Assembly (NCBI GenBank): GCA_022843485.1
Contig: JALHNM010000002.1
Span: forward strand, 30,238-94,237
Direction of reading: 5' to 3'
Length of the DNA stretch: 64,000 bases
Origin: Fimbriimonadaceae bacterium
GTDB lineage: Bacteria; Armatimonadota; Fimbriimonadia; Fimbriimonadales; Fimbriimonadaceae
The notes under the pieces are model-generated. The model made no database searches. It had not been told where the DNA came from and saw only the letters and a list, made by a program, of their open reading frames with translations. Each line of letters begins with the position of its first letter. The first letter of the stretch is position 1. Made by a program: the position numbers and the translations under genes. This document shows, one piece after another, positions 1 through 64,000 of this stretch.

Positions 1-2
1 GG

Positions 3-125
3 ACCGGCGTGGAAGGCACGGGCACCCTCGCGGGCGACGACCTGAACTTCACGTTCAGCTTCGACGGCCTCGACTGGGAGATCGGCGCTTTCCGCTACAC
101 CGACTTCGGCCTCGACGAAGACTGA
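3..125 (+). CDS. C-terminal end of an unidentified protein (partial)
   Basis: An open frame runs in from the left edge and stops with TGA at 123-125, giving the last 40 residues of a protein that begins outside the window. The fragment is rich in Gly, Asp and aromatic residues (ending ...YTDFGLDED) and resembles the beta-rich tail of a secreted or surface protein, but no family can be named from it. A stem-loop at 161-189 follows the stop and fits a transcript end. Codon use is like the rest of the window. Confidence 0.6.
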   Translation, partial: TGVEGTGTLAGDDLNFTFSFDGLDWEIGAFRYTDFGLDED

Positions 126-160
126 AGCCGTTCCTTTGGCCCCGTTTCCTTGGCCATTGC

Positions 161-189
161 GGGGACCGTCCCTTCGGGGGCGGTCTCCC
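161..189 (+). terminator. stem-loop after the partial gene
   Basis: GGGGACCG pairs with CGGTCTCC around a C-rich/G-rich inner stem and a TTCG loop. It lies 36 bases after the stop of the left-edge gene and before the oppositely oriented tRNA. No T-run follows, so termination is probable rather than certain. Confidence 0.45.
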
Positions 190-242
190 GTTCGTGCCGG
201 CCCTGGGCCGGACTCCCCTCCCTTGGAGCAGCGCGAGAGGGT

Positions 243-319
<77 letters not shown>

Positions 320-405
320 CTGGGAACTATCCCATCACCGGGGCCCCCCCGTCAACCCCGCTGGGCCCCGTGGCCGGGAAAGGGGCCTGATGGCACCCTA
401 GCGAG

Positions 406-411
406 TAAAGT
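406..411 (+). promoter_or_regulatory. -10-like hexamer before the HisB-family gene
   Basis: TAAAGT ends 8 bases before the ATG at 420; no Shine-Dalgarno lies between them. It fits the window-wide pattern of leaderless or nearly leaderless starts. Confidence 0.5.
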
Positions 412-419
412 AGCGCGAC

Positions 420-1022
420 ATGGGCAAGGGCTCAACGAACGTGCGCTATGCCGAGGTCGATCGGGAAGTGCCGGGCGCACGCGTCCACGTCGTCCTCGAC
501 CTCGACAGCGGCCACCGGTGCGACGCCAATACCGGCGTCCCGTTCTTCGACGAGCTCCTCGCCCACCTCGCCCGCTACGCCGGCATCGGCCTTGGGGTGT
601 CGCTCGAGCCCGACGGCCCCGTCGGCCACCACCGAGTCATCGAGACTGTCGGCCTGTGCTTCGGCCTCGCGATCCAACGGGCCCTCGAGGACTCCGAGGC
701 TGTTGTCGGGACCGGGGACGCCCAGATCCCCGCCGGAGACGCGCTCGTGTCCTGTGCCCTCGACCTCGACGGCCGTCCGTTCCTCGGCTGGCACGTCGAG
801 CTCCAGCAAACCCTCGTCGCCGGGCTCGAGAGCGAGAACGTCCGCCAGTTCTTCGAGTCGTGCGCCCTGTTCGCCGGGGCCTCGCTCCACCTGCGGCGCG
901 AAGCGGGCTATAGCGACCAGCACGTCTGCGAGGCCCTGTTCAAGGCGTTCGGCAAGACCCTCCGCGAGGCCACGAGGCGGGCCGACCCCGGCCACGGCGT
1001 GCCGCTCAAGGGCCGGGGCTGA
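420..1022 (+). CDS. hisB: HisB-family protein (imidazoleglycerol-phosphate dehydratase fold), altered metal site
   Basis: A full-length (200 aa) HisB homologue: NTGVPFFDE (38-45), GHHRVIE (69-75), the CALDLDGRP strand (112-120), RQFF (142-145) and SDQHVCEALFKAF (165-177) line up without gaps with the two duplicated halves of the dehydratase. Canonical enzymes make imidazole acetol-phosphate in histidine synthesis using two Mn ions held by FFDH, HHxxE, HFF and HHxxE. Here four of those ligand positions differ: Glu45 for His, Arg72 for His, Gln143 for His, Gln167 for His. The family call is firm but dehydratase activity is doubtful; it may be a paralogue with another role. No other his gene is in the window. 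The selenoprotein gene starts 17 bases after its stop, suggesting co-transcription. Confidence 0.85.
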   Translation: MGKGSTNVRYAEVDREVPGARVHVVLDLDSGHRCDANTGVPFFDELLAHLARYAGIGLGVSLEPDGPVGHHRVIETVGLCFGLAIQRALEDSEAVVGTGDAQIPAGDALVSCALDLDGRPFLGWHVELQQTLVAGLESENVRQFFESCALFAGASLHLRREAGYSDQHVCEALFKAFGKTLREATRRADPGHGVPLKGRG

Positions 1023-1039
1023 GGTACCCTGGGCAGCCC

Positions 1040-1297
1040 ATGGTCGTCACCGTCACGTTCTGCATGGCGTGAAACTACGCCCCTCGCGCCGCCGGTCTGG
1101 CGGAGCAACTGTTCACCGCCTTCCAATCCCCCGTGGGGCAGCAGGGCCAACTGGAGTCCGTCACGCTCGTCCCCGGCGGCGGCGGGGTGTTCGACGTCCG
1201 GGTCGACGGGGACTTGGTCTATTCGAAACACCAAACCGGCCGCCACGCCGAGCCAGGCGAAGTCCTCGCCCTCATCAAGGACCGACTCCACCCCTAG
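1040..1297 (+). CDS. SelW/Rdx-family selenoprotein with in-frame UGA (selenocysteine)
   Basis: ATG at 1040 opens an 85-codon frame ending in TAG at 1295-1297 if the TGA at 1070-1072 is read as selenocysteine. The N terminus is MVVTVTFCMA-U-NYAPRAAGL, i.e. beta strand, CxxU, then helix. This is the redox motif and fold start of the SelT/SelW/SelH (Rdx) family, which is typically about 85 aa long. The remainder (strand LESVTLVPGGGGVFDVRVDGDLVYS, then TGRHAEPGEVLALIKDRL) also matches: the family ends with a G-x-F-E/D-V strand, a KxxxxRFP-like turn and a C-terminal helix. A stem CCGCC/GGCGG with loop GGTCT follows the TGA by 21 bases and fits a bacterial SECIS. The likely role is a thiol/selenol oxidoreductase. 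selA/B/C/D are not in this window. It sits 17 bases after the HisB-family stop. Confidence 0.85.
1089..1103 (+). promoter_or_regulatory. candidate bacterial SECIS element
   Basis: Perfect 5-bp stem CCGCC (1089-1093) / GGCGG (1099-1103) closing a GGTCT loop. The loop begins 21 bases after the UGA codon, inside the 16-37 base range known for bacterial SECIS. A G at the loop's first positions followed by U is the SelB-recognised feature, as in the fdhF element. Confidence 0.75.
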
Positions 1298-1329
1298 ACT
1301 CCCTTGGAGTGCGTGAGCTCGCTAACGAC

Positions 1330-1376
1330 GGACTGCGTGAGCTCGCTCACGCTCTGGAGTAGTGTGCTCGCACACC
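1330..1376 (+). repeat. two-hairpin 3'-end element, diverged copy
   Basis: GCGTGAG/CTCACGC hairpin, linker TCTGGAGTAG, then GTGTG-CTCG-CACAC hairpin. It has the same architecture as the copies at 29317 and 31620, but the stem bases have changed on both sides so that pairing is kept. It lies 33 bases after the selenoprotein stop; a partial duplicate of the first arm precedes it (1305-1325). Confidence 0.65.
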
Positions 1377-1447
1377 CCGCGAGCGAAGCGAGCCCCGCCG
1401 CTAGGTCCCGGCCGAGCCCCGGGCCCCGATGACCGTAGGAGAGCGGT

Positions 1448-2092
1448 GTGGAGCAGGTCATCGCTTTCGTCCGCGACCTCGACCGGCACATCGGCGAACT
1501 CGCGGCTCAGACCGGGCCCCTGTTCCCACTCCTCCTCTTCGCCTATGGCTTCTTCCAGACCGGCCTCGTCATCGGCCCTCTGATCCCCGGCAACGCCGTT
1601 GTCTTCGCGGTCGGAGTGCTCGCCTCGGGTGCGAAGCTCATCGACCCCTGGCTCGCCTTCTCCACCATGGCCCTCGGCGCTGCCCTCGGCAACGTCGCGA
1701 ACTATGGCCAGGGCGTCGCCTTTGGACGCCACCTCTTCGACCTCGAGAAGGGCTTCCTGACCGCGAAGAACCTGGCCAAGACCGAAGAGTTCTTCGCCCG
1801 GTACGGCGGCCGGGCCATGCTCCTCTCCCCGTTCCTCCCGTTCGTCCGGTCGTTCGCCCCGTTCGTGGCCGGCCTTGCCCGCATGCCCCTCGGTCCGTTC
1901 ACCGTGAGCGGCACGGTCGGCGCCGTCGTCTGGATCGGTGCCCTCGTGGCGGCGGGAGCCGTCTTCGGAAAGGTCCCTGGGGTCCGCGAGAACATCGGCC
2001 TCGCCGTCGTCGGGTTCTCACTCCTGGTCGTGGCGAAAATCGTGTTCGACGCCCTCCGGAGGCGTGCCCGACGCCCCGCCCCTCTCGGGTAA
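1448..2092 (+). CDS. DedA/VTT-family membrane protein
   Basis: A 214-aa polytopic membrane protein starting with GTG; AGGAG at 1437-1441 is a plausible ribosome site. It shows the DedA/SNARE-associated layout: an N-terminal re-entrant segment with P-x-x-P-G-N (GPLIPGNAVVFAVG, about 43-57), a GAALGNVANYGQG helix start (about 77-90), then the signature FFARYGGRAMLLSPFLPFVR (115-134) with the conserved Pro-Arg, and the AGLARM segment, followed by a last helix and a basic tail. DedA proteins support envelope homeostasis, proton-dependent transport and lipid-carrier flipping. Substrate cannot be deduced. Confidence 0.88.
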   Translation: MEQVIAFVRDLDRHIGELAAQTGPLFPLLLFAYGFFQTGLVIGPLIPGNAVVFAVGVLASGAKLIDPWLAFSTMALGAALGNVANYGQGVAFGRHLFDLEKGFLTAKNLAKTEEFFARYGGRAMLLSPFLPFVRSFAPFVAGLARMPLGPFTVSGTVGAVVWIGALVAAGAVFGKVPGVRENIGLAVVGFSLLVVAKIVFDALRRRARRPAPLG

Positions 2093-2095
2093 ATT
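2090..2095 (+). promoter_or_regulatory. -10-like hexamer before the small lipoprotein
   Basis: TAAATT ends 7 bases before the ATG at 2103, inside the last codons of the DedA gene. No Shine-Dalgarno is present, which fits a leaderless start. Confidence 0.5.
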
Positions 2096-2102
2096 CTGCT
2101 CG

Positions 2103-2225
2103 ATGGCACGTTGGATCATGGCCCTCCTCGCGCTTGGCGTCCTCGCTTACGGCTGCGCCCCCGAAGGGGGCGACGACGAGGACTCCGAGAAGCCCGCCGC
2201 CGCGAAGGAAGAGGACTCGGACTAA
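2103..2225 (+). CDS. small acidic lipoprotein (40 aa)
   Basis: Forty codons: MARWIMALLALGVLAYGC is a short signal sequence with a lipobox-like end (cleavage before Cys18, Tyr at -2 being unusual), followed by a very acidic tail of Asp, Glu, Lys and Ala. A -10-like hexamer sits 7 bases upstream. Its stop overlaps by 4 bases the stop of the oppositely oriented transporter gene. Function unknown; short size leaves some doubt that it is translated. Confidence 0.55.
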   Translation: MARWIMALLALGVLAYGCAPEGGDDEDSEKPAAAKEEDSD

Positions 2226-3682
2226 GCCAGCCCGAGCAGCGGGAGGATGACCCGCAGGCACCCGAGCGTCACCAAGAACCCGAGGACGTCGAACACGAAC
2301 CCGCGGCGGAACATCACGCCCGGCGGGATCAGCCCCGTGCTGTAGACGATGGCGTTCGGCGCCGTGCTGATCGGGAGCATGAACCCGAGGCTCGCCCCCA
2401 CCGTCGCCCCCAGGGCCGCCGGAACCGGCGACACCCCCGCCGCGTTCGAGAGGGCGATCGCCACGGGCACCACCGTGGTGGCTGAGGCCGTATTGCTCGC
2501 GAGCTCGCTCAGCGCGATCGCCAGGGCGATCGAAAGGGCGGTGATCGCCCAGACGTCCCGCGCCCCCGTCGCCGCCGCGAGACCCTCCCCGATCACCTGA
2601 GCCAAACCCGAGTCGAACGTCGCCTTCCCCAGGGCCAGGCCCCCCGCGAAGAGCAGGATCGTCCCCCACTCGATCCTCGTCGCCCGGGCCCAGGTCATCA
2701 CCCGACCCCCTTCTAACCCCTTGGCCGGCCACACGAAGAGCACGGTGGCCCCGAGCAGGGCCGCCACCGCCTCCGGCACCCGGGCCGTGAGGGCCTTCGC
2801 CACCGGCGACTCCGATCCTAGTGCGTACTCCACGAGCCCCGGCGCCACCCAGAACGTGAGGGCCACGAGGAAGGCTCCCAGGGCCCCCTTCTCGGCGTCG
2901 CTGAAGCGCCCGACCTTGGCGTACTCCTCCTTCGCGTGCTCGTGGGCTCGGGCGGTCTCCGGCTGGGCTCCCCGCAGCGGTCGCCGTAGCTGGAGCCAGG
3001 CCAGGAGCAGCATCACCGCCGTCACCGGCATCGCGAAGACAGCCCACTCGACGAAGTTCACCGAGACCCCGGTCGCCTCCCTGACGAGCGCGACGCCGAT
3101 CACGTTCGGCGGCGTCCCGATGATCGTCCCGACCGCGATGCTCGAGCCCCACGTGAGCATCAGGAGCACCGAGGTCGAGACCGGGTCCCCCCGCCCTTCG
3201 TGGCCGACCTCCTTCAAGATCGTCCGCCCGATCGGGAGCAGCATCGCCGTTGTGGCGGTGTTGCTCACGAAGAGGCTCAGCACGCACGCGATGGCCCCCA
3301 GCGAAAGGAGCGTGGAGGAGAGGCTCCGGGTCGCCCAGGGCTTGCTCATGAGCCAGTACGCCGCCCGCCGGTCGAGCCCTGAGTCCTCCATCGCCTTCGC
3401 GATGATGAAACTCCCGATGAAAAGGACGATGATCTGGTCGCCGTAGGCCCCGAACGCCTCGCGGCCCGGCAGGCCCCCGAGCAGGACGAGCAGCGTGGTC
3501 GAGAGCAGGGCTGTGACGGCGAGCGGAAGGGCCTCGGTGACCCAGAGCGCCACCGTCGCCGCGAAAACGGACGCTACGACCTGCTGCTGGTCGGTCAGCC
3601 CCCCGGTCAAGAGCCAGACGACCCCGAACGCCCCGACGCCCCAGAGGAGCTTCAGCCAGCCACCGGACTCGGTCTTGCTCAC
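2222..3682 (-). CDS. SLC13/DASS-family anion:sodium symporter
   Basis: A 486-aa inner-membrane transporter with about 11-12 hydrophobic segments. The two pseudo-symmetric halves each carry the DASS substrate/sodium motif: SNTATTAMLLPIG (about 120-132) and SNTASATTVVPVAI (about 411-424), plus the WVTEALPLAVTALL segment near the N terminus. DASS proteins move di- or tricarboxylates, sulfate or phosphate with Na+; which one cannot be told here. The ATG overlaps the cutC stop by 4 bases (ATGA), so cutC and this gene form an operon transcribed leftwards. Confidence 0.88.
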   Translation of the reverse strand: MSKTESGGWLKLLWGVGAFGVVWLLTGGLTDQQQVVASVFAATVALWVTEALPLAVTALLSTTLLVLLGGLPGREAFGAYGDQIIVLFIGSFIIAKAMEDSGLDRRAAYWLMSKPWATRSLSSTLLSLGAIACVLSLFVSNTATTAMLLPIGRTILKEVGHEGRGDPVSTSVLLMLTWGSSIAVGTIIGTPPNVIGVALVREATGVSVNFVEWAVFAMPVTAVMLLLAWLQLRRPLRGAQPETARAHEHAKEEYAKVGRFSDAEKGALGAFLVALTFWVAPGLVEYALGSESPVAKALTARVPEAVAALLGATVLFVWPAKGLEGGRVMTWARATRIEWGTILLFAGGLALGKATFDSGLAQVIGEGLAAATGARDVWAITALSIALAIALSELASNTASATTVVPVAIALSNAAGVSPVPAALGATVGASLGFMLPISTAPNAIVYSTGLIPPGVMFRRGFVFDVLGFLVTLGCLRVILPLLGLA

Positions 3683-4395
3683 TGGGGCCCAGTTTGCCCG
3701 AGACCGAGCGCCAAGCGCATCGCCGCGATCCGTGCGGGTAAGGGAGCAAAGTCCTCAGCCCCGCCATACCCGGGTCGCCCGCTCGCCTCTCGCATCGAGA
3801 AGTGCAGCTCACGGCACCCGGCGTCCACGAGAAGGCGCGCGTTCTCCGGCCGCACGCCCCCGCCGGCCAGGATCGTCAGCCGACCCGCCGACCGCTGGAC
3901 CAGTCGCCGCAACCCGCTGAGCCCAGTGACGACGTCGGCCTCGCCCCCGCTCGTCAGCACCCGTGCGAACCCCGTCTCGACCAACGCCTCGAGCGCCTCG
4001 TCCAGGTCCGGTGTCATGTCGAACACCCGGTGGAAGGCGACCGGCTTCCCCTCGGCGGCTTCGACCAATTCCCGGTTCCGCGCCCGGTCGACCCGCCCGT
4101 CCGCCGCGAGCACCCCGCACACGATCTCGTCCGCCCCCGCCCGGACGAGCGATCGCACGTCCCGCACCGCGGCCCGGAAGTCCGGCTCTGGCGGATCGGC
4201 CCGGCCTTCGCGGGTTCGAACCATCGCGACGACCGGCACCTTCACCCGCGCTTTGACCTCCTCGAGCATCCCGATCGACGGCGTGACACCCCCGGTCGGG
4301 AGCGCCGCACACAGCTCGATGCGGTCGATCCCCGCCTCGTCGGCCGCGAAGGCCTCCTCGACCGACGCGCAGCACGCTTCGAGCAGAACCTCCAT
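3679..4395 (-). CDS. cutC: CutC family protein
   Basis: A 238-aa TIM-barrel protein. MEVLLEACCASVEEAFAADE at the N terminus, the IELCAALPTGGVTPSIG segment (25-41), VVAMVRTREG (55-64), DEIVCGVLAADGRVD (88-102) and the AGGGVRPENA loop (about 177-186) are the CutC signatures. CutC was named for copper homeostasis in E. coli, but direct involvement is disputed. It is the first gene of a leftward operon with the SLC13 transporter, and faces a Tat phosphoesterase gene across a 97-bp divergent gap that holds a perfect 27-bp dyad. Confidence 0.92.
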   Translation of the reverse strand: MEVLLEACCASVEEAFAADEAGIDRIELCAALPTGGVTPSIGMLEEVKARVKVPVVAMVRTREGRADPPEPDFRAAVRDVRSLVRAGADEIVCGVLAADGRVDRARNRELVEAAEGKPVAFHRVFDMTPDLDEALEALVETGFARVLTSGGEADVVTGLSGLRRLVQRSAGRLTILAGGGVRPENARLLVDAGCRELHFSMREASGRPGYGGAEDFAPLPARIAAMRLALGLGQTGPQ

Positions 4396-4404
4396 CCCGG
4401 GCCG

Positions 4405-4410
4405 AGCCTA
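4405..4410 (-). promoter_or_regulatory. -10-like hexamer before cutC
   Basis: On the minus strand TAGGCT ends 9 bases before the cutC ATG, with no Shine-Dalgarno between. Transcription would start within about 2-3 bases of the start codon. Confidence 0.45.
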
Positions 4411-4443
4411 CGCGCCCTCCTCGCGTGGGGCCTGGGCCCCCGG

Positions 4444-4470
4444 GCACCGTTAAGGCGACCTTAACGGTGC
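4444..4470. promoter_or_regulatory. perfect 27-bp dyad between divergent genes
   Basis: GCACCGTTAAGG, CGA, CCTTAACGGTGC: a 12-bp perfect inverted repeat with a 3-base centre, placed between the divergent cutC and phosphoesterase starts. AT content at the arm cores is high for this genome. Position suggests an operator shared by both promoters; a transcribed hairpin is the alternative. Confidence 0.5.
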
Positions 4471-4492
4471 GCAGGGTAGTTTCTGCACACTC

Positions 4493-5509
4493 ATGGACAC
4501 GAAGATCTCGCGCCGCGGGCTATTGAAGGGGGTCGGGTCCGCCGCTGCCGTCGCCGGTCTCGCCGGGGCCCTCCCGCGACTCGCCGAGGGCCAGCCCGCC
4601 CGCCGCCGCGCACTCCGGGTAGCCCACCTCACGGACATGCACGTCTTCGCCGACCGGCCCGAGTCGGATCAGGGGATCGAGTTCACCGTCGACCACCTGC
4701 TCTCCCTCTCCGACGGCCCCGGCTTGGTCCTCACCGGCGGCGACAACCTCACTGGCACGATGTCCCAGCCGCTCGAGGCCGCCGTCTCGATGCGCGACCG
4801 CTGGAAGAAGGCCTTCCTCAACCGGGTGAAGCTCCCCATGCTCCACTGCACGGGCAACCACGACGTCTGGGGATGGAACAAGCAGCGCAGCGGCTCCACG
4901 GGCGAGGAGCCCCTTTGGGGCAAGGCCTGGGCCCGCGACCAGTTCGAGCTCGACCGCCTCAGCTACGCCCACGAGCAGGCCGGGTGGAAGTTCATCGTAC
5001 TCGACTCGGTCCAGCCCGCCGGCGACCGGTACGAGGGCGGCATCGACCCCGAGCAGTTCGAGTGGCTCCAGGGTGAACTCAAGGCCACACCGGCCTCGAC
5101 GCCAGTGCTCGTGCTGTCGCACATCCCCGTGACCGGGATCAGCCCGCTGATCGTCGATGCGAGCCCGGCCGAGAACGGGCACCTCGTTCCCTACGGCTCG
5201 ATCCTGCGCAACCAGTACGAGGTCGTGCGACTCTTCGCCGACCACCCCCAGGTCAAGCTCGTCCTCGCTGGGCACATCCACTTTCGCGAAGAGGTCAAGG
5301 TGGCCGGGTGTACCTACCTCAACGGCGGCGCGGTGAGCGGCGCCTGGTGGCGCGACCCGGTGGCCGACAACCGGTCTAGGGCCGAGCGCCAACCGGATTC
5401 CCCCCCGCGCCTCGAGCGCGCCCGGCCCGGCTACACCCTTATCGACCTGATGACGGACGGGACCTTCACCCTCGAGACCGTCGATACAGGGTTCAAAGCC
5501 AGCCCCTAG
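4493..5509 (+). CDS. Tat-exported metallophosphoesterase
   Basis: A 338-aa calcineurin-like phosphoesterase. The N terminus MDTKISRRGLLKGVGSAAA is a twin-arginine signal (SRRGLLKG) followed by a hydrophobic stretch ending near residue 35. The dimetal motifs follow in order: HLTDMHV (D-x-H, about 44-50), GGDN (about 82-85), GNHD (about 121-124), the HIP segment (about 209-211) and GHIH (about 260-263). It therefore folds in the cytoplasm with metals and is exported. Substrate unknown (phosphodiester or phosphomonoester). A weak TAGTTT lies 10 bases upstream of the ATG, and the dyad at 4444-4470 is just beyond it. Confidence 0.88.
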   Translation: MDTKISRRGLLKGVGSAAAVAGLAGALPRLAEGQPARRRALRVAHLTDMHVFADRPESDQGIEFTVDHLLSLSDGPGLVLTGGDNLTGTMSQPLEAAVSMRDRWKKAFLNRVKLPMLHCTGNHDVWGWNKQRSGSTGEEPLWGKAWARDQFELDRLSYAHEQAGWKFIVLDSVQPAGDRYEGGIDPEQFEWLQGELKATPASTPVLVLSHIPVTGISPLIVDASPAENGHLVPYGSILRNQYEVVRLFADHPQVKLVLAGHIHFREEVKVAGCTYLNGGAVSGAWWRDPVADNRSRAERQPDSPPRLERARPGYTLIDLMTDGTFTLETVDTGFKASP

Positions 5510-5514
5510 CAGCC

Positions 5515-5543
5515 CCCGCCAGAGGAGCGGGCCACTTTTTTCT
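5515..5543 (+). terminator. weak intrinsic terminator after the phosphoesterase
   Basis: CCCGC pairs with GCGGG over a 7-base loop, followed 4 bases later by a run of six T. The stem is short; the T-run is the main evidence. Confidence 0.4.
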
Positions 5544-5640
5544 CACTTTCTCGCGGGGCCGTGTCACAGAACGGCCCTGCGCTGCGAACGTGAGGGTAAG
5601 GGTCGACCAGCGGTTACGACGGTCGCCCGGAGTGATTGCA

Positions 5641-6243
5641 ATGAACAAGAAGGTCCTCATCACCGCCCTCCTCGTCGCTTCGGCGGCCGCTTCGCAGGCC
5701 AGCTTCACCGTCGCCAACTTTTTCGACCCGACCACCAGCGGATCGCAGGTCATGTTCACGTTCGACATGGACACCATGACCCTGTTCGGCGAGTGGCAGG
5801 TCGACGGTCTGACCGTCGAGACCCCGGGCTTCGTCGGTGGGGGTCAGGTGCAGAACGCCCGCTTCACGATGGGCCCGGTCGGTGTGACCGAGGTCATCGC
5901 CGGCACGCTCTACACGATCAACGCCGGTGAAGTCAAGTTCTGGACGAGCGACCCGTCGACCCCGTTCTTCACGATCGACTTCGGGTCGGGCCAGTTCCTC
6001 AACCCGTTCGTCGCCGGGGCGAGCGAGCTTCGAGGCGACGTCGTCGACTTCAGCGGCCCGAACGTCCCCGGTGGGCTGAGCCAGGAGCAGTTCGCGTTCA
6101 ACTTCGCGAACACGAACCGGGTCGGCAACAAGTTCACCTACACCGCCGCCTTCACTTCGAGCGCAGTGCCGGAGCCGGCCACGCTCCTCGTGCTCGGCAG
6201 CGCCATCGGGATGCTCGCCGCACGCCGCCGCGCCGCTCGCTGA
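5641..6243 (+). CDS. PEP-CTERM sorting-domain protein
   Basis: A 200-aa secreted protein. MNKKVLITALLVASAAASQA is a signal peptide with cleavage after about residue 20. The body is beta-rich with no recognised domain. The C terminus VPEPATLLVLGSAIGMLAAR plus a basic tail is a textbook PEP-CTERM signal (V-P-E-P, hydrophobic helix, Arg cluster), removed by exosortase. The ATG at 5641 is preferred over an in-frame GTG at 5590 because the signal peptide begins here and GGAG lies about 9 bases upstream. No exosortase gene is in the window. A strong terminator follows at 6283-6316. Confidence 0.88.
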   Translation: MNKKVLITALLVASAAASQASFTVANFFDPTTSGSQVMFTFDMDTMTLFGEWQVDGLTVETPGFVGGGQVQNARFTMGPVGVTEVIAGTLYTINAGEVKFWTSDPSTPFFTIDFGSGQFLNPFVAGASELRGDVVDFSGPNVPGGLSQEQFAFNFANTNRVGNKFTYTAAFTSSAVPEPATLLVLGSAIGMLAARRRAAR

Positions 6244-6282
6244 GCCCCGACCGACACCGCACAAACGAAAGGTATCTCACTT

Positions 6283-6316
6283 GCGCCCTCGGCCCTCGGC
6301 CGTGGGCGCCTTTTTT
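6283..6316 (+). terminator. rho-independent terminator after the PEP-CTERM gene
   Basis: GCGCCC (6283-6288) pairs with GGGCGC (6304-6309), with an inner CGGCC-rich stem, and is followed by TTTTTT at 6311-6316. This is the clearest intrinsic terminator in the window. Confidence 0.85.
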
Positions 6317-6325
6317 CGTAGGGGA

Positions 6326-6331
6326 TAGACT
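6326..6331 (+). promoter_or_regulatory. -10-like hexamer, leaderless start
   Basis: TAGACT ends 6 bases before the GTG at 6338. Spacing places transcription start on the start codon. Confidence 0.5.
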
Positions 6332-6337
6332 CGGGTC

Positions 6338-7024
6338 GTGTACGCCGCTGTGCTCTTCGCCCTCGTCGCCGCCTTCAGCCCGAACCCGGCCCAACAAGAC
6401 CGAGACCCCAAGCTCGGGAAGTCCGACGCCGAGATCGTCGCCCTCGGCCGCGAAGCGTGGGGTGACCTCTACGCCCGGGAGGTCGGAGGGAGCACGGCTG
6501 CCATGGCCCAAGCCGAGGACGTCTTCGGCGAGGCGCACACGCGGGTCAACGACCTCGCCCTCGCCAAGCTCCCGGCGGCTCGCCAGGCGTCGGTCAAGGC
6601 TGTCCGCGCAGCCGGCCGAGACGTCGGGAACGGGCTCGTCTCGCTCGGCGCCGCGTTCTCAGGCGGCGGGACAATGTGGATCCCCGTCGAAGCCGCCGTC
6701 CCCGCGACCGTCGAGGCCCTCGTCGCCCGGCTCGCCAAGACCCCCGGCGCGGCAAACGCCAAGAAGGCTGACCAAGGTTGGGCCTCCGCCCGGAACGTGC
6801 TCGACCGCCTCGCAAAGAAGATCGAGGCCGACCGCAAAGACCTCGAGGAGATGAGCCTCGGCGACCAGACGTCCTACGCCCGGGCCCGCGCGGCTCACCG
6901 GACGACCTCCCAGGCCGTGGCGAAGCTCCGGGCGGCCGCGGCGAAGCTTCCTGGCGACGGCCCGATGCTGGTTGCGGCCTGGTGTACCGCTCGCCTCCGC
7001 GTCACGCTCGAAGAGGCCCCCTAG
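6338..7024 (+). CDS. secreted alpha-helical protein of unknown function
   Basis: A 228-aa protein starting with GTG. MYAAVLFALVAAFSPNPAQQ is a short signal sequence. The rest is Ala/Lys/Glu-rich and predicted helical, with a possible coiled coil around residues 145-200 (LDRLAKKIEADRKDLEEM and the following AVAKLRAAAAKL). I do not recognise a family. The start is supported by a -10-like hexamer 6 bases upstream and no alternative. Its stop overlaps by 4 bases the stop of the convergent CorA gene. Confidence 0.65.
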   Translation: MYAAVLFALVAAFSPNPAQQDRDPKLGKSDAEIVALGREAWGDLYAREVGGSTAAMAQAEDVFGEAHTRVNDLALAKLPAARQASVKAVRAAGRDVGNGLVSLGAAFSGGGTMWIPVEAAVPATVEALVARLAKTPGAANAKKADQGWASARNVLDRLAKKIEADRKDLEEMSLGDQTSYARARAAHRTTSQAVAKLRAAAAKLPGDGPMLVAAWCTARLRVTLEEAP

Positions 7025-7998
7025 AGCCAGCCCTTCCGGCGGAACAGCCACACCTCGACCGCCGCGATCAGCAGCATCAGCCCGATCGCCAGCGGGTAGC
7101 CGAACGGCCACGCCAACTCGGGCATCAGCCGAAAGTTCATCCCGTACACCCCGGAGACGAGAGCCATAGACATGAGAACCGTCGATATGACCGTCATGAA
7201 CCGCATGACCTCGTTGAGTCGGTTCGACGTCACGTTCAACTGGGCGTCGAGGATCGTGGTCAGGATGTCCCGGTTGAGGTCGAGGTCCTCGACCACACGC
7301 AAGGCGTGGTCGTAGACGTCCTGGTAGTACGCCCGGCAGCCTTCGGGCACGAACGAGACGTCGCGCCGCAGGAGGCTGTTCAGGGCGTCCCGGATCGGGA
7401 TCACACGGCGCCGCATCTCGACGATCGCTCGCTTGGCCTGGATCGCGTCCACCGCGTCCCCTCGCTCGCCCCGGTAGACGGCGTCCTCTTGCTCGGCGAT
7501 GGCCGTCTGGACGCGGTCAAGGGCAGGGAAGAAGTCGTCGACGATCGCGTCCAACAGGGTGTGGAGCAGGTACGGGGGCGTCTGCCCGACCTCCTGAGGC
7601 TTCCGTGCCCACCGGTCAAACCAGAGCGAGAGCAACGCGATGGGCTCCCGCTCCACCGTCACGAGGAACCGCTCGCCGGCGAACATGCCCACCGGTCGGT
7701 ACTGGTCGTGCCGCCCGTCCTCTTCGATGACGCTCGCCGAGAGGTAGACCCAGTCCTCGCCCGTGTGCACGCCCGGGCGGGCCACCGGCTCGAGAGCATC
7801 GTCCACCGCGACCGGGTGGACGCCGAGCCCGTCCTGCAGGATCCGCCGCAGGGCCTGCGGGTCGTCGAGGGTCAGACGGATCCACGCCACCCCCGCTCCC
7901 CGCTGGACGGTGCGGAGGGCCTCTTCAAGGGCGCAAGCATGCACCCGTTCTCCATCGACCCAGACTGCGGCCGCCGGTGCCCCTGGCTCGATCTCCAT
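7021..7998 (-). CDS. corA: CorA-family divalent cation transporter
   Basis: A 325-aa CorA-type channel. A long soluble N-terminal region is followed by the stalk helix with paired charged residues and then two C-terminal transmembrane helices. The signature YGMNF (GMN selectivity motif) stands at about residues 281-285 after MSMALVSGV. The short basic tail FRRKGWL closes the protein, as in the family. It forms a homopentamer in the inner membrane moving Mg2+, possibly Co2+ or Zn2+; the exact ion cannot be read from the sequence. Transcribed leftwards alone, away from the tRNA-Val gene. Confidence 0.92.
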   Translation of the reverse strand: MEIEPGAPAAAVWVDGERVHACALEEALRTVQRGAGVAWIRLTLDDPQALRRILQDGLGVHPVAVDDALEPVARPGVHTGEDWVYLSASVIEEDGRHDQYRPVGMFAGERFLVTVEREPIALLSLWFDRWARKPQEVGQTPPYLLHTLLDAIVDDFFPALDRVQTAIAEQEDAVYRGERGDAVDAIQAKRAIVEMRRRVIPIRDALNSLLRRDVSFVPEGCRAYYQDVYDHALRVVEDLDLNRDILTTILDAQLNVTSNRLNEVMRFMTVISTVLMSMALVSGVYGMNFRLMPELAWPFGYPLAIGLMLLIAAVEVWLFRRKGWL

Positions 7999-8007
7999 CC
8001 CGTCCGC

Positions 8008-8013
8008 ACCTTA
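8008..8013 (-). promoter_or_regulatory. -10-like hexamer before corA
   Basis: Minus-strand TAAGGT ends 9 bases before the corA ATG, giving a 5' leader of only a few bases. Confidence 0.45.
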
Positions 8014-8058
8014 CCTCTGCCGGTTGGGGTGGACGATGTTGTATCCTTCCTGCCGTCC

Positions 8059-8135
8059 GGGCGATTAGCTCAGTTGGTTAGAGCACCTCGTTTACACCGA
8101 GGGTGTCGGGGGTTCGAGTCCCTCATCGCCCACCA
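8059..8135 (+). tRNA. tRNA-Val (TAC)
   Basis: Full cloverleaf: acceptor GGGCGAT (8059-8065) with ATCGCCC (8125-8131), D arm with AGTTGG, anticodon stem CCTCG/CGAGG around TTTACAC (anticodon TAC), and T arm GGGGG/TCCCT-type with TTCGAGT. Discriminator A and an encoded CCA (8133-8135) follow. The peptidase gene starts 22 bases later. Confidence 0.96.
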
Positions 8136-8144
8136 CTCACCCCG

Positions 8145-8150
8145 TAAGAT
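8145..8150 (+). promoter_or_regulatory. -10-like hexamer, leaderless start
   Basis: TAAGAT ends 7 bases before the ATG at 8158, between the tRNA-Val 3' end and the peptidase gene. Confidence 0.5.
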
Positions 8151-8157
8151 AGCCCCC

Positions 8158-9609
8158 ATGCCCGAGAACGAGAGCACCGAGGCCAAGACCGAAGCCAAGA
8201 CCGACGCCAAGCCGGAGCCTCTTGTCGACGAGACACCGGTCGTGACCCAGCACGAGGCGAACGGAGTCGCCTACACCGTCACGACGGGCCGCATGCCCCT
8301 CCGCGACGAGGAGGGCCAGATCGTCGCCCAAGTCTTCTACATCGCCTACACCAAGGACGGGGCCGATGCCGACCGTCCGCTCATGTTCTCGTTCAACGGC
8401 GGCCCTGGTTCCCCTTCGATCTGGCTCCACCTCGGCGCGCTTGCCCCGAAGCGCGTCCCCATGAACGAGGACGGCAGCCTGCCCCCCCCGCCGTACCGGC
8501 TCGTCGATAACGAGGCGTCCTGGTTCGAGTTCACCGACCTCGTCTTCATCGACCCCGTCGGCACCGGCTACAGCCGCGCCAAGACCGCGAAGGACGCCGA
8601 ACCCTACTGGTCGGTCAAGGGGGACATCGAGAGCGTCGGCGAGTTCATCCGGCTCTACCTCACCCGCAACTCCCGCTGGTCTTCGCCCCTCTACATGGTG
8701 GGAGAGAGCTACGGCACCACCCGCGCCGCCGGGCTCGCCGGGCACCTCGTGGACCGTGGGGTGGCGTTCTCGGGGATCGTCCTCGTCTCCTCGATCCTCA
8801 ACTTCCAGACCGCTCGTTTCAACAAGGGCAACGACCTGCCTTACGTCCTCTTCCTGCCCACCTATACCGCTACCGCCTGGTACCACGGCCGGCTCCATGG
8901 GGGCCAGCGCGAGCCCCTCAAGGACTGGCTCGTCCAGGCCGAGGCGTTCGCGGGCGGGCGCTACCCCTCCGCCCTCGCGGCGGGCGACCGGCTCGACACC
9001 GAGGAGCGCAAGCAAGTCGCCGACGAGCTCGTCCGCCTCACCGGACTCTCCCACAAGTACGTCGAAGAGGTCGATCTGCGGGTCAACATCCACGGCTTCT
9101 GCAAGGAGCTGCTCCGCGACCAGCGCCGGACTGTGGGCCGCCTCGACTCCCGGGTCAAGGGGTTCGAGGACACCCAGAAGTGGCACACCGAGACCCCCGA
9201 CCACGACCCGAGCATGAGTGCGCTCATGCCCCCGTACACGGCCGCGTTCTCGCAGTACGTCCGCCAGAGCCTAGGCTACGAGACCGACCTGAGGTACGAA
9301 ATCTTCGGAGGGATCAAGAAGCCCTGGGACTGGGGGTCGGCCGGTGACGGCCACCCGGACACGAGCGAAGCCCTCCGGGCTGCCCTCGCCAAGAACCCGC
9401 ACATGAAGGTCTACATCGCGAGCGGCTTTTACGACCTCGCGACCCCTTACTTCGCCACCGAGTACACGCTCGCCCACCTGGGTCTCGACCCGAGCCTGCG
9501 GGCCAACGTCCGCACGAGTGAGTTCGAGGGCGGCCACATGATGTACACCCACGTACCCAGCCTCGTCCGCCTCCGCGACGAGGTGGCCGAGTTCGTACGG
9601 GGTCGGTAA
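8158..9609 (+). CDS. S10 family serine carboxypeptidase-like peptidase
   Basis: A 483-aa alpha/beta-hydrolase-fold peptidase. NGGPG (80-84) is the oxyanion-hole motif of S10 carboxypeptidases, GESYG (182-186) holds the nucleophile Ser184, SGFYDLATP near residue 425 gives the Asp, and GGHMMY near residue 463 gives the His. The N terminus has no signal peptide but a low-complexity KTEAKTDAK stretch, so it is probably cytoplasmic or exported by another route. The family removes C-terminal residues, mostly at acidic pH in eukaryotes; bacterial members are poorly characterised. Confidence 0.9.
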   Translation: MPENESTEAKTEAKTDAKPEPLVDETPVVTQHEANGVAYTVTTGRMPLRDEEGQIVAQVFYIAYTKDGADADRPLMFSFNGGPGSPSIWLHLGALAPKRVPMNEDGSLPPPPYRLVDNEASWFEFTDLVFIDPVGTGYSRAKTAKDAEPYWSVKGDIESVGEFIRLYLTRNSRWSSPLYMVGESYGTTRAAGLAGHLVDRGVAFSGIVLVSSILNFQTARFNKGNDLPYVLFLPTYTATAWYHGRLHGGQREPLKDWLVQAEAFAGGRYPSALAAGDRLDTEERKQVADELVRLTGLSHKYVEEVDLRVNIHGFCKELLRDQRRTVGRLDSRVKGFEDTQKWHTETPDHDPSMSALMPPYTAAFSQYVRQSLGYETDLRYEIFGGIKKPWDWGSAGDGHPDTSEALRAALAKNPHMKVYIASGFYDLATPYFATEYTLAHLGLDPSLRANVRTSEFEGGHMMYTHVPSLVRLRDEVAEFVRGR

Positions 9610-9622
9610 AGGCCGGATCCGG

Positions 9623-9628
9623 TATGCT
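9623..9628 (+). promoter_or_regulatory. -10-like hexamer, leaderless purF start
   Basis: TATGCT ends 6 bases before the GTG at 9635; no Shine-Dalgarno is present. Confidence 0.55.
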
Positions 9629-9634
9629 CCCCAA

Positions 9635-11092
9635 GTGACCCGCCCCGACGATTGGCTGGACGACTCCCCGAAGGAGGAGTGCGGGGTACTGGGCGTCTAC
9701 GTCCCCGGGGCCGAGGCCGCTCGGGTCGCGTTCTTTGCGCTCTACGCCCTTCAGCACCGCGGGCAGGAGTCCGCCGGGCTCGCCGTCAGCGACGGCCGCC
9801 AGGTTCGGATGCACAAGGACATGGGCCTCGTCAGCCAGGTCTTCGACGAGGACGTCCTCGCCACCCTCCCCGGTGAGATGGCGGTCGGCCACACCCGGTA
9901 CAGCACGACCGGCGCGAGCGTGCTACACAACGCCCAGCCCATCTTCTGCCAGAGCGTCGTCGGCGAGATCGGGGTGGCGCACAACGGCAACCTCATCAAC
10001 GCCCGCGAGCTACGTGCCGAACTCACCGCCGAGGGCGAGGCCTTCGACGGCACCGCGGACAGCGAGATCATCGCCCGCCTCCTCGTGCGGCACATGCACC
10101 TCGGCCCCGAGAACGCCGTCGCCGCCACGATGAAGCGCCTCGAAGGGGCCTTCAGCGTCTGCGTCCTGACCCCGGGCATGATCCTGGCGTTCCGAGACCC
10201 CCACGGCGTGCGGCCCCTCATGGCCGGGTCGGTGGGCGACGGGTGGATGGTTGCGAGCGAGAGCTGCGCATTCTTCCCGGTCGGGGGCGTCGCCACCCAC
10301 GAGGTCCGACCCGGCGAACTCGTGATCATCGACCGCGACGGCATGCGTTTCGCCCAGGCCGCCCCTCCCCGCAAGGAGGCCAAGTGCCTGTTCGAGTTCA
10401 TCTACTTCGCCCGTCCCGACAGCAAGATGTTCGAGACGACGATCAACGCCGCCCGGCGTCGGATGGGGATGGAGCTCGCCCGCGAGCAGCCCGCCTCGGC
10501 CGATATCGTCGTCCCCGTGCCCGATAGCGGCATCCCCGCCGCCCGGGGCTTCGCCGAGGTGAGCGGGCTCCCGTTCGTGGACGGCATGATCAAGAACCGC
10601 TACATCCACCGAACGTTCATCCAGCCGGACCAGCGGATGCGCGAGCTCGGGGTCCGGATGAAGCTCGCGCCTATGGTCGACGAGCTGGCCGGCAAGCGGG
10701 TCGTCCTCGTCGACGACTCCATCGTCCGCGCCACCACGACACGCCAGATCGTCCGGATGCTGCTCGACTCCGGCGCCCGCGAGGTCCATGTCCGGATCAC
10801 CGCGCCCCCGATCAAGTGGCCGTGCTTCTACGGCATCGACATGAGCAGCCGCGGCGAACTGGCCGCCGCCCACATGACCGTCGAGGAGATCCGAGCCCAC
10901 ATCGGGGCCGACAGCCTCGGTTACCTCTCCGTCGAAGCCGCGACGAGGGCCGTCGGTAAGCCCAGCGAACGCTTCTGCCTCGCCTGCTTCACCGGGGACT
11001 ACCCGATCCCCGTGCCGGACGGCCTCAGTAAAGACGCCCTCGCCCACCCGCCCGACGTCGGCCAGCTCGCGACCGTCGTCGTCAAACCCTAG
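9635..11092 (+). CDS. purF: amidophosphoribosyltransferase
   Basis: A 485-aa PurF, first committed enzyme of purine synthesis (PRPP plus glutamine to phosphoribosylamine). EECGVLG places the N-terminal nucleophile at Cys16 after a 15-residue propeptide. RYSTTGAS and NGNL belong to the glutaminase domain. VVLVDDSIVRATTT is the PRPP-binding loop. Cysteines in KCLFEF, KWPCFYG and FCLACF match the four ligands of the [4Fe-4S] cluster in the Bacillus-type enzyme, which makes it oxygen-sensitive and suggests the same processing. GTG start, with a -10-like hexamer 6 bases upstream. No other pur gene is nearby. Confidence 0.96.
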   Translation: MTRPDDWLDDSPKEECGVLGVYVPGAEAARVAFFALYALQHRGQESAGLAVSDGRQVRMHKDMGLVSQVFDEDVLATLPGEMAVGHTRYSTTGASVLHNAQPIFCQSVVGEIGVAHNGNLINARELRAELTAEGEAFDGTADSEIIARLLVRHMHLGPENAVAATMKRLEGAFSVCVLTPGMILAFRDPHGVRPLMAGSVGDGWMVASESCAFFPVGGVATHEVRPGELVIIDRDGMRFAQAAPPRKEAKCLFEFIYFARPDSKMFETTINAARRRMGMELAREQPASADIVVPVPDSGIPAARGFAEVSGLPFVDGMIKNRYIHRTFIQPDQRMRELGVRMKLAPMVDELAGKRVVLVDDSIVRATTTRQIVRMLLDSGAREVHVRITAPPIKWPCFYGIDMSSRGELAAAHMTVEEIRAHIGADSLGYLSVEAATRAVGKPSERFCLACFTGDYPIPVPDGLSKDALAHPPDVGQLATVVVKP

Positions 11093-11598
11093 CCGGTCTT
11101 CGGGTCCGTCTTGTTGATCGAGCCGATGATCTGGGCGTGTCGGCGCAAGACCTCCCTCGAATAGGCGAACACCGCCTCCGTGAGCGGGTTCCACAGGTGG
11201 TACACCCCCGGGAGCTCCTCGGGCTTGACGTACATGCGACCCGTCGATTCGAACTCCTCCGGGATATCGACCAAGTCCTGGACCCGGGCTGTGTAAACGT
11301 CCGCCCACCGCACCTCGTTTCGCTCCGAGATCCGGTAGCAGCCGATGTAGAGGACGTCTTGCAGCACAGCCCCCGCCTCTTCCCGGGCCTCGCGGGCCGC
11401 CGCCTCCAGGCTCGTCTCGTCTGGCTCGACCCGGCCGCTCGGGATGCACCACCCCCGGTTCTCGATGTTGCAGATGAGCACGTCGTCGTCGTTCCATGGG
11501 AACACCAGCGCCGCGAACGCCCGAAGGGGTGCCCGGAACGGGGCCGGGTGGAACTCGAGGAGCTGCCGTCCGTAGCGGCCGGAAGGGAACCGGCTCAT
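11089..11598 (-). CDS. Nudix hydrolase
   Basis: A 169-aa protein with the Nudix box GRVEPDETSL...REAREEAGAV (about 67-89; G-x5-E-x7-R-E-x2-E-E-x-G). Nudix enzymes split nucleoside diphosphates linked to another group, such as 8-oxo-dGTP or ADP-ribose; the substrate is not evident. The ATG at 11598 is chosen because it overlaps the signal peptidase stop as ATGA, which implies coupled translation; the frame stays open further upstream, but that part has no family similarity. Its stop overlaps the purF stop by 4 bases. Confidence 0.88.
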   Translation of the reverse strand: MSRFPSGRYGRQLLEFHPAPFRAPLRAFAALVFPWNDDDVLICNIENRGWCIPSGRVEPDETSLEAAAREAREEAGAVLQDVLYIGCYRISERNEVRWADVYTARVQDLVDIPEEFESTGRMYVKPEELPGVYHLWNPLTEAVFAYSREVLRRHAQIIGSINKTDPKTG

Positions 11599-12134
11599 GC
11601 CGTGCCCCGGCTGCGCCGACCCATCGCCCCCGCCGCGAGCGAGGCGACGATCGACACCGCCCCGAGCGCCAAGAGCGCCCCGAGCCACTGCTCCGTGCCG
11701 AACACCACCACTTTGCCCATCACCGCCGATTCCTCGAACGCCCCAAACTCCCGACTGTCCTGCGAGACCGCCCGGTTGTCCCCGAGCACGTAGACTGAGT
11801 CCGGTGGGACCCGGTACTCACCCATCGCCAGCCGCCACGACCGTGGGGCCAGCCAAAAGTCCATGATGTCCCCGGGCAGCCCCTTCACCCGCTTGATGAT
11901 GACCTCGTCCGTCTGGGGGTTCCGCAAGACCACGAAGTCGTCCATCCGGATCCGCCCGACCAACCAGTAGGCACGACTCACTAAGAGCCGCTGCCCCGAG
12001 TTAAAGGTCGGCACCATCGAGTCCCCCTTGACCTCGATCGTCTGGAACTGCGCCCAGAAGAAGACGGAGAACGCCAGGACGCCGATGAGGAAGACCCCAA
12101 AGCCGGTGACTAAGACTCGTTTCCTGCTGCGCAT
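11595..12134 (-). CDS. lepB: signal peptidase I
   Basis: A 179-aa type I signal peptidase. An N-terminal transmembrane helix (about 8-27) precedes KGDSM with the catalytic Ser39. The general base Lys81 lies in IIKRVKGLPGD, and box E appears as VLGDNRAVSQDSREFG. The protein ends with a second hydrophobic helix (about 151-170) and a basic tail; this extra C-terminal helix is less common. It cleaves signal peptides of exported proteins on the outer face of the inner membrane. Operon with the Nudix gene. Confidence 0.92.
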   Translation of the reverse strand: MRSRKRVLVTGFGVFLIGVLAFSVFFWAQFQTIEVKGDSMVPTFNSGQRLLVSRAYWLVGRIRMDDFVVLRNPQTDEVIIKRVKGLPGDIMDFWLAPRSWRLAMGEYRVPPDSVYVLGDNRAVSQDSREFGAFEESAVMGKVVVFGTEQWLGALLALGAVSIVASLAAGAMGRRSRGTA

Positions 12135-12166
12135 GGTGCGGCCGCCACCCAGCCCCGGGGGAGGTT

Positions 12167-12172
12167 ATACTT
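12167..12172 (+). promoter_or_regulatory. -10 hexamer of the DUF4446/ECF sigma operon
   Basis: TATACT lies 26 bases before the ATG at 12199, in the short divergent gap with lepB. I see no good -35. Confidence 0.45.
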
Positions 12173-12198
12173 CAAGTGTCGGGTGCCACGGGCAGACC

Positions 12199-12720
12199 AT
12201 GGAACGACTCTTGACCCTGCTTGACCGATCGCCCGGGGTGGCGCTGCTGGCCCTGGCCGTGCTGGTGGTTCTGCTGGGCCTGGGGCTGCTGCTGCAGTGG
12301 CGGCGGGCCGAACGGTTCCGGCGTCGCTGGGACACCCTCCTGGAAGGGGCAGGCGAGGCCCCGCTGGCGACGATGCTCGAAGAGCACCTCCGTGAGCGCA
12401 CCGCCGTTGCCGGGCGCCTCGACGACGCCGAGCGCCGTCTCGACGTCCTCGACACGAAGATGCGGTCCGCCAAACGCTACGTCGGCCTTGTCCGCTACGA
12501 CGCCTTTCCCGACATCGGGGGGCACCAAAGCTTCGCCCTGGCCGTCTACGATGAGGAAGGCAACGGCGTCGTCGTCACGAGCCAGGTGGGCCGGGAGGGC
12601 TGCCGCGTCTATGGCAAGCCGCTGCACCAAGGCAAGCCCGACCGACACGTGAGCGCCGAGGAGGAACAGGCGATCGAACTCGCTGGCCACCTCCGGGCCC
12701 GCCCTAGGATCACGTCATGA
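12199..12720 (+). CDS. DUF4446 family membrane-anchored protein
   Basis: A 173-aa protein. One N-terminal transmembrane helix (about 14-33) is followed by a helical region with likely coiled-coil character (about 60-95) and then the DUF4446 core VRYDAFPDIGGHQSFALAVY with the NGVVVTSQVGRE...YGKP strand set, ending in the SAEEEQAI motif. The role of DUF4446 is unknown. Its stop overlaps the start of the following ECF sigma gene (ATGA), so the two are coupled; a link to the sigma factor's signal is possible. Confidence 0.85.
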   Translation: MERLLTLLDRSPGVALLALAVLVVLLGLGLLLQWRRAERFRRRWDTLLEGAGEAPLATMLEEHLRERTAVAGRLDDAERRLDVLDTKMRSAKRYVGLVRYDAFPDIGGHQSFALAVYDEEGNGVVVTSQVGREGCRVYGKPLHQGKPDRHVSAEEEQAIELAGHLRARPRITS

Positions 12721-13310
12721 GCACCGGCGCCGACGACTCCGTGCTCATCCGCCAGAGCCAGAAGGGCGACCGCTCGGCCTTCGACCGGCTCGTCCGGATG
12801 TACGAGGAAAAGGCCTACCAGTACGCCTACCGGCTCACCCACGACCCCGACGAGGCGGCCGACGTCGTCGCCGACGCCTTCGTCCGGGTCTACAACGCCA
12901 TCGGGAACTTCCGCAGCCAGTCCGCCTTTGGCACCTGGCTCTACCGGATCATCACGAACTGCTACCTCGACCACAAGAAGAAGGACAAGAGCCGCTACAC
13001 CACCAGCCTCGACACGGCCCAGACCCCGGACGGCCAGGAGTACGAACGCCAGGTCGTCGACCCTGGCGATGGGCCCGACGTCGAGGCCGAGCGGTCCGCC
13101 CGCGAGTCCGCCGTCCAAACCGCCCTCGAACAGCTCCCCGAGTACCAGCGGGCGATGCTCGTCATGTACCACGTCGAGAACCTCGCCTACGAGGAGATCG
13201 CTGAGGCGCTCGACCTACCTATTGGGACCGTCAAGAGCCGGTTGAACCGGGCTCGACTCGCCCTGCGTGAGGCCCTTCGCGAGGACGCGGAACTTTTCAA
13301 GATCGGCTGA
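12717..13310 (+). CDS. ECF-type RNA polymerase sigma factor
   Basis: A 197-aa sigma-70 family protein with only regions 2 and 4. Region 2 spans about 20-90 (AFDRLVRMYEEKAYQYAYRL, DEAADVVADAFVRVY, FGTWLYRIITNCYLDHKKK). Region 4 spans about 130-185 (LEQLPEYQRAMLVMYHVENL, then YEEIAEALDLPIGTVKSRLN). Translationally coupled to the DUF4446 gene before it and followed 23 bases later by a membrane protein that looks like its anti-sigma factor. The controlled signal is unknown. Confidence 0.92.
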   Translation: MSTGADDSVLIRQSQKGDRSAFDRLVRMYEEKAYQYAYRLTHDPDEAADVVADAFVRVYNAIGNFRSQSAFGTWLYRIITNCYLDHKKKDKSRYTTSLDTAQTPDGQEYERQVVDPGDGPDVEAERSARESAVQTALEQLPEYQRAMLVMYHVENLAYEEIAEALDLPIGTVKSRLNRARLALREALREDAELFKIG

Positions 13311-13333
13311 AGTCTCAGCCCTCAGAACACCTT

Positions 13334-14167
13334 ATGAACTCGAACAAGGCACGAGACCTGTTCTCCGAATACTCAGAAGGCACCCTCAACCCCGGCCTCA
13401 AGGCGGGGTTCGAGCGTTGCCTGGAGCAAGACCCGGCCCTCCGGGAGGAGTATCGGCAGTACCTCGTCGTCGTCCAGGCCCTCGAGGCCAGGCGAGACGA
13501 ACCGGTGGAGGCCCCCTTCGACCTCCATGATCGCATCATGGCCCGGATCGATAAGTCGATCTTCGACTCCCGGCGGGCCCCCAGCGTCGGGCTGTTCGAG
13601 CGCTGGCGACTCGCGATGTTCGGCGGTCTCGGGACCGTCGCCGTCGCCGCAACCGTCATCGCGCTCGTCAACGCCCAGCGCCCAGGGGTCGAAACCTCCG
13701 AGGCCAATCTCCTTTCGGGCGGCCGCGAAGCCGCCGTGAGCTTCGCCTGGCGCGAGGGCCAGCTCTTCGTTGTCCACCCCGGCGAATCGGTGGGAGTGGT
13801 CGAGGTGCTGAACCCCGAGGACAAGAGGGTCGTCGGCAGCATCCCCTACACGTCTGAAGGCCTCAACCGAGCGCTCGAGAACAAGGCTCCCCGCTCTGTC
13901 GTCCGCGAGATCAAGACCGGGAAGCAAACGCTCCTTGTCGCCATCCCCGGCACCGAGCGAGAACGGCGGGAGACCGGTGAAGGCACGGCCGCCGACGTCG
14001 CCCGGGCTCTTGCCGACGGCCTCGGTGTCGCCGTCCAACTTGACGTCAAGGATCCCGGCGCCGTCCGGACCTGGAGGCTCAAGGGCGATGACCCTGTCGC
14101 GACAGAAGTGGACGGCAAGACCGTCGTCTCTCGCCTCCCGAACGGCCTCTACTTGCTCAAGGACTAA
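13334..14167 (+). CDS. probable membrane anti-sigma factor
   Basis: A 277-aa protein. The N-terminal 60 residues (ARDLFSEYSEGTLNPGLKAGFERCLEQDPALREEYRQY) look like an anti-sigma domain but lack the His-x3-Cys-x2-Cys zinc triad. A transmembrane helix (about 95-113, MFGGLGTVAVAATVIALV) leads to a C-terminal domain outside the membrane. Position directly behind an ECF sigma gene is the main evidence for its role: holding the sigma factor until an envelope signal arrives. GTG or other starts are not needed; the ATG is the first codon. Confidence 0.7.
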   Translation: MNSNKARDLFSEYSEGTLNPGLKAGFERCLEQDPALREEYRQYLVVVQALEARRDEPVEAPFDLHDRIMARIDKSIFDSRRAPSVGLFERWRLAMFGGLGTVAVAATVIALVNAQRPGVETSEANLLSGGREAAVSFAWREGQLFVVHPGESVGVVEVLNPEDKRVVGSIPYTSEGLNRALENKAPRSVVREIKTGKQTLLVAIPGTERERRETGEGTAADVARALADGLGVAVQLDVKDPGAVRTWRLKGDDPVATEVDGKTVVSRLPNGLYLLKD

Positions 14168-15042
14168 GACCGCAAGGCCCGGGTCGCGGCGGCCAGGCTC
14201 TGCTGGAACTCCTGGTTCGCCGAGACAGCGAGGCGTACGAGGGTCGCGCTCGTCACGATCTGCGGGCCGACCGGACTGTCCGGTGAGGCGAGGTCACGGG
14301 CCGCCGAAGCACGGGCCTCGGAAGGCTCGCGTGCGAGCTGGGCCAGGAGCTCGTACCCCCTCGTGAGTTCGATGCTCTGCGCCCGCTCCCCTTGCTCGGC
14401 CAAGGTCCGAACGTGGATCTGGCGGATGTGTCGGATGGAGCACTCAAGGCCCTGGCTCGAACCGTCCACCGCAGACAACCCGGCGAGCGCCCTGCTCCGG
14501 GTCGCGGGATCCAGGCGAGGCGAGATCGAGGCAAGCTGCCGGAGTAACCGCGACTGCCGCAGGCTGAGGGCGCGGCCCGTGCCGAGGTCGGCGGTCTTGT
14601 TCGCCTCGCCGACCACGATCCCATCGACCAGCCACCGGGCGGCCTCGTCGGCCTTGCCCGCCGCGATCAGGGTCTGGGCCCGGGCCGAACAGGCCGTCAT
14701 CAGCGCTTCCTGGGCCTCCTTGATCTGGTGGAGGACGGTCTCCGAGAACGGCACCTCAAGACTCGCGCGGCGGACGACGCCGAGACTTTCCGACTGCACT
14801 GCCTCCGTCCAGAGGTCGGTCACCCGCCGGAGATCACCGACCATGCTATCCGGAACAGGCGCCGGCAGGCTCTCGGCGGCCCCGACCAGGGGAGAGTAAG
14901 CGAGGAGCCGCTGGTGTGAGTCCGGCCCGAACTGCGGGTTGTCGTCGGGCACGACCCGAGTCTGGGCCACGAACCCGATCGTGCCCAAGAACGCCACCGG
15001 CATCAAGACCATCGTGCCGAGGAGGAGCGGGGACGATCGCAT
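14164..15042 (-). CDS. membrane-anchored helical protein of unknown function
   Basis: A 292-aa protein with one N-terminal hydrophobic segment (LLLGTMVLMPVAFLGTIGFVA, uncleaved signal anchor) and a long Ala/Leu/Arg-rich helical region without a recognised domain. A TPR-like or similar helical-repeat fold is possible (KADEAARWLVDGIVVGEA...). Its stop overlaps by 4 bases the stop of the convergent anti-sigma gene. Start chosen at ATG 15042, preceded by TAAT-rich sequence. Confidence 0.6.
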   Translation of the reverse strand: MRSSPLLLGTMVLMPVAFLGTIGFVAQTRVVPDDNPQFGPDSHQRLLAYSPLVGAAESLPAPVPDSMVGDLRRVTDLWTEAVQSESLGVVRRASLEVPFSETVLHQIKEAQEALMTACSARAQTLIAAGKADEAARWLVDGIVVGEANKTADLGTGRALSLRQSRLLRQLASISPRLDPATRSRALAGLSAVDGSSQGLECSIRHIRQIHVRTLAEQGERAQSIELTRGYELLAQLAREPSEARASAARDLASPDSPVGPQIVTSATLVRLAVSANQEFQQSLAAATRALRS

Positions 15043-15113
15043 GTCCTATTAGGATCGGTCGCCTTTGAGCCGCCCTCAGGGGTCAATTGCCAGGTTCAAA
15101 ATCTCTGAGACTA

Positions 15114-15135
15114 GGACTTCAGAATCATGAAGTCC
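15114..15135. promoter_or_regulatory. inverted repeat upstream of an ECF sigma gene
   Basis: GGACTTCA-GAATCA-TGAAGTCC, an 8-bp perfect dyad in the AT-richer gap between divergent genes, 35 bases upstream of the TATAGT hexamer of the sigma gene. Possible operator. Confidence 0.4.
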
Positions 15136-15169
15136 CAGGCCGAGTCCCTGTGATATCCGAAGTCTCGCC

Positions 15170-15175
15170 TATAGT
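15170..15175 (+). promoter_or_regulatory. -10 hexamer, leaderless ECF sigma start
   Basis: TATAGT ends 6 bases before the GTG at 15182, so the transcript would begin at the start codon. Confidence 0.55.
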
Positions 15176-15181
15176 AGAGAC

Positions 15182-15757
15182 GTGGAACGCACTCAGCGAC
15201 ACCAGCGGGACACGGAACGGGAAGCGAGCCTGGTCTACCGGGCCCAGCACGGGGAGAGGGACGCCTTCGAGAACCTGACCGATCGTTATCGAGACGCAAT
15301 CCGGGCCCATGCCCGGCGGATCCTTCGCGATGCCGAAGACGCCGAGGACGCGACCCAGGAGACCTTCGTGAAGGCCCTCCGGGCGATCGGCTCGTTCGAC
15401 CCGGGACGGCCGCTCTTGCCTTGGCTCATGCGGATCTGCACGAACTGCTGCATGGACGCCTTGCGCGACCGACGCCGGGGCCCGGCCAGCCTCGACCGGC
15501 ACGAATACTCACTCTGCGACGAGACCCTCGACGTCGAGGCCGGCGTCGAAGCCCGCGAGGAGAGCGAGACCGTCCAGCAAGCCATCACCCGACTGCCGGA
15601 CCGCTACCGCGAGATCATCGTCATGCGCCACTACCGGCACATGGAAGTCAACGAGATCGCCGACGCGCTCCGCAGGCCCGAAGGCACGATCAAGAGTTGG
15701 CTCTTCCGCGCCCGGGCCCTGCTCAGGAAGGACCTGACGGTGGCGCTCTCCGCCTAG
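15182..15757 (+). CDS. ECF-type RNA polymerase sigma factor
   Basis: A 191-aa sigma factor. Region 2 is at about 25-95 (AFENLTDRYRDAIRAHARRIL, DAEDATQETFVKALRAIGSF, LPWLMRICTNCCMDALRDRRR). Region 4 is at about 130-185 (ITRLPDRYREIIVMRHYRHMEVNEIADAL, RPEGTIKSWLFRARALLRK). No anti-sigma gene is adjacent: the next gene is the convergent trmFO, whose stop it overlaps by 4 bases. GTG start, fixed by the hexamer 6 bases upstream. Confidence 0.92.
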   Translation: MERTQRHQRDTEREASLVYRAQHGERDAFENLTDRYRDAIRAHARRILRDAEDAEDATQETFVKALRAIGSFDPGRPLLPWLMRICTNCCMDALRDRRRGPASLDRHEYSLCDETLDVEAGVEAREESETVQQAITRLPDRYREIIVMRHYRHMEVNEIADALRRPEGTIKSWLFRARALLRKDLTVALSA

Positions 15758-17160
15758 ACGCCCAGGGTGCCCTTAGGGGCGGGGATCGCGCTGGAGTCGA
15801 GGGCCTCCAGCCAAGCCTCGAGCCCTGCAACCGCCGCCGCGAGCTTCCGCTCGCGGCGGACCCCTTTGTCCCGGCTCGGTTCGGCCGGCTCGGGGAAGAG
15901 GCCCCAGTTCACGTTCATCGGGGCGAACGGGCGGTCGGTGGGGTCCTGCAGGTGGCTCAGCAGCGAGCCGTAGGCGGTCTCACGGGGAGGCAACGGGGCC
16001 TTGCCGCCACCGACCCGGGCCGCGGTCACGATGCCGCTCCAGATCCCCATGGCTGCGCTCTCCACATACCCCTCGACCCCGGTGAGCTGCCCCGAGACGA
16101 ACACCCCGGCGAGCTCCCGGAGTTCGAGCCAAGGGGTCAGGGCCTTTGGGGCCTCCAGGTACGTGTTCCGGTGGATCACCCCGTACCGCACGAACTCGGC
16201 CCGCTCGAGCCCGGGCACCATCCGGAAGACCCGGCGCTGTTCTCCGAAGCGCAGCCGGTTCTGGCAGGCGACCAGCGAGTACAGCGTCTTCTCCCGGTTC
16301 TCCGGGCGCAACTGCAGGGCGGCATAAGGCCGTCGCCCTGTCCGTGGGTCGGTCAGCCCCACCGGTTTGAAGTTCCCGAACGCGAGCGACCGGGCCCCCC
16401 GCTCCGCGATCACCTCGATCGGCATGCACCCCGAGAAGTACTGCACCTTCGCCAAGAACTCTTCTTCCTTTTGGGGCGGAGAAAGGGGCGCGTCCCGCTT
16501 GCCCCCGGCCTCGAACGCGTGGAGTGGGACCCGCTCCGCCGTCACCAAAGCCTCGACGAAGGCTAGGTACGAGTCCTTCTCGAACGGGCAGTTCAAGTAG
16601 TCGTCCCCCCCCTTGTCGTACCGGCTCTGGGCGAACGCCACGCTCAGATCGACCGTCGACGCGTCCACCGTCGGGCTGACGGCATCGTAGAAGTAGAGGT
16701 GCTGCCGCCCCGTGACCTGAGCCAGCCACTCGGAGACCGGGTCGGTCGAGAGCGGACCCGTCGCGACGATGACCGTGTCCCCTGGACTCGACGCCGCGGG
16801 AGTCCACTCCTCCCGCCGTACCTCGATGAGCGGGTGACGGACCACCGCCGCGGTGACCGCCTCACCGAACCGCTCCCGGTCCACCGCCAGGGCCTCGCCC
16901 CCGGGTACCGCGTGCTCCTCGGCGAGCCGGATCACGAGCGAGCCTAGAGCCCGCATCTCCTCCTTCAGTCTGCCAGCGGGCGAGGTGGGGAGCTTCGACT
17001 TGAGGCTGTTCGAGCAGACGAGCTCGGCGAACCACCCGGTCTCGTGGGCCGGGGTCGTCGTCAAGGGCCGCATCTCGTAGAGCCGGACCGGCACCCCCCG
17101 CTCGGCCAGGGCCCATGCCGCCTCGACCCCCGCGAAGCCCGCTCCGACTACGGTGACCAC
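15754..17160 (-). CDS. trmFO: methylenetetrahydrofolate--tRNA-(uracil-5-)-methyltransferase
   Basis: A 468-aa folate-dependent enzyme that makes 5-methyluridine at position 54 of tRNA. VVGAGFAGVEAAWALAERG (4-22) is the FAD-binding Rossmann motif; AELVCSNSLKSK (about 45-56) and FSGCMPIEVIAERG carry the two conserved cysteines; VSGQLTGVEGYVESAAMG near the C terminus is also diagnostic. Length is a little above the usual 435-450. GTG start at 17160; CAGAAT sits 6 bases upstream. Divergent from the LtrA gene, whose own hexamer overlaps the same 30 bases. Confidence 0.95.
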   Translation of the reverse strand: MVTVVGAGFAGVEAAWALAERGVPVRLYEMRPLTTTPAHETGWFAELVCSNSLKSKLPTSPAGRLKEEMRALGSLVIRLAEEHAVPGGEALAVDRERFGEAVTAAVVRHPLIEVRREEWTPAASSPGDTVIVATGPLSTDPVSEWLAQVTGRQHLYFYDAVSPTVDASTVDLSVAFAQSRYDKGGDDYLNCPFEKDSYLAFVEALVTAERVPLHAFEAGGKRDAPLSPPQKEEEFLAKVQYFSGCMPIEVIAERGARSLAFGNFKPVGLTDPRTGRRPYAALQLRPENREKTLYSLVACQNRLRFGEQRRVFRMVPGLERAEFVRYGVIHRNTYLEAPKALTPWLELRELAGVFVSGQLTGVEGYVESAAMGIWSGIVTAARVGGGKAPLPPRETAYGSLLSHLQDPTDRPFAPMNVNWGLFPEPAEPSRDKGVRRERKLAAAVAGLEAWLEALDSSAIPAPKGTLGV

Positions 17161-17166
17161 CTTTCG

Positions 17167-17172
17167 ATTCTG
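17167..17172 (-). promoter_or_regulatory. -10-like hexamer before trmFO
   Basis: Minus-strand CAGAAT ends 6 bases before the trmFO GTG. Confidence 0.4.
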
Positions 17173-17179
17173 GAGTCTG

Positions 17180-17185
17180 TAGAAT
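17180..17185 (+). promoter_or_regulatory. -10-like hexamer that sets the LtrA start
   Basis: TAGAAT overlaps an in-frame ATG at 17184 but ends 7 bases before the GTG at 17193. The hexamer therefore argues for GTG 17193 as the real start. Confidence 0.5.
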
Positions 17186-17192
17186 GCCGGTC

Positions 17193-18386
17193 GTGAGGCT
17201 GAAGGCGGACTTAGTCCGAAGGGTGGTGCTCCGCGCTGAGCCCGGGGTCGTCGAGGAACGCCACGCGACGTGGCTCGAGCTGTTCTTCGACCTCGCGTTC
17301 GTCGCCTGTGTCGGCGTCTTGGGCACCTTGCTGGCGCAGAAGCCCACCTGGGCGGGATTCAGCTCGTTCGCCGTGCTGTTCGTCCCGGTGTGGTGGGGCT
17401 GGGTCGGGCACACGTACTACCTCAGCCGGTTCGACGCCGACGATCTCGTCCACCGAGTCGCCGGCCTCATCCAGATCGGGCTGGTCGTCGGGCTCGCCGT
17501 CTCGGCTCCGGCCGCCTTCGAGGGGTCGCCTGCCGCGTTCGCGCTGGTCTTCGCCGGGCTCCGGGCCGTGCTGCTCGTGCTGTACGGCATCGCCTATGCC
17601 CATGTCCCCCGGGCCCGCCCGCTCGTGCGGAGGCTCCTCGCTGGGTTCTCCTTAGCGATGCTCCTCTGGGTGGCCAGCGCGTTCGTCCCGGACCCCTTCC
17701 TGGCCGGCTGTGTATGGGCCGTCGCGCTCGTGATCGACCTCGTCACCCCGTTCACCTGCCCCGAACTCCAACGCCAGGTGCCACCGGACTTCGGCCACAT
17801 CCCGGAGCGCTTCGGGTTGTTCACGATCATCGTGCTCGGCGAGACGATCATCGCGGCCGTGGCGGGAGCGTCCGGTGGGCCGATCGAGGGGCGCCATATC
17901 GCCCTCATCGCCCTTGGCCTGGGGATCGCCTTCAGCTTCTGGTGGGTCTATTTCGAAGGCGTGCGAGGGGCCCAGGCGAACCCGCAGCGCCCCTCGCTCG
18001 GCCTTCGGAAGAACCTCACCTGGCTCTTCGCGCACCTGCCCCTAGCGATGGGCGTCGTCGTCACGGCCGTCGGGCTCAAGAAGGTGCTCGCCATGGCCCC
18101 GGGGGAGGTGATGGGTTCCGAAAAGGCCTTGCTCGTAGGCGGCGGCGTGTTCATGGCGCTCGTCGCCCTCCACGCCATCTTCTTTTCGGGGCTGGAGCCG
18201 GGGAAGGGGCGGTCCCTCTGGACAGTGACCGCGGCCCACGCGGCGGCGACGCTCCTCGTCGTCCCGGTCGCGCTTTTCGGCGGCGGGCTCGAGGCCGTCC
18301 CGTTCTACGGCCTCCTTGCCGTCCCCGGGTTGGTCCACGTCGTCTTGACCTGGCGCGACCTCTCGGGGTTGATGCCCGAGGGCTAG
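17193..18386 (+). CDS. LtrA-family membrane protein (low temperature requirement A-like)
   Basis: About 397 aa with around 11 transmembrane helices. The family signature [13 protein letters not shown] stands near residue 27, followed by [15 protein letters not shown] and the [12 protein letters not shown] segment near 210. Named from a Listeria gene needed for growth in the cold; the biochemical activity is unknown. The GTG start at 17193 is preferred to ATG 17184 because the upstream hexamer TAGAAT overlaps the latter. Its stop overlaps the leuB stop by 4 bases. Confidence 0.88.
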
Positions 18387-19453
18387 ACCATCTTCGCCAC
18401 GACCGCGTCTCCCATCTCGCTCGTGCTCACCAGGCGGGTGTCCTTCTCGAAGATGTCGGCCGTCCTAAGCCCTTCAGAAAGGGCCGCCTCGACCGCAGCC
18501 TCGACGCGGTCCGCGGTCTCGCCGTCGCCGAAGGAGTACCGCATCATCATCGCCGCGCTCAGGATGGCGGCGAGCGGGTTCGCCCGCCCCTGCCCCGCGA
18601 TGTCCGGGGCCGAGCCGTGGACCGGTTCGTAGAGCCCGAAGACCGCGTCCCCTTTCGCGTCGCTCAAGCTCGCGCTCGGCAGCAGCCCGAGCGACCCGGT
18701 GATCATCGACGCCTCGTCGCTCAGGATGTCCCCGAACATGTTCTCGGTGAGGATCACGTCGAACTGCCCGGGGTCGCGGATGAGCTGCATCGCGCAGTTG
18801 TCCACGAGCATATGGCTCGTGCTCACGCCTGGGTTCTTGGCGGCGACCTCGTCGACCACTTCGCGCCACAGCCGACTCGTCTCAAGCACATTCGCCTTAT
18901 CGACGCTCACGAGCTTGTGGCCCCTGGCCTTGGCGATCGCGAAGGCGCGCTCCGCGATCCGCTCGACCTCGTACCGGTGGTAGACGCAGCTGTCCACCGC
19001 GGAAGACCCGTCGGCGGCCCGGTGGCGAGGCTGGCCAAAGTAGATGCCCCCGGTCAGCTCGCGCACGACGACCAGGTCCATCATGTTCCGCCCCTCTTTG
19101 AGCGGTGAGGCGTGGACGAGGGCACGAAGGGTCTTGGCCGGGCGCAAGTTAGCGTAGAGGTTGAGCTCGCGCCGCAAAGGCAGCAGGGCCCCGATCTCCG
19201 GCCGGAGCGTGACCGGTTCGATCCGATCCCACTTCGGGCCCCCGACCGCGCCCATCAGGATCGCGTCGCTCGCCTTGCAGAGGTCGAGCGTGGCGGCGGG
19301 CAGCGGGTGCCCGGTCTCGTCGTACGCTGCCCCCCCGAGCAGGGCGTACTCGAACTCGAACGCGCCGCCGCTCGCGCGGAGGACCTTCACCGCTTCGTCT
19401 ATGACTTCCGGGCCGATTCCGTCGCCCGGCAGGACCGCCACCTTGTGAGGCAT
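18383..19453 (-). CDS. leuB: 3-isopropylmalate dehydrogenase
   Basis: A 356-aa decarboxylating dehydrogenase of leucine synthesis. [17 protein letters not shown] at the N terminus, [19 protein letters not shown] (the substrate-discriminating loop), [16 protein letters not shown] and [13 protein letters not shown], and then [23 protein letters not shown] are all LeuB motifs. The ATG at 19453 is chosen over an upstream GTG/ATG extension because homology begins here and CATAAT ends 7 bases before it. No leuA, leuC or leuD lies in the window. Confidence 0.95.
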
Positions 19454-19460
19454 CGGGCGG

Positions 19461-19466
19461 ATTATG
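19461..19466 (-). promoter_or_regulatory. -10-like hexamer, leaderless leuB start
   Basis: Minus-strand CATAAT ends 7 bases before the leuB ATG. Confidence 0.5.
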
Positions 19467-19494
19467 GCAGGGAAGGGGTCTCGCCGCCCGGGCG

Positions 19495-20817
19495 TCACTT
19501 CCCGATGCAAAAGTCTCGGAAGACCCGCTCGATCACGTCGGGCGGAGTGGTCTCTCCGGTGACCTCTCCAAGGAGCCGCACGGCCTGGCGCAGCTCGACC
19601 GCAGCGAGGTCGTCCGGGACCGGCTGGCTCAGGGTCTCTTCGGCACCGGCCAACGCCCGGTCGGCCTCGGCCAGGACGGGGCTATGGCGGGGGGCGACGG
19701 TCGGGCCTGCCGAAGCCGCGTGGTCGAACTTCCTCGCCGTCTCGCGGAGCAAGTCTTCGATTCCGCCCCCGGTCAACGCCGAGACCGACAGGGCACCCTC
19801 CGGCAAGAGTCCGGCCGCCGCGGGGAGGTCGGCCTTGTTCCCGATACACAGGGTAGGCCGGTCCGTCGTCAGGGCTTGGTCCTCTGCGGTCCACCCTTGG
19901 CCGAGGTCGAACACGTGCCAGACGAGGTCCGCCGAGGCGAGGGCTTGGACCGACCGGGCCACGCCGAGGCGCTCGACCTCGTCGTCCGTCTCGCGAAGCC
20001 CGGCCGTGTCGATGAGGCGGCAAGGGAGCCCGCCGATCTCGACGACCTCCTCGACCGTGTCACGGGTCGTGCCGGGGATCGGGGTGACGATGGCCCGCTC
20101 GGCCCCGACGACCGCGTTCAGCAGGGACGACTTGCCCGCGTTCGGGAGCCCGACGATCGCGATCGTCGCGCCCTGGCGCAGCAGACGCCCCGCATCGGCC
20201 GTCGCGAGCAGCTCGGCGAGCCGCGTCCGTGCTCGGGCGAGTCGGGCGCGGGCGGCGGGCCGGTCGAGGTCACCGACCTCCTCGCTAAAGTCCGTCGAGG
20301 CCTCGACGGCAGCGAGCACACCCACTGCCTCGTCACGGACGGCGCGAACCCGATCGCGCAGCGCCCCCTCGCGCAGGAGGTTGGCGTGGCGAAGTTGGGC
20401 GTCGGTCTGGGCTTCGACCGTGTCGCGGACTGCCTCGGCTTGGGTGAGGTCCATCCGGCCGTTCATGAAGGCGCGAAGGGTGAACTCGCCGGGTTCGGCA
20501 GGTCGGGCCCCAGCGGCGCGACACGCTTCGAGCAGCGCCCGAACCGAGGCGGGGCTTCCGTGGACGCTGAGCTCGACCGCCTCCTCGCCCGTGTAGCTCT
20601 GGCCCTCGGCGAAGGGAAGGGCCAACCCGTCGTCGCCGTGGACAAACCGCCCGTACAGGGCCCGCCGCGCGACGACCGGGTCCGGCCATGGCGCGAAGAC
20701 CCCGCTCGCGACCCGCCAGGCCCCCCGTCCCGACACCCGAACCACCGCGACCGCGCCGCCTACCGCAGTGATCGGGGCGACGATGGCTTCGTCGACTGAA
20801 AGGGGGCGGGGGGCCAT
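19495..20817 (-). CDS. mnmE: tRNA modification GTPase MnmE
   Basis: A 440-aa protein that, with MnmG, installs the carboxymethylaminomethyl group on wobble uridine. The N-terminal folate-binding domain begins at [22 protein letters not shown]. The G domain shows [12 protein letters not shown] (G1), GTTRD (G2), DTAGLRET (G3) and GNKAD (G4). The C terminus ends in CIGK, the family's catalytic Cys motif. The ATG at 20817 is preferred to one 33 bases upstream because the promoter-like TAGGGT lies between them. mnmG is not in the window. Confidence 0.94.
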
Positions 20818-20827
20818 CGGTGGGATC

Positions 20828-20833
20828 ACCCTA
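20828..20833 (-). promoter_or_regulatory. -10-like hexamer before mnmE
   Basis: Minus-strand TAGGGT ends 10 bases before the ATG at 20817. Confidence 0.4.
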
Positions 20834-20847
20834 CCTTGCCCCCGTGA

Positions 20848-20887
20848 CACGAAGACGGGGCCCGGCGAGCGGGCCCCGTCCTTCGTG
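20848..20887 (-). terminator. long hairpin after the DUF839 gene
   Basis: CACGAAG, then ACGGGGCCCG, pairs with CGGGCCCCGT, then CCTTCGTG, leaving one bulged C and a 5-base loop. It lies 17 bases past the stop of the leftward DUF839 gene and before mnmE. No T-run follows on the minus strand. Confidence 0.6.
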
Positions 20888-20904
20888 GTCAGTTGGGTCT
20901 AGCT

Positions 20905-22362
20905 TTACGGCTGCGACGGGGTCGCGGCGGCCGGGATGAAGATCGCGTTGATCTGTCCGCCCTCGACGAGTTCGGGGTCGCCGATGTTGTAGTGCGCCTG
21001 GACGTCCAGGAGGAACCAGCCCGGGCCGAGGATCGCGCTGGCGTCGATGACGCCCGACGACTCCTCGTCGGCGGTGAACGGCGCCGTCGGCGGGACACCG
21101 AGGTCGCCGAAGCGGGCCGGGTCGTGCTGAGCGACCAGCGTCAGCGTGTCCGTAACCGGCTCGTAGTACCAGATCTTGCTGCTGTGCGACTGGTTACCGA
21201 CGTCCTCCTGGATGACGAGGTTGCCCTTGCGGTCGATGCAAAGGTTGTCCATCATCTGCATCGCCTCGGTCCCGTCGAGCAGGAGCTCGACCGTGCCGCC
21301 GGTCGGGTTGGTCAGGCTGTCGAACGTGAGCCTCCACAGGCGCGACCGACCGATCTGGGCGCCGGTGCCGTTCTTGGTCTGGTCGAAGCGGTCCGTCGTC
21401 ACGAAGTAGAAGCGGTTCGGGTTGATCGTGTCCCAAGCCCCGTCCTCCGGTCGCAGCCACTCGGTGACGCCCTGCGCCACGCTCTCGGCCTGGAGCTGAG
21501 CACCGGACTTGCCGGCCTGGTCGCCCATCGGCTCGAGCGTGAAGGTCGTCGCGCCCCCGATCCCCGTCGTGCGGCTCTCGAGCGCCGCGCCCGGAACCTT
21601 GATCCCGTACAGCAGGCCGTTCGCGAGGCCGGCGCGCTGGTGCGGGCCGCCCCGGTCGGTCTTGCGACCGAGGTAGACGTAGACCTGGCCCGGGGTCGTG
21701 TCGTCAAGGCCGACGACGAACGTCGTGTCGCCGCTGCTCGGCGAGGCCAGGCTGTTCTCCCAGCTGAACCGACCGAGCTTGGGCAGGTAGTAGCTGAACC
21801 CGTTGGCCGGGCCGCCCACAACGTGGGCGAACGCGCGGCCCTCAGCGCCGATCTCCTCACCGTTCATGAAGATCGGGAACTGAGTTCCGAGACCAGTGGC
21901 CGCGTTGAAGAAGGCCTCGGTTGGAGGGAGGTCGGCCGAGCAGAGGCGACCGAAGTTCTTCGCACCGGCGGACGGGGCGAAGAAGAACTTGACCTGGTCC
22001 TCACCGTTCAGGACCGTGAAGTCGTCCTTGCGGACTTTCCAGCGCGAGACGAACGCGCCTGTCCCACCGTGGCGGCGGGTGAAGCCCTGGGTCGCGCTGA
22101 TCTCGTGGTTCACGAAGAACGAGAAGGTGCCGTCCCCGTTGTCGAGGGCGCCGGTCCCGTCAGGGATGCCGACGAGCCGGTAGGGGTCGTTCGAACCCGG
22201 CTTGTTGTTCACGCTGTCGCCGACCGTGAGGATGGCGACCGTCTTCACGCCGGCTGCGCTCGGGACGAGGTAGGGGGTCTGACTACTGCTCGGGCCCTGA
22301 ATCTGGGCGAGAGCCATGCCAGCAAGAGAAGCCGTGCAGGCCAAAAGGAGTGTGCGTTTCAT
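20905..22362 (-). CDS. secreted DUF839/PhoX-like protein
   Basis: A 485-aa exported protein: MKRTLLLACTASLAGMALAQ is a cleavable signal peptide. The body shows PhoX/DUF839 beta-propeller features: FSFFVNHEISATQGFTR, FMNGEEIGAEGRAFAHVV, QVYVYLGRKTDRG, then RLWRLTFD, MDNLCIDRKGNLVIQEDVG and SSKIWYYEPVTD. PhoX proteins are Ca/Fe-dependent alkaline phosphatases, but many DUF839 members have no shown activity, so phosphatase function is only possible. No PEP-CTERM or anchor is seen. The next upstream gene, also secreted, is 87 bases away on the same strand. Confidence 0.78.
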   Translation of the reverse strand: MKRTLLLACTASLAGMALAQIQGPSSSQTPYLVPSAAGVKTVAILTVGDSVNNKPGSNDPYRLVGIPDGTGALDNGDGTFSFFVNHEISATQGFTRRHGGTGAFVSRWKVRKDDFTVLNGEDQVKFFFAPSAGAKNFGRLCSADLPPTEAFFNAATGLGTQFPIFMNGEEIGAEGRAFAHVVGGPANGFSYYLPKLGRFSWENSLASPSSGDTTFVVGLDDTTPGQVYVYLGRKTDRGGPHQRAGLANGLLYGIKVPGAALESRTTGIGGATTFTLEPMGDQAGKSGAQLQAESVAQGVTEWLRPEDGAWDTINPNRFYFVTTDRFDQTKNGTGAQIGRSRLWRLTFDSLTNPTGGTVELLLDGTEAMQMMDNLCIDRKGNLVIQEDVGNQSHSSKIWYYEPVTDTLTLVAQHDPARFGDLGVPPTAPFTADEESSGVIDASAILGPGWFLLDVQAHYNIGDPELVEGGQINAIFIPAAATPSQP

Positions 22363-22449
22363 CTCGGGTCTCTGCGCCAGAACACTCCGGCGCAGAGTGA
22401 TGCTGAGCCATCAGTATTATCACTGTGTTATGGCTGGGCATTATCGGGA

Positions 22450-23067
22450 CTATCCGAGGCCCAACAGCCGTTCGAGCAGGGTCGGGGCCCCTTCGCTCCG
22501 GACGTTGTCGAGACCGATCGAACCGGCGATCGGGGTGCCGCCGGCCGAAGGCGGTTCGTCGTCGTGCCGGATCATGATTTGCGTCACGTTCTGGAGGGCT
22601 TGCTCGTAGGTGAGGTTCCCCTGCACGCGGACGAGGTCGGTCGGCCCGAGGCGCCACTCGGCGACGCGCCACGTTTGGAACGGGGTAAGGACGACGGGCA
22701 CGCGCGAGGTCCAGCGCTGGGAGCTCGTCGAGAAGACCACGATCCGCATCAGCAGGGTGGTGTTGCCGAGGTTTTGGATCGAGGTCACGATCCGCCTCCG
22801 CCCGAGCGCGAGGTAGTTGCCTTGCCAGCGGAGGCCGTCCGAGAAGGTCGCGAGCCGACCCCCGGCGCCACCCGTGCCGGTCGAGGTGATGCGGAGCCAG
22901 GCGTCGCCTTGTCCGCCCGGGCCTCCATCGGGGAGGTACGTCGGATTCGCCCCACCGCCCCAGTCACGGCTGTCGAGGGTCTGGAACGTGTCGAGCGGAC
23001 GGTTGGCCTGCCCAAAGGCGGCGGGCGCGAGGACGAAGAGAAGCAGGGGGCTAAGGGTGCGGCCCAT
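22450..23067 (-). CDS. secreted protein of unknown function
   Basis: A 205-aa protein with a signal peptide (MGRTLSPLLLFVLAPAAFGQ). The remainder (LDTFQTLDSRDWGGGANPTY, GGQGDAWLRITSTG, WQGNYLALG, ending GSIGLDNVRSE) is beta-rich and reads like a laminin-G/carbohydrate-binding jelly roll, as found in many surface proteins, but I cannot name a family with certainty. ATG start at 23067. Same strand as the DUF839 gene. Confidence 0.65.
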   Translation of the reverse strand: MGRTLSPLLLFVLAPAAFGQANRPLDTFQTLDSRDWGGGANPTYLPDGGPGGQGDAWLRITSTGTGGAGGRLATFSDGLRWQGNYLALGRRRIVTSIQNLGNTTLLMRIVVFSTSSQRWTSRVPVVLTPFQTWRVAEWRLGPTDLVRVQGNLTYEQALQNVTQIMIRHDDEPPSAGGTPIAGSIGLDNVRSEGAPTLLERLLGLG

Positions 23068-23281
23068 ACCCTCATCCTACGGTAGGTAGGTTAAGGATCG
23101 TGAGAGGGGCCCACCGGTTCGTGTCCGAGCCATCTGGCCCTCACATCTCGCCCCCTGGAGTGCTGGTCCGCGACCCGCTCCCCGGATCCGCGGTCCGTCA
23201 CCGTGCCGCAAGCCCCTCGAGGACCCTGCCTCTGTGCCCTGCGGAAACCCGAGGCAGGGAAGGCAAGGGCGTACAGAGAAA

Positions 23282-23307
23282 CCCCTCTCGGTACTGACCG
23301 AGAGGGG
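23282..23307 (-). terminator. intrinsic terminator of the primary sigma factor gene
   Basis: Perfect 11-bp hairpin CCCCTCTCGGT-ACTG-ACCGAGAGGGG, 10 bases beyond the sigma gene stop. On the minus strand it is followed by TTTCTCT, a modest U-tract. Confidence 0.8.
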
Positions 23308-23316
23308 CGACGCGCC

Positions 23317-24450
23317 TCAGTTCGGGTTCGGCGTGATCGTGAACCCTTGCGCGGCGAGCTCTTGGCCGATGTGGCGGAGCTTCTTCATTGCGCGGAGTTC
23401 GATCTGGCGGACCCGTTCTCGGGTGACGTTGAGCGCCGTGCCGACTTCCTCGAGCGTCCTCGCCCGGCCGTCGTCCAGCCCGAAGCGAAGCCGCACGACG
23501 TCACGTTCGCGGGAGGTCAGCCGGCCGAGGATGCCGTCGATCTCTTCGCGCCGGATGAGCGACCAGGTCACGTCCGACGGGGTCGGCATGTTCGTCGAGG
23601 GGATGAAGTCCCCGATCGAGCTGTTGTCCTTCTCGCCCACCGGCGTCTCGAGCGAGAGCGGTTCGACCGCCACCCGCAGCATCTCCTGCACGCGGTCCGG
23701 CGACATCCCGACCTTCTCGGCTACCTCTTCCGGCGTCGGCTCGCGATGGAGCTCCTGCTGGAGGGCGTTCGCCGTCTTCATGACCTTGTTGATGAGCTCG
23801 GCCACGTAGACCGGGATCCGGATCGTGCGGCCCTGGTTGATGATCGCCCGGGCGATGGCCCGGCGGATCCACCACGTCGCGTAGGTCGAGAACCGGAAGC
23901 CCTTGCGCCAGTCGAACTTCTCGACGGCCCGGATGAGCCCCAGGTTGCCCTCTTGGATGAGGTCGGCCAACGGGATGCCGCGGGCGTTGTACTTCTTCGC
24001 GATCGAGACCACGAGCCGCAGGTTGCTCTCGATGAGCTGCTGCTTGGCCTGCGTCCCCATCTTGAGCACGTCCTTGCGCTCCCAGTCGGTCCACTCGTGG
24101 TCCCGCGGCAGGTTCATCAGCTCCGCGACCTTCGACCACTTGTCCCCTTCGGCCAGGTCCTTGGCTTGGACTCGCTTGGCCAGGTGCTCCTCCTGGGCAG
24201 GGGTGAGCAGGTGGGCGCGCCGCGTCTGGCGCATCCACATCTCGAGCTCTTCGGAGTCGTCGGGCTGCGGTGGAGTCTCCTCCTCCTCTTCCTCGACCTC
24301 CTCGAGTTCCAGCAACTCTTCGGCGTTCGGCTCCTGGTCGTCCAAGAGCATATGCTTATTGGCGTCCACATAGCTGTGCCGGCTATGCGTCCGAACGGTT
24401 ATGGCTTTTCCGCGTCTCACTTGTGTCGGTGTATCGCTATCGACCGTCAT
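23317..24450 (-). CDS. rpoD: primary-type RNA polymerase sigma factor (RpoD/SigA)
   Basis: A 377-aa group 1/2 sigma factor. After an acidic N-terminal region (Glu-run about 45-62) come region 1.2 (about 70-105), region 2 ([56 protein letters not shown]), region 3, and region 4 ([35 protein letters not shown]). Full agreement in regions 2.4 and 4.2 implies recognition of TATAAT/TTGACA-type promoters. No region 1.1 of the long type is evident. GGAG sits 6 bases before the ATG, so this gene is leadered, unlike many neighbours. Confidence 0.93.
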
Positions 24451-24554
24451 TCACGTCTCCAGCGCCCTCCATTCCCCCTCTCCACACCCGGCGGGGGCCG
24501 GTGCGGTCCGAGAGGGACGCTTCTCTTGCTAACAGACCCTTAACAGACTACAGC

Positions 24555-24560
24555 ATTGTA
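24555..24560 (-). promoter_or_regulatory. candidate -10 for the sigma factor gene
   Basis: Minus-strand TACAAT stands in the AT-richer part of the 218-bp gap upstream of the sigma gene and would give a leader of about 100 bases. No convincing -35. Nothing else recognisable is in this gap. Confidence 0.35.
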
Positions 24561-24668
24561 CGGCTGAGCGTGCCTGTTCGTCGCCCAAATCGTCCCATTT
24601 TCAGCAACGGGGGCGCGGTCTGTCGGCTTGTCCTTGTTGTCAACGACGCTTGGGTCGCCGAGGTCGTG

Positions 24669-25769
24669 TCACGTCCTGGGTCGCTTCGCCATCGTCCGGA
24701 GCCTTTCGACGGTCTCGCGAAGGGCGCGAGCGAGACCGGCGGTCGAGTCCAGCGTGTTCCCCCGACCGAAGCTCACCCTTACCGTCCCGCGCCGCCATTC
24801 AGGCTCGAGGCCAAGGGCGGTAAGGACGTGACTGGGCTCGGTCGAGCGAGAGCTACACGCAGCGCCACTGCTGACCGCATAACCCTGGACGTCGAGATCG
24901 ACCACGAGAGTCTCACCCTCCACGTCCTGGAAACTGACCGACATTATAGAGGGAGAGTTCGCCTCTGCGCCGTTCGACCGCCAATCCGGGACCTTCGCGA
25001 GCTCGAACAGGAAGGCTTGCCTGAGCCTTTGGGCGTGTTCCAGGTCTTCCGGCAGCCGATCGTGGGCCAAAGAGGCCGCCGCCCCCATCCCCACGATGCC
25101 CGCTACGTTGAGCGTCCCCGCCCGCTGACCCGACTCCTGCTCGCCGCCCCGCAACAGCGGCTCCAGGGGGTCGGCGTCCTGTACGTACAGCGCCCCGACC
25201 CCCTTCGGCCCGTAGAACTTGTGCGCCGAGACCGACGCCGAGAACCATTCCCGGACCTCCAGCGGGACCTTGCCCGCCGACTGGGTCGCGTCACGGTGGA
25301 GCCGCCATGGACCCATCGGGGCCTTCAACCGCGCCCCCGTCTCGTTGTTCACCGTCATCACGCTCACGAGGTCGACGACCCCCTCCGGCGCGGCGATCTG
25401 GTAGCCGTCGTTGGCGAGCGTCGCGTGCCCGAGGGCTTCGGCCGGCTCTTTGGCCGAGCTGTGCTCGAACGGGCTCACCGCCACCCGCGAGAACGCCCGA
25501 AGCACCCAGTTGTTCGATTCCGTGGCCCCGCTCGTAAAGACGACCTCCTCCGGCTCGCACCCGAGTAGGGCCGCCACCCGGATCCGCGCCCGGTCGACCC
25601 CCGCCGCGGCCGCCCGGCCCCAGGAGTGCAGCGAGTTCGGGTTGCCGAACCCGCCCTCGAGCCAGGGCCGCATCTCCTCGAGCACGAGCGGGTCGAGCGG
25701 CGTGGTCGAAGCGTGGTCGAAGTACCGGGAAGGGTCGTTCACGGTGGGGCCGGACTCAGTATGGCTCAC
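24669..25769 (-). CDS. cysteine desulfurase (NifS/IscS family)
   Basis: A 366-aa PLP enzyme that takes sulfur from cysteine as a persulfide. YFDHASTTPLDP starts the fold, TSGATESNNWV binds the cofactor phosphate, SAHKFYGPKGVGALYV supplies the PLP lysine, and SGAACSSRSTEPSHVL carries the active-site Cys. It is shorter in the middle than standard IscS (about 400 aa). Role could be Fe-S assembly or tRNA thiolation; no iscU or mnmA lies next to it. GTG start. Divergent from the Cys/Met PLP enzyme gene. Confidence 0.88.
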   Translation of the reverse strand: MSHTESGPTVNDPSRYFDHASTTPLDPLVLEEMRPWLEGGFGNPNSLHSWGRAAAAGVDRARIRVAALLGCEPEEVVFTSGATESNNWVLRAFSRVAVSPFEHSSAKEPAEALGHATLANDGYQIAAPEGVVDLVSVMTVNNETGARLKAPMGPWRLHRDATQSAGKVPLEVREWFSASVSAHKFYGPKGVGALYVQDADPLEPLLRGGEQESGQRAGTLNVAGIVGMGAAASLAHDRLPEDLEHAQRLRQAFLFELAKVPDWRSNGAEANSPSIMSVSFQDVEGETLVVDLDVQGYAVSSGAACSSRSTEPSHVLTALGLEPEWRRGTVRVSFGRGNTLDSTAGLARALRETVERLRTMAKRPRT

Positions 25770-25855
25770 TAAACGGGGGATCCCAGCGCGATCCGCAGCT
25801 GCTCCGTACCCAAGCCGCGTTGGACTTTCGGAGGGGCGGGTGAGGGCCGGGGAGT

Positions 25856-25861
25856 CACAAT
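25856..25861 (+). promoter_or_regulatory. -10-like hexamer, leaderless start
   Basis: CACAAT ends 6 bases before the ATG at 25868. Confidence 0.45.
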
Positions 25862-25867
25862 CCCCCC

Positions 25868-27031
25868 ATGGCCAAGGGATTCAGCACCCGAGCCGTCCAC
25901 CAGCGCGGGCACAAGGACGCCGCGAGCCAGGCGGTCACGTTCCCGATCTTCCAGACCTCCACGTTCGGCCAAGCCACCCCCGGCCAGCCGACTGAGTACA
26001 TGGGGCGGAAGTTGAGCTACGCCCGGAGCGAGAACCCCACCCGCACGGCCCTCGAGGACGCCCTGGCCGAGGTCGAGGACGCCCAGCACGGTCTCGCCTT
26101 CGCGAGCGGCCTCGCCGCCGTCGCCTGCGTGATGAACACGCTGAAGACCGGCGACCGGGTCGTTGCCTGCGCGGACCTCTACGGCGGGAGCTACCGCATG
26201 TTCACGCGGGTCTACGCCAAGCTCGGTCTCGAATTCGACTTCGTCGAGACCACGAACCTCGATTGCCTCCGCGCCGCCGTGGAGAAGCCGACCACCCTCG
26301 TGTGGCTCGAGACCCCCTCGAACCCGCTGCTCAACGTCACCGACATCGCCGGGGCCACCGAGATCGCCCGTCAGGCGGGGGCGTGGTCGATCGTCGACAA
26401 CACCTTCGCCAGCCCCTACCTCCAGCAGCCGCTCAAGCTCGGGGCCGACGTCGTGCTCCACTCGACCACGAAGTACCTCAACGGCCACTCCGACGTGATC
26501 GGCGGCGCCCTGCTCACCGACTCCCGGGAGAAGTGGGACGAGCTGAAGTTCGTCCAGAACGCCTGTGGCCTCATCCCCGGCCCCCAGGACTGCTACCTCG
26601 TTGTGCGCGGGCTCAAGACCCTCGCCCTGCGCATGGAGCGGCACTGCGACAACGCGGAGGCCGTCGCCGCGTTCCTGGAGTCGCACCCGAAGGTCAGCCG
26701 CGTCTACTTCCCGGGCGACGCCGCCCACCCGGGCCACGCCGTCGCCGCCCGGCAGATGAGGCGATTCGGGGCGATGCTCTCGTTCGAGGTCCACGGCGGG
26801 CTCGACTCCGCTCGCAGGGTCATGGAGAACCTGCGGCTCTTCACCCTCGCCGAGTCGCTCGGGTGCGTCGTCAGCCTTGTGAACCACCCGGCCTCCATGA
26901 CCCACGCGAGCGTGCCCCGCGACGTTCGGCTGAGCGTCGGGATCGCGGACGGGCTCGTACGACTCTCGATCGGGATCGAAGACGCCGAAGACCTCATCGA
27001 CGACCTCGCCCAGGCCCTGGAGACCGCCTAG
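25868..27031 (+). CDS. Cys/Met metabolism PLP enzyme (cystathionine gamma-synthase/lyase type)
   Basis: A 387-aa gamma-family PLP enzyme. SYARSENPTRTALEDALA (tyrosine and arginine from the neighbouring subunit), FASGLAAVACVM, DLYGGSYRMF, WLETPSNPLLNVTDI, DNTFASPYLQQPL and HSTTKYLNGHSDVIGGAL, with Lys of STTK as the PLP base, are all present. Family members include MetB, MetC and O-acetylhomoserine sulfhydrylase, which cannot be separated here. Homoserine dehydrogenase follows 2 bases later, so a methionine-synthetic MetB/MetZ role is likeliest. Confidence 0.88.
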   Translation: MAKGFSTRAVHQRGHKDAASQAVTFPIFQTSTFGQATPGQPTEYMGRKLSYARSENPTRTALEDALAEVEDAQHGLAFASGLAAVACVMNTLKTGDRVVACADLYGGSYRMFTRVYAKLGLEFDFVETTNLDCLRAAVEKPTTLVWLETPSNPLLNVTDIAGATEIARQAGAWSIVDNTFASPYLQQPLKLGADVVLHSTTKYLNGHSDVIGGALLTDSREKWDELKFVQNACGLIPGPQDCYLVVRGLKTLALRMERHCDNAEAVAAFLESHPKVSRVYFPGDAAHPGHAVAARQMRRFGAMLSFEVHGGLDSARRVMENLRLFTLAESLGCVVSLVNHPASMTHASVPRDVRLSVGIADGLVRLSIGIEDAEDLIDDLAQALETA

Positions 27032-27033
27032 CC

Positions 27034-28302
27034 TTGGCCGACACGGTCCGGCTCGGCCTGATGGGGTTGGGGACGGTCGGGTCCGGGCTCGTCGAGCTCG
27101 TCAACCGCAACGCCGCCGCCATCGAGCAAAAGTCCGGCGTCCGGCTCGAGATCGCCAAAGCCCTCGTCAAGACCCCGGGCAAGCCCCGGCCGCTCCCGCC
27201 CGAGCGCCTCTGCTACGACCCGGCCGAACTCGTCGAGGACCCCGAAGTGGACCTCGTCGTCGAGGTCATCGGGGGCATCGAGCCCGCAAAGTCGCTCATG
27301 CTCCGGGCCCTTGAAGCGGGCAAGGACGTCGTCACCGCGAACAAGGCCGTCCTCGCCCGACACGGCGCGGAGATCTTCACCGCCGCCGCCCGCGCCGGTC
27401 GCCAGGTCGGGTTCGAGGCGAGCGTCTGTGGTGGCATCCCCATCGTCCGCGCGATCAGCAGCGGGCTGATCGCCAACGACATCGACGAGTTCGTCGGCAT
27501 CCTCAACGGGACCTCCAACTACGTCCTCACCCGGATGTACAAGGACAAGCTCCCGTACCCCGAGGCCGTCCGGCTGGCCCAAGAGAAGGGCCTCGCCGAA
27601 GCCGACCCCAGCTTCGACGTCGGTGGCCTCGACGCCGCCCACAAACTCATCGTCCTCACCGAGCTCACGTTCCAGGTCAAAGCGACCGTCGATGAGATCG
27701 AGCTCGAAGGGATCGAACAGATCGAGCCGGTCGACATCGAGATCGCCGACCAGTTCGGTTTCGTGATCAAGCCGCTCGCCGTCGCCCGGCGCCAGGGTGA
27801 GCTGCTCGACCTGCGCGTCCACCCGGCGCTCGTGCCCTTCGAGCACCCGCTCGGCGCGGTGAGCGACGAGTTCAACGCCGTCCTCGTGAAGGGCGACGCC
27901 ATCGGCGAGATGATCTTCCTCGGCAAGGGGGCCGGGTCGCTCCCGACCGCGAGCGCCGTGCTCTCGGACATCGTCGAGATCGCCCGGAACTCCGGGAACG
28001 GGGTCATGTGGAACCCGCTCGCCAGCCGGCGCCTGGCCCACGTCGAAGCCACGAGCCGGTACTACCTCCGGCTCCCGATCTACGACCGGCCGGGCCTGAT
28101 CGGCAAGATCGGCACCGCCCTCGGCGACGAGGGCATCTCCGTGACCCACGTCCAAGCCCGGGTCGCAGGACGGGCCGACGAGGGCCAGATGATGATCATC
28201 ACCCACCCCACCGCCGAGAGCGTCGTCAACCGTGCCCTCGAGCGGATCCACGCCGCCTGCGCCCTCCGCGGCGCCCCCGTCACCTTGCGCATCGTCGACT
28301 GA
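27034..28302 (+). CDS. hom: homoserine dehydrogenase
   Basis: A 422-aa NAD(P)-dependent enzyme reducing aspartate semialdehyde to homoserine for threonine and methionine. RLGLMGLGTVGSGLVELV is the nucleotide fold, VTANKAVLARHG and EASVCGGIPIVR the family signatures, GILNGTSNYVLTRM and GLAEADPSFDVGGLDAAHKLIVL the catalytic region. A C-terminal ACT domain (about 345-420, YYLRLPIYDRPGLIGKIGTA) suggests feedback control by an amino acid. The TTG at 27034, 2 bases after the upstream stop, is the only start that fits the homology; the operon layout makes coupling likely. Confidence 0.94.
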   Translation: MADTVRLGLMGLGTVGSGLVELVNRNAAAIEQKSGVRLEIAKALVKTPGKPRPLPPERLCYDPAELVEDPEVDLVVEVIGGIEPAKSLMLRALEAGKDVVTANKAVLARHGAEIFTAAARAGRQVGFEASVCGGIPIVRAISSGLIANDIDEFVGILNGTSNYVLTRMYKDKLPYPEAVRLAQEKGLAEADPSFDVGGLDAAHKLIVLTELTFQVKATVDEIELEGIEQIEPVDIEIADQFGFVIKPLAVARRQGELLDLRVHPALVPFEHPLGAVSDEFNAVLVKGDAIGEMIFLGKGAGSLPTASAVLSDIVEIARNSGNGVMWNPLASRRLAHVEATSRYYLRLPIYDRPGLIGKIGTALGDEGISVTHVQARVAGRADEGQMMIITHPTAESVVNRALERIHAACALRGAPVTLRIVD

Positions 28303-28311
28303 CCCCCTCGC

Positions 28312-28414
28312 GGAGCGTGGAGCTCCCGCTCCGCCCCCCGGTCCCCGGAGATCCGGCTCCGGACGACCCGCTCACCGCCCCCAACCGAACGCCCTCGACC
28401 GGACTTAAGTCCGG
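28312..28414 (+). repeat. hairpin-rich gap after homoserine dehydrogenase
   Basis: This 154-bp gap holds GGAGCG/CGCTCC enclosing GGAGCTCC, then CCGGAG/CTCCGG, then the perfect palindrome CCGGACTTAAGTCCGG (28399-28414). The first two hairpins have the order and position (just after a stop codon) of the two-hairpin element seen elsewhere in the window and may be a distant copy. Confidence 0.45.
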
Positions 28415-28456
28415 GCTCCGGGCCTTCGGGCCGACCCCCATCGTTAAAGACCCTGG

Positions 28457-29311
28457 ATGGAGAGCGAAGGACGGAGGCGCGTCTCCCGGCGCGATGTGCT
28501 CGGGCTCGGCGTCGTCGCGGCCACGGCGGCGACGTTCGGCTACGCCTTCCTCGAACCCCGACGCCTCACGCTCGAGCGGGTGGCCATTACGCTAGACCAT
28601 CTACCGAAAGCCTTCGACGGCTACCGGATCGCGGTCCTCGCCGACCTCCACTACCCGATGCGTATCGCCCCCGAGTTCATCCAAAGGGCGTGCCGTCTCG
28701 CCATGTCCGCCCAGCCAGACCTGGTCCTCATGCCCGGCGACTTCGTCCACGGCCACTCCCGGCCGCTGACGATGCCCCCGTTCGACGGGCTCCTCGACGA
28801 GCTCCAACCCCCCGACGGCGTCTGGGGGTCGATCGGGAACCACGACGTCACCATCGGCACCGAGATCGTGACCCGCGAGCTCCACCGGTCCACTCCGGTG
28901 AAGGTGCTGCACAACGCGCACACCCTGATCGAGCGGGGAGGGGAAGCGCTCTGCGTCGCCGCGGTGGGCGACATGTGGTACGGCACCGTAGACCCGGAGA
29001 CGGCCCTTGAGGGGGTCGACCCGTCGATCCCGCGGGTGCTCATGTCCCACAACCCCGACTTCGCCCACGACATGCCCGCCCACTACCGCGTCGACCTCCA
29101 AGTCTCCGGCCACACCCACGGGGGGGAAGTCTGGTTCCCGTTCTTCGGCGACCGGGTCGTGCCGAGCCAGTACGGCGGCACGTTCCGGCAGGGGCTCGTC
29201 CAAGGGCGCAGGAACCTCGTCTACGTGACCCGCGGCCTCGGCAGCCCCCGCGGCGTCCGCTTCCTCGAACCCCCCGAAGTCACCCTCCTCACCCTCCGCC
29301 GACCCACCTAA
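28457..29311 (+). CDS. Tat-exported metallophosphoesterase (YkuE-like)
   Basis: A 284-aa calcineurin-like phosphoesterase. VSRRDVLGLGVVAATAAT is a twin-arginine signal. The metal motifs are DLHYP (D-x-H, about 60-64), PGDFVHG (about 92-98), GNHDV (about 126-130), SHNPD (about 196-200) and SGHTHGG (about 216-222). The order and spacing match the YkuE/DUF-type branch, distinct from the other Tat phosphoesterase at 4493-5509. Substrate unknown; YkuE-like proteins have been linked to the cell wall. A TAAAGA hexamer lies 6 bases before the ATG. Confidence 0.9.
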   Translation: MESEGRRRVSRRDVLGLGVVAATAATFGYAFLEPRRLTLERVAITLDHLPKAFDGYRIAVLADLHYPMRIAPEFIQRACRLAMSAQPDLVLMPGDFVHGHSRPLTMPPFDGLLDELQPPDGVWGSIGNHDVTIGTEIVTRELHRSTPVKVLHNAHTLIERGGEALCVAAVGDMWYGTVDPETALEGVDPSIPRVLMSHNPDFAHDMPAHYRVDLQVSGHTHGGEVWFPFFGDRVVPSQYGGTFRQGLVQGRRNLVYVTRGLGSPRGVRFLEPPEVTLLTLRRPT

Positions 29312-29316
29312 CCCTC

Positions 29317-29365
29317 CCGGAGTGCGAGACCCCAGTCTCGCTCTGGACTAGTCTGCTCGCAGACT
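29317..29365 (+). repeat. two-hairpin 3'-end element, copy 1
   Basis: GCGAGAC-CCCA-GTCTCGC, linker TCTGGACT, then AGTCTGC-TC-GCAGACT. It begins 5 bases after the phosphoesterase stop, is nearly identical to the copy at 31620, and matches the diverged copy at 1330 in structure. Confidence 0.8.
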
Positions 29366-29383
29366 TCCGGAAAGCACCCAGGC

Positions 29384-30040
29384 CTAGAGCGTCCGCGCGA
29401 ACCGACCGACCACGTCCGCCAACATCTCCCGCGTCAACCGCCCGGTGAACGTGTTCTGCTGGGAAGGGTGGTAGCTCCCGATCATGAGCGGCCCGCCCGG
29501 CCACGAGGCCTCCACCCCGTGCCCGAACTTAGGCCGACCCGGAGCACCGAGGACCGCCAGCGCCCTCCCCCAAGCAACCCCTCCGAGGCACAACACCGCC
29601 CGCCAGGGCCGCAGCGCCACCGTGTCCACCAAGTGCCCCTCGCACTCCGCGATCTCGGACGGCAGGGGCTTGTTGGCGGGCGGGGCACAGTGGCACGTCG
29701 CCGTGATCAGCACCCCCCGCAGGGCCAGCCCGTCCCCCGCCGCGACCGCCTCCGCCTGCGACGCTAGCCCCGCCTCGAAGAGCGCCCGGTAGAGCCAGTC
29801 CCCACTCCGGTCGCCGGTGAACATCCGCCCGGTCCGGTTCGCCCCGTGGGCGGCCGGGGCCAGGCCCACGATCAGCCCCGTCGCCGCCGGGTCGCCGAAG
29901 TTCGGCACCGGCCTGCCCCAGTACTCTTCCGACGCGAAAGACTTCCGCTTGACCTGGGCGACCTCCGAGCACCATTCGCGCAACCTCAGGCACCGCTCGC
30001 ATGCGACGATCCGGGAGTTCAGCGCCTCGAACGCCGTCAC
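29384..30040 (-). CDS. uracil-DNA glycosylase, family 5 (UdgB-like)
   Basis: A 218-aa DNA repair glycosylase. Cys14 and Cys17 (VACERC) with two later cysteines (TATCHC and AECEGH region) form the 4Fe-4S cluster of families 4 and 5. The active-site motif is VGLAPAAHGANRTGRMFTGD, the family 5 form (GLAPA with no catalytic Asp/Asn of the GEAPG type). YHPSQQNTFTG supplies the second motif (H-P-S). It removes uracil, and family 5 also hypoxanthine or xanthine, from DNA. Overlaps the next gene's stop by 4 bases (ATGA). Confidence 0.9.
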   Translation of the reverse strand: MTAFEALNSRIVACERCLRLREWCSEVAQVKRKSFASEEYWGRPVPNFGDPAATGLIVGLAPAAHGANRTGRMFTGDRSGDWLYRALFEAGLASQAEAVAAGDGLALRGVLITATCHCAPPANKPLPSEIAECEGHLVDTVALRPWRAVLCLGGVAWGRALAVLGAPGRPKFGHGVEASWPGGPLMIGSYHPSQQNTFTGRLTREMLADVVGRFARTL

Positions 30041-31266
30041 TGGAGGACCGTCGTCAAGGTCGCGAATGCCCGGGTCAACCCGTCCCGGTCAGAGCGCAGA
30101 CTCAGCGTGGTCGTGTCCGAGTTGGCCCCACTCCCGGGCGTAAAGCCGGTGAACGCGACCCGCACTGTCGCCTCCCCGCCGGGCGGCAACACCGGGGTCA
30201 CCGGGTTCAGCAGGAGCATCGGCCACCGGTTGTCCGAGACGAGCACCGTGAACGAGGTCGAGACCGAGGTCGTGTTCCGTACGACGACCTCGTAGGTCGT
30301 CCGCTGGCCGCGGGGGATCGTCCGCGTGACCCGGTCCGGTGTCACCGTCGCGCCTGGGTCGAAGGTCGTCCGGGTGAGCGGGTTGTCCCGCATGAGCGGC
30401 CCCCAGACTAAGCTCCAGTCGGATTGATCCGCCTTCAGGAAGAGGTTGAAGAACGACGTGAGCAGTCGCCGCGTCTCGGCGAGCTGGTTCGGGCGGCTGA
30501 GGCTTCCCGAGTCGCACCCGAACACCGAGACGTCCTGGAACCCGCAGTGCCAGCCCCCCTGGATGATCGGCAGGACGCGGGGCGCGCGGGCGTTGTCGTA
30601 CATCCGCTGCCCGTTGGTGCCTGGCGGGACGATCGTGTCTTGGCTCCCGGACACGAGCGAGACGGGGACGTTCACCCGGGTCATCGCCGTGATCGAACTT
30701 GGGTTGGTGTCGGCGGCGGCGAGGTTCGCTAGGGCCTTGATCCGCGGGTCGTCGGCCGCGGCGAGGATGCTCGCCCCACCCCCCATCGAGTGCCCGCTCG
30801 CGCCGAACCGGTCCGTCCGCACGAGGCCCTGGAGGAATCCGCCCGGGGTGGTGCTCTGCTCCTCAAGCCAGGTCAGGCAGAGTCGCATGTCCCGGGCGAA
30901 GTTCGCGTGGTTCGGGAAGAGCCCGCCCTCGCTGGTCGTGGCGATGACCAGGTACCCGTGGGTGGCGAGGTGGCGGAGGGTGCTCTGGTACCGGTCGACC
31001 GGTTGGAGGAACCCATGGCCGAACGTGATGGCCGGGTACGGCCCCCGCGGGTCGACGGGGGTGTTCGCACCCGCCGCCGTGGCGGGGTAGTAAAGGACGG
31101 CGGTGAACGTGGAGTTGTCCTGCCTCCGAACCGTCACTGACCGCTCGCCCGCGAAGAACGGGCCGGGCTGGGAGAGATCGGCCCGAGCCTGGGCGAAAGC
31201 GACCACCGCCACCCACACGGCGAGCGTGGCCACCACGAAAAGGAGCACCGTCCGCGCCTTGATCAC
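30037..31266 (-). CDS. exported alpha/beta hydrolase (dienelactone/cutinase-like)
   Basis: A 409-aa protein with an N-terminal signal anchor (MIKARTVLLFVVATLAVWVAV). The hydrolase domain carries ITFGHGF (oxyanion hole), ASGHSMGGGASILAA (nucleophile Ser), SGSQDTIVPP (Asp) and IQGGWHCGF (His). The GHSMGGG elbow, the VPVSLVSGSQDTIVPP strand and the GGWHC His match chlorophyllase/cutinase-type polyester or lipid hydrolases. A C-terminal beta domain of about 110 residues (VTPDRVTRTIPRGQRTTYEV...) is Ig-like. The GTG at 31266 is chosen over a longer frame because CATAAT ends 6 bases before it and the signal sequence begins there. Confidence 0.8.
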   Translation of the reverse strand: MIKARTVLLFVVATLAVWVAVVAFAQARADLSQPGPFFAGERSVTVRRQDNSTFTAVLYYPATAAGANTPVDPRGPYPAITFGHGFLQPVDRYQSTLRHLATHGYLVIATTSEGGLFPNHANFARDMRLCLTWLEEQSTTPGGFLQGLVRTDRFGASGHSMGGGASILAAADDPRIKALANLAAADTNPSSITAMTRVNVPVSLVSGSQDTIVPPGTNGQRMYDNARAPRVLPIIQGGWHCGFQDVSVFGCDSGSLSRPNQLAETRRLLTSFFNLFLKADQSDWSLVWGPLMRDNPLTRTTFDPGATVTPDRVTRTIPRGQRTTYEVVVRNTTSVSTSFTVLVSDNRWPMLLLNPVTPVLPPGGEATVRVAFTGFTPGSGANSDTTTLSLRSDRDGLTRAFATLTTVLQ

Positions 31267-31272
31267 AGCTGG

Positions 31273-31278
31273 ATTATG
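31273..31278 (-). promoter_or_regulatory. -10-like hexamer, leaderless hydrolase start
   Basis: Minus-strand CATAAT ends 6 bases before the GTG at 31266. Confidence 0.5.
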
Positions 31279-31328
31279 CCCGGGGGCCCTCGCGAGGCGC
31301 AAAGGTCAGGCAACAATAGCGGGAGAAG

Positions 31329-31616
31329 ATGCCGGTCTACGAGTACGAGCACGTCTTCGACGAGTGCGAGATCGCGGGCACGACCTTCGCAGTCGTCCAG
31401 GGCATCGGCGAGGCCCCCCTCGAGTTCTGTCCGGGTTGCGGCCTCGAGGTGCGGAGGGTCGTGAGCCAGGTCTCCGTCCAGGTCCGCCGCAGCACCGATC
31501 CCGAGAAGGCCGCCGCACGGGGCTTCACGACCTGGAAGCGCTCGGAGCAGGGTGTCTGGGAGAAACTCGCCGGAAGCGGCGTCGATGTCATCCTCGACCC
31601 CGACAAAGCCCCCTAA
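31329..31616 (+). CDS. FmdB-like small zinc-ribbon protein
   Basis: A 95-aa protein starting MPVYEYEHVFDE, as FmdB/CxxC_CxxC_SSSS proteins do. Only the second knuckle FCPGCG (33-38) is intact; the first pair is reduced to one Cys (DECE, residue 13). Metal binding would be incomplete unless other residues help. Function unknown. GGGAG at 31321 is a reasonable ribosome site. A two-hairpin repeat follows 4 bases after the stop. Confidence 0.7.
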   Translation: MPVYEYEHVFDECEIAGTTFAVVQGIGEAPLEFCPGCGLEVRRVVSQVSVQVRRSTDPEKAAARGFTTWKRSEQGVWEKLAGSGVDVILDPDKAP

Positions 31617-31619
31617 CCC

Positions 31620-31668
31620 CCGGAGTGCGAGACCCCAGTCTCGCTCTGGATTAGTCTGCTTGCAGACT
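31620..31668 (+). repeat. two-hairpin 3'-end element, copy 2
   Basis: Differs from the copy at 29317 by two bases (GGATTAG for GGACTAG, CTTGC for CTCGC) in 49. It begins 4 bases after the upstream stop. The rest of the gap to 31862 holds a 9-bp hairpin (31710-31734) and no gene that I can see. Confidence 0.8.
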
Positions 31669-31709
31669 CCGCACCTCGACCGAACCACCCCGGAAGCCAC
31701 ACACAAGAA

Positions 31710-31734
31710 CGGCCCCGCTCGATCTGCGGGGCCG
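31710..31734. terminator. GC-rich hairpin between convergent genes
   Basis: CGGCCCCGC-TCGATCT-GCGGGGCCG, a perfect 9-bp stem between the rightward FmdB-like gene and the leftward repeat protein. It could end transcripts from either side; no T-run. Confidence 0.5.
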
Positions 31735-31862
31735 ACTTGCTTGGAGAGGATCAGGATCTGCTTCTGCTTGTGTCGTCGCCTGGCTTCAGGCCTTACGACG
31801 AGTGCAACAGCCCGCCGCCCCCGGGCGTTCCCAGACCCGGCCGGCGGCCGAAGAAGTCCCGG

Positions 31863-34655
31863 TCAGCGCCGGGACCCCACCCGCACGGCCACCGCCCGCA
31901 CCACTGCCACCGGGTCCTGCTTGAGGCTCTCGACCACCGGCAGCGACCCCGCCGGTACCCGCCCTTCAAGCTGGAGCAAGGCCTCGACCCGCACCCCTGG
32001 CCGGGGGTCCAACAGCACCCCCGCCACCGTCGCCAGGGCCTCGGCCGTCCCCAGCCGCCCGAGGATTTGCAGACCCAGCCGCGCCCGGAACTCATCGGCG
32101 TCCGCCGCCCATCGGGTTCCCAACGGTGCCGCGACCTCCGGGAAACGACCCAAGAGCTGCTGCGCCGCCATCCGCGTCAGATAGTCCGGGTGGTCCGCCA
32201 TGGCCTGGGGGGTGGTCGAACTCGCCGGGTCGCCGATCTGGGCCAGCGACGCCATCGCGGCCCGCACCAGGAACCGATCGTCGTCCAGCAACACCCGCAT
32301 CAACCCGGGCACCGCCGCCATCGCCTTGAGCGGGCCCGCCGCCCGCGCCGCCGGGAGTTGGAGATCCGGGTCGTCGAGCCAGTTCGGGATAAGGGCCCCG
32401 AAGTCCGTCACCCCCGCCTCGCTCGCGATGGCGATGAGGTTGCGGACCTCGCCCTTCGTCCCGGACAGCGCCTTTGCCCCCAATGGCGCGGCCGCCGCGG
32501 GCCCGATCCCCCGCACCACTGTCACGAACGCCCGTATCTGGAGCCGGTTCGCCCCGGCGAGGCGCCTTTCCAGCATCCACTCGAGGGCGGGCACACCGAT
32601 CTCGGTCAGCTCCCGCACCGAGGCCTCCACCTCCGTCTGGGCCGATCCGACGCCCCACTGGGTGGCTTTGCGGTAAAGCTCCGCCATCCCCGCCTCGTCC
32701 TGGATCGGTCGGGACCCCGGGGTGGCGGTGGCGGCCTGGGGCGCGGGGCTCGGGGCCGCCACCACCGCCGCCTGCGTCGCCGCGTCGTAAGCGGCCGACC
32801 AGGTCGGCGACACTCGGGCCTGCCCGTCTTCCAGCCCCCTCCGGTACTTGTCCTCCCCGGTGAGGTCCACAAATAGCCCCAACGACCCAGTGCCCCGGGC
32901 GGCGTTGCCCTGGGCCGGTGGGCCGTCGTACCGGTCGTCACCCGCCGAGTCCACGAACACCCCAAGGCCGTTGGCGATCCCGATCCCTGGCGTGCTGTCA
33001 CGAGCGGTGTAGAGGTCGTTCCCGGCCCGGTCGAGCAAGAAGGCCACGCCGTAGTCGTGCCCGATCGCGAGCGAGGCCCCCACCTTCGTGACGTAGGCGT
33101 CGTCCCCGGCGAGGTCGAACAGGTAGGCAGAGCAGCAGTGCATCGCGCTGGACTGGGCGTAGTGGTGCGCGGTGTAGGTGTCGTTGCCCGCCAGATCCGC
33201 CAGCGACCCGAGCGCGAACCAATAGCTCGCCGCCTGGGCGTAGGTGTCGGCTACGTAGGCGTCCGAACCCCGAGCGTCGGTGAGAAGCCCGACCCCGCCC
33301 GAGACCCCGCCCGCGTCCTCTCGGAAACCGCTCGCGAACCCCTGCGCGAACGAGTAGGAGACCCCGGTGAAGAGCGGCTCGTTCATCGAGAGCCCCCCCG
33401 CCCGGTAGACGTCGTCGCCGGCGCGATCGATGAGCCAGCCGACCCCCTGCGTCCTCGCCGCCCCTTGGCCGAAGAGCGCGACGTCGTACGTATCGTTACC
33501 CCCAGTATCGATCAGAAGACCCGTCCCAAAGGCCCCGAAGCCTTGGGCCATGGCGCCGCTCCGGTAGTGGTCGTCGCCCCCGATCTTCACGAACACCCCC
33601 ACCCCCGCCACGCCGGCCCCAAAGGCGAGCGACCCGCTCCGGAACGAGTCGTGCCCGCCCAAGTCCAGCGAGACGCCGATCCCCGCGACTCCCGCCCCGA
33701 CACTCAGGTCCGGCACGTCGTAGCGGTCGTCGCCGGCGCAGTCGATCTGGACCGCCGCGTAGCCGACCCCGGCCCCATGGCGCCCCCGGTAGACGTCGTC
33801 CCCGCCCAGATCCACGGTGATCCTGGCGTCGGTCTCGGTGTGGACGTCGTCGCCCGTCCCGGCCACAACCGCAGGCAGGCCCCCAAGGCTCAGGCGCACC
33901 TTGCCCGAGAAGGTCACCCGGGCCGCCTTGAGCGCCCGCCCGACCTCTTCGGCCTCGGCGGTCAGGGCCGCTGCGGCCGACTGAAGCCGGGCCCGGTCGA
34001 TCCGGCCGACGAGTTCGAGCACCCGGTCCCGCGAGCCGACCGGCCCCCTGACGAACGAGAGCTTGACCTTCGGCTCCTCTGCCACCAGCGTCGGCAGCCC
34101 CTCGATCACCTCCCGGAGCTCGGCCGGGGTGAGGCCCCGAATGGCGGCACGGACGTCGGCGTTCGCCCGGGCCACGGCCGCGTGCAGGCGGGCGAGCGGC
34201 CCTCGGAGCTCCGGCGGCAGTGAGGCCAAGGCGGTCGCCGTCGACTCGCTCGGGGTTTGGGTCGCGGGGCTGCGTACGGGCTGGGCCGCACCTGCCACCG
34301 CGCCCGGGAGGTCGTCGTCCTGTCCGGTTCTCACCGCGCTGGCCCCGCTCGAAGTCGTGGCCGCGAGGATCTGGTCGCCGAGGGCCGTGAGCAGCGCCGC
34401 CGCCGGGCTCAGCCGACCTCGCTCGTGCCAGCCGAGAAGCTCATCGGCCGTCCCGAGGGCATCGTCGAGGGAGCGGCGCACGATCGGCAGGCGCCATTGG
34501 TCGTCGAACGGGCTTCTGGCGAACCGCAGGTCCTCCTGACGCAGGTTGCCGATCAGCATCACGTCGGCGAGGCCCTGTCGTTCCTCGGCCGTAAGTTGCG
34601 CACCCGCGAGGCCCGGTGCGAGGGCGACAAAGAGGAGGGACAGCCGGATCGACAC
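31863..34655 (-). CDS. secreted repeat protein: 12 G-x-D-x-Y repeats plus HEAT-like C terminus
   Basis: About 930 aa. A signal peptide (SIRLSLLFVALAPGLAGAQ) precedes a helical region (about 20-280). Residues about 283-603 hold twelve copies of a G-[GNDE]-D-x-[YF] motif (GGDDVY, AGDDRY, GGHDSF, GGDDHY, GGNDTY, AGDDVY, RGSDAY, AGNDTY, AGDDAY, AGNDLY, AGDDRY, TGEDKY) at intervals of about 20-40 residues, separated by Gly/Ala-rich segments such as GAGVAGIGVSLDL. This suggests a beta-helix with Asp-lined turns that might bind calcium. The last 280 residues have HEAT-like helical repeats. The GTG at 34655 is chosen because CATAAT ends 6 bases upstream and the signal peptide begins there. Function unknown. 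Confidence 0.75.
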   Translation of the reverse strand: MSIRLSLLFVALAPGLAGAQLTAEERQGLADVMLIGNLRQEDLRFARSPFDDQWRLPIVRRSLDDALGTADELLGWHERGRLSPAAALLTALGDQILAATTSSGASAVRTGQDDDLPGAVAGAAQPVRSPATQTPSESTATALASLPPELRGPLARLHAAVARANADVRAAIRGLTPAELREVIEGLPTLVAEEPKVKLSFVRGPVGSRDRVLELVGRIDRARLQSAAAALTAEAEEVGRALKAARVTFSGKVRLSLGGLPAVVAGTGDDVHTETDARITVDLGGDDVYRGRHGAGVGYAAVQIDCAGDDRYDVPDLSVGAGVAGIGVSLDLGGHDSFRSGSLAFGAGVAGVGVFVKIGGDDHYRSGAMAQGFGAFGTGLLIDTGGNDTYDVALFGQGAARTQGVGWLIDRAGDDVYRAGGLSMNEPLFTGVSYSFAQGFASGFREDAGGVSGGVGLLTDARGSDAYVADTYAQAASYWFALGSLADLAGNDTYTAHHYAQSSAMHCCSAYLFDLAGDDAYVTKVGASLAIGHDYGVAFLLDRAGNDLYTARDSTPGIGIANGLGVFVDSAGDDRYDGPPAQGNAARGTGSLGLFVDLTGEDKYRRGLEDGQARVSPTWSAAYDAATQAAVVAAPSPAPQAATATPGSRPIQDEAGMAELYRKATQWGVGSAQTEVEASVRELTEIGVPALEWMLERRLAGANRLQIRAFVTVVRGIGPAAAAPLGAKALSGTKGEVRNLIAIASEAGVTDFGALIPNWLDDPDLQLPAARAAGPLKAMAAVPGLMRVLLDDDRFLVRAAMASLAQIGDPASSTTPQAMADHPDYLTRMAAQQLLGRFPEVAAPLGTRWAADADEFRARLGLQILGRLGTAEALATVAGVLLDPRPGVRVEALLQLEGRVPAGSLPVVESLKQDPVAVVRAVAVRVGSRR

Positions 34656-34661
34656 GCCCCG

Positions 34662-34667
34662 ATTATG
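34662..34667 (-). promoter_or_regulatory. -10-like hexamer, leaderless start of the repeat protein
   Basis: Minus-strand CATAAT ends 6 bases before the GTG at 34655; it lies inside the 3' end of the upstream gene. Confidence 0.5.
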
Positions 34668-35778
34668 CCGTCGGCCCGGACGGGGGGGCAAGCAGAACCC
34701 CCTGGGCGACTTCAGCAGCCGTGGACCAGGGCCCTTGCTTGTCCTCGAGCGCCCGCTCGTCGAAGGGCGTCGTCCCGCCGCCCGGGCGTTCGGGGTCGTA
34801 GAGGATCGCGAGGCCCTCCGCCCCCTGACCGTCGGTCGCCAGCACCGCGACCGGGCCTGACCGGTCCGTCAGCGGGCCTACGAGTAAGGCGTTCCCGAGG
34901 TCGAGCAGCATCCGTTCGGCCTCTTCGGCCCGCTCGGCGGCGAGGGCCGCGCGAAAGCCGTCCACGTGGACCACTGACGTCCCTGCCGCGCTCTCGGCGA
35001 GACGCTCGACGAGGGGGAAGACCCCCTGCCCGAGGCTGCTCACCGGAGTCGCCTCGAGGTGCGCGAGCCGCCCGAGCCCGAGTAAACGCAACGACCTTGA
35101 GACGACCCGCACCGTCGGCCCGTAAGCCATCGCGAGGTTCGGCAGCCCCGGTCGAAACCCCAGGCCCCACGGCCAGAGGACGTTCAGCGGCGGCTCGTCT
35201 AAGTCGCGCCGCCGGGCGTTGACCTCGAGCCCGTCGAGGACGTCGACGCTGTCCTCGATCAGCCGTTTCAAGATCGCCTCGCCCTCGCCCTGCGGAAGCG
35301 CGTCCCGGTAGGGCCTGCCGACGGCCTGCAGGAACGGCGGGGCCTCGACCTCGTCCGAAGCGCCGTCCCAGATGAGGCCGTGGTCGAGCCTCGGCCCGGC
35401 CACGAACCGGAGCGAGCGGGTCTCCAGCCGCCTGGCCTCCGCCATCGCTTCAGCCACCTCGTCGATCCGGGCACTCCCGGAGGCCACCGACTTCAAGACC
35501 CCCTCTTCCGACATCGACCCGAGGGACAGGTGCCCCTGAAGCGCGCCCGAGGCTGCGTCCCCGCCGAGCGCGGCGACCGTCAGGGGCCCTTGGGCCAGCC
35601 CGGCCTCGCCCCCGCCGATTCCAAGCCAGGAGAGCGGCCCGAGCCCAGCGTCCCCCTCGAGCCGCACGACCCGGCCTTCCGCTCTCAGCCGGTCCCAGGG
35701 TCCGCCGAGCCCTCGTAGCGGCCCGGTCTCTCCCGGCCCCATCAACGCGCCGGGCAACACGAGGACGAGGCCCCTCAC
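34663..35778 (-). CDS. degenerate archaeal-type phosphoglycerate-mutase-like protein
   Basis: A 371-aa protein. The stretch DVLDGLEVNARRRDLDEPPLNVLWPWGLGFRPGLPNLAMAYG and the following LLGLGRLAHLEATPVSS match the ApgM (2,3-bisphosphoglycerate-independent phosphoglycerate mutase, archaeal type) pattern of H-x-V-N-x-x-R-R...P-A-N-x-x-x-x-W-G...P-x-L-P-x-F...YG and K-G-I-G. The metal ligands of this alkaline-phosphatase superfamily enzyme seem lost: the N-terminal D-G-M-x-D is PGALMGP, the nucleophile region lacks its Ser/Asp, the E-x-x-D-x-x-x-H and DHPTP-like motifs are absent (TDGQGAEG). It is probably inactive as a mutase. It overlaps folC by 4 bases and is co-transcribed. The assignment rests on remembered family patterns. 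Confidence 0.6.
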   Translation of the reverse strand: MRGLVLVLPGALMGPGETGPLRGLGGPWDRLRAEGRVVRLEGDAGLGPLSWLGIGGGEAGLAQGPLTVAALGGDAASGALQGHLSLGSMSEEGVLKSVASGSARIDEVAEAMAEARRLETRSLRFVAGPRLDHGLIWDGASDEVEAPPFLQAVGRPYRDALPQGEGEAILKRLIEDSVDVLDGLEVNARRRDLDEPPLNVLWPWGLGFRPGLPNLAMAYGPTVRVVSRSLRLLGLGRLAHLEATPVSSLGQGVFPLVERLAESAAGTSVVHVDGFRAALAAERAEEAERMLLDLGNALLVGPLTDRSGPVAVLATDGQGAEGLAILYDPERPGGGTTPFDERALEDKQGPWSTAAEVAQGVLLAPPSGPTA

Positions 35779-37046
35779 GCGTCCAACCCCAGGTGCGGCG
35801 CCACATCACCGAGCAGGTAGAAGCTCCCCGTCACAAGGATCAGGGCCCCCTCACGCGACCGCGCCGCCGCGAGGCCCGCCTCGAGCGTCTCGTGGGCGGT
35901 GACGGCGGGGAAGAGGTCGCCCATCGACAGGGCGAGCGTGAGCGGGGACCGGCTCCGCTCCGAGGCGATCGGGACGATGTGGACTTCCTGGACGACCGGG
36001 GCGAGAGGGGTGTAGAACCGTCGCGGGTCGTGTCCTTCGACCATCCCCGTGAGGAGCACGGTCGGCACCGGCCAGTCTGGAAGCAGGGGGAGGGAAGCGA
36101 CGAGGTGTTCGGCGGACTCCGCGTTGTGGGCGCCGTCGAGAAGGTAGCGTTGGCCGGAGTGATGGACGGTCTGGAACCGACCGGGCAGCCGCGCCCGCGA
36201 GACCCCGCGCGCGAGGGCCGTGGGGTCGCGGAGCAGCCCGCCGGCATCGAGCGCGGCCACCGCCAGCGCCATGTTGTGGGGTTGCATCGCCCCCCGGATC
36301 CCAGGGTTGAGACCGCCGTAGACCCCGTTCGGTGTCTCGACCGTCCACCCGTCCAACCCAGGCCCTAGGTGAACGTCCCGGCCGAACCGCCAGACCGGGG
36401 CGCCTCGGACCGAAGCGGCGAAATGGATCGACTCCCAAGCCTCCGGGTGCACCTCGCCGACGACCACCGGCCGCCCTGGCTTCACGATCCCAGCCTTCTC
36501 GGCCGCGATCTTCCCGAGGGTCTCCCCAAGGATGGCGGTGTGGTCGAGCCCGATGCTGACGATGACGCACGCCGCCGGGTCGGTGACCACGTTTGTCGCG
36601 TCGAGCCGCCCCCCGAGGCCGACCTCGAGCGCGACGGCGTCGCACCTCTGTTCGGACCAGTAGCCGAACCCCACCGCCGTTTTGACCTCGAACTCGGTCG
36701 GGCCGCCGAGTTCTGTGCCCTCGAGCTCGTCGCCCACCGCCAGGACGCGCCCGACCCACCGGGCGAAGTCGGACTCGGAGATGAGGTTACGGCCGAGTTG
36801 GACGCGCTCGCGGATCGAGAACACATAGGGGCTGTAGGTGGCCCCGGTCCGGTAGCCCTGTTCGACGAGGAGGCTCTGGACGAAGGCGGTGACGCTCCCC
36901 TTGCCGTTCGTGCCCGCGACGTGGACGTACCGGGGCGTGTGGTCGAGGTCCAGGCGCCGGACGAGCTCGCGCATCCGGTCGAGCTCCAGCCTCCATCCCC
37001 GCTTGCCCAGCCGCCCCAGGGCCTCGACCGCCTCGGCGAACGTCAC
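35775..37046 (-). CDS. folC: folylpolyglutamate synthase/dihydrofolate synthase
   Basis: A 423-aa Mur-ligase-type enzyme adding glutamate to folates. VHVAGTNGKGSVTAFVQ is the P-loop, YSPYVFSIRERVQLG and EVGLGGRLDATNVV bind substrate and ATP, SIGLDHTAILGETLGKIAAEKAGI holds the carbamylated-lysine region, and LLDGAHNAES starts the C-terminal domain. GTG start at 37046, with TAAGAA 6 bases upstream. The stop overlaps the start of the degenerate mutase gene. Confidence 0.94.
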   Translation of the reverse strand: MTFAEAVEALGRLGKRGWRLELDRMRELVRRLDLDHTPRYVHVAGTNGKGSVTAFVQSLLVEQGYRTGATYSPYVFSIRERVQLGRNLISESDFARWVGRVLAVGDELEGTELGGPTEFEVKTAVGFGYWSEQRCDAVALEVGLGGRLDATNVVTDPAACVIVSIGLDHTAILGETLGKIAAEKAGIVKPGRPVVVGEVHPEAWESIHFAASVRGAPVWRFGRDVHLGPGLDGWTVETPNGVYGGLNPGIRGAMQPHNMALAVAALDAGGLLRDPTALARGVSRARLPGRFQTVHHSGQRYLLDGAHNAESAEHLVASLPLLPDWPVPTVLLTGMVEGHDPRRFYTPLAPVVQEVHIVPIASERSRSPLTLALSMGDLFPAVTAHETLEAGLAAARSREGALILVTGSFYLLGDVAPHLGLDA

Positions 37047-37123
37047 CAGGCTTTCTTACCCCATGAGCTTGGGCGCCCTTGGCCAGCGTCGAGGGGCCCG
37101 GGGCCCGAACCCCTTTGGGGCTC

Positions 37124-37129
37124 TAGAAC
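37124..37129 (+). promoter_or_regulatory. -10-like hexamer, leaderless start
   Basis: TAGAAC ends 6 bases before the GTG at 37136 and thus favours that codon over the in-frame ATG at 37145. Confidence 0.4.
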
Positions 37130-37135
37130 GTTCAA

Positions 37136-38053
37136 GTGAGTAGGATGAAGTGGCTCAAAGCGCTCGGCGGACTGGCCGTGCTCGGTGCGTTCGTCTACGC
37201 CGTCCTCGTGATCCGCGGACAGGCCCCCGGCCCGCCCGTGTCCCTCGTGCCTGGTCTCGACTCGAGCCTAGTGCCGCCGCCCGAGGTTCGGCTCGAACGG
37301 GGCACCCCAGTCGAGCTGCTCCTCCTCACCCCTCTCACCTCTGGCGGGAGCAAGGTCGGTGACGAGGTGAAGCTCGTCGCGGCCCAGGACGTGACGGCCC
37401 CGGACGGACGCGTCGTTGTGGCCCAAGGGGCGCCGGCTCGTGCCCGCGTCGCCCAGTCTCGCGGGGCGACCGTCGTGTCCGTCCTCGCGAACCAGCCGGC
37501 CCGGTTGGCGCTGGAAGGTCTCTCGGTCGAGGCGGTCGACGGCCAGTCCCTCGCCCTTGGCGGGCCCGATGGGGAAGTGACGTTCAGCCTCACCCAAGCG
37601 AACACCCGCCCCGAGGGGGCCGCCCCTGACCTAGGGGCCCTCGCCACCGACCCCGAGGCCCAGGCGTACCTGAAGGGTCTGGCCGCGCGCGCCCTTTCCG
37701 GCAAGGCCCCCACGCCCCAAGAAGAGCGGGCGGGCCAAGAGCAGCTGCGCCGGATCGCCGAGCGACACGGTATGCCCAGTACCGAGAAGATGCTCGGCGA
37801 TCCCAAGAAGGGCACCTCCGACACGGCAGGGGTCATCGAACGGCTCCAGCAAGGCGACGTGTCCGGCCTGACCGGGGTGGAGCTCGTGGTCGCGGCGCAG
37901 GCGGCCGGGGAGGTCCTCAACCTGGCCTCGACCGTGGACCAAAGCCTCCGAGGCATCTTCAAGGGCCCGAACGTCCGGGCCAATGTGGGCACGGTTCTGA
38001 AGCTCGAGTTCGCCGAGGCTGCGACGGTGCGCTCGCGCGCCCAACGCCCATGA
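37136..38053 (+). CDS. membrane-anchored protein of unknown function
   Basis: A 305-aa protein. One N-terminal transmembrane helix (about 9-26) anchors a periplasmic part. Residues 52-150 look beta-rich (GTPVELLLLTPLTSGGSKVGDEVKLVAAQDV, VVVAQGAPARARVAQSRG), resembling a TrbI/conjugal-transfer-like or pilus-type beta sandwich, as seen in many such proteins; the rest is helical. I cannot name a family. carA starts 25 bases after the stop. Confidence 0.6.
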   Translation: MSRMKWLKALGGLAVLGAFVYAVLVIRGQAPGPPVSLVPGLDSSLVPPPEVRLERGTPVELLLLTPLTSGGSKVGDEVKLVAAQDVTAPDGRVVVAQGAPARARVAQSRGATVVSVLANQPARLALEGLSVEAVDGQSLALGGPDGEVTFSLTQANTRPEGAAPDLGALATDPEAQAYLKGLAARALSGKAPTPQEERAGQEQLRRIAERHGMPSTEKMLGDPKKGTSDTAGVIERLQQGDVSGLTGVELVVAAQAAGEVLNLASTVDQSLRGIFKGPNVRANVGTVLKLEFAEAATVRSRAQRP

Positions 38054-38063
38054 CGCGGGTCGG

Positions 38064-38069
38064 TATCAT
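38064..38069 (+). promoter_or_regulatory. -10 hexamer before carA
   Basis: TATCAT ends 9 bases before the TTG at 38079, giving a leader of only a few bases. Confidence 0.5.
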
Positions 38070-38078
38070 GGCGGGCAC

Positions 38079-39188
38079 TTGAAAGCCTATCTCGCACTCT
38101 CCGACGGGACCGTGGTCGAAGGCCGCCGTCTGGGCGCCGAGGGGACGACCGACGGGGAGCTTGTCTTCAACACGGGGATGACCGGGTACCAGGAGGTCCT
38201 CACCGACCCGAGCTACGCCGGGCAGATCGTGCTCTTCACGTACCCGCTCATCGGGAACTACGGCGTGAACGACGACGACTTCGAGTCTGATCGCGTCCAA
38301 CCGCGCGGTGTTGTCGTCCGCGAGGCCTGCGAGGCGCCCAGCAACTGGCGTTCGACGAGATCGCTCGACGAGTTCCTCCGTGAGCGGGGTGTCGTGGCCG
38401 TCCAAGGCGTCGACACGCGGGCACTGACCAAGCGCATCCGCGACGCAGGGGTCATGACCGGGGCTGTCAGCACCCTCGGGCCAGACGAGGCGCTCGCCGC
38501 CGCCCGGGCGGCCCGGCCATACGACGACACGGACTTCGTGGCGTCCGTCACGACCCGGGCCCCCTATGCCTGGGGCCGGGCCGGTCGGGAGGCGATCGAC
38601 CAACCCGCTGCCTCGGCCAAGGTCAAGATGGTCGCGATCGACTGCGGGCTCAAGTTCAACATCCTACGGCGGTTCGCCTCGCTGGGCGTGCGTACGATCG
38701 TGCTCCCTGCGACGGCCACGGCGGACGAAGTGATGGCATGGGAGCCCGACGGCGTGTTACTCTCCCCGGGGCCCGGCGACCCCGCCCGGCTCGAGGGCGT
38801 CGTCCGGACGGCGAGGGACCTCATTGGGCGCCGACCCCTCTTTGGCATCTGCCTCGGCAACCAGATCCTCTGCCAGGCCGTCGGGGGGCGGACGTTCAAG
38901 CTCAAGTTCGGCCACCGAGGCGCGAACCACCCAGTGAAGGACCTCCTCGACGGGTCCGTGACCATCACGAGCCAGAACCACGGCTACGCTGTCGATCCGG
39001 ACTCGCTCGTGGGCACCGGGGCCGAGGTCACCCAGCTCAACGTCAACGACGGCACGGTCGAGGGCATCCGGCTCGAGAGGGAAGACGCGACGAGCATCCA
39101 GTACCACCCCGAGGCCGCGCCAGGCCCGTGGGACTCGCGCAAGTACTTCCGGGCGTTCGTCGACAAGATGGAGCGGGCGGCCCGCTAG
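38079..39188 (+). CDS. carA: carbamoyl-phosphate synthase, small (glutaminase) subunit
   Basis: A 369-aa subunit supplying ammonia from glutamine for pyrimidine and arginine synthesis. The N-terminal CPSase domain begins AYLALSDGTVVEG and includes FNTGMTGYQEVLTDPSY. The class I amidotransferase has LFGICLGNQIL (nucleophile Cys), FGHRGANHPV, and QYHPEAAPGP (catalytic His and Glu). TTG start at 38079 fits homology. carB is not adjacent: the next gene is on the other strand and overlaps by 4 bases. Confidence 0.95.
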   Translation: MKAYLALSDGTVVEGRRLGAEGTTDGELVFNTGMTGYQEVLTDPSYAGQIVLFTYPLIGNYGVNDDDFESDRVQPRGVVVREACEAPSNWRSTRSLDEFLRERGVVAVQGVDTRALTKRIRDAGVMTGAVSTLGPDEALAAARAARPYDDTDFVASVTTRAPYAWGRAGREAIDQPAASAKVKMVAIDCGLKFNILRRFASLGVRTIVLPATATADEVMAWEPDGVLLSPGPGDPARLEGVVRTARDLIGRRPLFGICLGNQILCQAVGGRTFKLKFGHRGANHPVKDLLDGSVTITSQNHGYAVDPDSLVGTGAEVTQLNVNDGTVEGIRLEREDATSIQYHPEAAPGPWDSRKYFRAFVDKMERAAR

Positions 39189-40774
39189 GGCCCGCCCGAG
39201 AAGCGACCGATATCGAGCGTGACCGCCGCGAGCGAGAGCGCTACGATGAGGAAGAACCCCACGGTCTGCAGGGTGTGCTGGACCCCGATGCTCAGGCGCT
39301 TGCCGCCCCGGAGCAACTCGACGAACGCGACCACCATCTGGCCCCCGTCCATCGGCGGAATCGGGAGCAGGTTCAGGACGCCGAGCGAGATGCTGAGAAG
39401 CCCGGCTAGGGTGAGGATTCCGTACAGCCCGTAGGAGGCGGCGGTGGAGGTCTGTTGGGCGATGGTGCCCGGGCCGCCGATCGTCTCGCTCGCCCGGGAG
39501 GGCCGTTGAGCGATCTGGGCCAGCGAGGCGACCAAATCTACCGGCTGCTTCGCCGCGCGGCCGAAAGCGTCCCCGAGCGGGACAGGGACCATCCGGTCCG
39601 TCGGGCTCATGCCGAGCTTCGCCTGGACCTTGCGCTGCTCGGTGATCTCGAGGGTCTCGTCGAGCACGGGGGTCGGCGCTTTGTCGACGACCGGGGTCAG
39701 CGTCACGGTCCGAACCGGGGCCTCGGGCGTTTGAACCTCGAGCCTCACCGGCCAGGAGGCCGCCTGGCCGTCGGTGGTCCGCACCCGGTCGCGGACCCGG
39801 ACCACGACGTCGTAGAACGTTCCGACGGGCTCCCCATCGACGCTCAGGATCCTGTCCCCAGGCTGGAGCCCGGCCGTGGCGGCCGGTCCGTCCTTGCCGA
39901 CCGACCCGACGACGGGCACGTTCTCGAGCTTGCGCTCCCCGACCACCGCGAAGAGCCCGGTCAGGATCAACACCCCGAACGCCACGCTGAAGAACGGCCC
40001 CGCGAACAGCACCACCAGCCGCGCAACGGGGCCCTTGCTGTAGAAGCCCTTCTCGATCCGAACCTCGCTGCCGTCCTCCTTCGGGTGCATTCCGCGGATC
40101 GCTGCGAAGCCGCCAAGGGGGAGCAAGAGGAGTGAGAACTCGGTGCCGTGCTTGTCCTTCGTCGCCAAGAGCGGGCGGAACAGGACCGGCTGGGCTTCCT
40201 CGCCGACCTCGACCAGCCCGTGGCCCTGGGGGGAGTCTTCCGGCTTGTTCTTGAGCGGGGAGTAGTAGACGAAGAGCATGCCGACCAGGGACGCGACCGA
40301 GAGGAGCCCGAGCACCTGCGTCGAGGCGACCCCTTGGAACCGGGTCGCGATGAGGATGAGGCCGAGGGCGAATAGCCAGCTCTTGACGAGCGTGATCACA
40401 CCGCTACCGGCCCGAGAGTGATAGAGCGCCTCCAGCCGGGTCACCACCCAGACGGGCATCGCCAGCCCCAGCGCCACGAGCCCCGCGTTCAGGACCCCGA
40501 CGTTATGGGTCATGAACCCGGCAAGGACGAGCGCCGTGGCCGCCCACCCCGCCAGCCACACCCGCGCCGAAGGGGCGAGCGGGCGCTCGAGATGAGAGGA
40601 GAGGTCGGTCTTCCGCACGCCGCCCATCATCACCGCGAAGGCGTCCACGTGCATGCCGAAGGCCCGCGCCGCCCAAAAGTGCCCGAGCTCGTGGACGGCT
40701 ACGAGAACAGTGAGCACCACGAGGAGCACCACTGCCGTCCGGGCGACGTCGAGGAGAGCGGCGGTCGGATCCAT
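39185..40774 (-). CDS. M50 site-2 metalloprotease (RseP-like) with extra membrane insertion
   Basis: A 529-aa intramembrane protease. HELGH (28-32) in the first helix binds zinc, and NLLPIPPMDGG near residue 480 supplies the third ligand region. One PDZ domain (about 283-340, VGSVGKDGPAATAGLQPGDRILSVDGEPV) sits between. Between the HELGH helix and the PDZ domain is an insertion of about 200 residues with three or more extra transmembrane segments (about 73-110, 124-145, 150-170), not seen in E. coli RseP (450 aa). The GFAAIRGM core motif of RseP comes only after it, at about 221-228. It starts 7 bases after the dxr stop (leftward pair). Confidence 0.85.
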   Translation of the reverse strand: MDPTAALLDVARTAVVLLVVLTVLVAVHELGHFWAARAFGMHVDAFAVMMGGVRKTDLSSHLERPLAPSARVWLAGWAATALVLAGFMTHNVGVLNAGLVALGLAMPVWVVTRLEALYHSRAGSGVITLVKSWLFALGLILIATRFQGVASTQVLGLLSVASLVGMLFVYYSPLKNKPEDSPQGHGLVEVGEEAQPVLFRPLLATKDKHGTEFSLLLLPLGGFAAIRGMHPKEDGSEVRIEKGFYSKGPVARLVVLFAGPFFSVAFGVLILTGLFAVVGERKLENVPVVGSVGKDGPAATAGLQPGDRILSVDGEPVGTFYDVVVRVRDRVRTTDGQAASWPVRLEVQTPEAPVRTVTLTPVVDKAPTPVLDETLEITEQRKVQAKLGMSPTDRMVPVPLGDAFGRAAKQPVDLVASLAQIAQRPSRASETIGGPGTIAQQTSTAASYGLYGILTLAGLLSISLGVLNLLPIPPMDGGQMVVAFVELLRGGKRLSIGVQHTLQTVGFFLIVALSLAAVTLDIGRFSGGP

Positions 40775-40780
40775 GCGCCC

Positions 40781-41905
40781 TTATTCTGAACGCATCGCCT
40801 GCCGAGCCCGATCCCGGGCCCATGAGTCGACCGCCAAGAGCGACTCGAGGCTGACCTCCCCGGGCTGGTGGGCGTCCAGGACCTCCTCGACAACGTCCGC
40901 GATCTGGAGGAACCCGCACTCACCCTGCAGGAAGGCGTTCGCCGCCTCCTCGTTGGCCGCGTTGAGGGCACAGGGGAACGTGCCCCCCCGGCGGACGCTC
41001 TCGCGAGCCAGGGCCAGGCACCGGAAGGTCTCGACGTCCGGTGCCTCGAACGTGAGGTGGGGGCTCGCGAGGGGCGACCAGCGAGTCAGTCCGCTCGCGG
41101 GACGGTCAGGGTAGAGCAGGGCGAACTGGATCGGGAGTCGCATGTCCGGCCAACCGAGCTGGGCCAGTACGCTCCCGTCCGTGAGCTCGACCAGGGAGTG
41201 GACGATGCTTTGCGGGTGCACGACGACGTCGACCCGGTCGATGGGGACGTCGAACAGCCAGCGGGCCTCGACGACCTCGAGGCCTTTGTTCATCAGCGTG
41301 GCCGAGTCGACCGTGATCTTGCCTCCCATGCGCCAGGTGGGGTGGGCGAGGGCTCGCTCGGCCGTCACGTCTGCCAGGTCCGACCGCGTCTTGCCCCGGA
41401 ACGGGCCCCCGGACGCGGTCAGGATGAGCCGGCCAAGGGTCGCCGGATCGCGACCATCGAGGCACTGAAACAGGGCGCTGTGCTCGGAGTCGATCGGCGT
41501 GAGGAGCGTCCCATGGGCCCGGGCAAGGGGCATCACGATCTCGCCCGCCGCGACCAGCACCTCCTTGCTCGCGAGGGCGATCTGCTTCCCGGCACGGATC
41601 GCGGCCACGGTCGGCTCGAGCCCGATCACTCCCGCCACGGCGACCACGACGAGGTCGACCGACGGGTCGGTGGCCACGTCGAGCACGGCTTGCATCCCCC
41701 CGGGGACTCCTGCCTCCTGCGCCGCGCCTTCGTCCATCAGTGCGAGCTTCTTTGCCCCGGTCGCTGCGGCTTGGGCTTGGAGCCGGGCCCCGTTGTGGTG
41801 GGCGGCCAGCCCGACGACCTGGAGCCGGTCTGGGTGCCGTTGGGCGACGTCGAGGGTCTGTTCGCCGATGCTGCCGGTCGATCCGAGGACGGCGATGCGC
41901 TTCAC
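40781..41905 (-). CDS. dxr: 1-deoxy-D-xylulose 5-phosphate reductoisomerase
   Basis: A 374-aa MEP-pathway enzyme converting DXP to methylerythritol phosphate. IAVLGSTGSIGEQTLDV binds NADPH, ASKEVLVAAGE and PIDSEHSALFQCL hold metal and substrate, LTASGGPFRG, HPTWRMGGKITVDSATLMNKGLEVVEA and LNAANEEA complete the active site. GTG start at 41905. The M50 protease follows downstream, a common pairing (dxr-rseP). ispH at 61597 belongs to the same pathway. Confidence 0.96.
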   Translation of the reverse strand: MKRIAVLGSTGSIGEQTLDVAQRHPDRLQVVGLAAHHNGARLQAQAAATGAKKLALMDEGAAQEAGVPGGMQAVLDVATDPSVDLVVVAVAGVIGLEPTVAAIRAGKQIALASKEVLVAAGEIVMPLARAHGTLLTPIDSEHSALFQCLDGRDPATLGRLILTASGGPFRGKTRSDLADVTAERALAHPTWRMGGKITVDSATLMNKGLEVVEARWLFDVPIDRVDVVVHPQSIVHSLVELTDGSVLAQLGWPDMRLPIQFALLYPDRPASGLTRWSPLASPHLTFEAPDVETFRCLALARESVRRGGTFPCALNAANEEAANAFLQGECGFLQIADVVEEVLDAHQPGEVSLESLLAVDSWARDRARQAMRSE

Positions 41906-41938
41906 GCCCCGGCTTGTACCTCGTTTCGCAAGGCCGAG

Positions 41939-41966
41939 GGGCCCCGGAGCCCTTATGCCGGGGCCC
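41939..41966. promoter_or_regulatory. 9-bp dyad between dxr and the HDOD gene
   Basis: GGGCCCCGG-(10 bases)-CCGGGGCCC lies midway in the 71-bp divergent gap. Operator or transcribed hairpin; no regulator is known. Confidence 0.35.
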
Positions 41967-41976
41967 TGGCGAACCG

Positions 41977-42900
41977 ATGATTGAGACCGAGATGTCTGGC
42001 ACGAACTGGATCCACGGGGCGACCCCGACCCCCGACTTCGACCGCCTCGTCGCCGGGTTCCGCTCGGCCGAGTTCCTCCCCAACATGCCCGCCGCGGCTC
42101 TCAACCTCTGCGAGGCGATCGACCAGGGCGAGGCCTCTGCCGCAGAGCTCGAGCGCATCGTCCTCGGCGACCCCTCGATCACAGCCGGTGTCCTCCGGGC
42201 GGCGAACAGCGCCCTCTATGGCGGCAAGACCAACCAGGCCTCGACGATCAAAGGGGCAATCATGGTCCTCGGCCAGCGGGCCGTCCGCAGTGTGGCCGTC
42301 TCCGTCTGGGTACAGTCGCTCGTCCATGCCGCCAAGGGCTCGCCCAACTTCGAGCCGCGCCGGTTCAGCGAGCACTCCATGTTCGTCGGGTTCCTGAGCA
42401 AGTACCTCCTCTCGGCTGCCCAGAAGACCCGCGGCGCCCGTTCGGCGTGGAGCCCGGACGAGATGTTCGCGGCCGGCGTCCTCCACGACGTGGGACTCGG
42501 TCTGCTCGCCTCGGTGGACCCGGAAGTCTTCGACGACGTTTGGGACACCGCCGAGGAGCACGGCTGGTCCCTCAACGAGGGCTTCAAGCAGCTCACCGGG
42601 CACTCGACCTCCGAACTCAGCGTCGCCGCGGCGACCGGTTGGAAGCTGCCGCCGGTCTTCCAGACCGTGCTCTCAGGGTTCGAGGACCCGCTCGCCGCGC
42701 CCGCCGAGCAGGACGCCCTGGCCTGCCTCCACTACGCCGACTACCTCGCCATGAAGAGCGGCCACTCCCTCTGCCCCTGGCGGATCGAGGTCCACATCGT
42801 CCCTGAGATCATCGAACGGGTCGGACTCCCGATCGAGGACGTGGAAGCGATCCTCGAAGTGACCGCCCAAAGCACCCGAGAGTACGTCGCCGCCGCCTAG
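41977..42900 (+). CDS. HDOD domain protein
   Basis: A 307-aa protein. An HDOD domain spans about residues 25-225: FLPNMPAAALNLCEAIDQ, IVLGDPSITAGVLRAANSALYGG, STIKGAIMVLGQRAVRSVAVSVWV and the LHDVGLGLLAS segment, which keeps an H-D pair. HDOD proteins are metal-free relatives of HD phosphodiesterases found in signalling and cell-cycle control; no catalytic metal site can be affirmed. Single-domain, with no response-regulator partner nearby. ATG 41977 is used; an ATG five codons on (41992) is possible. Confidence 0.85.
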   Translation: MIETEMSGTNWIHGATPTPDFDRLVAGFRSAEFLPNMPAAALNLCEAIDQGEASAAELERIVLGDPSITAGVLRAANSALYGGKTNQASTIKGAIMVLGQRAVRSVAVSVWVQSLVHAAKGSPNFEPRRFSEHSMFVGFLSKYLLSAAQKTRGARSAWSPDEMFAAGVLHDVGLGLLASVDPEVFDDVWDTAEEHGWSLNEGFKQLTGHSTSELSVAAATGWKLPPVFQTVLSGFEDPLAAPAEQDALACLHYADYLAMKSGHSLCPWRIEVHIVPEIIERVGLPIEDVEAILEVTAQSTREYVAAA

Positions 42901-42921
42901 CCAAGGCCCGAACCTCCCCCG

Positions 42922-42954
42922 ACCGGCCCAGCACGCGTCCCGTGCTGGGCCGGT
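42922..42954. terminator. bidirectional hairpin between convergent genes
   Basis: Perfect 14-bp stem ACCGGCCCAGCACG / CGTGCTGGGCCGGT around a 5-base loop, between the HDOD gene and the convergent dnaN. No T-run, but its position and strength suggest transcription end for both. Confidence 0.65.
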
Positions 42955-43019
42955 CGTAGCTGTGCAGGAGTCAGTCCGAAGCGGATCCCGTGCGAAGCGT
43001 GGGCTTCTCCGAAGGTTTC

Positions 43020-44120
43020 TTAGCCCAGAGCCATCGGCATCACGACGCAGAAGCGGTCTTCGCCGTTCTCGGTCGGACGGATGACCGCGGGGCGGGAGGG
43101 TTCGGTCATCTCGGCCACGATTCCGTCGCCCGGCATCGAGTTGAGCACGTCCATGATGTAGCGGCCGTTGAAGGCGATGTCGAGGTCGCCGTTCTTGCTG
43201 ATCATGCCGACCTCCTCCTTGGCCTCGCCGCGGTCGTCCGAGCGAGCGGAGATGACGACCTTATCGCCGGTCCCGCTGAACCGGATGCGGTTCGCGTTGT
43301 CCCGGGCGAGGATCATGGCCCGCTTCACGTTCTCGTAGAGCTCGACCCGGTCGATGGTCCACGTCCGGGTGAACTCTTGCGGCACGACGCGCTCCCAGTT
43401 CGGGTACTGACCGGAGAGGAGCTGGGAGACGACCTTGGCGTTCCCCACGTCCACGAGCAGCCGGGTGTCGTCGAAACGGACGCTGATCGGGTCCGCCTCG
43501 GCCACGGGCAACGACTTGATGGTTCGGATGGCCTTCTCCGGAACGATCGCGTTGAGCGGGGAACCGATGCCTTCGCGGTGGATCCGGTTGACGGCGAGAC
43601 GGTGGGTGTCGGTGGCCACCATCGTGAGCACCTGTCCGTCGTAGTGGAAGAGCACCCCCGTAAGGTAGGCGCGGCTCGCGTCGTCGGAGACGGCGAACCC
43701 GACCGCGTCCACGGCCTCCTTGAGCGTGCCCATCTCCATCGTGAGCTGGGCCTGGTCTTGGACGTCGGGGATGGGCGGGAACTCCTCGCCGGGCATGGCG
43801 AGCAGCTTCCATTCGCTCTGCCCGTGCCGAAGCACGACCGAGGTCCCTTCGAGGCTGAGCTCGACCGGGGCTTCGTGCAGGGCACCGACGATGTCGGAGA
43901 GGAGCCGTTGTTGGACGCAGACGGCTCCGGGCGTCTCGACCCGGGCGGCGACGCTGGCCGACGCCCACATCTCGCCGTCGCACCCGGTGAGCCAAACTGT
44001 GGAGTCGGTCGCTTCGATTCGGATCGACTGCAGGATGGCCTGCGGGGAGCGGGCGCTCGCCGCGGACGCGGCGATGGCGAGCGCCTCGGCGAGCTCTTTA
44101 CGGGGTGCGGTGGCCTTCAT
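43020..44120 (-). CDS. dnaN: DNA polymerase III beta subunit (sliding clamp)
   Basis: A 366-aa three-domain clamp. Typical segments are MKATAPRKELAEAL at the N terminus, GEEFPPIP, TGVLFHYDG...VATDTHRLAV, VVPQEFTRTWTI... and GMISKNGDLDIAFNGRYIMDVL, with the family ending FCVVMPMALG (the VMPM C terminus that binds client peptides). It is not next to dnaA or gyrB, so this is not an origin region. A TATCAT hexamer lies 26 bases upstream. Confidence 0.95.
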   Translation of the reverse strand: MKATAPRKELAEALAIAASAASARSPQAILQSIRIEATDSTVWLTGCDGEMWASASVAARVETPGAVCVQQRLLSDIVGALHEAPVELSLEGTSVVLRHGQSEWKLLAMPGEEFPPIPDVQDQAQLTMEMGTLKEAVDAVGFAVSDDASRAYLTGVLFHYDGQVLTMVATDTHRLAVNRIHREGIGSPLNAIVPEKAIRTIKSLPVAEADPISVRFDDTRLLVDVGNAKVVSQLLSGQYPNWERVVPQEFTRTWTIDRVELYENVKRAMILARDNANRIRFSGTGDKVVISARSDDRGEAKEEVGMISKNGDLDIAFNGRYIMDVLNSMPGDGIVAEMTEPSRPAVIRPTENGEDRFCVVMPMALG

Positions 44121-44128
44121 AGGGGCTC

Positions 44129-44416
44129 TCAGGACTGGATGGGCAGATGATACTGCCAGTAGGAGGGTTGAGGCTCGTCGCTCCGTACATCGGCCCCTCG
44201 CATTTGCATCAGGAGTTTGATCCGGACGTCCGTCTCCTCCGTGTAGGGGGCGGGTGGGATCGACTGGAGGGCGTCGACGGTGCGGCGGAGGGAGAACAGG
44301 TCGTGGGCGAGTTCCGGGTCGCCCATGGCGGCCGTCTCGATCTCTTCCACAAGCTCTTCCGTGAGTTCTTGTCCGGCGTACATGTCCACGAGCCGGGTGT
44401 AGAGGTCTTTGTTCAT
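44129..44416 (-). CDS. small protein downstream of ECF sigma, possible anti-sigma
   Basis: A 95-aa soluble helical protein (MNKDLYTRLVDMYAGQELTEELVEEIETAAMGD...). The start resembles the N-terminal helix bundle of anti-sigma factors, but there is no zinc triad and no transmembrane helix. The ATG at 44416 overlaps the sigma gene stop (ATGA), so translation is coupled, which suggests a regulatory partner for that sigma factor. Only the location supports that role. Confidence 0.65.
   Translation of the reverse strand: MNKDLYTRLVDMYAGQELTEELVEEIETAAMGDPELAHDLFSLRRTVDALQSIPPAPYTEETDVRIKLLMQMRGADVRSDEPQPSYWQYHLPIQS
44147..44152 (-). promoter_or_regulatory. -10 hexamer for dnaN
   Basis: Minus-strand TATCAT, 26 bases before the dnaN ATG, within the end of the small downstream gene of the ECF pair. 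Confidence 0.4.
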
Positions 44417-44958
44417 GTGAGTTTCTCGATTGAACCGCCGAGGCGGTCCCTCAGGGCGCGCCGTCCTCGGTACAACCGTGACTTGAGGGCCGGCACGCTG
44501 ATGCCCAGTGTCTCTGCCGCTTCCTTGGCGGAGACGTCTTCGAGGTCGCAAAGGATGAGGGGCTCGCGGTAGTCCAGCGGCAGCTCGTCCAGAGCCTGCT
44601 GAACCGTGACCCGCAGGGCCGCCCGATCCTCCGTTCCCGTGTAGTGCGCGTCGTTTGGAAGCTCCATCAACTTGTGCTGTCGCATTTTGTCGATGCAGAG
44701 GTTCCTCGCGATGCGGAACAACCAGGTTCTAAACGCGCCGTCCGCCCTAAGCTCCCGAGCCCGCCGGAGCACCCGCAGGAACGTTTCCGCGGTGGCGTCC
44801 TCGGCGTCGCTCCGGTTGCCGAGCATCCGGTACGTGTAGCGGAAGATCTTCTCGCCGTAGATCTGGTAGATGCCGCCGAGGGCGTTCGGGTCTCCGTTCG
44901 CCAGGGAGGTCAGCCATCGTTTCTCGGCCAGGGTGTCTTCCGGTTGGTTGCCAGACAT
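44413..44958 (-). CDS. ECF-type RNA polymerase sigma factor
   Basis: A 181-aa sigma factor. Region 2 is at about 20-90 (ALGGIYQIYGEKIFRYTYRML, RSDAEDATAETFLRVLRRA, FRTWLFRIARNLCIDKMR). Region 4 is at about 115-170 (LDELPLDYREPLILCDLEDVSAKEAAETLGISVPALKSRLYRGRRALR). Translationally coupled to the 95-aa gene after it. ATG 44958 is chosen over a longer frame since TATACT at 44996-45001 lies upstream and homology starts here. Confidence 0.92.
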   Translation of the reverse strand: MSGNQPEDTLAEKRWLTSLANGDPNALGGIYQIYGEKIFRYTYRMLGNRSDAEDATAETFLRVLRRARELRADGAFRTWLFRIARNLCIDKMRQHKLMELPNDAHYTGTEDRAALRVTVQQALDELPLDYREPLILCDLEDVSAKEAAETLGISVPALKSRLYRGRRALRDRLGGSIEKLT

Positions 44959-44995
44959 AGAGACGGAGGTCGCGCCCGAAACGGCGCAGTCCTGC

Positions 44996-45001
44996 AGTAT
45001 A
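44996..45001 (-). promoter_or_regulatory. -10 hexamer of the ECF sigma operon
   Basis: Minus-strand TATACT in GGCTATACTGCAGGA, a sequence repeated before the gene at 50341-50709. It lies 37 bases before the sigma start. Confidence 0.5.
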
Positions 45002-45084
45002 GCCCCTCGCACAATCCCGGGGCCCAGTCGACAGAGACGGTCTCGATCGAAGGCGAAGGGCCCACCTGAGGGGGAGCTTCTGAA

Positions 45085-45840
45085 CTAGCGTCGCGGGGGG
45101 ACTTTAATGAAGGTGACCCGTGGCCTCCGGCCGTCAATCACGTCCCCTTCGATCCCGCTCACGACGGTCAAGTAGTTCGTCCCAGGGTCTAGCGTGGCCC
45201 GGACTGAGGCGTAGATCGCGTCGCCGTCCGAGCGCTTCACGACGAAGTCCTGAACACCGCTGTCCACAGTGATGTCCGCCGTGCTGCCATAGGCGATGTC
45301 GGACGTTCGGTACTGGGGGTTGTCGCCGGGGGACTGGAAGATGACGCTCGGCGTCTGGGCCCCGGGCGCCCGGTTGAAGGCGTGGACGATCAGCAGCCGC
45401 GCCCGGTTGCCGACGGGGATGTCCCGCGGCACGTCGAGGAACTTCAACTGAACCCGCTTGTCCTCCTCGCCGATCCGGGTGCTGCGTTGGCCGATGGCGA
45501 TGATGATCGAGCTCGTCTCGAACTCGAAGAGCCGGGCCTCGCTGTCGAAGACGTCGCTCCCGTCGGGCAGGCCGACGGCAGCGTCGTAGGCGTCGTCCTC
45601 CGCCCGCAGGAACGGGACCGAGATGAACTGGGTCGAGGCCCCGAGGTAGTCGAAGGGTCCGCCCCGCACCTCGTCGTTCAGCGTGAAGACGACGGCTGGG
45701 CTATCCGGGATCGCGTTCACGAAGAAGAGCTCCGGATCGCGGAGCCCGACGCCCCCGCTCGAGCCGCCGCAGCCCGAGAGCAACGTCAACCCGGCGGCAG
45801 CGAGGCCCATCAGGGCGACGACCAGACTCTTCTTCCTCAT
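45085..45840 (-). CDS. DUF4397-like secreted lipoprotein
   Basis: A 251-aa lipoprotein: MRKKSLVVALMGLAAAGLTLLSGC is a signal peptide with lipobox LSGC (Cys24), followed by a Gly/Ser linker. The body (FFVNAIPDSPAVVFTLND..., RARLLIVHAFNRAPGAQTPSVIF, YGSTADITVDSGVQDFVVKR) carries the repeated 'VNA.PD..' and 'V.HA....' strands of DUF4397 adhesin-like domains. ATG 45840 is preferred over a longer frame because the signal peptide begins there. Function unknown; likely outer surface. Confidence 0.75.
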   Translation of the reverse strand: MRKKSLVVALMGLAAAGLTLLSGCGGSSGGVGLRDPELFFVNAIPDSPAVVFTLNDEVRGGPFDYLGASTQFISVPFLRAEDDAYDAAVGLPDGSDVFDSEARLFEFETSSIIIAIGQRSTRIGEEDKRVQLKFLDVPRDIPVGNRARLLIVHAFNRAPGAQTPSVIFQSPGDNPQYRTSDIAYGSTADITVDSGVQDFVVKRSDGDAIYASVRATLDPGTNYLTVVSGIEGDVIDGRRPRVTFIKVPPRR

Positions 45841-45894
45841 GGCGGATCGATACGATACCAAATCTGATCGGGCGTCTCCGTCCGAACGGCATCT

Positions 45895-46074
45895 TTAGGG
45901 AGAGACGGACGAAGCGAGCGAGATGTAGCAGAGCGGGCATCCGAACAGGCCTGTCTGCCGTGCCTTCTCGGAAGTCCAGCCACAACAGGGGCAGGTCCGG
46001 GCCGACCGACGTCGCCCACGAAGGGCTTTGAGCACGAGGCTCAGGTGGGGGTCGATCGGCCGTTGGACGGTCAA
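45895..46074 (-). CDS. 59-aa zinc-ribbon protein coupled to ilvE
   Basis: A small gene with TTG start at 46074-46072 overlapping the ilvE stop (TTGA), ending TAA at 45897-45895. The product has a basic middle (LRGRRRSART) and one zinc ribbon CPCCGW (28-33) ... GCPLCY (45-50). The C-x2-C/C-x2-C pair with a short linker and Gly-Cys spacing recalls the second finger of McsA/UvrB-UvrC-motif proteins. No family can be assigned. It is hard to see as noise, because four metal-type cysteines lie in one short frame tied to an upstream stop. Confidence 0.6.
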   Translation of the reverse strand: MTVQRPIDPHLSLVLKALRGRRRSARTCPCCGWTSEKARQTGLFGCPLCYISLASSVSP

Positions 46075-46943
46075 AACGGTGTCCCGGTCGCGGTGTGGGC
46101 GTGGAACAGCTCGGTGAGCCGGCGGGTCATGGGGCCTGGTTCGCCGGTGCCTATCGGCCGGTCGTCAAGCGTGACCATTGCGATGACCTCGGCCGCCGTA
46201 CCGGTGAGGAACGCCTCGTCCGCCGCGAACACGTCGAAACGGGTGATCGTATCCTCGACCACAGAAACCCCTTGCTCGCGGGCCAGGGCGATGACGGTGT
46301 CTCGGGTCACGCCCTTCAAGATCCCGCTGGAGGGGTGCGGGGTGCGCAAGACCCCGTCCTTGACGAGGAAAATGTTGTCGCCGGTGCACTCGGCCACGTT
46401 GCCTTGGGCGTTCAGCATCAGGCCTTCGCCCGCCCCGGCCCGGTTGGCCTCCGCCTTGGCCATGATGTTCGCGGCGTACCGACCGATGCACTTGAGCCTC
46501 GGGTCGAGGGCGTCCGCCTGGATGACCCGATAGGAGGTCGTGATCACGTCCAGCCCCCGGTCGTACATCTCCGGTTGGTAAAGGGCCAGAGTCGAGACCA
46601 TGACCATCACGTTGGGCGCGGTCTTGACGGCCCGGGGGTCGAGGCCGAGGCCGGTGCCACGGGTGACGTTGAGCCGGATGTAGCCGTCGTCCATGTCGGC
46701 CTTTCGGCAGACGTCCAGCACGATCCCCTTGAGTTGCTCCTTGCCGACCTCCATCGTGAACCCGAGGTAGGACGCCCCGTGGTACAGGCGGTCGAGGTGC
46801 TCGTCGAGCTTGAAGACCTTCCGGCCGTAGATCCGGATCCCCTCGAACAGGCCGTCACCATAGAGGTGGGCGTGGTCGGCAACGGAGGTGGTCGCTTCCT
46901 CGAGGGGGGTGATGCAGCCGTTGAGCCAAACGAGCCTGGGCAT
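46071..46943 (-). CDS. ilvE: branched-chain amino acid aminotransferase (class IV)
   Basis: A 290-aa fold-type IV PLP aminotransferase. VWLNGCITPLEEATTSVADH and YGDGLFEGIRIY (N-terminal domain), LKCIGRYAANIMAKAEANRAGAGEGLMLN with the PLP lysine in RLKCIG, then VAECTGDNIFLVKDG and SSGILKGVTRDTVI. It makes or degrades valine, leucine and isoleucine; a D-amino-acid or 4-amino-4-deoxychorismate lyase role is less likely given the DGLFEGIR segment. ATG 46943 has TACACT 6 bases upstream. The tiny zinc-ribbon gene overlaps its stop. Confidence 0.9.
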   Translation of the reverse strand: MPRLVWLNGCITPLEEATTSVADHAHLYGDGLFEGIRIYGRKVFKLDEHLDRLYHGASYLGFTMEVGKEQLKGIVLDVCRKADMDDGYIRLNVTRGTGLGLDPRAVKTAPNVMVMVSTLALYQPEMYDRGLDVITTSYRVIQADALDPRLKCIGRYAANIMAKAEANRAGAGEGLMLNAQGNVAECTGDNIFLVKDGVLRTPHPSSGILKGVTRDTVIALAREQGVSVVEDTITRFDVFAADEAFLTGTAAEVIAMVTLDDRPIGTGEPGPMTRRLTELFHAHTATGTPF

Positions 46944-46949
46944 TCGAGC

Positions 46950-46955
46950 AGTGTA
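46950..46955 (-). promoter_or_regulatory. -10 hexamer, leaderless ilvE start
   Basis: Minus-strand TACACT ends 6 bases before the ilvE ATG. Confidence 0.55.
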
Positions 46956-47042
46956 CCAAGGGCCCGGTCATCCCGCCGGTGGGCCCGCCGGGATCATTTT
47001 TCGCCTTCGCGCCGTCAATAATCCCCTGGGAGGGAGACGCTC

Positions 47043-48473
47043 GTGTCGAAAAAGCGGATCGGTGGCATCGCACTGGCAACTCTGGGGCTGATCGTGGCCC
47101 TGGGGGGTGGCCTCCTCGTCGCCCACGCGAGCCAATACCAACCCAAGGTCCCGCTCGGGACTCGGGTCGCGAGCGTCGACGTCGGCGGAAAGACGCTCCC
47201 CGAAGCCCGGGCCCTCCTCGCCGCGTGGTGGGCCGAGATGGCCGCCCGCCCAGTGGCGCTCGTGTCGCCTAGGCTGAGCACGCCCCTCGAGCCGGTCTCG
47301 GCGGAGGCGGTCGGTCTCGCCCTCGACCTTGATCGAACCGTCGCCAGCCTCCCCGTCGAGGACTTTGTGACGAACGTGCGGAACGAAGTCTCGCCTCCAC
47401 CGGTGGTCGAGCGCTCGATCCCTCCCGCCGCCGTCTACCGACGCGGCGGCCTGGACTCGGTCCGGGCTCGAGTCGCCCAGAGCCTCCCCAAACCGACGCG
47501 CGCCCGGGTCACCTATGAGGCTGGGGCGGTTCGGAGGACGTTCGAATCGGCGGGCGCGAGGCTCGACGACGAGGCTTTCAAGTCGGGCTTCCGCGATGTG
47601 GTCTTGGCGGGGCAGTCCCGGTTTGAGATTCCCTTGGTCGAGGCCCCGAAGTCTGTGCCGGACGAGGCCCTTCTCGCCATCAAGGAGCCGGTATCGAGCT
47701 TCACGACCCGGTTCAACGAGGGCGACCGGAACCGCTCGGCCAACATCCGCCGCGCCGCCTCGAAGATCGACGGCCTCGTGCTCATGCCTGGCGACCGGTT
47801 TAGCTTCAACGGGGTCGTCGGTCGTCGGACGGCCGAGAACGGCTACCGGCTGGCCGGGGTCTTCGTCAACGGGCAGCGCGACGTGGATATCGGCGGGGGT
47901 ATCTGCCAGGTGAGCAGCACGCTTTACAACTCGGTGCTCCTTGCGGACTTGAAGGTCGTGCAGCGGGCCTGCCACTCGCTCCCCGTGCCCTATGTGCCCC
48001 TCGGCCAGGACGCGACGGTGAGCTACGGCGCCATCGATTTCGCCTTCCAGAACAGCTCCGAGCGCCCGGTCGCACTCTCCGTCGCCGTGGGCGGTGGGTC
48101 GATCACGTTCCGGGTCCTCGGCGAGAAGGAAGCCGGGAAGGCCGTGTCGATCCAGCGGGGTCCACGCCAGTCCTTCGCCCGGGGGACGCGCTACGTCGTG
48201 GACCGGACCCTGCCTCCGGGCAAGAAGGTGGTCGAGCAGCCGGGCGCGAGCGGCCACCGGATCACGACGTACCTGGTCGTCACCCGCGATGGGGTCGTCG
48301 AACGCCGAGAGCCCCTGGGCCAAAGCGTCTACCGGGGGGGCGTCCGGGTCGTCCGGCACAACCCAACCGCTGCGACCTCCGCTACGAAGCCCCAAGCCGA
48401 ACCGCAGACCCCACCGGCCCAGGACGCACCGACCGCGACCCCGGTCAGCCCCGAGGGCGTTTCAGCAGGATGA
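47043..48473 (+). CDS. VanW/YoaR-family exported protein
   Basis: A 476-aa protein. One N-terminal transmembrane helix (about 7-27), then a peptidoglycan-binding-like domain (GTRVASVDVGGKTLPEARALL), a mid region with FTTRFNEGDRNRSANIRRAASKIDGLVLMPGDRFSFNGVVGRRT, and the VanW domain GGGICQVSSTLYNSVLLADLKVVQRACHSLPVPYVPLGQDATV. A C-terminal G5-like part ends in a Pro/Ala tail. VanW proteins are linked to cell-wall processes and vancomycin-resistance operons, but activity is unknown. GTG start; GGGAGGGAG about 10 bases upstream is a genuine Shine-Dalgarno, unusual in this window. Confidence 0.9.
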   Translation: MSKKRIGGIALATLGLIVALGGGLLVAHASQYQPKVPLGTRVASVDVGGKTLPEARALLAAWWAEMAARPVALVSPRLSTPLEPVSAEAVGLALDLDRTVASLPVEDFVTNVRNEVSPPPVVERSIPPAAVYRRGGLDSVRARVAQSLPKPTRARVTYEAGAVRRTFESAGARLDDEAFKSGFRDVVLAGQSRFEIPLVEAPKSVPDEALLAIKEPVSSFTTRFNEGDRNRSANIRRAASKIDGLVLMPGDRFSFNGVVGRRTAENGYRLAGVFVNGQRDVDIGGGICQVSSTLYNSVLLADLKVVQRACHSLPVPYVPLGQDATVSYGAIDFAFQNSSERPVALSVAVGGGSITFRVLGEKEAGKAVSIQRGPRQSFARGTRYVVDRTLPPGKKVVEQPGASGHRITTYLVVTRDGVVERREPLGQSVYRGGVRVVRHNPTAATSATKPQAEPQTPPAQDAPTATPVSPEGVSAG

Positions 48474-50304
48474 ACTGCGTCCCCGCGTAGACCGTCTCGC
48501 CGTAGGGGCGGAGGTCGGCGATCGGGATCGAGCCGCCAGGGACCTGCAGCGAGCGGAACGCCTCGGGGTTCGGCGCGACGATGTAGTCCGGGTCGATCTG
48601 CGCCAGTAGAGCCGCCCTCGTCGGCTCGTCCGTGCTGCGGAGGAAGATCGCGGTCGTCTCGGCCCGCCGCCGGTTGTAGTTCGGGGTCTCGCTCCAGTGG
48701 CCGGCGTAGGTGTAGGCCCCGGTGAGGCCGCTGAGCACCGGGTTCAGGTCGGTCAGGAGCGGCCGTCCGAACACCGCCGGCCCGGTCTCGTTCCAAACGC
48801 CCGGCATCGCGATCACGGTCTTGCGCCCGGGCAGACGGTCTAGGGCCTGGATGATGCGGACGGCATCGTTGGAGATGTAGACCGAGTGGAGGGCTGTGCG
48901 GCTGACGTCCGTCCGGATGAAGACCGTCTCGCGCTGGAACCACAGGATCGAAGACGCGCAGATGCCCACGAGGGCGAGGGCAGACGCCATGTTCCGGGTG
49001 CTCCGCTCTCGCCGGGCCAAGAGGACGGCGAGTCCGAGTGACGCCAAGACTGCCCAAGGCACGATGAGCATCATCGCGAGCTTGCGCTGGAACAGGGCAG
49101 GGAAGTAGACGGCGACGAGCCCCATCACCGACCACGCCCAAAAGAGGTTCCAGCCGTCGTCTTCGCTGGCAACGAGGGCCACGATCCCAAGCCCGACCGC
49201 GGCGAGCGCTAGCCAAGGCCCTAGGCTCAGAAACGGCCCGCTCGGGTCGTGCCCCCGTCCGGCGACGAACAGCGCCGCCAGGAGGGCAAGGAGCGCCGCC
49301 CCACCGTACTGCGCCCTGCGTTCCCGCCCGAAGAGCGCGACCGCGGCCAGGGCGACCGACGGCAGGACGCCCAGCAAGACCTGGGGGAACGTCGACGAGA
49401 AGGTCGGCGTCTCGGCCCTTGACTGGAACACGGCGTCCTGCGAAAGGACGTACAGGAACCAAAGCGCCGCGGGCAGCGCCCCCAACCCGATCGTGCCCAC
49501 CCTCAGCGCCCAAGCCAGCGTGGCCCGTCCCCGCGCCAGGCTTGCCACCAACAGCCCGACGAGCACCAACGCGAGCAGCAGCACGTCGTAGCTGTGGATG
49601 TTCATCAGCAGCCCGTAGGCCACGGCTCCGCCGAGAACCGGTCGCCAGGAGTCGCGAGCTTCGAGTGCGGCGATGAGGACCCACAGCATCAGGCACAGGC
49701 TCACCATGAAGAGCCCGTTCGTCAGCATGGAGGGGAAGACGAACGCCTCCGGCTGCCACACGTCGATCGGCAGTCGCCCTCCGAAGAGGGCCTGGAGGGT
49801 CTGCGGGCTGTTCACCGTGACCTCGCCGAACCGCTCCCAGACCAGGAACCCGACGCCGCCGCCGAAGCAGGTGAAGAGCAAAGCGAACTTGGCCTGGAAC
49901 ACGTTGAACCCTGCCCGGAGAACCAACCGGGAGAGCAACAGCACGGCAAGGCACGTGAAGGCGAGCCGCCCGATGGTCGCAGCGACCGGGATCGTGACCA
50001 CCCGCGCAAGCCAGCCGAGCACCAGGAAGTAGGCGTGGAAGGTCAGGCCGGGCTGGGCGTCGAACGTGAACCGGTTGTCGAACAGGAGCCGCCCTTCCAT
50101 CGCCTGGCGCATCCAGGCGGCGTAGACCATGTGGTCGTCCAGGGCCGTCTGGGCACCGAGGTAGAGCGACCCGGTCGGGGCGCTCATCCACCCGATCAAG
50201 GCCGGCACGGCCGCGATCAGGGTGACGGCGAGCGCGAGGACCCTCGCGAACCGGCCCACCTCGGTCTGGCGGAACTTCTCAGCTTCCTGGGCGTCGGTCT
50301 GCAC
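48445..50304 (-). CDS. large polytopic membrane protein
   Basis: A 619-aa protein with about 12-13 hydrophobic helices and a soluble C-terminal part of about 130 residues (from about 480: DRLPGRKTVIAMPGVWNETGPAVFGRPLL..., TGAYTYAGHWSETPNYNRRRAETTAIF). A GT-C glycosyltransferase-like or dolichol-phosphate-mannose-type transferase layout fits (short periplasmic loop after helix 1 with the acidic pair of LDDHMVYAAWM), but the DxD/ExD motif is weak. It overlaps the VanW gene by 29 bases at the 3' ends. GTG start at 50304, with TAGACT 9 bases upstream. Confidence 0.65.
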   Translation of the reverse strand: MQTDAQEAEKFRQTEVGRFARVLALAVTLIAAVPALIGWMSAPTGSLYLGAQTALDDHMVYAAWMRQAMEGRLLFDNRFTFDAQPGLTFHAYFLVLGWLARVVTIPVAATIGRLAFTCLAVLLLSRLVLRAGFNVFQAKFALLFTCFGGGVGFLVWERFGEVTVNSPQTLQALFGGRLPIDVWQPEAFVFPSMLTNGLFMVSLCLMLWVLIAALEARDSWRPVLGGAVAYGLLMNIHSYDVLLLALVLVGLLVASLARGRATLAWALRVGTIGLGALPAALWFLYVLSQDAVFQSRAETPTFSSTFPQVLLGVLPSVALAAVALFGRERRAQYGGAALLALLAALFVAGRGHDPSGPFLSLGPWLALAAVGLGIVALVASEDDGWNLFWAWSVMGLVAVYFPALFQRKLAMMLIVPWAVLASLGLAVLLARRERSTRNMASALALVGICASSILWFQRETVFIRTDVSRTALHSVYISNDAVRIIQALDRLPGRKTVIAMPGVWNETGPAVFGRPLLTDLNPVLSGLTGAYTYAGHWSETPNYNRRRAETTAIFLRSTDEPTRAALLAQIDPDYIVAPNPEAFRSLQVPGGSIPIADLRPYGETVYAGTQFILLKRPRG

Positions 50305-50313
50305 GTCTCCGGC

Positions 50314-50319
50314 AGTCTA
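50314..50319 (-). promoter_or_regulatory. -10-like hexamer before the large membrane protein
   Basis: Minus-strand TAGACT ends 9 bases before the GTG at 50304. Confidence 0.4.
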
Positions 50320-50340
50320 CTGGGTCGCCCCCGGCGGCGT

Positions 50341-50709
50341 TCAATCGGGGATCGGGCGGCCCATGCTCCGGTAGATCCCCTCGATCATCGCCTTGCCCTC
50401 GGTGGCCTCCTTGTTCTTGGGGTCCAGGGCGAGCGCCTCGCGGTAGAGGCGCAGGGCGCGGGGGTACTTCTGGCGGGGCGGTTGGGTCGGCGTGTTCATG
50501 ATCGCCGTGCCGAGGGCGGCGGTGGCGTTCACCCGGGCCTTGCGCAGGCGAGCGTCCTTCGGGGCCTTCTCGTGGGCCGACTTGGCCGAGGTGTACGTCT
50601 TCTCGAGGGCGACGAGGCGCTTCTTCTCGGCCTCGAGTTCCGGCGTCTGGGCGACGGCGAACGTCGCGGCGAGGCCCATGGCGAGGAGGGCGATGATCCT
50701 TGCGGTCAT
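50341..50709 (-). CDS. small secreted TPR-like protein
   Basis: A 122-aa protein with signal peptide (MTARIIALLAMGLAATFAVAQ). The mature part has a helix pair (LEAEKKRLVALEKTYTSAKSAHEKAP) and then one TPR-like unit (YPRALRLYREALALDPKNKEATEGKAMI). Possibly a periplasmic adaptor; function unknown. Its own hexamer TATACT ends 6 bases before the ATG, so it is probably not part of the DUF4350 operon upstream. Confidence 0.65.
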   Translation of the reverse strand: MTARIIALLAMGLAATFAVAQTPELEAEKKRLVALEKTYTSAKSAHEKAPKDARLRKARVNATAALGTAIMNTPTQPPRQKYPRALRLYREALALDPKNKEATEGKAMIEGIYRSMGRPIPD

Positions 50710-50715
50710 TCCTGC

Positions 50716-50721
50716 AGTATA
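50716..50721 (-). promoter_or_regulatory. -10 hexamer, leaderless start
   Basis: Minus-strand TATACT ends 6 bases before the ATG at 50709, in the same GGCTATACTGCAGGA context as the ECF sigma promoter at 44996. Confidence 0.55.
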
Positions 50722-50737
50722 GCCTCGGCGACGGCGG

Positions 50738-51877
50738 TCAGTCGGAGCGGATGGTGTTGCGAGTCCAGGTAGCCGCGCGATCTAGCAACCCCTTCGCCAG
50801 GCCCTGGGCGGCGGCCTCGGACACCCTGCCCTCCTCGGCGTCTAGGCAGGCCTGGAGCGCCTGGCGGTCCTCGTCGCTCAGGCGACGCAGCACCTCCTCG
50901 CGTGCGACGCCCGGGGCAAGGCCAAGGAGCGCTCTTGCCTCGGAGAGGCACGTCTCTCCGATGACCCGTGCCGCGAACCCGCCCCGCCGGCCCCTGGCGA
51001 GGGTCTCGGCCACCGCGTCCACCAACTCCCGCCCTCCGCGTTGGCTGGGCAGGGGCGTTTCGGGCAGCCCGAGTCGTTGGCCGAGGGCGTAGGCCACGAC
51101 GAGGGCGAGGAGCGCGAGCTGCCACTGGACTGCCACCGCCCACGCCCCGACCGTACCTAGGAAGCCCTGGGCCTCGATGTTGCCGAACGTGGCCTCGGCG
51201 AAGACGACCCGACCCCCGGGACGCTGGAGCCGACGAACCGTGTCGAGCATGATCTCCGCGTTCTGCTGCTGACCGAGGAAGCGGTTCGAAACGAGCAGGC
51301 CGTCGCCGATCCGGACCAACATGCCTCGGCCAAGGGAGGCGGCCTCGACGGCGTGCCCAAGCTCGCCCTCCGTCCAAGACCAGAGTGCGGTCGGGGTGCC
51401 GGCGTTCTCGAACGTCGGCTGGAGAGAGTCGACCTCCCCGAAGCGGGTCACCTTGAGTGTGCGGCCCCGGGAGTCCTCGACTTCGGCGTCAACCGATGCC
51501 TGGCTCGCGGTCGAGAACTCGGCGTTCGTCGCGATGGCGAGCGCCCGCCCGCCCCTCTCTACGAACCGGTCGAGGCGCTTGAACACGCCCGGAGGCTCAG
51601 GGGCTTCGTCGAAGGGAGGCGTCTCAGCCATGAAGTCGGACGAGAGGACGCAGACCACGAGGTCGCCCGTACGAAGCTCGGGTCGCAGGCGCCGGTCGAG
51701 TACGACGGTGTACCCGTCCCGTCGCAAGAGCTCGGCGAAGGCGCTCAGCCCACTCGGGCGGTCGTTCGTGACGCTGGGGAGGGCGATGCGGTCTTGTCGG
51801 CTCGCGGTCAGGAACACGGCGGCGACGACGAGAAGTCCGACGAACACGAGGGCGGCCGTCCGGATCGGGCCCTTCAC
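50738..51877 (-). CDS. DUF4350 domain membrane protein
   Basis: A 379-aa protein: an N-terminal transmembrane helix (about 8-24), a DUF4350 region (SGLSAFAELLRRDGYTVVLDRRL..., LDRFVERGGRALAIATN), a second transmembrane helix near 248-268 (WQLALLALVVAYALG), and an Ala/Arg-rich C-terminal domain. DUF4350 proteins usually neighbour DUF4129, MoxR ATPase and DUF58 genes. Here DUF4129 precedes it with 4-base overlap, but MoxR and DUF58 are missing from the cluster. Role unknown. Confidence 0.8.
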   Translation of the reverse strand: MKGPIRTAALVFVGLLVVAAVFLTASRQDRIALPSVTNDRPSGLSAFAELLRRDGYTVVLDRRLRPELRTGDLVVCVLSSDFMAETPPFDEAPEPPGVFKRLDRFVERGGRALAIATNAEFSTASQASVDAEVEDSRGRTLKVTRFGEVDSLQPTFENAGTPTALWSWTEGELGHAVEAASLGRGMLVRIGDGLLVSNRFLGQQQNAEIMLDTVRRLQRPGGRVVFAEATFGNIEAQGFLGTVGAWAVAVQWQLALLALVVAYALGQRLGLPETPLPSQRGGRELVDAVAETLARGRRGGFAARVIGETCLSEARALLGLAPGVAREEVLRRLSDEDRQALQACLDAEEGRVSEAAAQGLAKGLLDRAATWTRNTIRSD

Positions 51878-52797
51878 GCCGCCCTCCGTAATCCGAGCGC
51901 GTCGAGGACGGCCTCATAAGCCGTCCTCATCCTGGCAAGCGTGGAAGCGTCGGCATTGTGGGAGCCGTACCAGACCTCGTCGAAGTCCCGCGTGGGCGGG
52001 GTGAAGTCGAGCCCCTCCGGTCGCTTGGCGCTCGCCATGACCCGGCGGTGGTGCTCCCAGTTCGTGTCCGTCCGGACGAAACGGGCCACCCCACCCTCGT
52101 CGAACCGAATGAGGCAGGCCAAGTACAAGCACCGGACCGCCTCCCGGAAGCGCCCCTCGCGCTCGAGTCCGGCCGCTCGTTCCAGCCACTCGTCCGCGGT
52201 GAGGTCAGGCTCGTCCTCCGCGAGCACGCCCCCGGCCCGTCGCTTCCGGGCGGGCGCCCACTGGAACCGCAGGACGAAGAGGGCCAGCACGATGGCCAAA
52301 CCCACCGCCAGCACCACCCAGACGACCGGTGTGAGGGCTTGGAGGTCGAGGAGCCCGCCCGGCGTGGGCGCGCGCTGCTCGGGGAAAAGGCGCCGCAGGA
52401 GGTCGTTGACCCACTCCCCGAGGCGTTCGAGGGCACCGGTGGCCCAGGTGCGCTCGCGTCCGTCGCCCGTATCGCGGTACCGGGGGTGGCTGAGGATCTC
52501 CTGGGCGGCAACCCCGGGGTCACGGACGCTTTGGCCCTGCGGTGCGGCAGGGTCGAGGGCCTCGCGGAGCCGAAGGGTTCGCACCAGCTGCCCTTTCCGG
52601 TCTGCGAACCGGGTTCGGTCGAGGGCCGCCTTGACGGCCTTGTCCTCGCGGACGCCCTCGGGGAGCCGTTCGACGAGGCGCGAGAGCTCGGCTGACGTCT
52701 GGGCCCGTTCGACCGCCGCCGAATCGACCTCGGCAGGCTGAGCCCACGACCCGGCGAACGCGAGGCTAAGGCAACAGCACAGTACGGCGCGTCTCAT
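51874..52797 (-). CDS. DUF4129 domain protein
   Basis: A 307-aa exported protein with signal peptide (MRRAVLCCCLSLAFAGSWAQ), one transmembrane helix (about 155-175, VVWVVLAVGLAIVLALFVLRF) and a C-terminal DUF4129 domain of about 90 residues (LERAAGLEREGRFREAVRCLYLACLIRFDEGG..., VWYGSHNADASTLARMRTAYEAVLDAL). Overlaps both neighbours (4 bases with DUF4350, 32 bases with the upstream membrane protein gene), a tightly packed operon. Confidence 0.8.
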   Translation of the reverse strand: MRRAVLCCCLSLAFAGSWAQPAEVDSAAVERAQTSAELSRLVERLPEGVREDKAVKAALDRTRFADRKGQLVRTLRLREALDPAAPQGQSVRDPGVAAQEILSHPRYRDTGDGRERTWATGALERLGEWVNDLLRRLFPEQRAPTPGGLLDLQALTPVVWVVLAVGLAIVLALFVLRFQWAPARKRRAGGVLAEDEPDLTADEWLERAAGLEREGRFREAVRCLYLACLIRFDEGGVARFVRTDTNWEHHRRVMASAKRPEGLDFTPPTRDFDEVWYGSHNADASTLARMRTAYEAVLDALGLRRAA

Positions 52798-53809
52798 TCT
52801 CGCTCTCGATGTCGGCAGTCAGGACTTGGATGTCGAACGCCTCCAGCCTCACCCGGCGGTCGTAGTAGAGGACCGTGCAGACCGCCGTCCAGACGGGCAC
52901 GAGGAACCAAAGCGTGAGGTAGCCAGGCAGGGACGAGACGGCCCCCGCTGCCAGCTGAGAGAGTCCGGTGCCCATGAGGTGCCGGTCGACAAGCCGGGCC
53001 AGGTCGAAGGCGCCCACGAGCATCTGGAGGGCGGTGAACAGGGCGATCCCGAGGAGGCCCAGCAGCAGTGCCGCACCGAACGTGGCCCCGCTCGCCGCGG
53101 TCTGCCACCGGACCGACCGCACGAGCCTCGCCGACCTCTTGACGGCCGCCCAGGGCCCTGAGCCTTCCAGGACCGAGACCACCGGCGCGAGCCCGAAGTA
53201 GTGGAGCCCCAACGGCACCAGCGCCCAGCCGAGCGTGTAAAGGCCAACGATGGACAGCCCGGAGACAACGTCGGTAACCATGTTCTGCGTCCCGGTGCGC
53301 TCGGCGACCATCCCCAGCACCATGCCGAAGCCGAAAAGCAGCGCGGGCCCGATCGTCAACACGAGGACCACGAGGGCGCAGGCGACCATCGAGACGGTAG
53401 CTTGCAGGGCGACGCCGCCCCCTCGCCGTGGCACGATCTCGCCCATGACCTGCTGGGAGACGAGGGGCACGGTCTGGACCGCGGACAACCCGAGCCCGGT
53501 GGCGAACAGGGGCAGGGCGACCCCGAGCCCGATCACCGTCACCAGCCCGATCTCGGCCAGCTCGCCGGGGAGGTCGGCGGCCGAACTCGTGAAGAACCCC
53601 GGGATCACGAACCCGGCGTAGAACGTGAGCGCGACGAGGCACAGCAGCATCGGGGCGGCGGTGGCCCGGAGAACCGGCCAGGCGATCCGCTGGTAGAGCC
53701 GCAGAGAGGTGTCGATGAGCTCGGAGCTGGCGTACGGCTTGAGCAGTCGCCTCCGGTCGATCGACCGGAGGCGCCTTTGGTACCCCAAGTACGGCTCGCC
53801 CCTCGACAT
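52766..53809 (-). CDS. polytopic membrane protein of the DUF4129/DUF4350 operon
   Basis: A 347-aa protein with about 6-7 hydrophobic helices (from about 48). The N-terminal 45 residues are basic and soluble (YQRRLRSIDRRRLLKPYASS). It resembles the membrane proteins of unknown function next to DUF4129 genes and has a GSGPWAAVKRSARLVRSVRW segment of the GPDPase-like membrane family. First gene of the operon; TAGAAT ends 9 bases before its ATG. Confidence 0.7.
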   Translation of the reverse strand: MSRGEPYLGYQRRLRSIDRRRLLKPYASSELIDTSLRLYQRIAWPVLRATAAPMLLCLVALTFYAGFVIPGFFTSSAADLPGELAEIGLVTVIGLGVALPLFATGLGLSAVQTVPLVSQQVMGEIVPRRGGGVALQATVSMVACALVVLVLTIGPALLFGFGMVLGMVAERTGTQNMVTDVVSGLSIVGLYTLGWALVPLGLHYFGLAPVVSVLEGSGPWAAVKRSARLVRSVRWQTAASGATFGAALLLGLLGIALFTALQMLVGAFDLARLVDRHLMGTGLSQLAAGAVSSLPGYLTLWFLVPVWTAVCTVLYYDRRVRLEAFDIQVLTADIESENETRRTVLLP

Positions 53810-53818
53810 CCGTCCGGA

Positions 53819-53824
53819 ATTCTA
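53819..53824 (-). promoter_or_regulatory. -10-like hexamer of the DUF4129/DUF4350 operon
   Basis: Minus-strand TAGAAT ends 9 bases before the ATG at 53809. Confidence 0.45.
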
Positions 53825-53914
53825 CAAGGTCCCGGCCGAGGGGTCGAACGGGCCCACCGACCCGCCCCCCAGCGTTCCTTTCCGGGCCATGACACGTACT
53901 CTAGGGCAGAGACC

Positions 53915-54631
53915 ATGACGAGCCTCATCGCCGCCGCCGTGCTTGGGCAAGGGACGCCCACGATCCGCAGCCTCGTCCAGGACGACCTGCGCGACCTCAG
54001 CTTCACTGCCCGCGTCGCCAGTTCCAACCAGGCCGAGCTCCGCAAGATCAACCCGGACTTCGCGAACTCCTACCGCTTCAGCTCGAGCCAGGTCTGGCTC
54101 AAGGAGCCGTTCAAGCTCCGCCTCGAGTCCACAGTGGACGACACCAAGATCTTCTTCATCCTCAATGGGTCGCAGCGCACGGTCCGGGTGCCTCGGGCGG
54201 GGATCAGCCAGCGCGAGGACCTCTCCAAGGCCCCCGGCAAGCGACAGACCCCCCTCGACTTCGGGCTCCTGACCCCCTCGCTGTTCCAAGACTACTTCGT
54301 GGCCAAGTTCGTGCGGACGGAGACCCGCGGCGAGTTCCAGGGCGACCACGTGTTCGACCTGACCTACGTGGCCCGGCTCGACGACACGACCCGCCACCGC
54401 GTCTGGGTCGACCCCACGACCAAGATCACGGCCAAGCGGGAGTGGTACTCCCAGCTCGGCGGCCACCTGATGGCGGTCTTCACCTACGACCAGGTGCGCG
54501 AGGTCTCCGGTGTCTGGATCCCCACCCGGCTCACCGTGCGGAACGCGGACGGGAAGGTCGCCGGCGCGACCACCTATGCGGGCGTGAAGGTCAACTCTGG
54601 CTTGGCCGACTCGCTCTTCGAGGCCCGCTAA
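53915..54631 (+). CDS. LolA/outer membrane lipoprotein-sorting-like protein
   Basis: A 238-aa beta-rich protein (KLRLESTVDDTKIFFILNGSQRTVRVPRAG..., DHVFDLTYVARLDDTTRHRVWVDPTTKITAKREWYSQ..., MAVFTYDQVREVSGVWIPTRLTVRNADGKVAG). This strand pattern is that of the LolA/LolB half-barrel 'outer membrane lipoprotein-sorting protein' family. Signal peptide is short or atypical (MTSLIAAAVLGQG). ATG 53915 is preferred over an upstream frame since TAGGGC ends 7 bases before it. No lol operon is nearby. Confidence 0.7.
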   Translation: MTSLIAAAVLGQGTPTIRSLVQDDLRDLSFTARVASSNQAELRKINPDFANSYRFSSSQVWLKEPFKLRLESTVDDTKIFFILNGSQRTVRVPRAGISQREDLSKAPGKRQTPLDFGLLTPSLFQDYFVAKFVRTETRGEFQGDHVFDLTYVARLDDTTRHRVWVDPTTKITAKREWYSQLGGHLMAVFTYDQVREVSGVWIPTRLTVRNADGKVAGATTYAGVKVNSGLADSLFEAR

Positions 54632-54645
54632 GCTGGGCCCGAGGG

Positions 54646-55659
54646 TCACTTCGCGAGGCGGGTCAGGGTCTCCGAGACGGCTTGGGCCGTGAAGTCGAGG
54701 AGGGCCATCGTCCGGTCGTAGGGCATGCGGGTGGGGCCGATAACGGCCAGCGTCCCCGCCTCGTCGTCGCCCACGAAGAACGCCCTCCGCAGCACGGCGA
54801 GGGACTGCATCGACTCCTGCGGGTTCTCGCGCCCGATCGTCACGCCCTCGCCCGTGGAGGCCTCGTAGAGCGTCTCCTCGTCCTCAAGGCTCTTGAGAAG
54901 GGCCTGGAGGGCGGCTGCGTCGCGCTGGAACTCGGGCTGTGCGACGATGTACTCCTCGCCCTCGGTGATCAAGCGCCCCCGGCCCAGTTCGCGAGCCGTG
55001 GCCCGGAGCACGGCGAAGACCGAGCGCAGTAGCTTCCCGAACACCGGCTCGTCGCTCGGCGGGGTCTTCGTCTTGATGACGCTGCCGAGCGGCTTGCCCT
55101 CGACCGCGTCCCGTATCGCCTCGTTGACCCGCCCGATGTGCTCGAGCGTCACCCCGGGAGGGCAGTCCATAAGGCGGTTCTCGACGTGGCCGTTCTGAAG
55201 GATGAACACGAAGAGCGCCTTCTCCGGCCCGATGGCGGTCACTACGGCTGACCGCACCGTCACCGCTGCGTCCCGGACGGTGGCGGCCACGCTGAGCAGG
55301 TGCGTGAGCCGGCTCAGGGCCTTCGTCGTCTGGCGCAGGATCTCCTTGAACGTGTCCTCTTCGGTCGTGGCCTCTTCGAGCCGGTGTTGGGCGTTCGAGT
55401 CTGGGGTCTGCGGCACGAGGAGGCGGTCGACGTAGTAGCGGTACCCCCGGTCGCTCGGGATGCGCCCTGCGCTCGTGTGGGGCTGTTCCAGGAGCCCCAG
55501 GTCGGTGATCCCGGCGAGCTCGCTGCGGACGGTCGCGCTGCGGACGCCGAGCTCGTAGCGGCTCGCGATGAGTTCGCTCGCCACCGGCTCGGCGGCCTGG
55601 ACGTACTCCACGACCACGGCACGGAGGATCTGCCGCTGCCTCGGGCTGAGTTCGCTCAT
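54646..55659 (-). CDS. hrcA: heat-inducible transcription repressor HrcA
   Basis: A 337-aa HrcA. The winged-helix N terminus (LSPRQRQILRAVVVEYVQAAEPVASELIASRY...VRSATVRSELAGITDLGLLEQPHTSAGRIPSDRGYRYYVD) is diagnostic, followed by the GAF-like region and the C-terminal (SSDEEGTLAVIGPTRMPYDRTMALLDF-type) segment. HrcA binds CIRCE operators to repress groESL/dnaK genes; GroEL folds it. No CIRCE inverted repeat is seen before the gene and no dnaK/grpE follows, so its targets lie elsewhere. TACACT ends 7 bases before the ATG. Confidence 0.94.
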   Translation of the reverse strand: MSELSPRQRQILRAVVVEYVQAAEPVASELIASRYELGVRSATVRSELAGITDLGLLEQPHTSAGRIPSDRGYRYYVDRLLVPQTPDSNAQHRLEEATTEEDTFKEILRQTTKALSRLTHLLSVAATVRDAAVTVRSAVVTAIGPEKALFVFILQNGHVENRLMDCPPGVTLEHIGRVNEAIRDAVEGKPLGSVIKTKTPPSDEPVFGKLLRSVFAVLRATARELGRGRLITEGEEYIVAQPEFQRDAAALQALLKSLEDEETLYEASTGEGVTIGRENPQESMQSLAVLRRAFFVGDDEAGTLAVIGPTRMPYDRTMALLDFTAQAVSETLTRLAK

Positions 55660-55666
55660 GGGGCTG

Positions 55667-55672
55667 AGTGTA
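55667..55672 (-). promoter_or_regulatory. -10 hexamer, leaderless hrcA start
   Basis: Minus-strand TACACT ends 7 bases before the hrcA ATG. Confidence 0.55.
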
Positions 55673-55750
55673 CTAACGAACGCACGGACCGCAAGATTCC
55701 GGCCCTAGTCCGGTGGCGCGGGCCACGAGCGGGCGGGGGGTGATGGTGCG

Positions 55751-55756
55751 TAGAAT
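55751..55756 (+). promoter_or_regulatory. -10 hexamer, leaderless pafA start
   Basis: TAGAAT ends 6 bases before the pafA ATG at 55763. Confidence 0.55.
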
Positions 55757-55762
55757 CCAGGG

Positions 55763-57214
55763 ATGGCCGCCGCCCCGGGGGATCGGATCTTCGGCGTCGA
55801 GACTGAGTTCGGGACGCTCGCCGCCTCCGACGACGTCCGCCCGGAAGAGGTGGTGGAGGCGATCAAGGACCACGTCTTCCGCGAGCAGAGGCTCGGGGCC
55901 CTCGACCTCCACGCCCGCGACGAGGTCTTCGAACCCGCCGAGGCGGGGGGTTTCCTCGTCAACGGGGGTCGGCTCTACATCGACGCCGTCGGCTCGCACC
56001 TCGAGTACGCCACCGCCGAGTGCCGCACCCTGCGCGACCTCGTGGCGAACGACCGGGCCGGTCAGCGCATCGTCGTCCGGGCGATCCGGGAGCTGGGCCT
56101 CCAAGACGAGGTCGACGTCTACAACAACTCGATCGACCACTTCAGCGGCCACACGTTCGGGTGCCACGAGAACTACCTCGTCCGGATGAGCGAGGACTTC
56201 TTCAGCCACAAGGCCCCCTTGCTCTACGCCTTCCTCGTCACCCGCCAGATCTTCGCCGGGGTCGGCCGGGTCGGGGGGCACGTGCTCGCCGTCGGGGGTC
56301 GGCCGAACATGGCCGACGTGAGCGCGAACCCGGTCGACTACATCTGGGTGAGCCAGGTCTACAACGTCTACCCGGACGACTCGGTGCCGTTCCAGCTCAG
56401 CCAGCGGGCCGACCACATCATCAAGACCATCGCGAGCCGGGTGCGGTTCAACCGGGCGATCATCAACCCCAAGTGGGAGCACTTCTACGCCCACGACGGC
56501 ATGCACCGGCTCCACGTGCTGTTCGGGGAGTCGAACCAGAACCCGTTCGCCTACGCCCTCAAGGTGGGGACGACCTCCGTGGTGCTGCGGCTCATCGAGG
56601 ACGGCCTCGTGCCGGAGGAGCTCCAGCTCGCCGAGCCCCTCATCGCCCTGCGCGACGTGAGCCGGGACCAGAGCTACGAGTGGCCGGTGCAGATGGCGGA
56701 CGGGGACGTGGTGACGGCGGTCGACGTCCAGCGCCGGTACCTCGAGCTGGCGCAGCCCTATCGTGGGTCGGGGGCCGAGACCGACTGGGTGCTCGACGAG
56801 TGGGCGTCGGTGCTGGACGGCCTCGAGGACGACCCCATGACGATGCGCGACCGGCTCGATTGGGTCAACAAGCGGCTCGTCGTGGAGGAGTACATGAAGG
56901 AGGAGGGTCTGGACTGGGGCGCCGACGCCCTCCACTCCGTCGACCTGGAGTACCACAACGTCGACCCGGACAAGTCGCTCTACTACGCGGCCCCCGGTCG
57001 TGAGTTCGGGGACGAGCTGGACGTGTTGGACGCCATGACCGAGCCGCCCTCGGACACCCGTGCCTACGGCCGGGCCCAACTCGTACGCAAGGTCCTCGCC
57101 CGCCGGCCCGCGGGGTCGTATATGTTCGACTGGTCCGGCGTGGCCCTGGGGCGGAACCAGTACATCGAGATGCCCGACCCCTTCGACACCTACGCCGACC
57201 TAGCCCGCGGCTGA
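55763..57214 (+). CDS. pafA: Pup/UBact protein ligase PafA-like
   Basis: A 483-aa carboxylate-amine ligase. RIFGVETEFG (metal/ATP Glu cluster), NGGRLYIDAVGSHLEYATAECRTLRDLVANDRAG, YNNSIDHFSGHTFGCHENYLVRM, LSQRADHI...NRAIINPKWEHF, RLHVLFGESNQNPFAYALKVGTTSVVLRLIE and TDTRAY-like SDTRAYGRAQLVRKV match PafA. The VGSHxEYATAEC, DWVxKR (LDWVNKR) and terminal PDPF segments speak for PafA rather than Dop. PafA attaches a Pup-like modifier to lysines, or UBact in Armatimonadota and some other phyla. No proteasome subunit, Mpa/ARC or modifier gene is in the window. Confidence 0.9.
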   Translation: MAAAPGDRIFGVETEFGTLAASDDVRPEEVVEAIKDHVFREQRLGALDLHARDEVFEPAEAGGFLVNGGRLYIDAVGSHLEYATAECRTLRDLVANDRAGQRIVVRAIRELGLQDEVDVYNNSIDHFSGHTFGCHENYLVRMSEDFFSHKAPLLYAFLVTRQIFAGVGRVGGHVLAVGGRPNMADVSANPVDYIWVSQVYNVYPDDSVPFQLSQRADHIIKTIASRVRFNRAIINPKWEHFYAHDGMHRLHVLFGESNQNPFAYALKVGTTSVVLRLIEDGLVPEELQLAEPLIALRDVSRDQSYEWPVQMADGDVVTAVDVQRRYLELAQPYRGSGAETDWVLDEWASVLDGLEDDPMTMRDRLDWVNKRLVVEEYMKEEGLDWGADALHSVDLEYHNVDPDKSLYYAAPGREFGDELDVLDAMTEPPSDTRAYGRAQLVRKVLARRPAGSYMFDWSGVALGRNQYIEMPDPFDTYADLARG

Positions 57215-57225
57215 CCCCGTCGGTT

Positions 57226-57280
57226 GGCCCGGCCTGACCCGGAGACGGGTGGCCCGGCCTGACCCGCAGGGCAGGCCGGG
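57226..57280 (+). repeat. palindromic repeat B: truncated and full copies after pafA
   Basis: Full copy 57251-57280 (arms CCCGGCCTG and CAGGCCGGG, 30 bp) and a truncated left half at 57226-57244. They begin 12 bases after the pafA stop, at the left edge of the repeat island. Confidence 0.75.
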
Positions 57281-57355
57281 TTCCGGGACGAACTCGTGCC
57301 CGACCTAGTGCTCCGCGGCTCGGCCGGGCCACCCGCCGCAGCCCCTCGCCACCCG

Positions 57356-57384
57356 CCGGGGTGCACAGTATATCACCACGGCCA
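57356..57384 (+). repeat. palindromic repeat A, copy 1
   Basis: CCGGGGTG at the left, CACCACGG at the right, around a 10-base AT-rich centre, then CCA. It stands 41 bases before the low-GC gene at 57425. An inverted copy stands just past that gene (58195-58223), so the pair bounds an 868-bp unit. Confidence 0.7.
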
Positions 57385-57424
57385 CGCGCCACGCGCCCGG
57401 CCCGCCGCTGTGGTACAAGAAGAG

Positions 57425-58162
57425 GTGACCGCGAGCCTCGATAGAACGCTCGTCGCTCGATTGCGACGCTATCCGTCTTCCGAGTACATCGTGCCCGGAT
57501 CAACGCCTGTGTTGTCCTTCGGAAATCCTATGACCGCCACGGTCGCAACGATAGGCTTGAACCCGAGTCGCCAGGAGTTTCTTGACCGGAAGGGAGATAA
57601 GCTCCGTGAAGAGTTCCGCCGATTCGAGACCATGGAGTCCCTGGGCGTTACGAGCCTAGCCGCGGCAGAGGAGTCAACGTTGCGGCGAGTCGTCGACGGT
57701 TGCAACAACTACTTCCATAGAAGTCCCTACCGCAGATGGTTCGACCAGCTGGAGCCCGTGTTGCAGGCCGTCGACGCATCCTACTATCGGGACACTGCTT
57801 GCCATCTAGATCTCGTTCAATGGGCCACGGATCCCGTCTGGGGGAGACTTCCGCCCCCAGATCGGAAGTGTATGCTATCAGAGGACATTGCGGTGTTGAA
57901 GCATCAGCTCGACTCCGCACGCTTCAGGCTAGTTTTCCTGAATGGTAGAGGAGTGCTCACTGAGTTTGAACGAGCGATAGGGATCAGATTGGAGAAGGCG
58001 GGCATGGTCACGGGAGGCTCCTCGAAGTCAAACCTGTTCGTCGGCCAGTATTCTACTCATACGAAGATCGTAGCTTGGTCTGTTAACATCCAATCGTCAT
58101 TCGGAGTGTGCGGAAAAGTCCGGAAGGAATTGACCACCGCAATTGCGGAGCTCAGTAACTGA
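57425..58162 (+). CDS. uracil-DNA-glycosylase-like protein, likely acquired
   Basis: A 245-aa protein (GTG start at 57425; TACAAG 5 bases upstream). VATIGLNPSRQEF (about 37-49) resembles the GLNPS motif A of UDG-like enzymes; the CHLDLVQWATDP stretch and the VFLNGRGVLTEFERA segment (about 176-190) would be the rest of the fold. This family link is tentative. The base composition and codons (AGA, ATA, TTA-type) are clearly less GC-rich than all neighbours, and the gene is bracketed by inverted copies of repeat A, both marks of horizontal entry. Function could be DNA or nucleotide metabolism, or defence. Confidence 0.6.
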   Translation: MTASLDRTLVARLRRYPSSEYIVPGSTPVLSFGNPMTATVATIGLNPSRQEFLDRKGDKLREEFRRFETMESLGVTSLAAAEESTLRRVVDGCNNYFHRSPYRRWFDQLEPVLQAVDASYYRDTACHLDLVQWATDPVWGRLPPPDRKCMLSEDIAVLKHQLDSARFRLVFLNGRGVLTEFERAIGIRLEKAGMVTGGSSKSNLFVGQYSTHTKIVAWSVNIQSSFGVCGKVRKELTTAIAELSN

Positions 58163-58194
58163 TGACCGTCCGCTGCCTAAGCACCTCGGGCGCC

Positions 58195-58223
58195 GGGCCG
58201 GGGTGATCTCTTGTGCTCCCCGG
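58195..58223 (-). repeat. palindromic repeat A, copy 2 (reversed)
   Basis: Minus-orientation copy, GGCCGGGGTGAT...CTCCCCGG. With the copy at 57356 it forms terminal inverted repeats around the foreign-composition gene. Confidence 0.65.
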
Positions 58224-58295
58224 CTGGGTGGGCTGCGCATCCACGGACCGATCAGGGCCATACCCATCTTCCGCCATACCGAGGACGGGCCGGCG

Positions 58296-58324
58296 TGGCC
58301 GGGGTGGTGCCTCCTGTACCCCGG
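58296..58324 (-). repeat. palindromic repeat A, copy 3 (reversed)
   Basis: TGGCCGGGGTGGTGCC...TACCCCGG in minus orientation, 72 bases past copy 2. Confidence 0.65.
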
Positions 58325-58445
58325 TTGAGCCGCCTGCAGGGACAAGCCGTTTTCCCGGCCAGGGGCCGCGTCCGGAACGGGCCTACACCCATCGTCCGTC
58401 GGTCCAAGGGCGGTGCTCCCTTTGTCGTCCTTCGGTCGCCATCGA

Positions 58446-58489
58446 TGGACGACCGGTGGACGACCGATGGACGGCCGATGGACGATGGG
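58446..58489 (+). repeat. 11-bp tandem repeat, four units
   Basis: TGGACGACCGG, TGGACGACCGA, TGGACGGCCGA, TGGACGATGGG: four 11-bp units head to tail, ending 34 bases before the gene at 58524. Period 11 means the units face one side of the helix; a binding-site array or a slippage-prone tract. Confidence 0.75.
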
Positions 58490-58511
58490 TGCAGAAGGGG
58501 GGGGGAACGCC

Positions 58512-58517
58512 GACAAT
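58512..58517 (+). promoter_or_regulatory. -10-like hexamer, leaderless start
   Basis: GACAAT ends 6 bases before the ATG at 58524. Confidence 0.35.
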
Positions 58518-58523
58518 GGGGGT

Positions 58524-59171
58524 ATGGCCAAGGTTCGGGCGGCGGCGTTTGCGGGGGCGGTGAGCGGGAAGGTGGGGAACGCGGTCTATATCCAGACAGC
58601 GGACGGCGAGACCATCGTACGGGACCTGCCCCGCCGGAGGGACCCCCGCACGGCCGCCCAGGCGGACTGGCGGGCCGATTTCCAGTCGGCGACGGCGCTG
58701 TTCAGCGGCCTCAGCTCGGAGGAGCACCGGGCGTGGCGGGCCTATGCCAAGGACCTGAGCCGCCCGGGCCAGACCGTCCGCGCCGTCAACGCCTTCATCG
58801 CGCTCGCCACGACCTTCCGGCGGCTGAACCCCGGGCAGTGGCCGCCGCGGCTGCCCCCGGAGGCGCCGTTTTTGGGCGACTGCCTGCGGGTGACGGCGGT
58901 CGGGGCGGAGGGCGGGGTCACCTTCCGCGCCGACCGGCCGAACGGGCCGGACGTGACGACGGTCCTGATGCTCCAGCGGCTGCGGTCGTACGGCGATGCC
59001 CGCAACCCCGAGAAGGCCCGCTGGCAACGGGCCGTGAGGTTCGCCGAGGGCGGGCTGAGCGTCACCGTCCCCGCCCGCCGAGGGGTCTACGAGGCGGCGA
59101 TCCGCCTCTACAAGACCGCCACCGGCCAATCCACCCCCCTCACCTGGCTCGGCCAGCTCGAGGTGGACTGA
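58524..59171 (+). CDS. island protein with SGKVGN...VR start (DUF6266-like)
   Basis: A 215-aa soluble protein. AFAGAVSGKVGNAVYIQTAD-GETIVRDLPRRRDPRTAAQADWRADFQSATALFSGLSSEEHRAWRAYA recalls the N-terminal pattern of DUF6266-type proteins (G-x-x-SGKVGNxVYxxxxGxxxVR, then T-x-x-Q...F..A...W..LS). The C terminus (RRGVYEAAIRLYKTATGQSTPL) is unrecognised. GC-rich, unlike the gene before it. ATG 58524 is preferred over longer frames because the homology begins there and the hexamer precedes it. Role unknown. Confidence 0.55.
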   Translation: MAKVRAAAFAGAVSGKVGNAVYIQTADGETIVRDLPRRRDPRTAAQADWRADFQSATALFSGLSSEEHRAWRAYAKDLSRPGQTVRAVNAFIALATTFRRLNPGQWPPRLPPEAPFLGDCLRVTAVGAEGGVTFRADRPNGPDVTTVLMLQRLRSYGDARNPEKARWQRAVRFAEGGLSVTVPARRGVYEAAIRLYKTATGQSTPLTWLGQLEVD

Positions 59172-59196
59172 CCCCCGGGGCGTTCGTCGGGAGCGA

Positions 59197-59225
59197 CCGG
59201 GGTGTACAAGACATCACCCCGGCCA
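59197..59225 (+). repeat. palindromic repeat A, copy 4
   Basis: CCGGGGTG-TACAAGACAT-CACCCCGG then CCA: arms pair perfectly over 8 bp. 25 bases after the stop at 59171. Confidence 0.8.
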
Positions 59226-59239
59226 ACCGCCGCCCCGAC

Positions 59240-59269
59240 CCCGGCCTGCCCTCCGGGTCAGGCCGGGCC
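59240..59269 (-). repeat. palindromic repeat B, copy (reversed)
   Basis: CCCGGCCTG ... CAGGCCGGG with 12 inner bases, minus orientation, lying between two repeat-A copies. Confidence 0.8.
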
Positions 59270-59274
59270 ACCCG

Positions 59275-59303
59275 CCGGGGTTCACAAGACATCACCCCGG
59301 CCA
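59275..59303 (+). repeat. palindromic repeat A, copy 5
   Basis: CCGGGGTT-CACAAGACAT-CACCCCGG then CCA, 49 bases after copy 4 ends. Confidence 0.8.
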
Positions 59304-59402
59304 CACGCCGCCTACGAGACTTTGTGCCTCACCGAATCCCATTCTTCGAAGCGGCCCGTCGCAACGGCGCAGCCGCGAGCGTAGTCTTGTAGGCAGAGCG
59401 TC

Positions 59403-60002
59403 ATGCACGAACACGAATCGCCCCGGACCGACGTGCGGTTGGACGCGCACCAGCAGCAGGCGGTGCTGATGCTGGCTGCGCGGCTTCAGCAAGAGCACGA
59501 CGAGAGCGCGACCCTTGCCGACGTCATCCGCATCGGCGAGGAGGCGGGCTTGAGCCGGGAGGTGATCGAGGAGGCCTATCGGCAAGTGATCTCGCAGCCC
59601 AGCGAGAAGACGCTGCGGCGGCAGCTTGAGAGGTCGCTCGGCAACGAACTCGCCGCGATCCACGTGTCGATCCTGTGGTTGGTGGCGACCTGGCTCGGGG
59701 CGCTGTTCTTGCCGGTGCTGGACATTTTCGGGGCTATCGGGATCCTTGGTACGGCTCTCGTGTACCCGGTACTGATCGGTGCGCTCGTAAGGAGGCCCTG
59801 GGTCGCGGCCGCCCTGGCCATGGGGGTCTTGATGAACATGCTGATCACGCTCTCGATCCGGTTCGGCATGCCCACCGAGATGGGTGGCCAACAGAGCTTC
59901 GCCATGCTCCTCATCCCGGTGAGCCTCGCCGTGCTCGCGTCCCTGGCCTGGCACCGGCTCGTGCCGGCCCTCCAGCGCAAGAAGACCGGCGGCCCGGCCT
60001 GA
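59403..60002 (+). CDS. membrane protein of unknown function
   Basis: A 199-aa protein. A soluble N-terminal part (about 1-85) of helix-turn-helix character (LAARLQQEHDESATLADVIRIGEEAGLSREVIEEAYRQV) precedes four hydrophobic segments (about 88-185). The last three codons (Gly-Pro-Ala) and the TGA stop belong to repeat B (59991-60020), which suggests the repeat inserted at or into the 3' end of the gene. Function unknown. Confidence 0.6.
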   Translation: MHEHESPRTDVRLDAHQQQAVLMLAARLQQEHDESATLADVIRIGEEAGLSREVIEEAYRQVISQPSEKTLRRQLERSLGNELAAIHVSILWLVATWLGALFLPVLDIFGAIGILGTALVYPVLIGALVRRPWVAAALAMGVLMNMLITLSIRFGMPTEMGGQQSFAMLLIPVSLAVLASLAWHRLVPALQRKKTGGPA

Positions 60003-60046
60003 CCCAGAGGGCAGGCCGGAGTAAGGGGCGCCCCCGTCCACGGGCC
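59991..60046 (+). repeat. composite repeat: repeat B plus GC block, copy 1
   Basis: Repeat B (59991-60020, arms CCCGGCCTG/CAGGCCGG) followed by a spacer and a 22-bp GGGGCGCCCCC-type block. The same 56-bp arrangement recurs at 60672-60727. Here the repeat supplies the stop codon of the gene at 59403-60002. Confidence 0.8.
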
Positions 60047-60096
60047 ATCCCTCCGCGGCTAGGCCTAGCCTCGCGCCGCTGCCCGCTAGCGGCCGC

Positions 60097-60594
60097 TCAG
60101 TCGGGCAGTCGCCACTGGTCCCAGACGTTCGCGGACTCCCACTCGTCGGACGGCTCGTGCCCGGCTAGGCGCAGCGCGAGAACGATGAGGCCGACGTGCC
60201 AGCCCTCGTGCCAGACCATGTGCTGCAGGTACAGGACCGGGTGGTCGTAGTTGCCGACGGTCTGTGCCCCGGCGGCGAGCTTGTCGGCGACCCAGTCGCG
60301 CACCAACGCCTCGCTCTCGGCCAGTCGGGTGCGGACCTCGTCGAGGTCGAGCGAGGGGATCCAGTCCTCGCCGTCCACGGTGTACAGGCTCGCGCCGACC
60401 GGCGCCTCGAGCCCGGCCGCCTTCATGTGCCAGTACCGCCGGACGGAATGCACGTGGGCCAGGTGGAACGCCACCGTCCACCCGTCGTTGTCCGGCTTCG
60501 CGAGCAGCAGCTCCGGGGTGAGCAGGGTCGTCAGGTTGCTGACGATCCTGCACTGCCGCGCCCAGGATTCGAGGAGGGCTTGTTCAGTGGTCAC
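60097..60594 (-). CDS. DinB-family protein
   Basis: A 165-aa four-helix-bundle protein. The likely metal ligands are His in AFHLAHV (residues 44 and 47 region) and the pair in HMVWHEGWHVGLI (about 125-136). LTTLLTPELLLAKP and WTVAFHLAHVHSVRRYWH are typical DinB/YfiT segments, found in bacillithiol- or mycothiol-dependent and metal-dependent enzymes. GTG start at 60594 is preferred; the frame stays open far upstream but into the tandem-repeat tract. Activity not predictable. Confidence 0.78.
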   Translation of the reverse strand: MTTEQALLESWARQCRIVSNLTTLLTPELLLAKPDNDGWTVAFHLAHVHSVRRYWHMKAAGLEAPVGASLYTVDGEDWIPSLDLDEVRTRLAESEALVRDWVADKLAAGAQTVGNYDHPVLYLQHMVWHEGWHVGLIVLALRLAGHEPSDEWESANVWDQWRLPD

Positions 60595-60614
60595 GGGGAG
60601 GAGTATGGCGGTCT

Positions 60615-60659
60615 GGGGTCGGGGGTCGGGGGTCGGGGGTCGGGGGTCGGGGATCGGGG
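60615..60659 (+). repeat. G-rich heptamer tandem repeat (G-quadruplex potential)
   Basis: GGGGGTC repeated four times exactly (60621-60648) with imperfect units on both sides. Six runs of four or five G with 2-3 base loops could form a G-quadruplex on the plus strand. It lies just upstream of the leftward DinB gene. Confidence 0.85.
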
Positions 60660-60671
60660 AGCGGGTTGGGT

Positions 60672-60727
60672 GGCCCGGCCTGACCCGGAGGGCAGGCCGG
60701 GGTATGGGGCGCCCCCGTCCACGGGCC
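60672..60727 (+). repeat. composite repeat: repeat B plus GC block, copy 2
   Basis: Same 56-bp structure and length as 59991-60046, with a few base changes. Confidence 0.8.
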
Positions 60728-60895
60728 CTCAGTCCGCGACGCGGCCGAGCGACGCACCTCAGAAGGGGTCGGGTCCGGGGGTGCTGGGCGTGCGTCAGGG
60801 CGGGCCGCCCTGGGGACCAGGGGCGGGCCGCCCCAGCCACGGTGCGGCTGGCTAGCTCTGGCCCTCGCAGGGTCGAGGCGGGCCAGCCGGCGGGC

Positions 60896-61024
60896 CTACT
60901 TCTTCTTGTCCTTCTGGCCAGTCTTTGGCGCGAGGAGGGGCTTGTTCGCCTCGTCTTTGGCGACCTTGGCTTTGTGGGCGTCGCTGTTGCCGGAGGAGTT
61001 CTTCTTAGGCTTCTTGTCTCCCAT
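60896..61024 (-). CDS. 42-aa lysine-rich protein
   Basis: MGDKKPKKNSSGNSDAHKAK plus 22 more residues, 12 or more of which are Lys; hydrophilic, no Trp or aromatic, probably disordered. AAGGAG lies 7-8 bases before the ATG, the best Shine-Dalgarno in this region, so translation is likely. It is not a Pup homologue (no C-terminal Gly-Gly-Gln/Glu). Possible nucleic-acid-binding peptide; function unknown. Confidence 0.55.
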   Translation of the reverse strand: MGDKKPKKNSSGNSDAHKAKVAKDEANKPLLAPKTGQKDKKK

Positions 61025-61299
61025 GGTCAGACTCCTTGCTTGAGGGTCCGCTGGCTCGACGTTCTCTCGCTGAGCGTGCAAGACGGGGCCCCTGGCGAGG
61101 GGGTTTGCGGCTGGCGCGTCCCCTTGAGCCTTTCGCCCGATGCCCGGATCTCTTCTTGAGCAGGTCGCTTCACGGCTCAGGTTACTCGCGTTCCCCTTCC
61201 GCCCGTCGCCAAGAAGCGGCGTGGCCCATCGAATTACGCCTAGGGCAGGGAATGCAGGCCCGGTTCGGTTCGATCAGGTTGGCGGGCCACCCGCCTCCC

Positions 61300-61329
61300 C
61301 CCGGCCCGCCCTCCGGGTCAGGCCGGGCC
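61300..61329 (-). repeat. palindromic repeat B, copy (reversed)
   Basis: CCCGGCCCG ... CAGGCCGGG, minus orientation; first of three in this gap. Confidence 0.75.
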
Positions 61330-61540
61330 ACCCTCCTACAGCTCAGGTAGGGAACACAGGCTCGGTTCGATGAGGCTGGCGGGCCACCCTCCTACAGGTT
61401 AGGCAGGGAATGTAGGCTCTGTTCGATCAGGCTAGCGGGCCACACGCCTCACCCCGGCCTGCCCTTCGGGTCAGGCCGGGCCACCCTCCTACAGGTTAGG
61501 CAGGGAATGTAGGCTCTGTTCGATCAGGCTAGCGGGCCAC
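61325..61540 (+). repeat. tandem repeats with 56- and 97-bp periods
   Basis: A 63-bp segment at 61381-61443 is repeated exactly at 61478-61540 (97-bp period). A diverged version starts at 61325 (56 bp earlier) without the palindrome, and a fourth partial unit lies at 61241-61290. The longer period arises because a repeat-B palindrome is inserted between the two identical units. Confidence 0.85.
61453..61482 (-). repeat. palindromic repeat B, copy (reversed)
   Basis: CCCGGCCTG ... CAGGCCGGG, minus orientation, between the two exact 63-bp repeats. Confidence 0.8.
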
Positions 61541-61549
61541 GCGCATGCC

Positions 61550-61579
61550 CCCGGCCTGCCCTTCGGGTCAGGCAGGGCC
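61550..61579 (-). repeat. palindromic repeat B, copy (reversed)
   Basis: Last copy, with one base change in the right arm (CAGGCAGGG); 18 bases before the ispH stop. Confidence 0.75.
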
Positions 61580-61596
61580 ACCCGCCTAAAGGCCCA

Positions 61597-62559
61597 CTAA
61601 ATGGCGCCCTTCCGGGCCATGGCGAGTTGGACGAGGTCGCGGGGGGGTTTGAACTCGACGTCCTCGCGCACGGTCTCGAGGACTTCGATCGGCACGCCCT
61701 CACGCCCGACAAGGAGGCCGCCGATGACGTCTTCGACGAGCTTCTCGGGGGTCGAGGCACCGCTCGTGACGCCGATCGTGCTGTACCGCTCGGCCCACGA
61801 CGGGTCGATCTGGTCGGGGGACATCAGGAGCACGGCGTCGGTGCCGTGGGCCTCGGCCACCTCGCGCAGGCGGTTCGAGTTCGAGGACGTCGTCGAGCCG
61901 ACCACGACGACGAGGTCACAGGCGGCGGCCAGAGCCTTGACCGCCGCTTGGCGGTTCGTCGTGGCGTAGCAGATGTCCTCCTTCTGAGGGGTCTCGAGGT
62001 GGGGGAACCGGCGCTTCAGCACGGCCATGGTCGCCTCGACCTCGTCGACGCTGAGCGTGGTCTGGGTGACTACGGCGAGGCGGTCGTGCGGGGGGAGATC
62101 GACGCGCTCGGCGTCCTCCGGGGTCTCGACGAGGACCATGCGGTCCGGGGCCTCGCCCATGGTGCCCTCCGCCTCGACGTGCCCGGCGTGGCCGATGTAG
62201 ACCATGAGGTAGCCCTTGGCGGCGAAGCGACGGGCCTCGTTGTGGACCTTGGTGACGAGGGGGCAGGTGGCGTCGATGACCTTGAGCCCCCGACCGACCG
62301 CCCCCGCCCTTACAGCCGGCGAGACGCCGTGGGCGGAGAACACGACGACCGAGCCGGTCGGGATCTCGGCGACGTCCTCGACGAAGACCACGCCCCGCTC
62401 CTCGAACGACCGCACGACCCACTCGTTGTGGACGATCGCGTGGCGCACGTAGACGGGCGCGCCGTGGATCTTGAGGGCGAGTTCGACGACCTCGATCGCA
62501 TAGGCGACTCCGGCGCAGAACCCCCGGGGGGCGGCGAGGACGATCTTCTTCACGGCCAT
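61597..62559 (-). CDS. ispH: 4-hydroxy-3-methylbut-2-enyl diphosphate reductase
   Basis: A 320-aa [4Fe-4S] enzyme ending the MEP isoprenoid pathway (HMBPP to IPP and DMAPP). The three cluster cysteines are in RGFCAGV (about 12-18), DATCPLVTKVH (about 95-105) and EDICYATTNRQ (about 197-207). HNEWVV, SAHGVSP, GHAGHVEAEGTMGE, the TQTTLS segment and SSNSNRL/TSGASTP complete the active site. Near-full family length. Same pathway as dxr at 40781. Overlaps or abuts folB (4 bases apart), suggesting a leftward folB-ispH pair. Confidence 0.96.
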   Translation of the reverse strand: MAVKKIVLAAPRGFCAGVAYAIEVVELALKIHGAPVYVRHAIVHNEWVVRSFEERGVVFVEDVAEIPTGSVVVFSAHGVSPAVRAGAVGRGLKVIDATCPLVTKVHNEARRFAAKGYLMVYIGHAGHVEAEGTMGEAPDRMVLVETPEDAERVDLPPHDRLAVVTQTTLSVDEVEATMAVLKRRFPHLETPQKEDICYATTNRQAAVKALAAACDLVVVVGSTTSSNSNRLREVAEAHGTDAVLLMSPDQIDPSWAERYSTIGVTSGASTPEKLVEDVIGGLLVGREGVPIEVLETVREDVEFKPPRDLVQLAMARKGAI

Positions 62560-62563
62560 AGGT

Positions 62564-62959
62564 TCAAACGATGTCGGACGCGGCGTCGTTGCGGCGGGGG
62601 GGCTCCCGGCGTAGGGCGAGGCGCACCCCGGCGGCTTCGGCGACGACCGGCACCGGGGGCAGACGCTTGGCGAGCTCGACCTCGACCTCCTGGACGGGGG
62701 GGAGGGCCTCGAGCACGATCTGGGCGTAGGTGGCGGCGAAGGCCTCGAGCGTGCGGAACCGCCGCTCGTGGCTCAGCTTGAGGAGGATGCCGGCGAGGGC
62801 GCCGTAGTCCACCGTCTGTTTGATGTCGTCCGACTCGGCGGCGGGGGCCTCCAAGGTGACAGAGACGTCGGCGACGTAGCGATGGCCGACGGCCTGTTCG
62901 GCATCGGGGACGCCGTGGAACCCGTAGAACTCGAGCCCGCGGACGAAGACGGTGAGCAT
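62564..62959 (-). CDS. folB: dihydroneopterin aldolase
   Basis: A 131-aa FolB. VFVRGLEFYGFHGVPDAEQAVGHRYVADVSV is the family N terminus with the substrate Tyr and the His-Gly-Val turn, DIKQTVDYGALAGILLKLSHERRFRTLEAFAATYAQIVLE contains the D-Y-x-x-L and E-T-L-like (RTLEAFA) motifs with the conserved Glu, and the C-terminal strand VEVELAKRLPPVPVVAEAAGVRLAL carries the K-P-P equivalent. It makes 6-hydroxymethyl-dihydropterin for folate synthesis; folC at 35775 is in the same pathway. CAAACT ends 7 bases before the ATG. Confidence 0.9.
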   Translation of the reverse strand: MLTVFVRGLEFYGFHGVPDAEQAVGHRYVADVSVTLEAPAAESDDIKQTVDYGALAGILLKLSHERRFRTLEAFAATYAQIVLEALPPVQEVEVELAKRLPPVPVVAEAAGVRLALRREPPRRNDAASDIV

Positions 62960-62966
62960 GGGCCGG

Positions 62967-62972
62967 AGTTTG
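62967..62972 (-). promoter_or_regulatory. -10-like hexamer before folB
   Basis: Minus-strand CAAACT ends 7 bases before the folB ATG; weaker match to TANNNT. Confidence 0.3.
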
Positions 62973-63063
62973 GCACACGCGGGTGCGTTCGGGGTCGTTC
63001 CGCCGCCTCCAGCACCAGGCCCGACCCTCGGGGCCTCGTCCGGGGCCTTACCGGGGTCCGTGC

Positions 63064-63069
63064 TATAAT
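63064..63069 (+). promoter_or_regulatory. extended -10 promoter of nusA
   Basis: TGCTATAAT: a perfect TATAAT with the TG of an extended -10 element. No -35 is apparent at 16-18 bases. Transcription would start near 63076, about 77 bases before the nusA ATG, a true leader in contrast to many neighbours. Confidence 0.7.
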
Positions 63070-63152
63070 CTCTGCATAACAGGCAGACCGAGGTGAGGCG
63101 GGGCTGGCCGTGGGGCGAGCCTCGTTTCTATTTCGGGCAAGAGGCGACACGT

Positions 63153-64000
63153 ATGGACATCCTTCATGAACTCAAACAGATCGCGACGGAGCGAGAAATC
63201 CCCGTCGAAGAGTTGAAGGTCGAGTTGGAACAGGCGCTGGCGGTCTCGTACAAGCGCTTCAAGAACACCTCGGGGGAGGCTGTCGTCCGGCTCGACCCGA
63301 CGAAGAAGGGGGGCGCCGTGATCGAGAAGGAGGTCGTCGGCGAGGTGCTGGACCCGGCCGTGCAGATCGGGCTCGACATGGCCCGGAAGCACGACCCAGA
63401 GGCGCAGATCGGCGACTTCGTGCCGATCGAGATCGACACGAACACGTTCGGGCGCATCGCGGCCCAGACGTTCAAGCAGGTGCTCCAGCAAAAGCTCCGC
63501 GAGGTCGAGCTCCGTAGGGTCCACGAGCAGTTCAGCGACGAGCTCGGGGAGGTCGTGAGCGGCCTCGTGACCCGTCGCGAGGAGGGCAGCGTGATGATCC
63601 AGGTCGGCCGGCACGAGGTCGAGCTCCCGAAGCGCGAGCAAGTGCCGACGGACGACTACCGCCCGAACGAGCGGATCAAGGTCTACGTGCTCAAGATCGA
63701 CGAGGGGTACCGGGGGTTCCGCGTCATCGTGAGCCGCTCGCACCCGAACCTGTTGCGCAAGCTGCTCGAGCTCGAGGTGCCCGAGATCGCCGAGGGTCTA
63801 GTCGAGGTCAAGAGCGTCTCGCGAGAGCCGGGGCAGCGGTCTAAGGTCGCCGTCCTGAGCCACGACGAGCGCATCGACGCCGTCGGGGCCTGCGTGGGCC
63901 AGCGCGGTACCCGGATCCAGGCGATCATGGACGAGCTCCGGCCCGAGAAGGTCGATATCGTCCCCTGGAGCGAGGAGGCCAAGCAGCTCATCGTGAACGC
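63153..64000 (+). CDS. nusA: transcription factor NusA (5' part)
   Basis: The gene is open to the right edge: 282 complete codons seen. MDILHELKQIATEREIPVEEL starts the N-terminal RNAP-binding domain (about 1-125); KVVGEVLDPAVQIGLDMAR... and INTFGRIAAQTFKQVLQQKLRE are typical. An S1 domain follows (about 130-200, GLVTRREEGSVMIQVGRHEVELPKREQVP) and KH1 begins at about 205 (GFRVIVSRSHPNLLRKLLELEVPEIAEGLVEV, then DPVGACVGQRGTRIQ-type DAVGACVGQRG). NusA controls pausing, termination and antitermination. rimP is usually just upstream but is absent here. Confidence 0.93.
   Translation, partial: MDILHELKQIATEREIPVEELKVELEQALAVSYKRFKNTSGEAVVRLDPTKKGGAVIEKEVVGEVLDPAVQIGLDMARKHDPEAQIGDFVPIEIDTNTFGRIAAQTFKQVLQQKLREVELRRVHEQFSDELGEVVSGLVTRREEGSVMIQVGRHEVELPKREQVPTDDYRPNERIKVYVLKIDEGYRGFRVIVSRSHPNLLRKLLELEVPEIAEGLVEVKSVSREPGQRSKVAVLSHDERIDAVGACVGQRGTRIQAIMDELRPEKVDIVPWSEEAKQLIVN

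Follow-up and report, generated by a model that had tools for sequence, protein, structure and literature searches.

In a window of 64,000 nucleotides, the whole stretch of Fimbriimonadaceae DNA that was analysed, positions 1040..1297 of the forward strand carry a SelW/Rdx gene, here called rdx, whose in-frame UGA is very probably decoded as selenocysteine (Sec) by the organism's own SelA, SelB, SelD and tRNA-Sec, the hairpin that follows the codon being the predicted SECIS element. This reading, drawn from comparison of sequences, supports the selenoprotein interpretation put forward in the initial annotation of the region. The gene is a UGA-type member of a known selenoprotein family, found here in a host of the phylum Armatimonadota.

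Reading frame and family membership

Counting the UGA as a sense codon, the frame of rdx has 85 codons; it starts with ATG at 1040 and ends with TAG at 1295-1297, encoding 85 residues including U11. Its single in-frame TGA is codon 11 (1070..1072, forward strand), in the context T-F-C-M-A-U-N-Y, and was designated as a predicted selenocysteine codon on the basis of the TGA being kept among the Rdx genes of the phylum. The coordinates given initially (ATG 1040 to TAG 1297, with one TGA at 1070-1072) hold, as does the match of the TGA to the U in a C-x-x-U motif. The latter was identified by codon reading as C8-M-A-U11 (1061..1072, forward strand); it lies close to the N-terminus, beyond the first strand, as is characteristic of the family, and Cys homologues align their C with its U. 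A candidate ribosome-binding site, GAGGT (1021..1025, forward strand), was noticed in the sequence; it overlaps the 3' end of hisB and lies 14 nt upstream of the ATG. It should be added that 74 codons remaining open after the TGA have a probability of ~0.51 under a first-order model in this G+C-rich DNA, and the length of the open frame was therefore rejected as proof of read-through.

The 85-aa read-through protein matched the Pfam Rdx profile (PF10262) with 68.2 bits (cut-off 22.6) over residues 3-81, spanning both sides of the TGA, and TIGR02174 with 50.9 bits (cut-off 34.2). With both curated cut-offs passed, the product is a member of the Rdx/SelW-like family, which agrees with the 85-residue SelW/Rdx protein of the initial annotation. 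The best-scoring NCBIfam model was the equivalog NF041051 SelTWH_Campy, matched over the full model length; since its 82 bits stay below the curated cut-off of 88, assignment to this model was rejected. Searching against solved structures returned six distinct sequences at E <=0.01, over residues 3-85, the best of them being 3dex_A (E 4.1e-12). The Cys-type Rdx structures 3dex (SAV_2001), 2fa8 (Atu0228), 2oka, 2ojl, 2obk and 2p0g are of the same family by sequence, differing from rdx, in 3dex_A, whose alignment was inspected, by a Cys in place of the UGA, aligned with U. Homology to these solved Rdx proteins suggests a thioredoxin-like fold for the rdx product.

Bacterial SelW-like (SELENOW-like) selenoproteins share with rdx the family, the CxxU motif, in which Sec is the second of the two redox residues, and a hairpin within the coding region after the UGA. 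The SELENOW-like family is listed with PF10262 and CxxU in a portion of PMC9312934, and bacterial SelW-like selenoproteins are already in print, as passages of PMC1088965 and PMC1794560 document. According to a passage of PMC1794560, Cys homologues of SelW-like proteins, and of a few others, are very few or absent among organisms that use Sec; the single Cys-type gene among 39 found in the phylum (see below) fits the rarity described in that passage.

Selenocysteine genes and the distribution of Rdx

The genome carrying rdx (2,958,556 bases, 98.78% complete) was searched for the genes of Sec synthesis and insertion. All four were present above their curated cut-offs, namely selA with 468 bits (cut-off 267.9), selB with 338.6 bits over its frame (242.25), selD with 334.9 bits (125) and tRNA-Sec (selC) with 72.3 bits (gathering score 47); ARAGORN likewise reported a tRNA-SeC with the anticodon tca. 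Because the genome has these four genes, the UGA of rdx is likely read as selenocysteine. The initial annotation had deduced from rdx that the organism possesses the Sec machinery, which proved right, and had considered such machinery little reported for the group, which did not, SelB being already in public data. Public SelB entries carry the names Fimbriimonadaceae bacterium and Fimbriimonas ginsengisoli, and the nearest named relatives of the SelB found here are those of Fimbriimonadaceae bacteria (identity up to 65%), with that of Fimbriimonas ginsengisoli at 57%; this protein similarity puts the organism in Fimbriimonadaceae, Armatimonadota. In print, no account of selenoproteins or selenium use in Armatimonadota or Fimbriimonas was found among open-licence main texts, the papers retrieved dealing with Planctomycetes and sheep rumen instead, and the term stem Armatimon(ad) is absent from the main texts of PMC5029168, PMC13188914, PMC12013277 and PMC9312934; an earlier record may exist.

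Across the phylum, 39 of 291 genomes had an Rdx match, 38 of them with exactly one inner TGA and one without any stop. The TGA stands at the U of CxxU in all 38, the remaining genome (G062) having TGC at this codon, and its occurrence in 38/39 homologues exceeds chance. In other groups, 29 loci of named genomes were compared, of which 25 had TGA and four a Cys codon (TGC or TGT). The alignment of Cys homologues at the U of rdx, by which the initial annotation had proposed to check its reading, was thus seen in both phylum and other-group loci. In pairwise comparison of all 38 genes, divergence after the UGA amounted to 47%, 38% and 62% at codon positions 1, 2 and 3, respectively, the third positions differing most, as expected of translated sequence. 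Together with the Rdx match, this shows that the part downstream of the TGA is conserved as protein. Two of the marks by which bacterial selenoproteins are recognised, a UGA aligned with the Cys of homologues and conservation on either side of it, were found.

These data also bear on the question of whether the TGA might be a genuine stop, in which case rdx would be either a degenerate Rdx gene or a short one with its start beyond this codon. The standard code does end the frame at the TGA. Furthermore, a database search returned 160 proteins, of which the 120 listed were 48-74 aa long, and the 11 public homologues examined, including a 65-aa 'Rdx family protein [Armatimonadetes bacterium]', all begin after the TGA and the CxxU position. 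We nevertheless consider a genuine stop very improbable: it is not credible that 38 phylum and 25 other-group genes decayed independently at one codon, the frame is kept on both sides of the TGA with the cysteine of CxxU kept upstream, and a stop leaves unexplained the protein-like divergence after the UGA, the covarying hairpin described below and the Sec genes. With the UGA taken as a Sec codon, the short public proteins mean that gene models truncate such genes, 38 of which, UGA-type Rdx genes, are present in the 291 genomes of the phylum.

Rdx was found to co-occur with Sec genes. Within the family, tRNA-Sec was present in 22/23 genomes with Rdx vs 26/62 without it (Fisher p 3.9e-6), and over the phylum selA was present in 35/39 Rdx genomes vs 107/252 others (p 1.6e-8); both p-values ignore shared descent and are hence too small, the direction being clear despite it. 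Since ordinary tRNAs attain ~1e-7 to 1e-9 with the model used, tRNA-Sec was counted as present in the family when E was below 1e-10. For selA, presence corresponded to E up to 1.4e-59 (142 genomes); at other thresholds the count was 149 genomes (E up to 0.001) or 138 (curated cut-off passed). Counted by hand over the phylum, 34/39 Rdx genomes have tRNA-Sec (E below 1e-10), and the five without a clear one are 72-88% complete. No clear selA was detected in four Rdx genomes (G070, G006, G209 and G004), of which G004 has a weak match only, although it is 92% complete. It should also be mentioned that selA exceeds the cut-off in 138/291 genomes of the phylum vs only 39 with Rdx; in most of the selA-bearing genomes the Sec trait is presumably maintained by selenoproteins other than Rdx.

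A phylogenetic tree of 68 Rdx rows, based on the 77 columns kept, had few forks resolved and does not discriminate between descent and transfer. One separate, supported clade (98/92) comprises ten Rdx genes of the order, eight of them from the family (L080, L070, L085-L087 and L089-L093). A W/Y/H-TN stretch occurs in nine of these ten, while most other Rdx have SK, and L085 belongs to a different genus from the seven of g32. Judging from these sequences, there seem to be two Rdx types within the family, whose origins may be separate.

The hairpin following the UGA

The predicted bacterial SECIS (1089..1103, forward strand) is a hairpin with a 5-bp stem and the loop GGUCU (1094-1098), reading CCGCC-GGUCU-GGCGG, its loop separated from the UGA by 21 nt; its assignment draws on fold, fixed place and covariation. 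The minimum-energy fold consisted of this hairpin and two outer G-C pairs (1086-1087/1105-1106). Taken alone, the rdx hairpin is no better than chance, with z 0.37 against dinucleotide shuffles (121/200 of which fold as well) and p 0.257 against synonymous-codon shuffles; one by one, 12/38 TGA genes of the phylum reach p below 0.05. On these figures single-sequence folding was rejected as proof of a SECIS; it is the comparison over relatives that shows selection. The 5-bp stem, GGTCT loop and 21-nt distance first noted for this hairpin were thus confirmed, whereas its use as evidence on its own was not upheld, the relatives being needed.

The limits for bSECIS elements taken from a portion of PMC13188914 are a loop of 3-9 nt, a stem of 4-16 bp, a G in the first two loop positions and a spacing of 16-37 nt. 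The rdx hairpin (5 bp, GGUCU, spacing 21) falls within them, and so do those of 38/38 phylum TGA genes, but also 3/5 Cys genes, for which reason agreement with the limits is weak evidence. Fixed place and covariation are stronger evidence for a SECIS than the published limits. The scoring of hairpins gene by gene took in the 38 TGA genes of the phylum, five Cys genes and 24 of the 25 TGA genes from elsewhere (L030 was omitted, as it contains an N).

A gap-free alignment of the 38 phylum genes was obtained for the 48 nt that directly follow the UGA, and in 36 of these genes the loop of the best hairpin starts 21 or 22 nt after the UGA. At the fixed place, the stem averaged 5.47 bp vs 1.96 bp (sd 0.35, maximum 3.24) when synonymous codons were shuffled within each gene for 2000 rounds. 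Stems of >=5 bp were present in 34/38 genes vs 7.7/38 after shuffling (maximum 16), the other four having fewer than 5 bp. A weaker stem excess was observed at centres 25, 26, 27 and 30 (z 3.3 to 5.0 vs 10.7 at the hairpin). The five Cys genes had stems of 0, 0, 4, 1 and 3 bp at the same place. In other-group TGA genes (n=24) the loop was located at 22 nt in 12 and at 17 nt in nine; the 21-22 nt seen in the phylum resembles the former half, and differs from the 17 nt of the Acidimicrobiia-type loci (9/24).

Columns 21/33 (1090/1102), both third codon positions, were paired in 38/38 genes through six pair types (CG 28, GC 3, UA 3, AU 2, GU 1, UG 1), and columns 23/31 (1092/1100), which also covary, were likewise paired in 38/38, as CG, UG and UA. 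The covariation score of 0.253, vs a shuffled mean of 0.141, was reached by 0/500 shuffles of the 3' letters. In a slide control with the partner moved by one to three columns, paired cells dropped from 75.7% to 52% or less; at slide -1, cells changed on both sides numbered 26 vs 24 in the structure, with 39.8% vs 75.7% of cells paired. Of the pairs further out, 17/37 forms in just 5 of the 38 genes, 18/36 in 16 and 19/35 in 18; the loop-closing pair 25/29 forms in 34. The outer pairs being rare, the conserved element comprises stem columns 20-24 with 30-34 plus the loop-closing pair 25/29. The rdx set thereby provides a clean example of a predicted coding-region SECIS backed by covariation at third codon positions.

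Reading of the UGA as another amino acid, through suppression or a changed code and without selenocysteine, would give the same open frame as any read-through, with Cys insertion restoring CxxC, but is hardly to be believed, given that the neighbouring hisB terminates with UGA (1020-1022), as do several rdx homologues, that homologues carry at the position Cys, the sulphur twin of Sec, that Sec genes are present and co-occur with Rdx, and that a SECIS is needless under such read-through.

Predicted function, other candidate selenoproteins and genomic context

With the UGA decoded as Sec, SelB would bind the hairpin after it and bring Sec-tRNA to the codon, and the product would adopt the thioredoxin-like Rdx fold with the C-x-x-U pair as its redox centre. 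Its role would most likely lie in thiol or peroxide homeostasis, and in the absence of selenium translation of rdx would stop after 10 residues. All of this, from the binding of SelB and the insertion of Sec to the role in redox chemistry, is predicted from sequence. As 38/39 members keep the UGA, SelW-type function could be probed in this phylum.

Rdx, SelD, Fdh-alpha, AhpC-TSA and CMD were the selenoprotein families searched for in the genome. The selD gene (L020, G000:C1:550246-551208) has its own in-frame TGA, in CAGUASKLGP, followed by a strong hairpin fold (-24.7 kcal/mol over 48 nt), and is a candidate selenoprotein gene. Another candidate is a peroxiredoxin gene on the minus strand (L111, G000:C4:4945-5307; PF00578, 108.6 bits), one of 13 AhpC-TSA matches in the genome, which bears a TGA; this codon lies in FTPGUGAQ, at what we take to be the peroxidatic position of a Bcp-type peroxiredoxin. 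For the selenium formate dehydrogenase, three weak matches to TIGR01591 were found in the genome, all below the cut-off and free of inner stops, and the CMD/AhpD family gave no match. A covariance model of the 38 elements, rdx's own included, was run on the genome of rdx, where 150 of the 2403 candidates from a first look were scored; at E up to 10 it matched rdx alone (52.5 bits). This search missed even the selD and peroxiredoxin candidates and found no further selenoprotein. A tentative and rather doubtful proposal would be that Fimbriimonadaceae like this one run a small selenoproteome for thiol and peroxide defence (SelW/Rdx, Bcp-type selenoperoxiredoxin and Sec-SelD) without a selenium formate dehydrogenase, the peroxiredoxin being accompanied by Rdx as a Sec-based thiol carrier. 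If true, selenium in such bacteria would serve peroxide chemistry and not formate metabolism.

In the window, rdx is flanked by hisB (PF00475), which ends at 1022, and by a gene for a VTT-domain protein (PF09335) starting at 1448. The gap of 17 nt between hisB and rdx suggests that the two may be jointly transcribed. However, in 8-kb stretches around rdx from nine of the 38 other phylum genomes with Rdx, tblastn gave no match at E 1e-4 for hisB, the VTT protein, the symporter or cutC; as the neighbourhood is kept in none of these nine relatives, the operon argument for rdx was dropped. Between rdx and the VTT gene, the stretch 1298-1420 contains two exact copies of TGCGTGAGCTCGCT (1310-1323 and 1334-1347), with two copies occurring in 0/100 shuffles. 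The same stretch has a strong predicted fold (z -2.11) and may represent a terminator or a repeat element.
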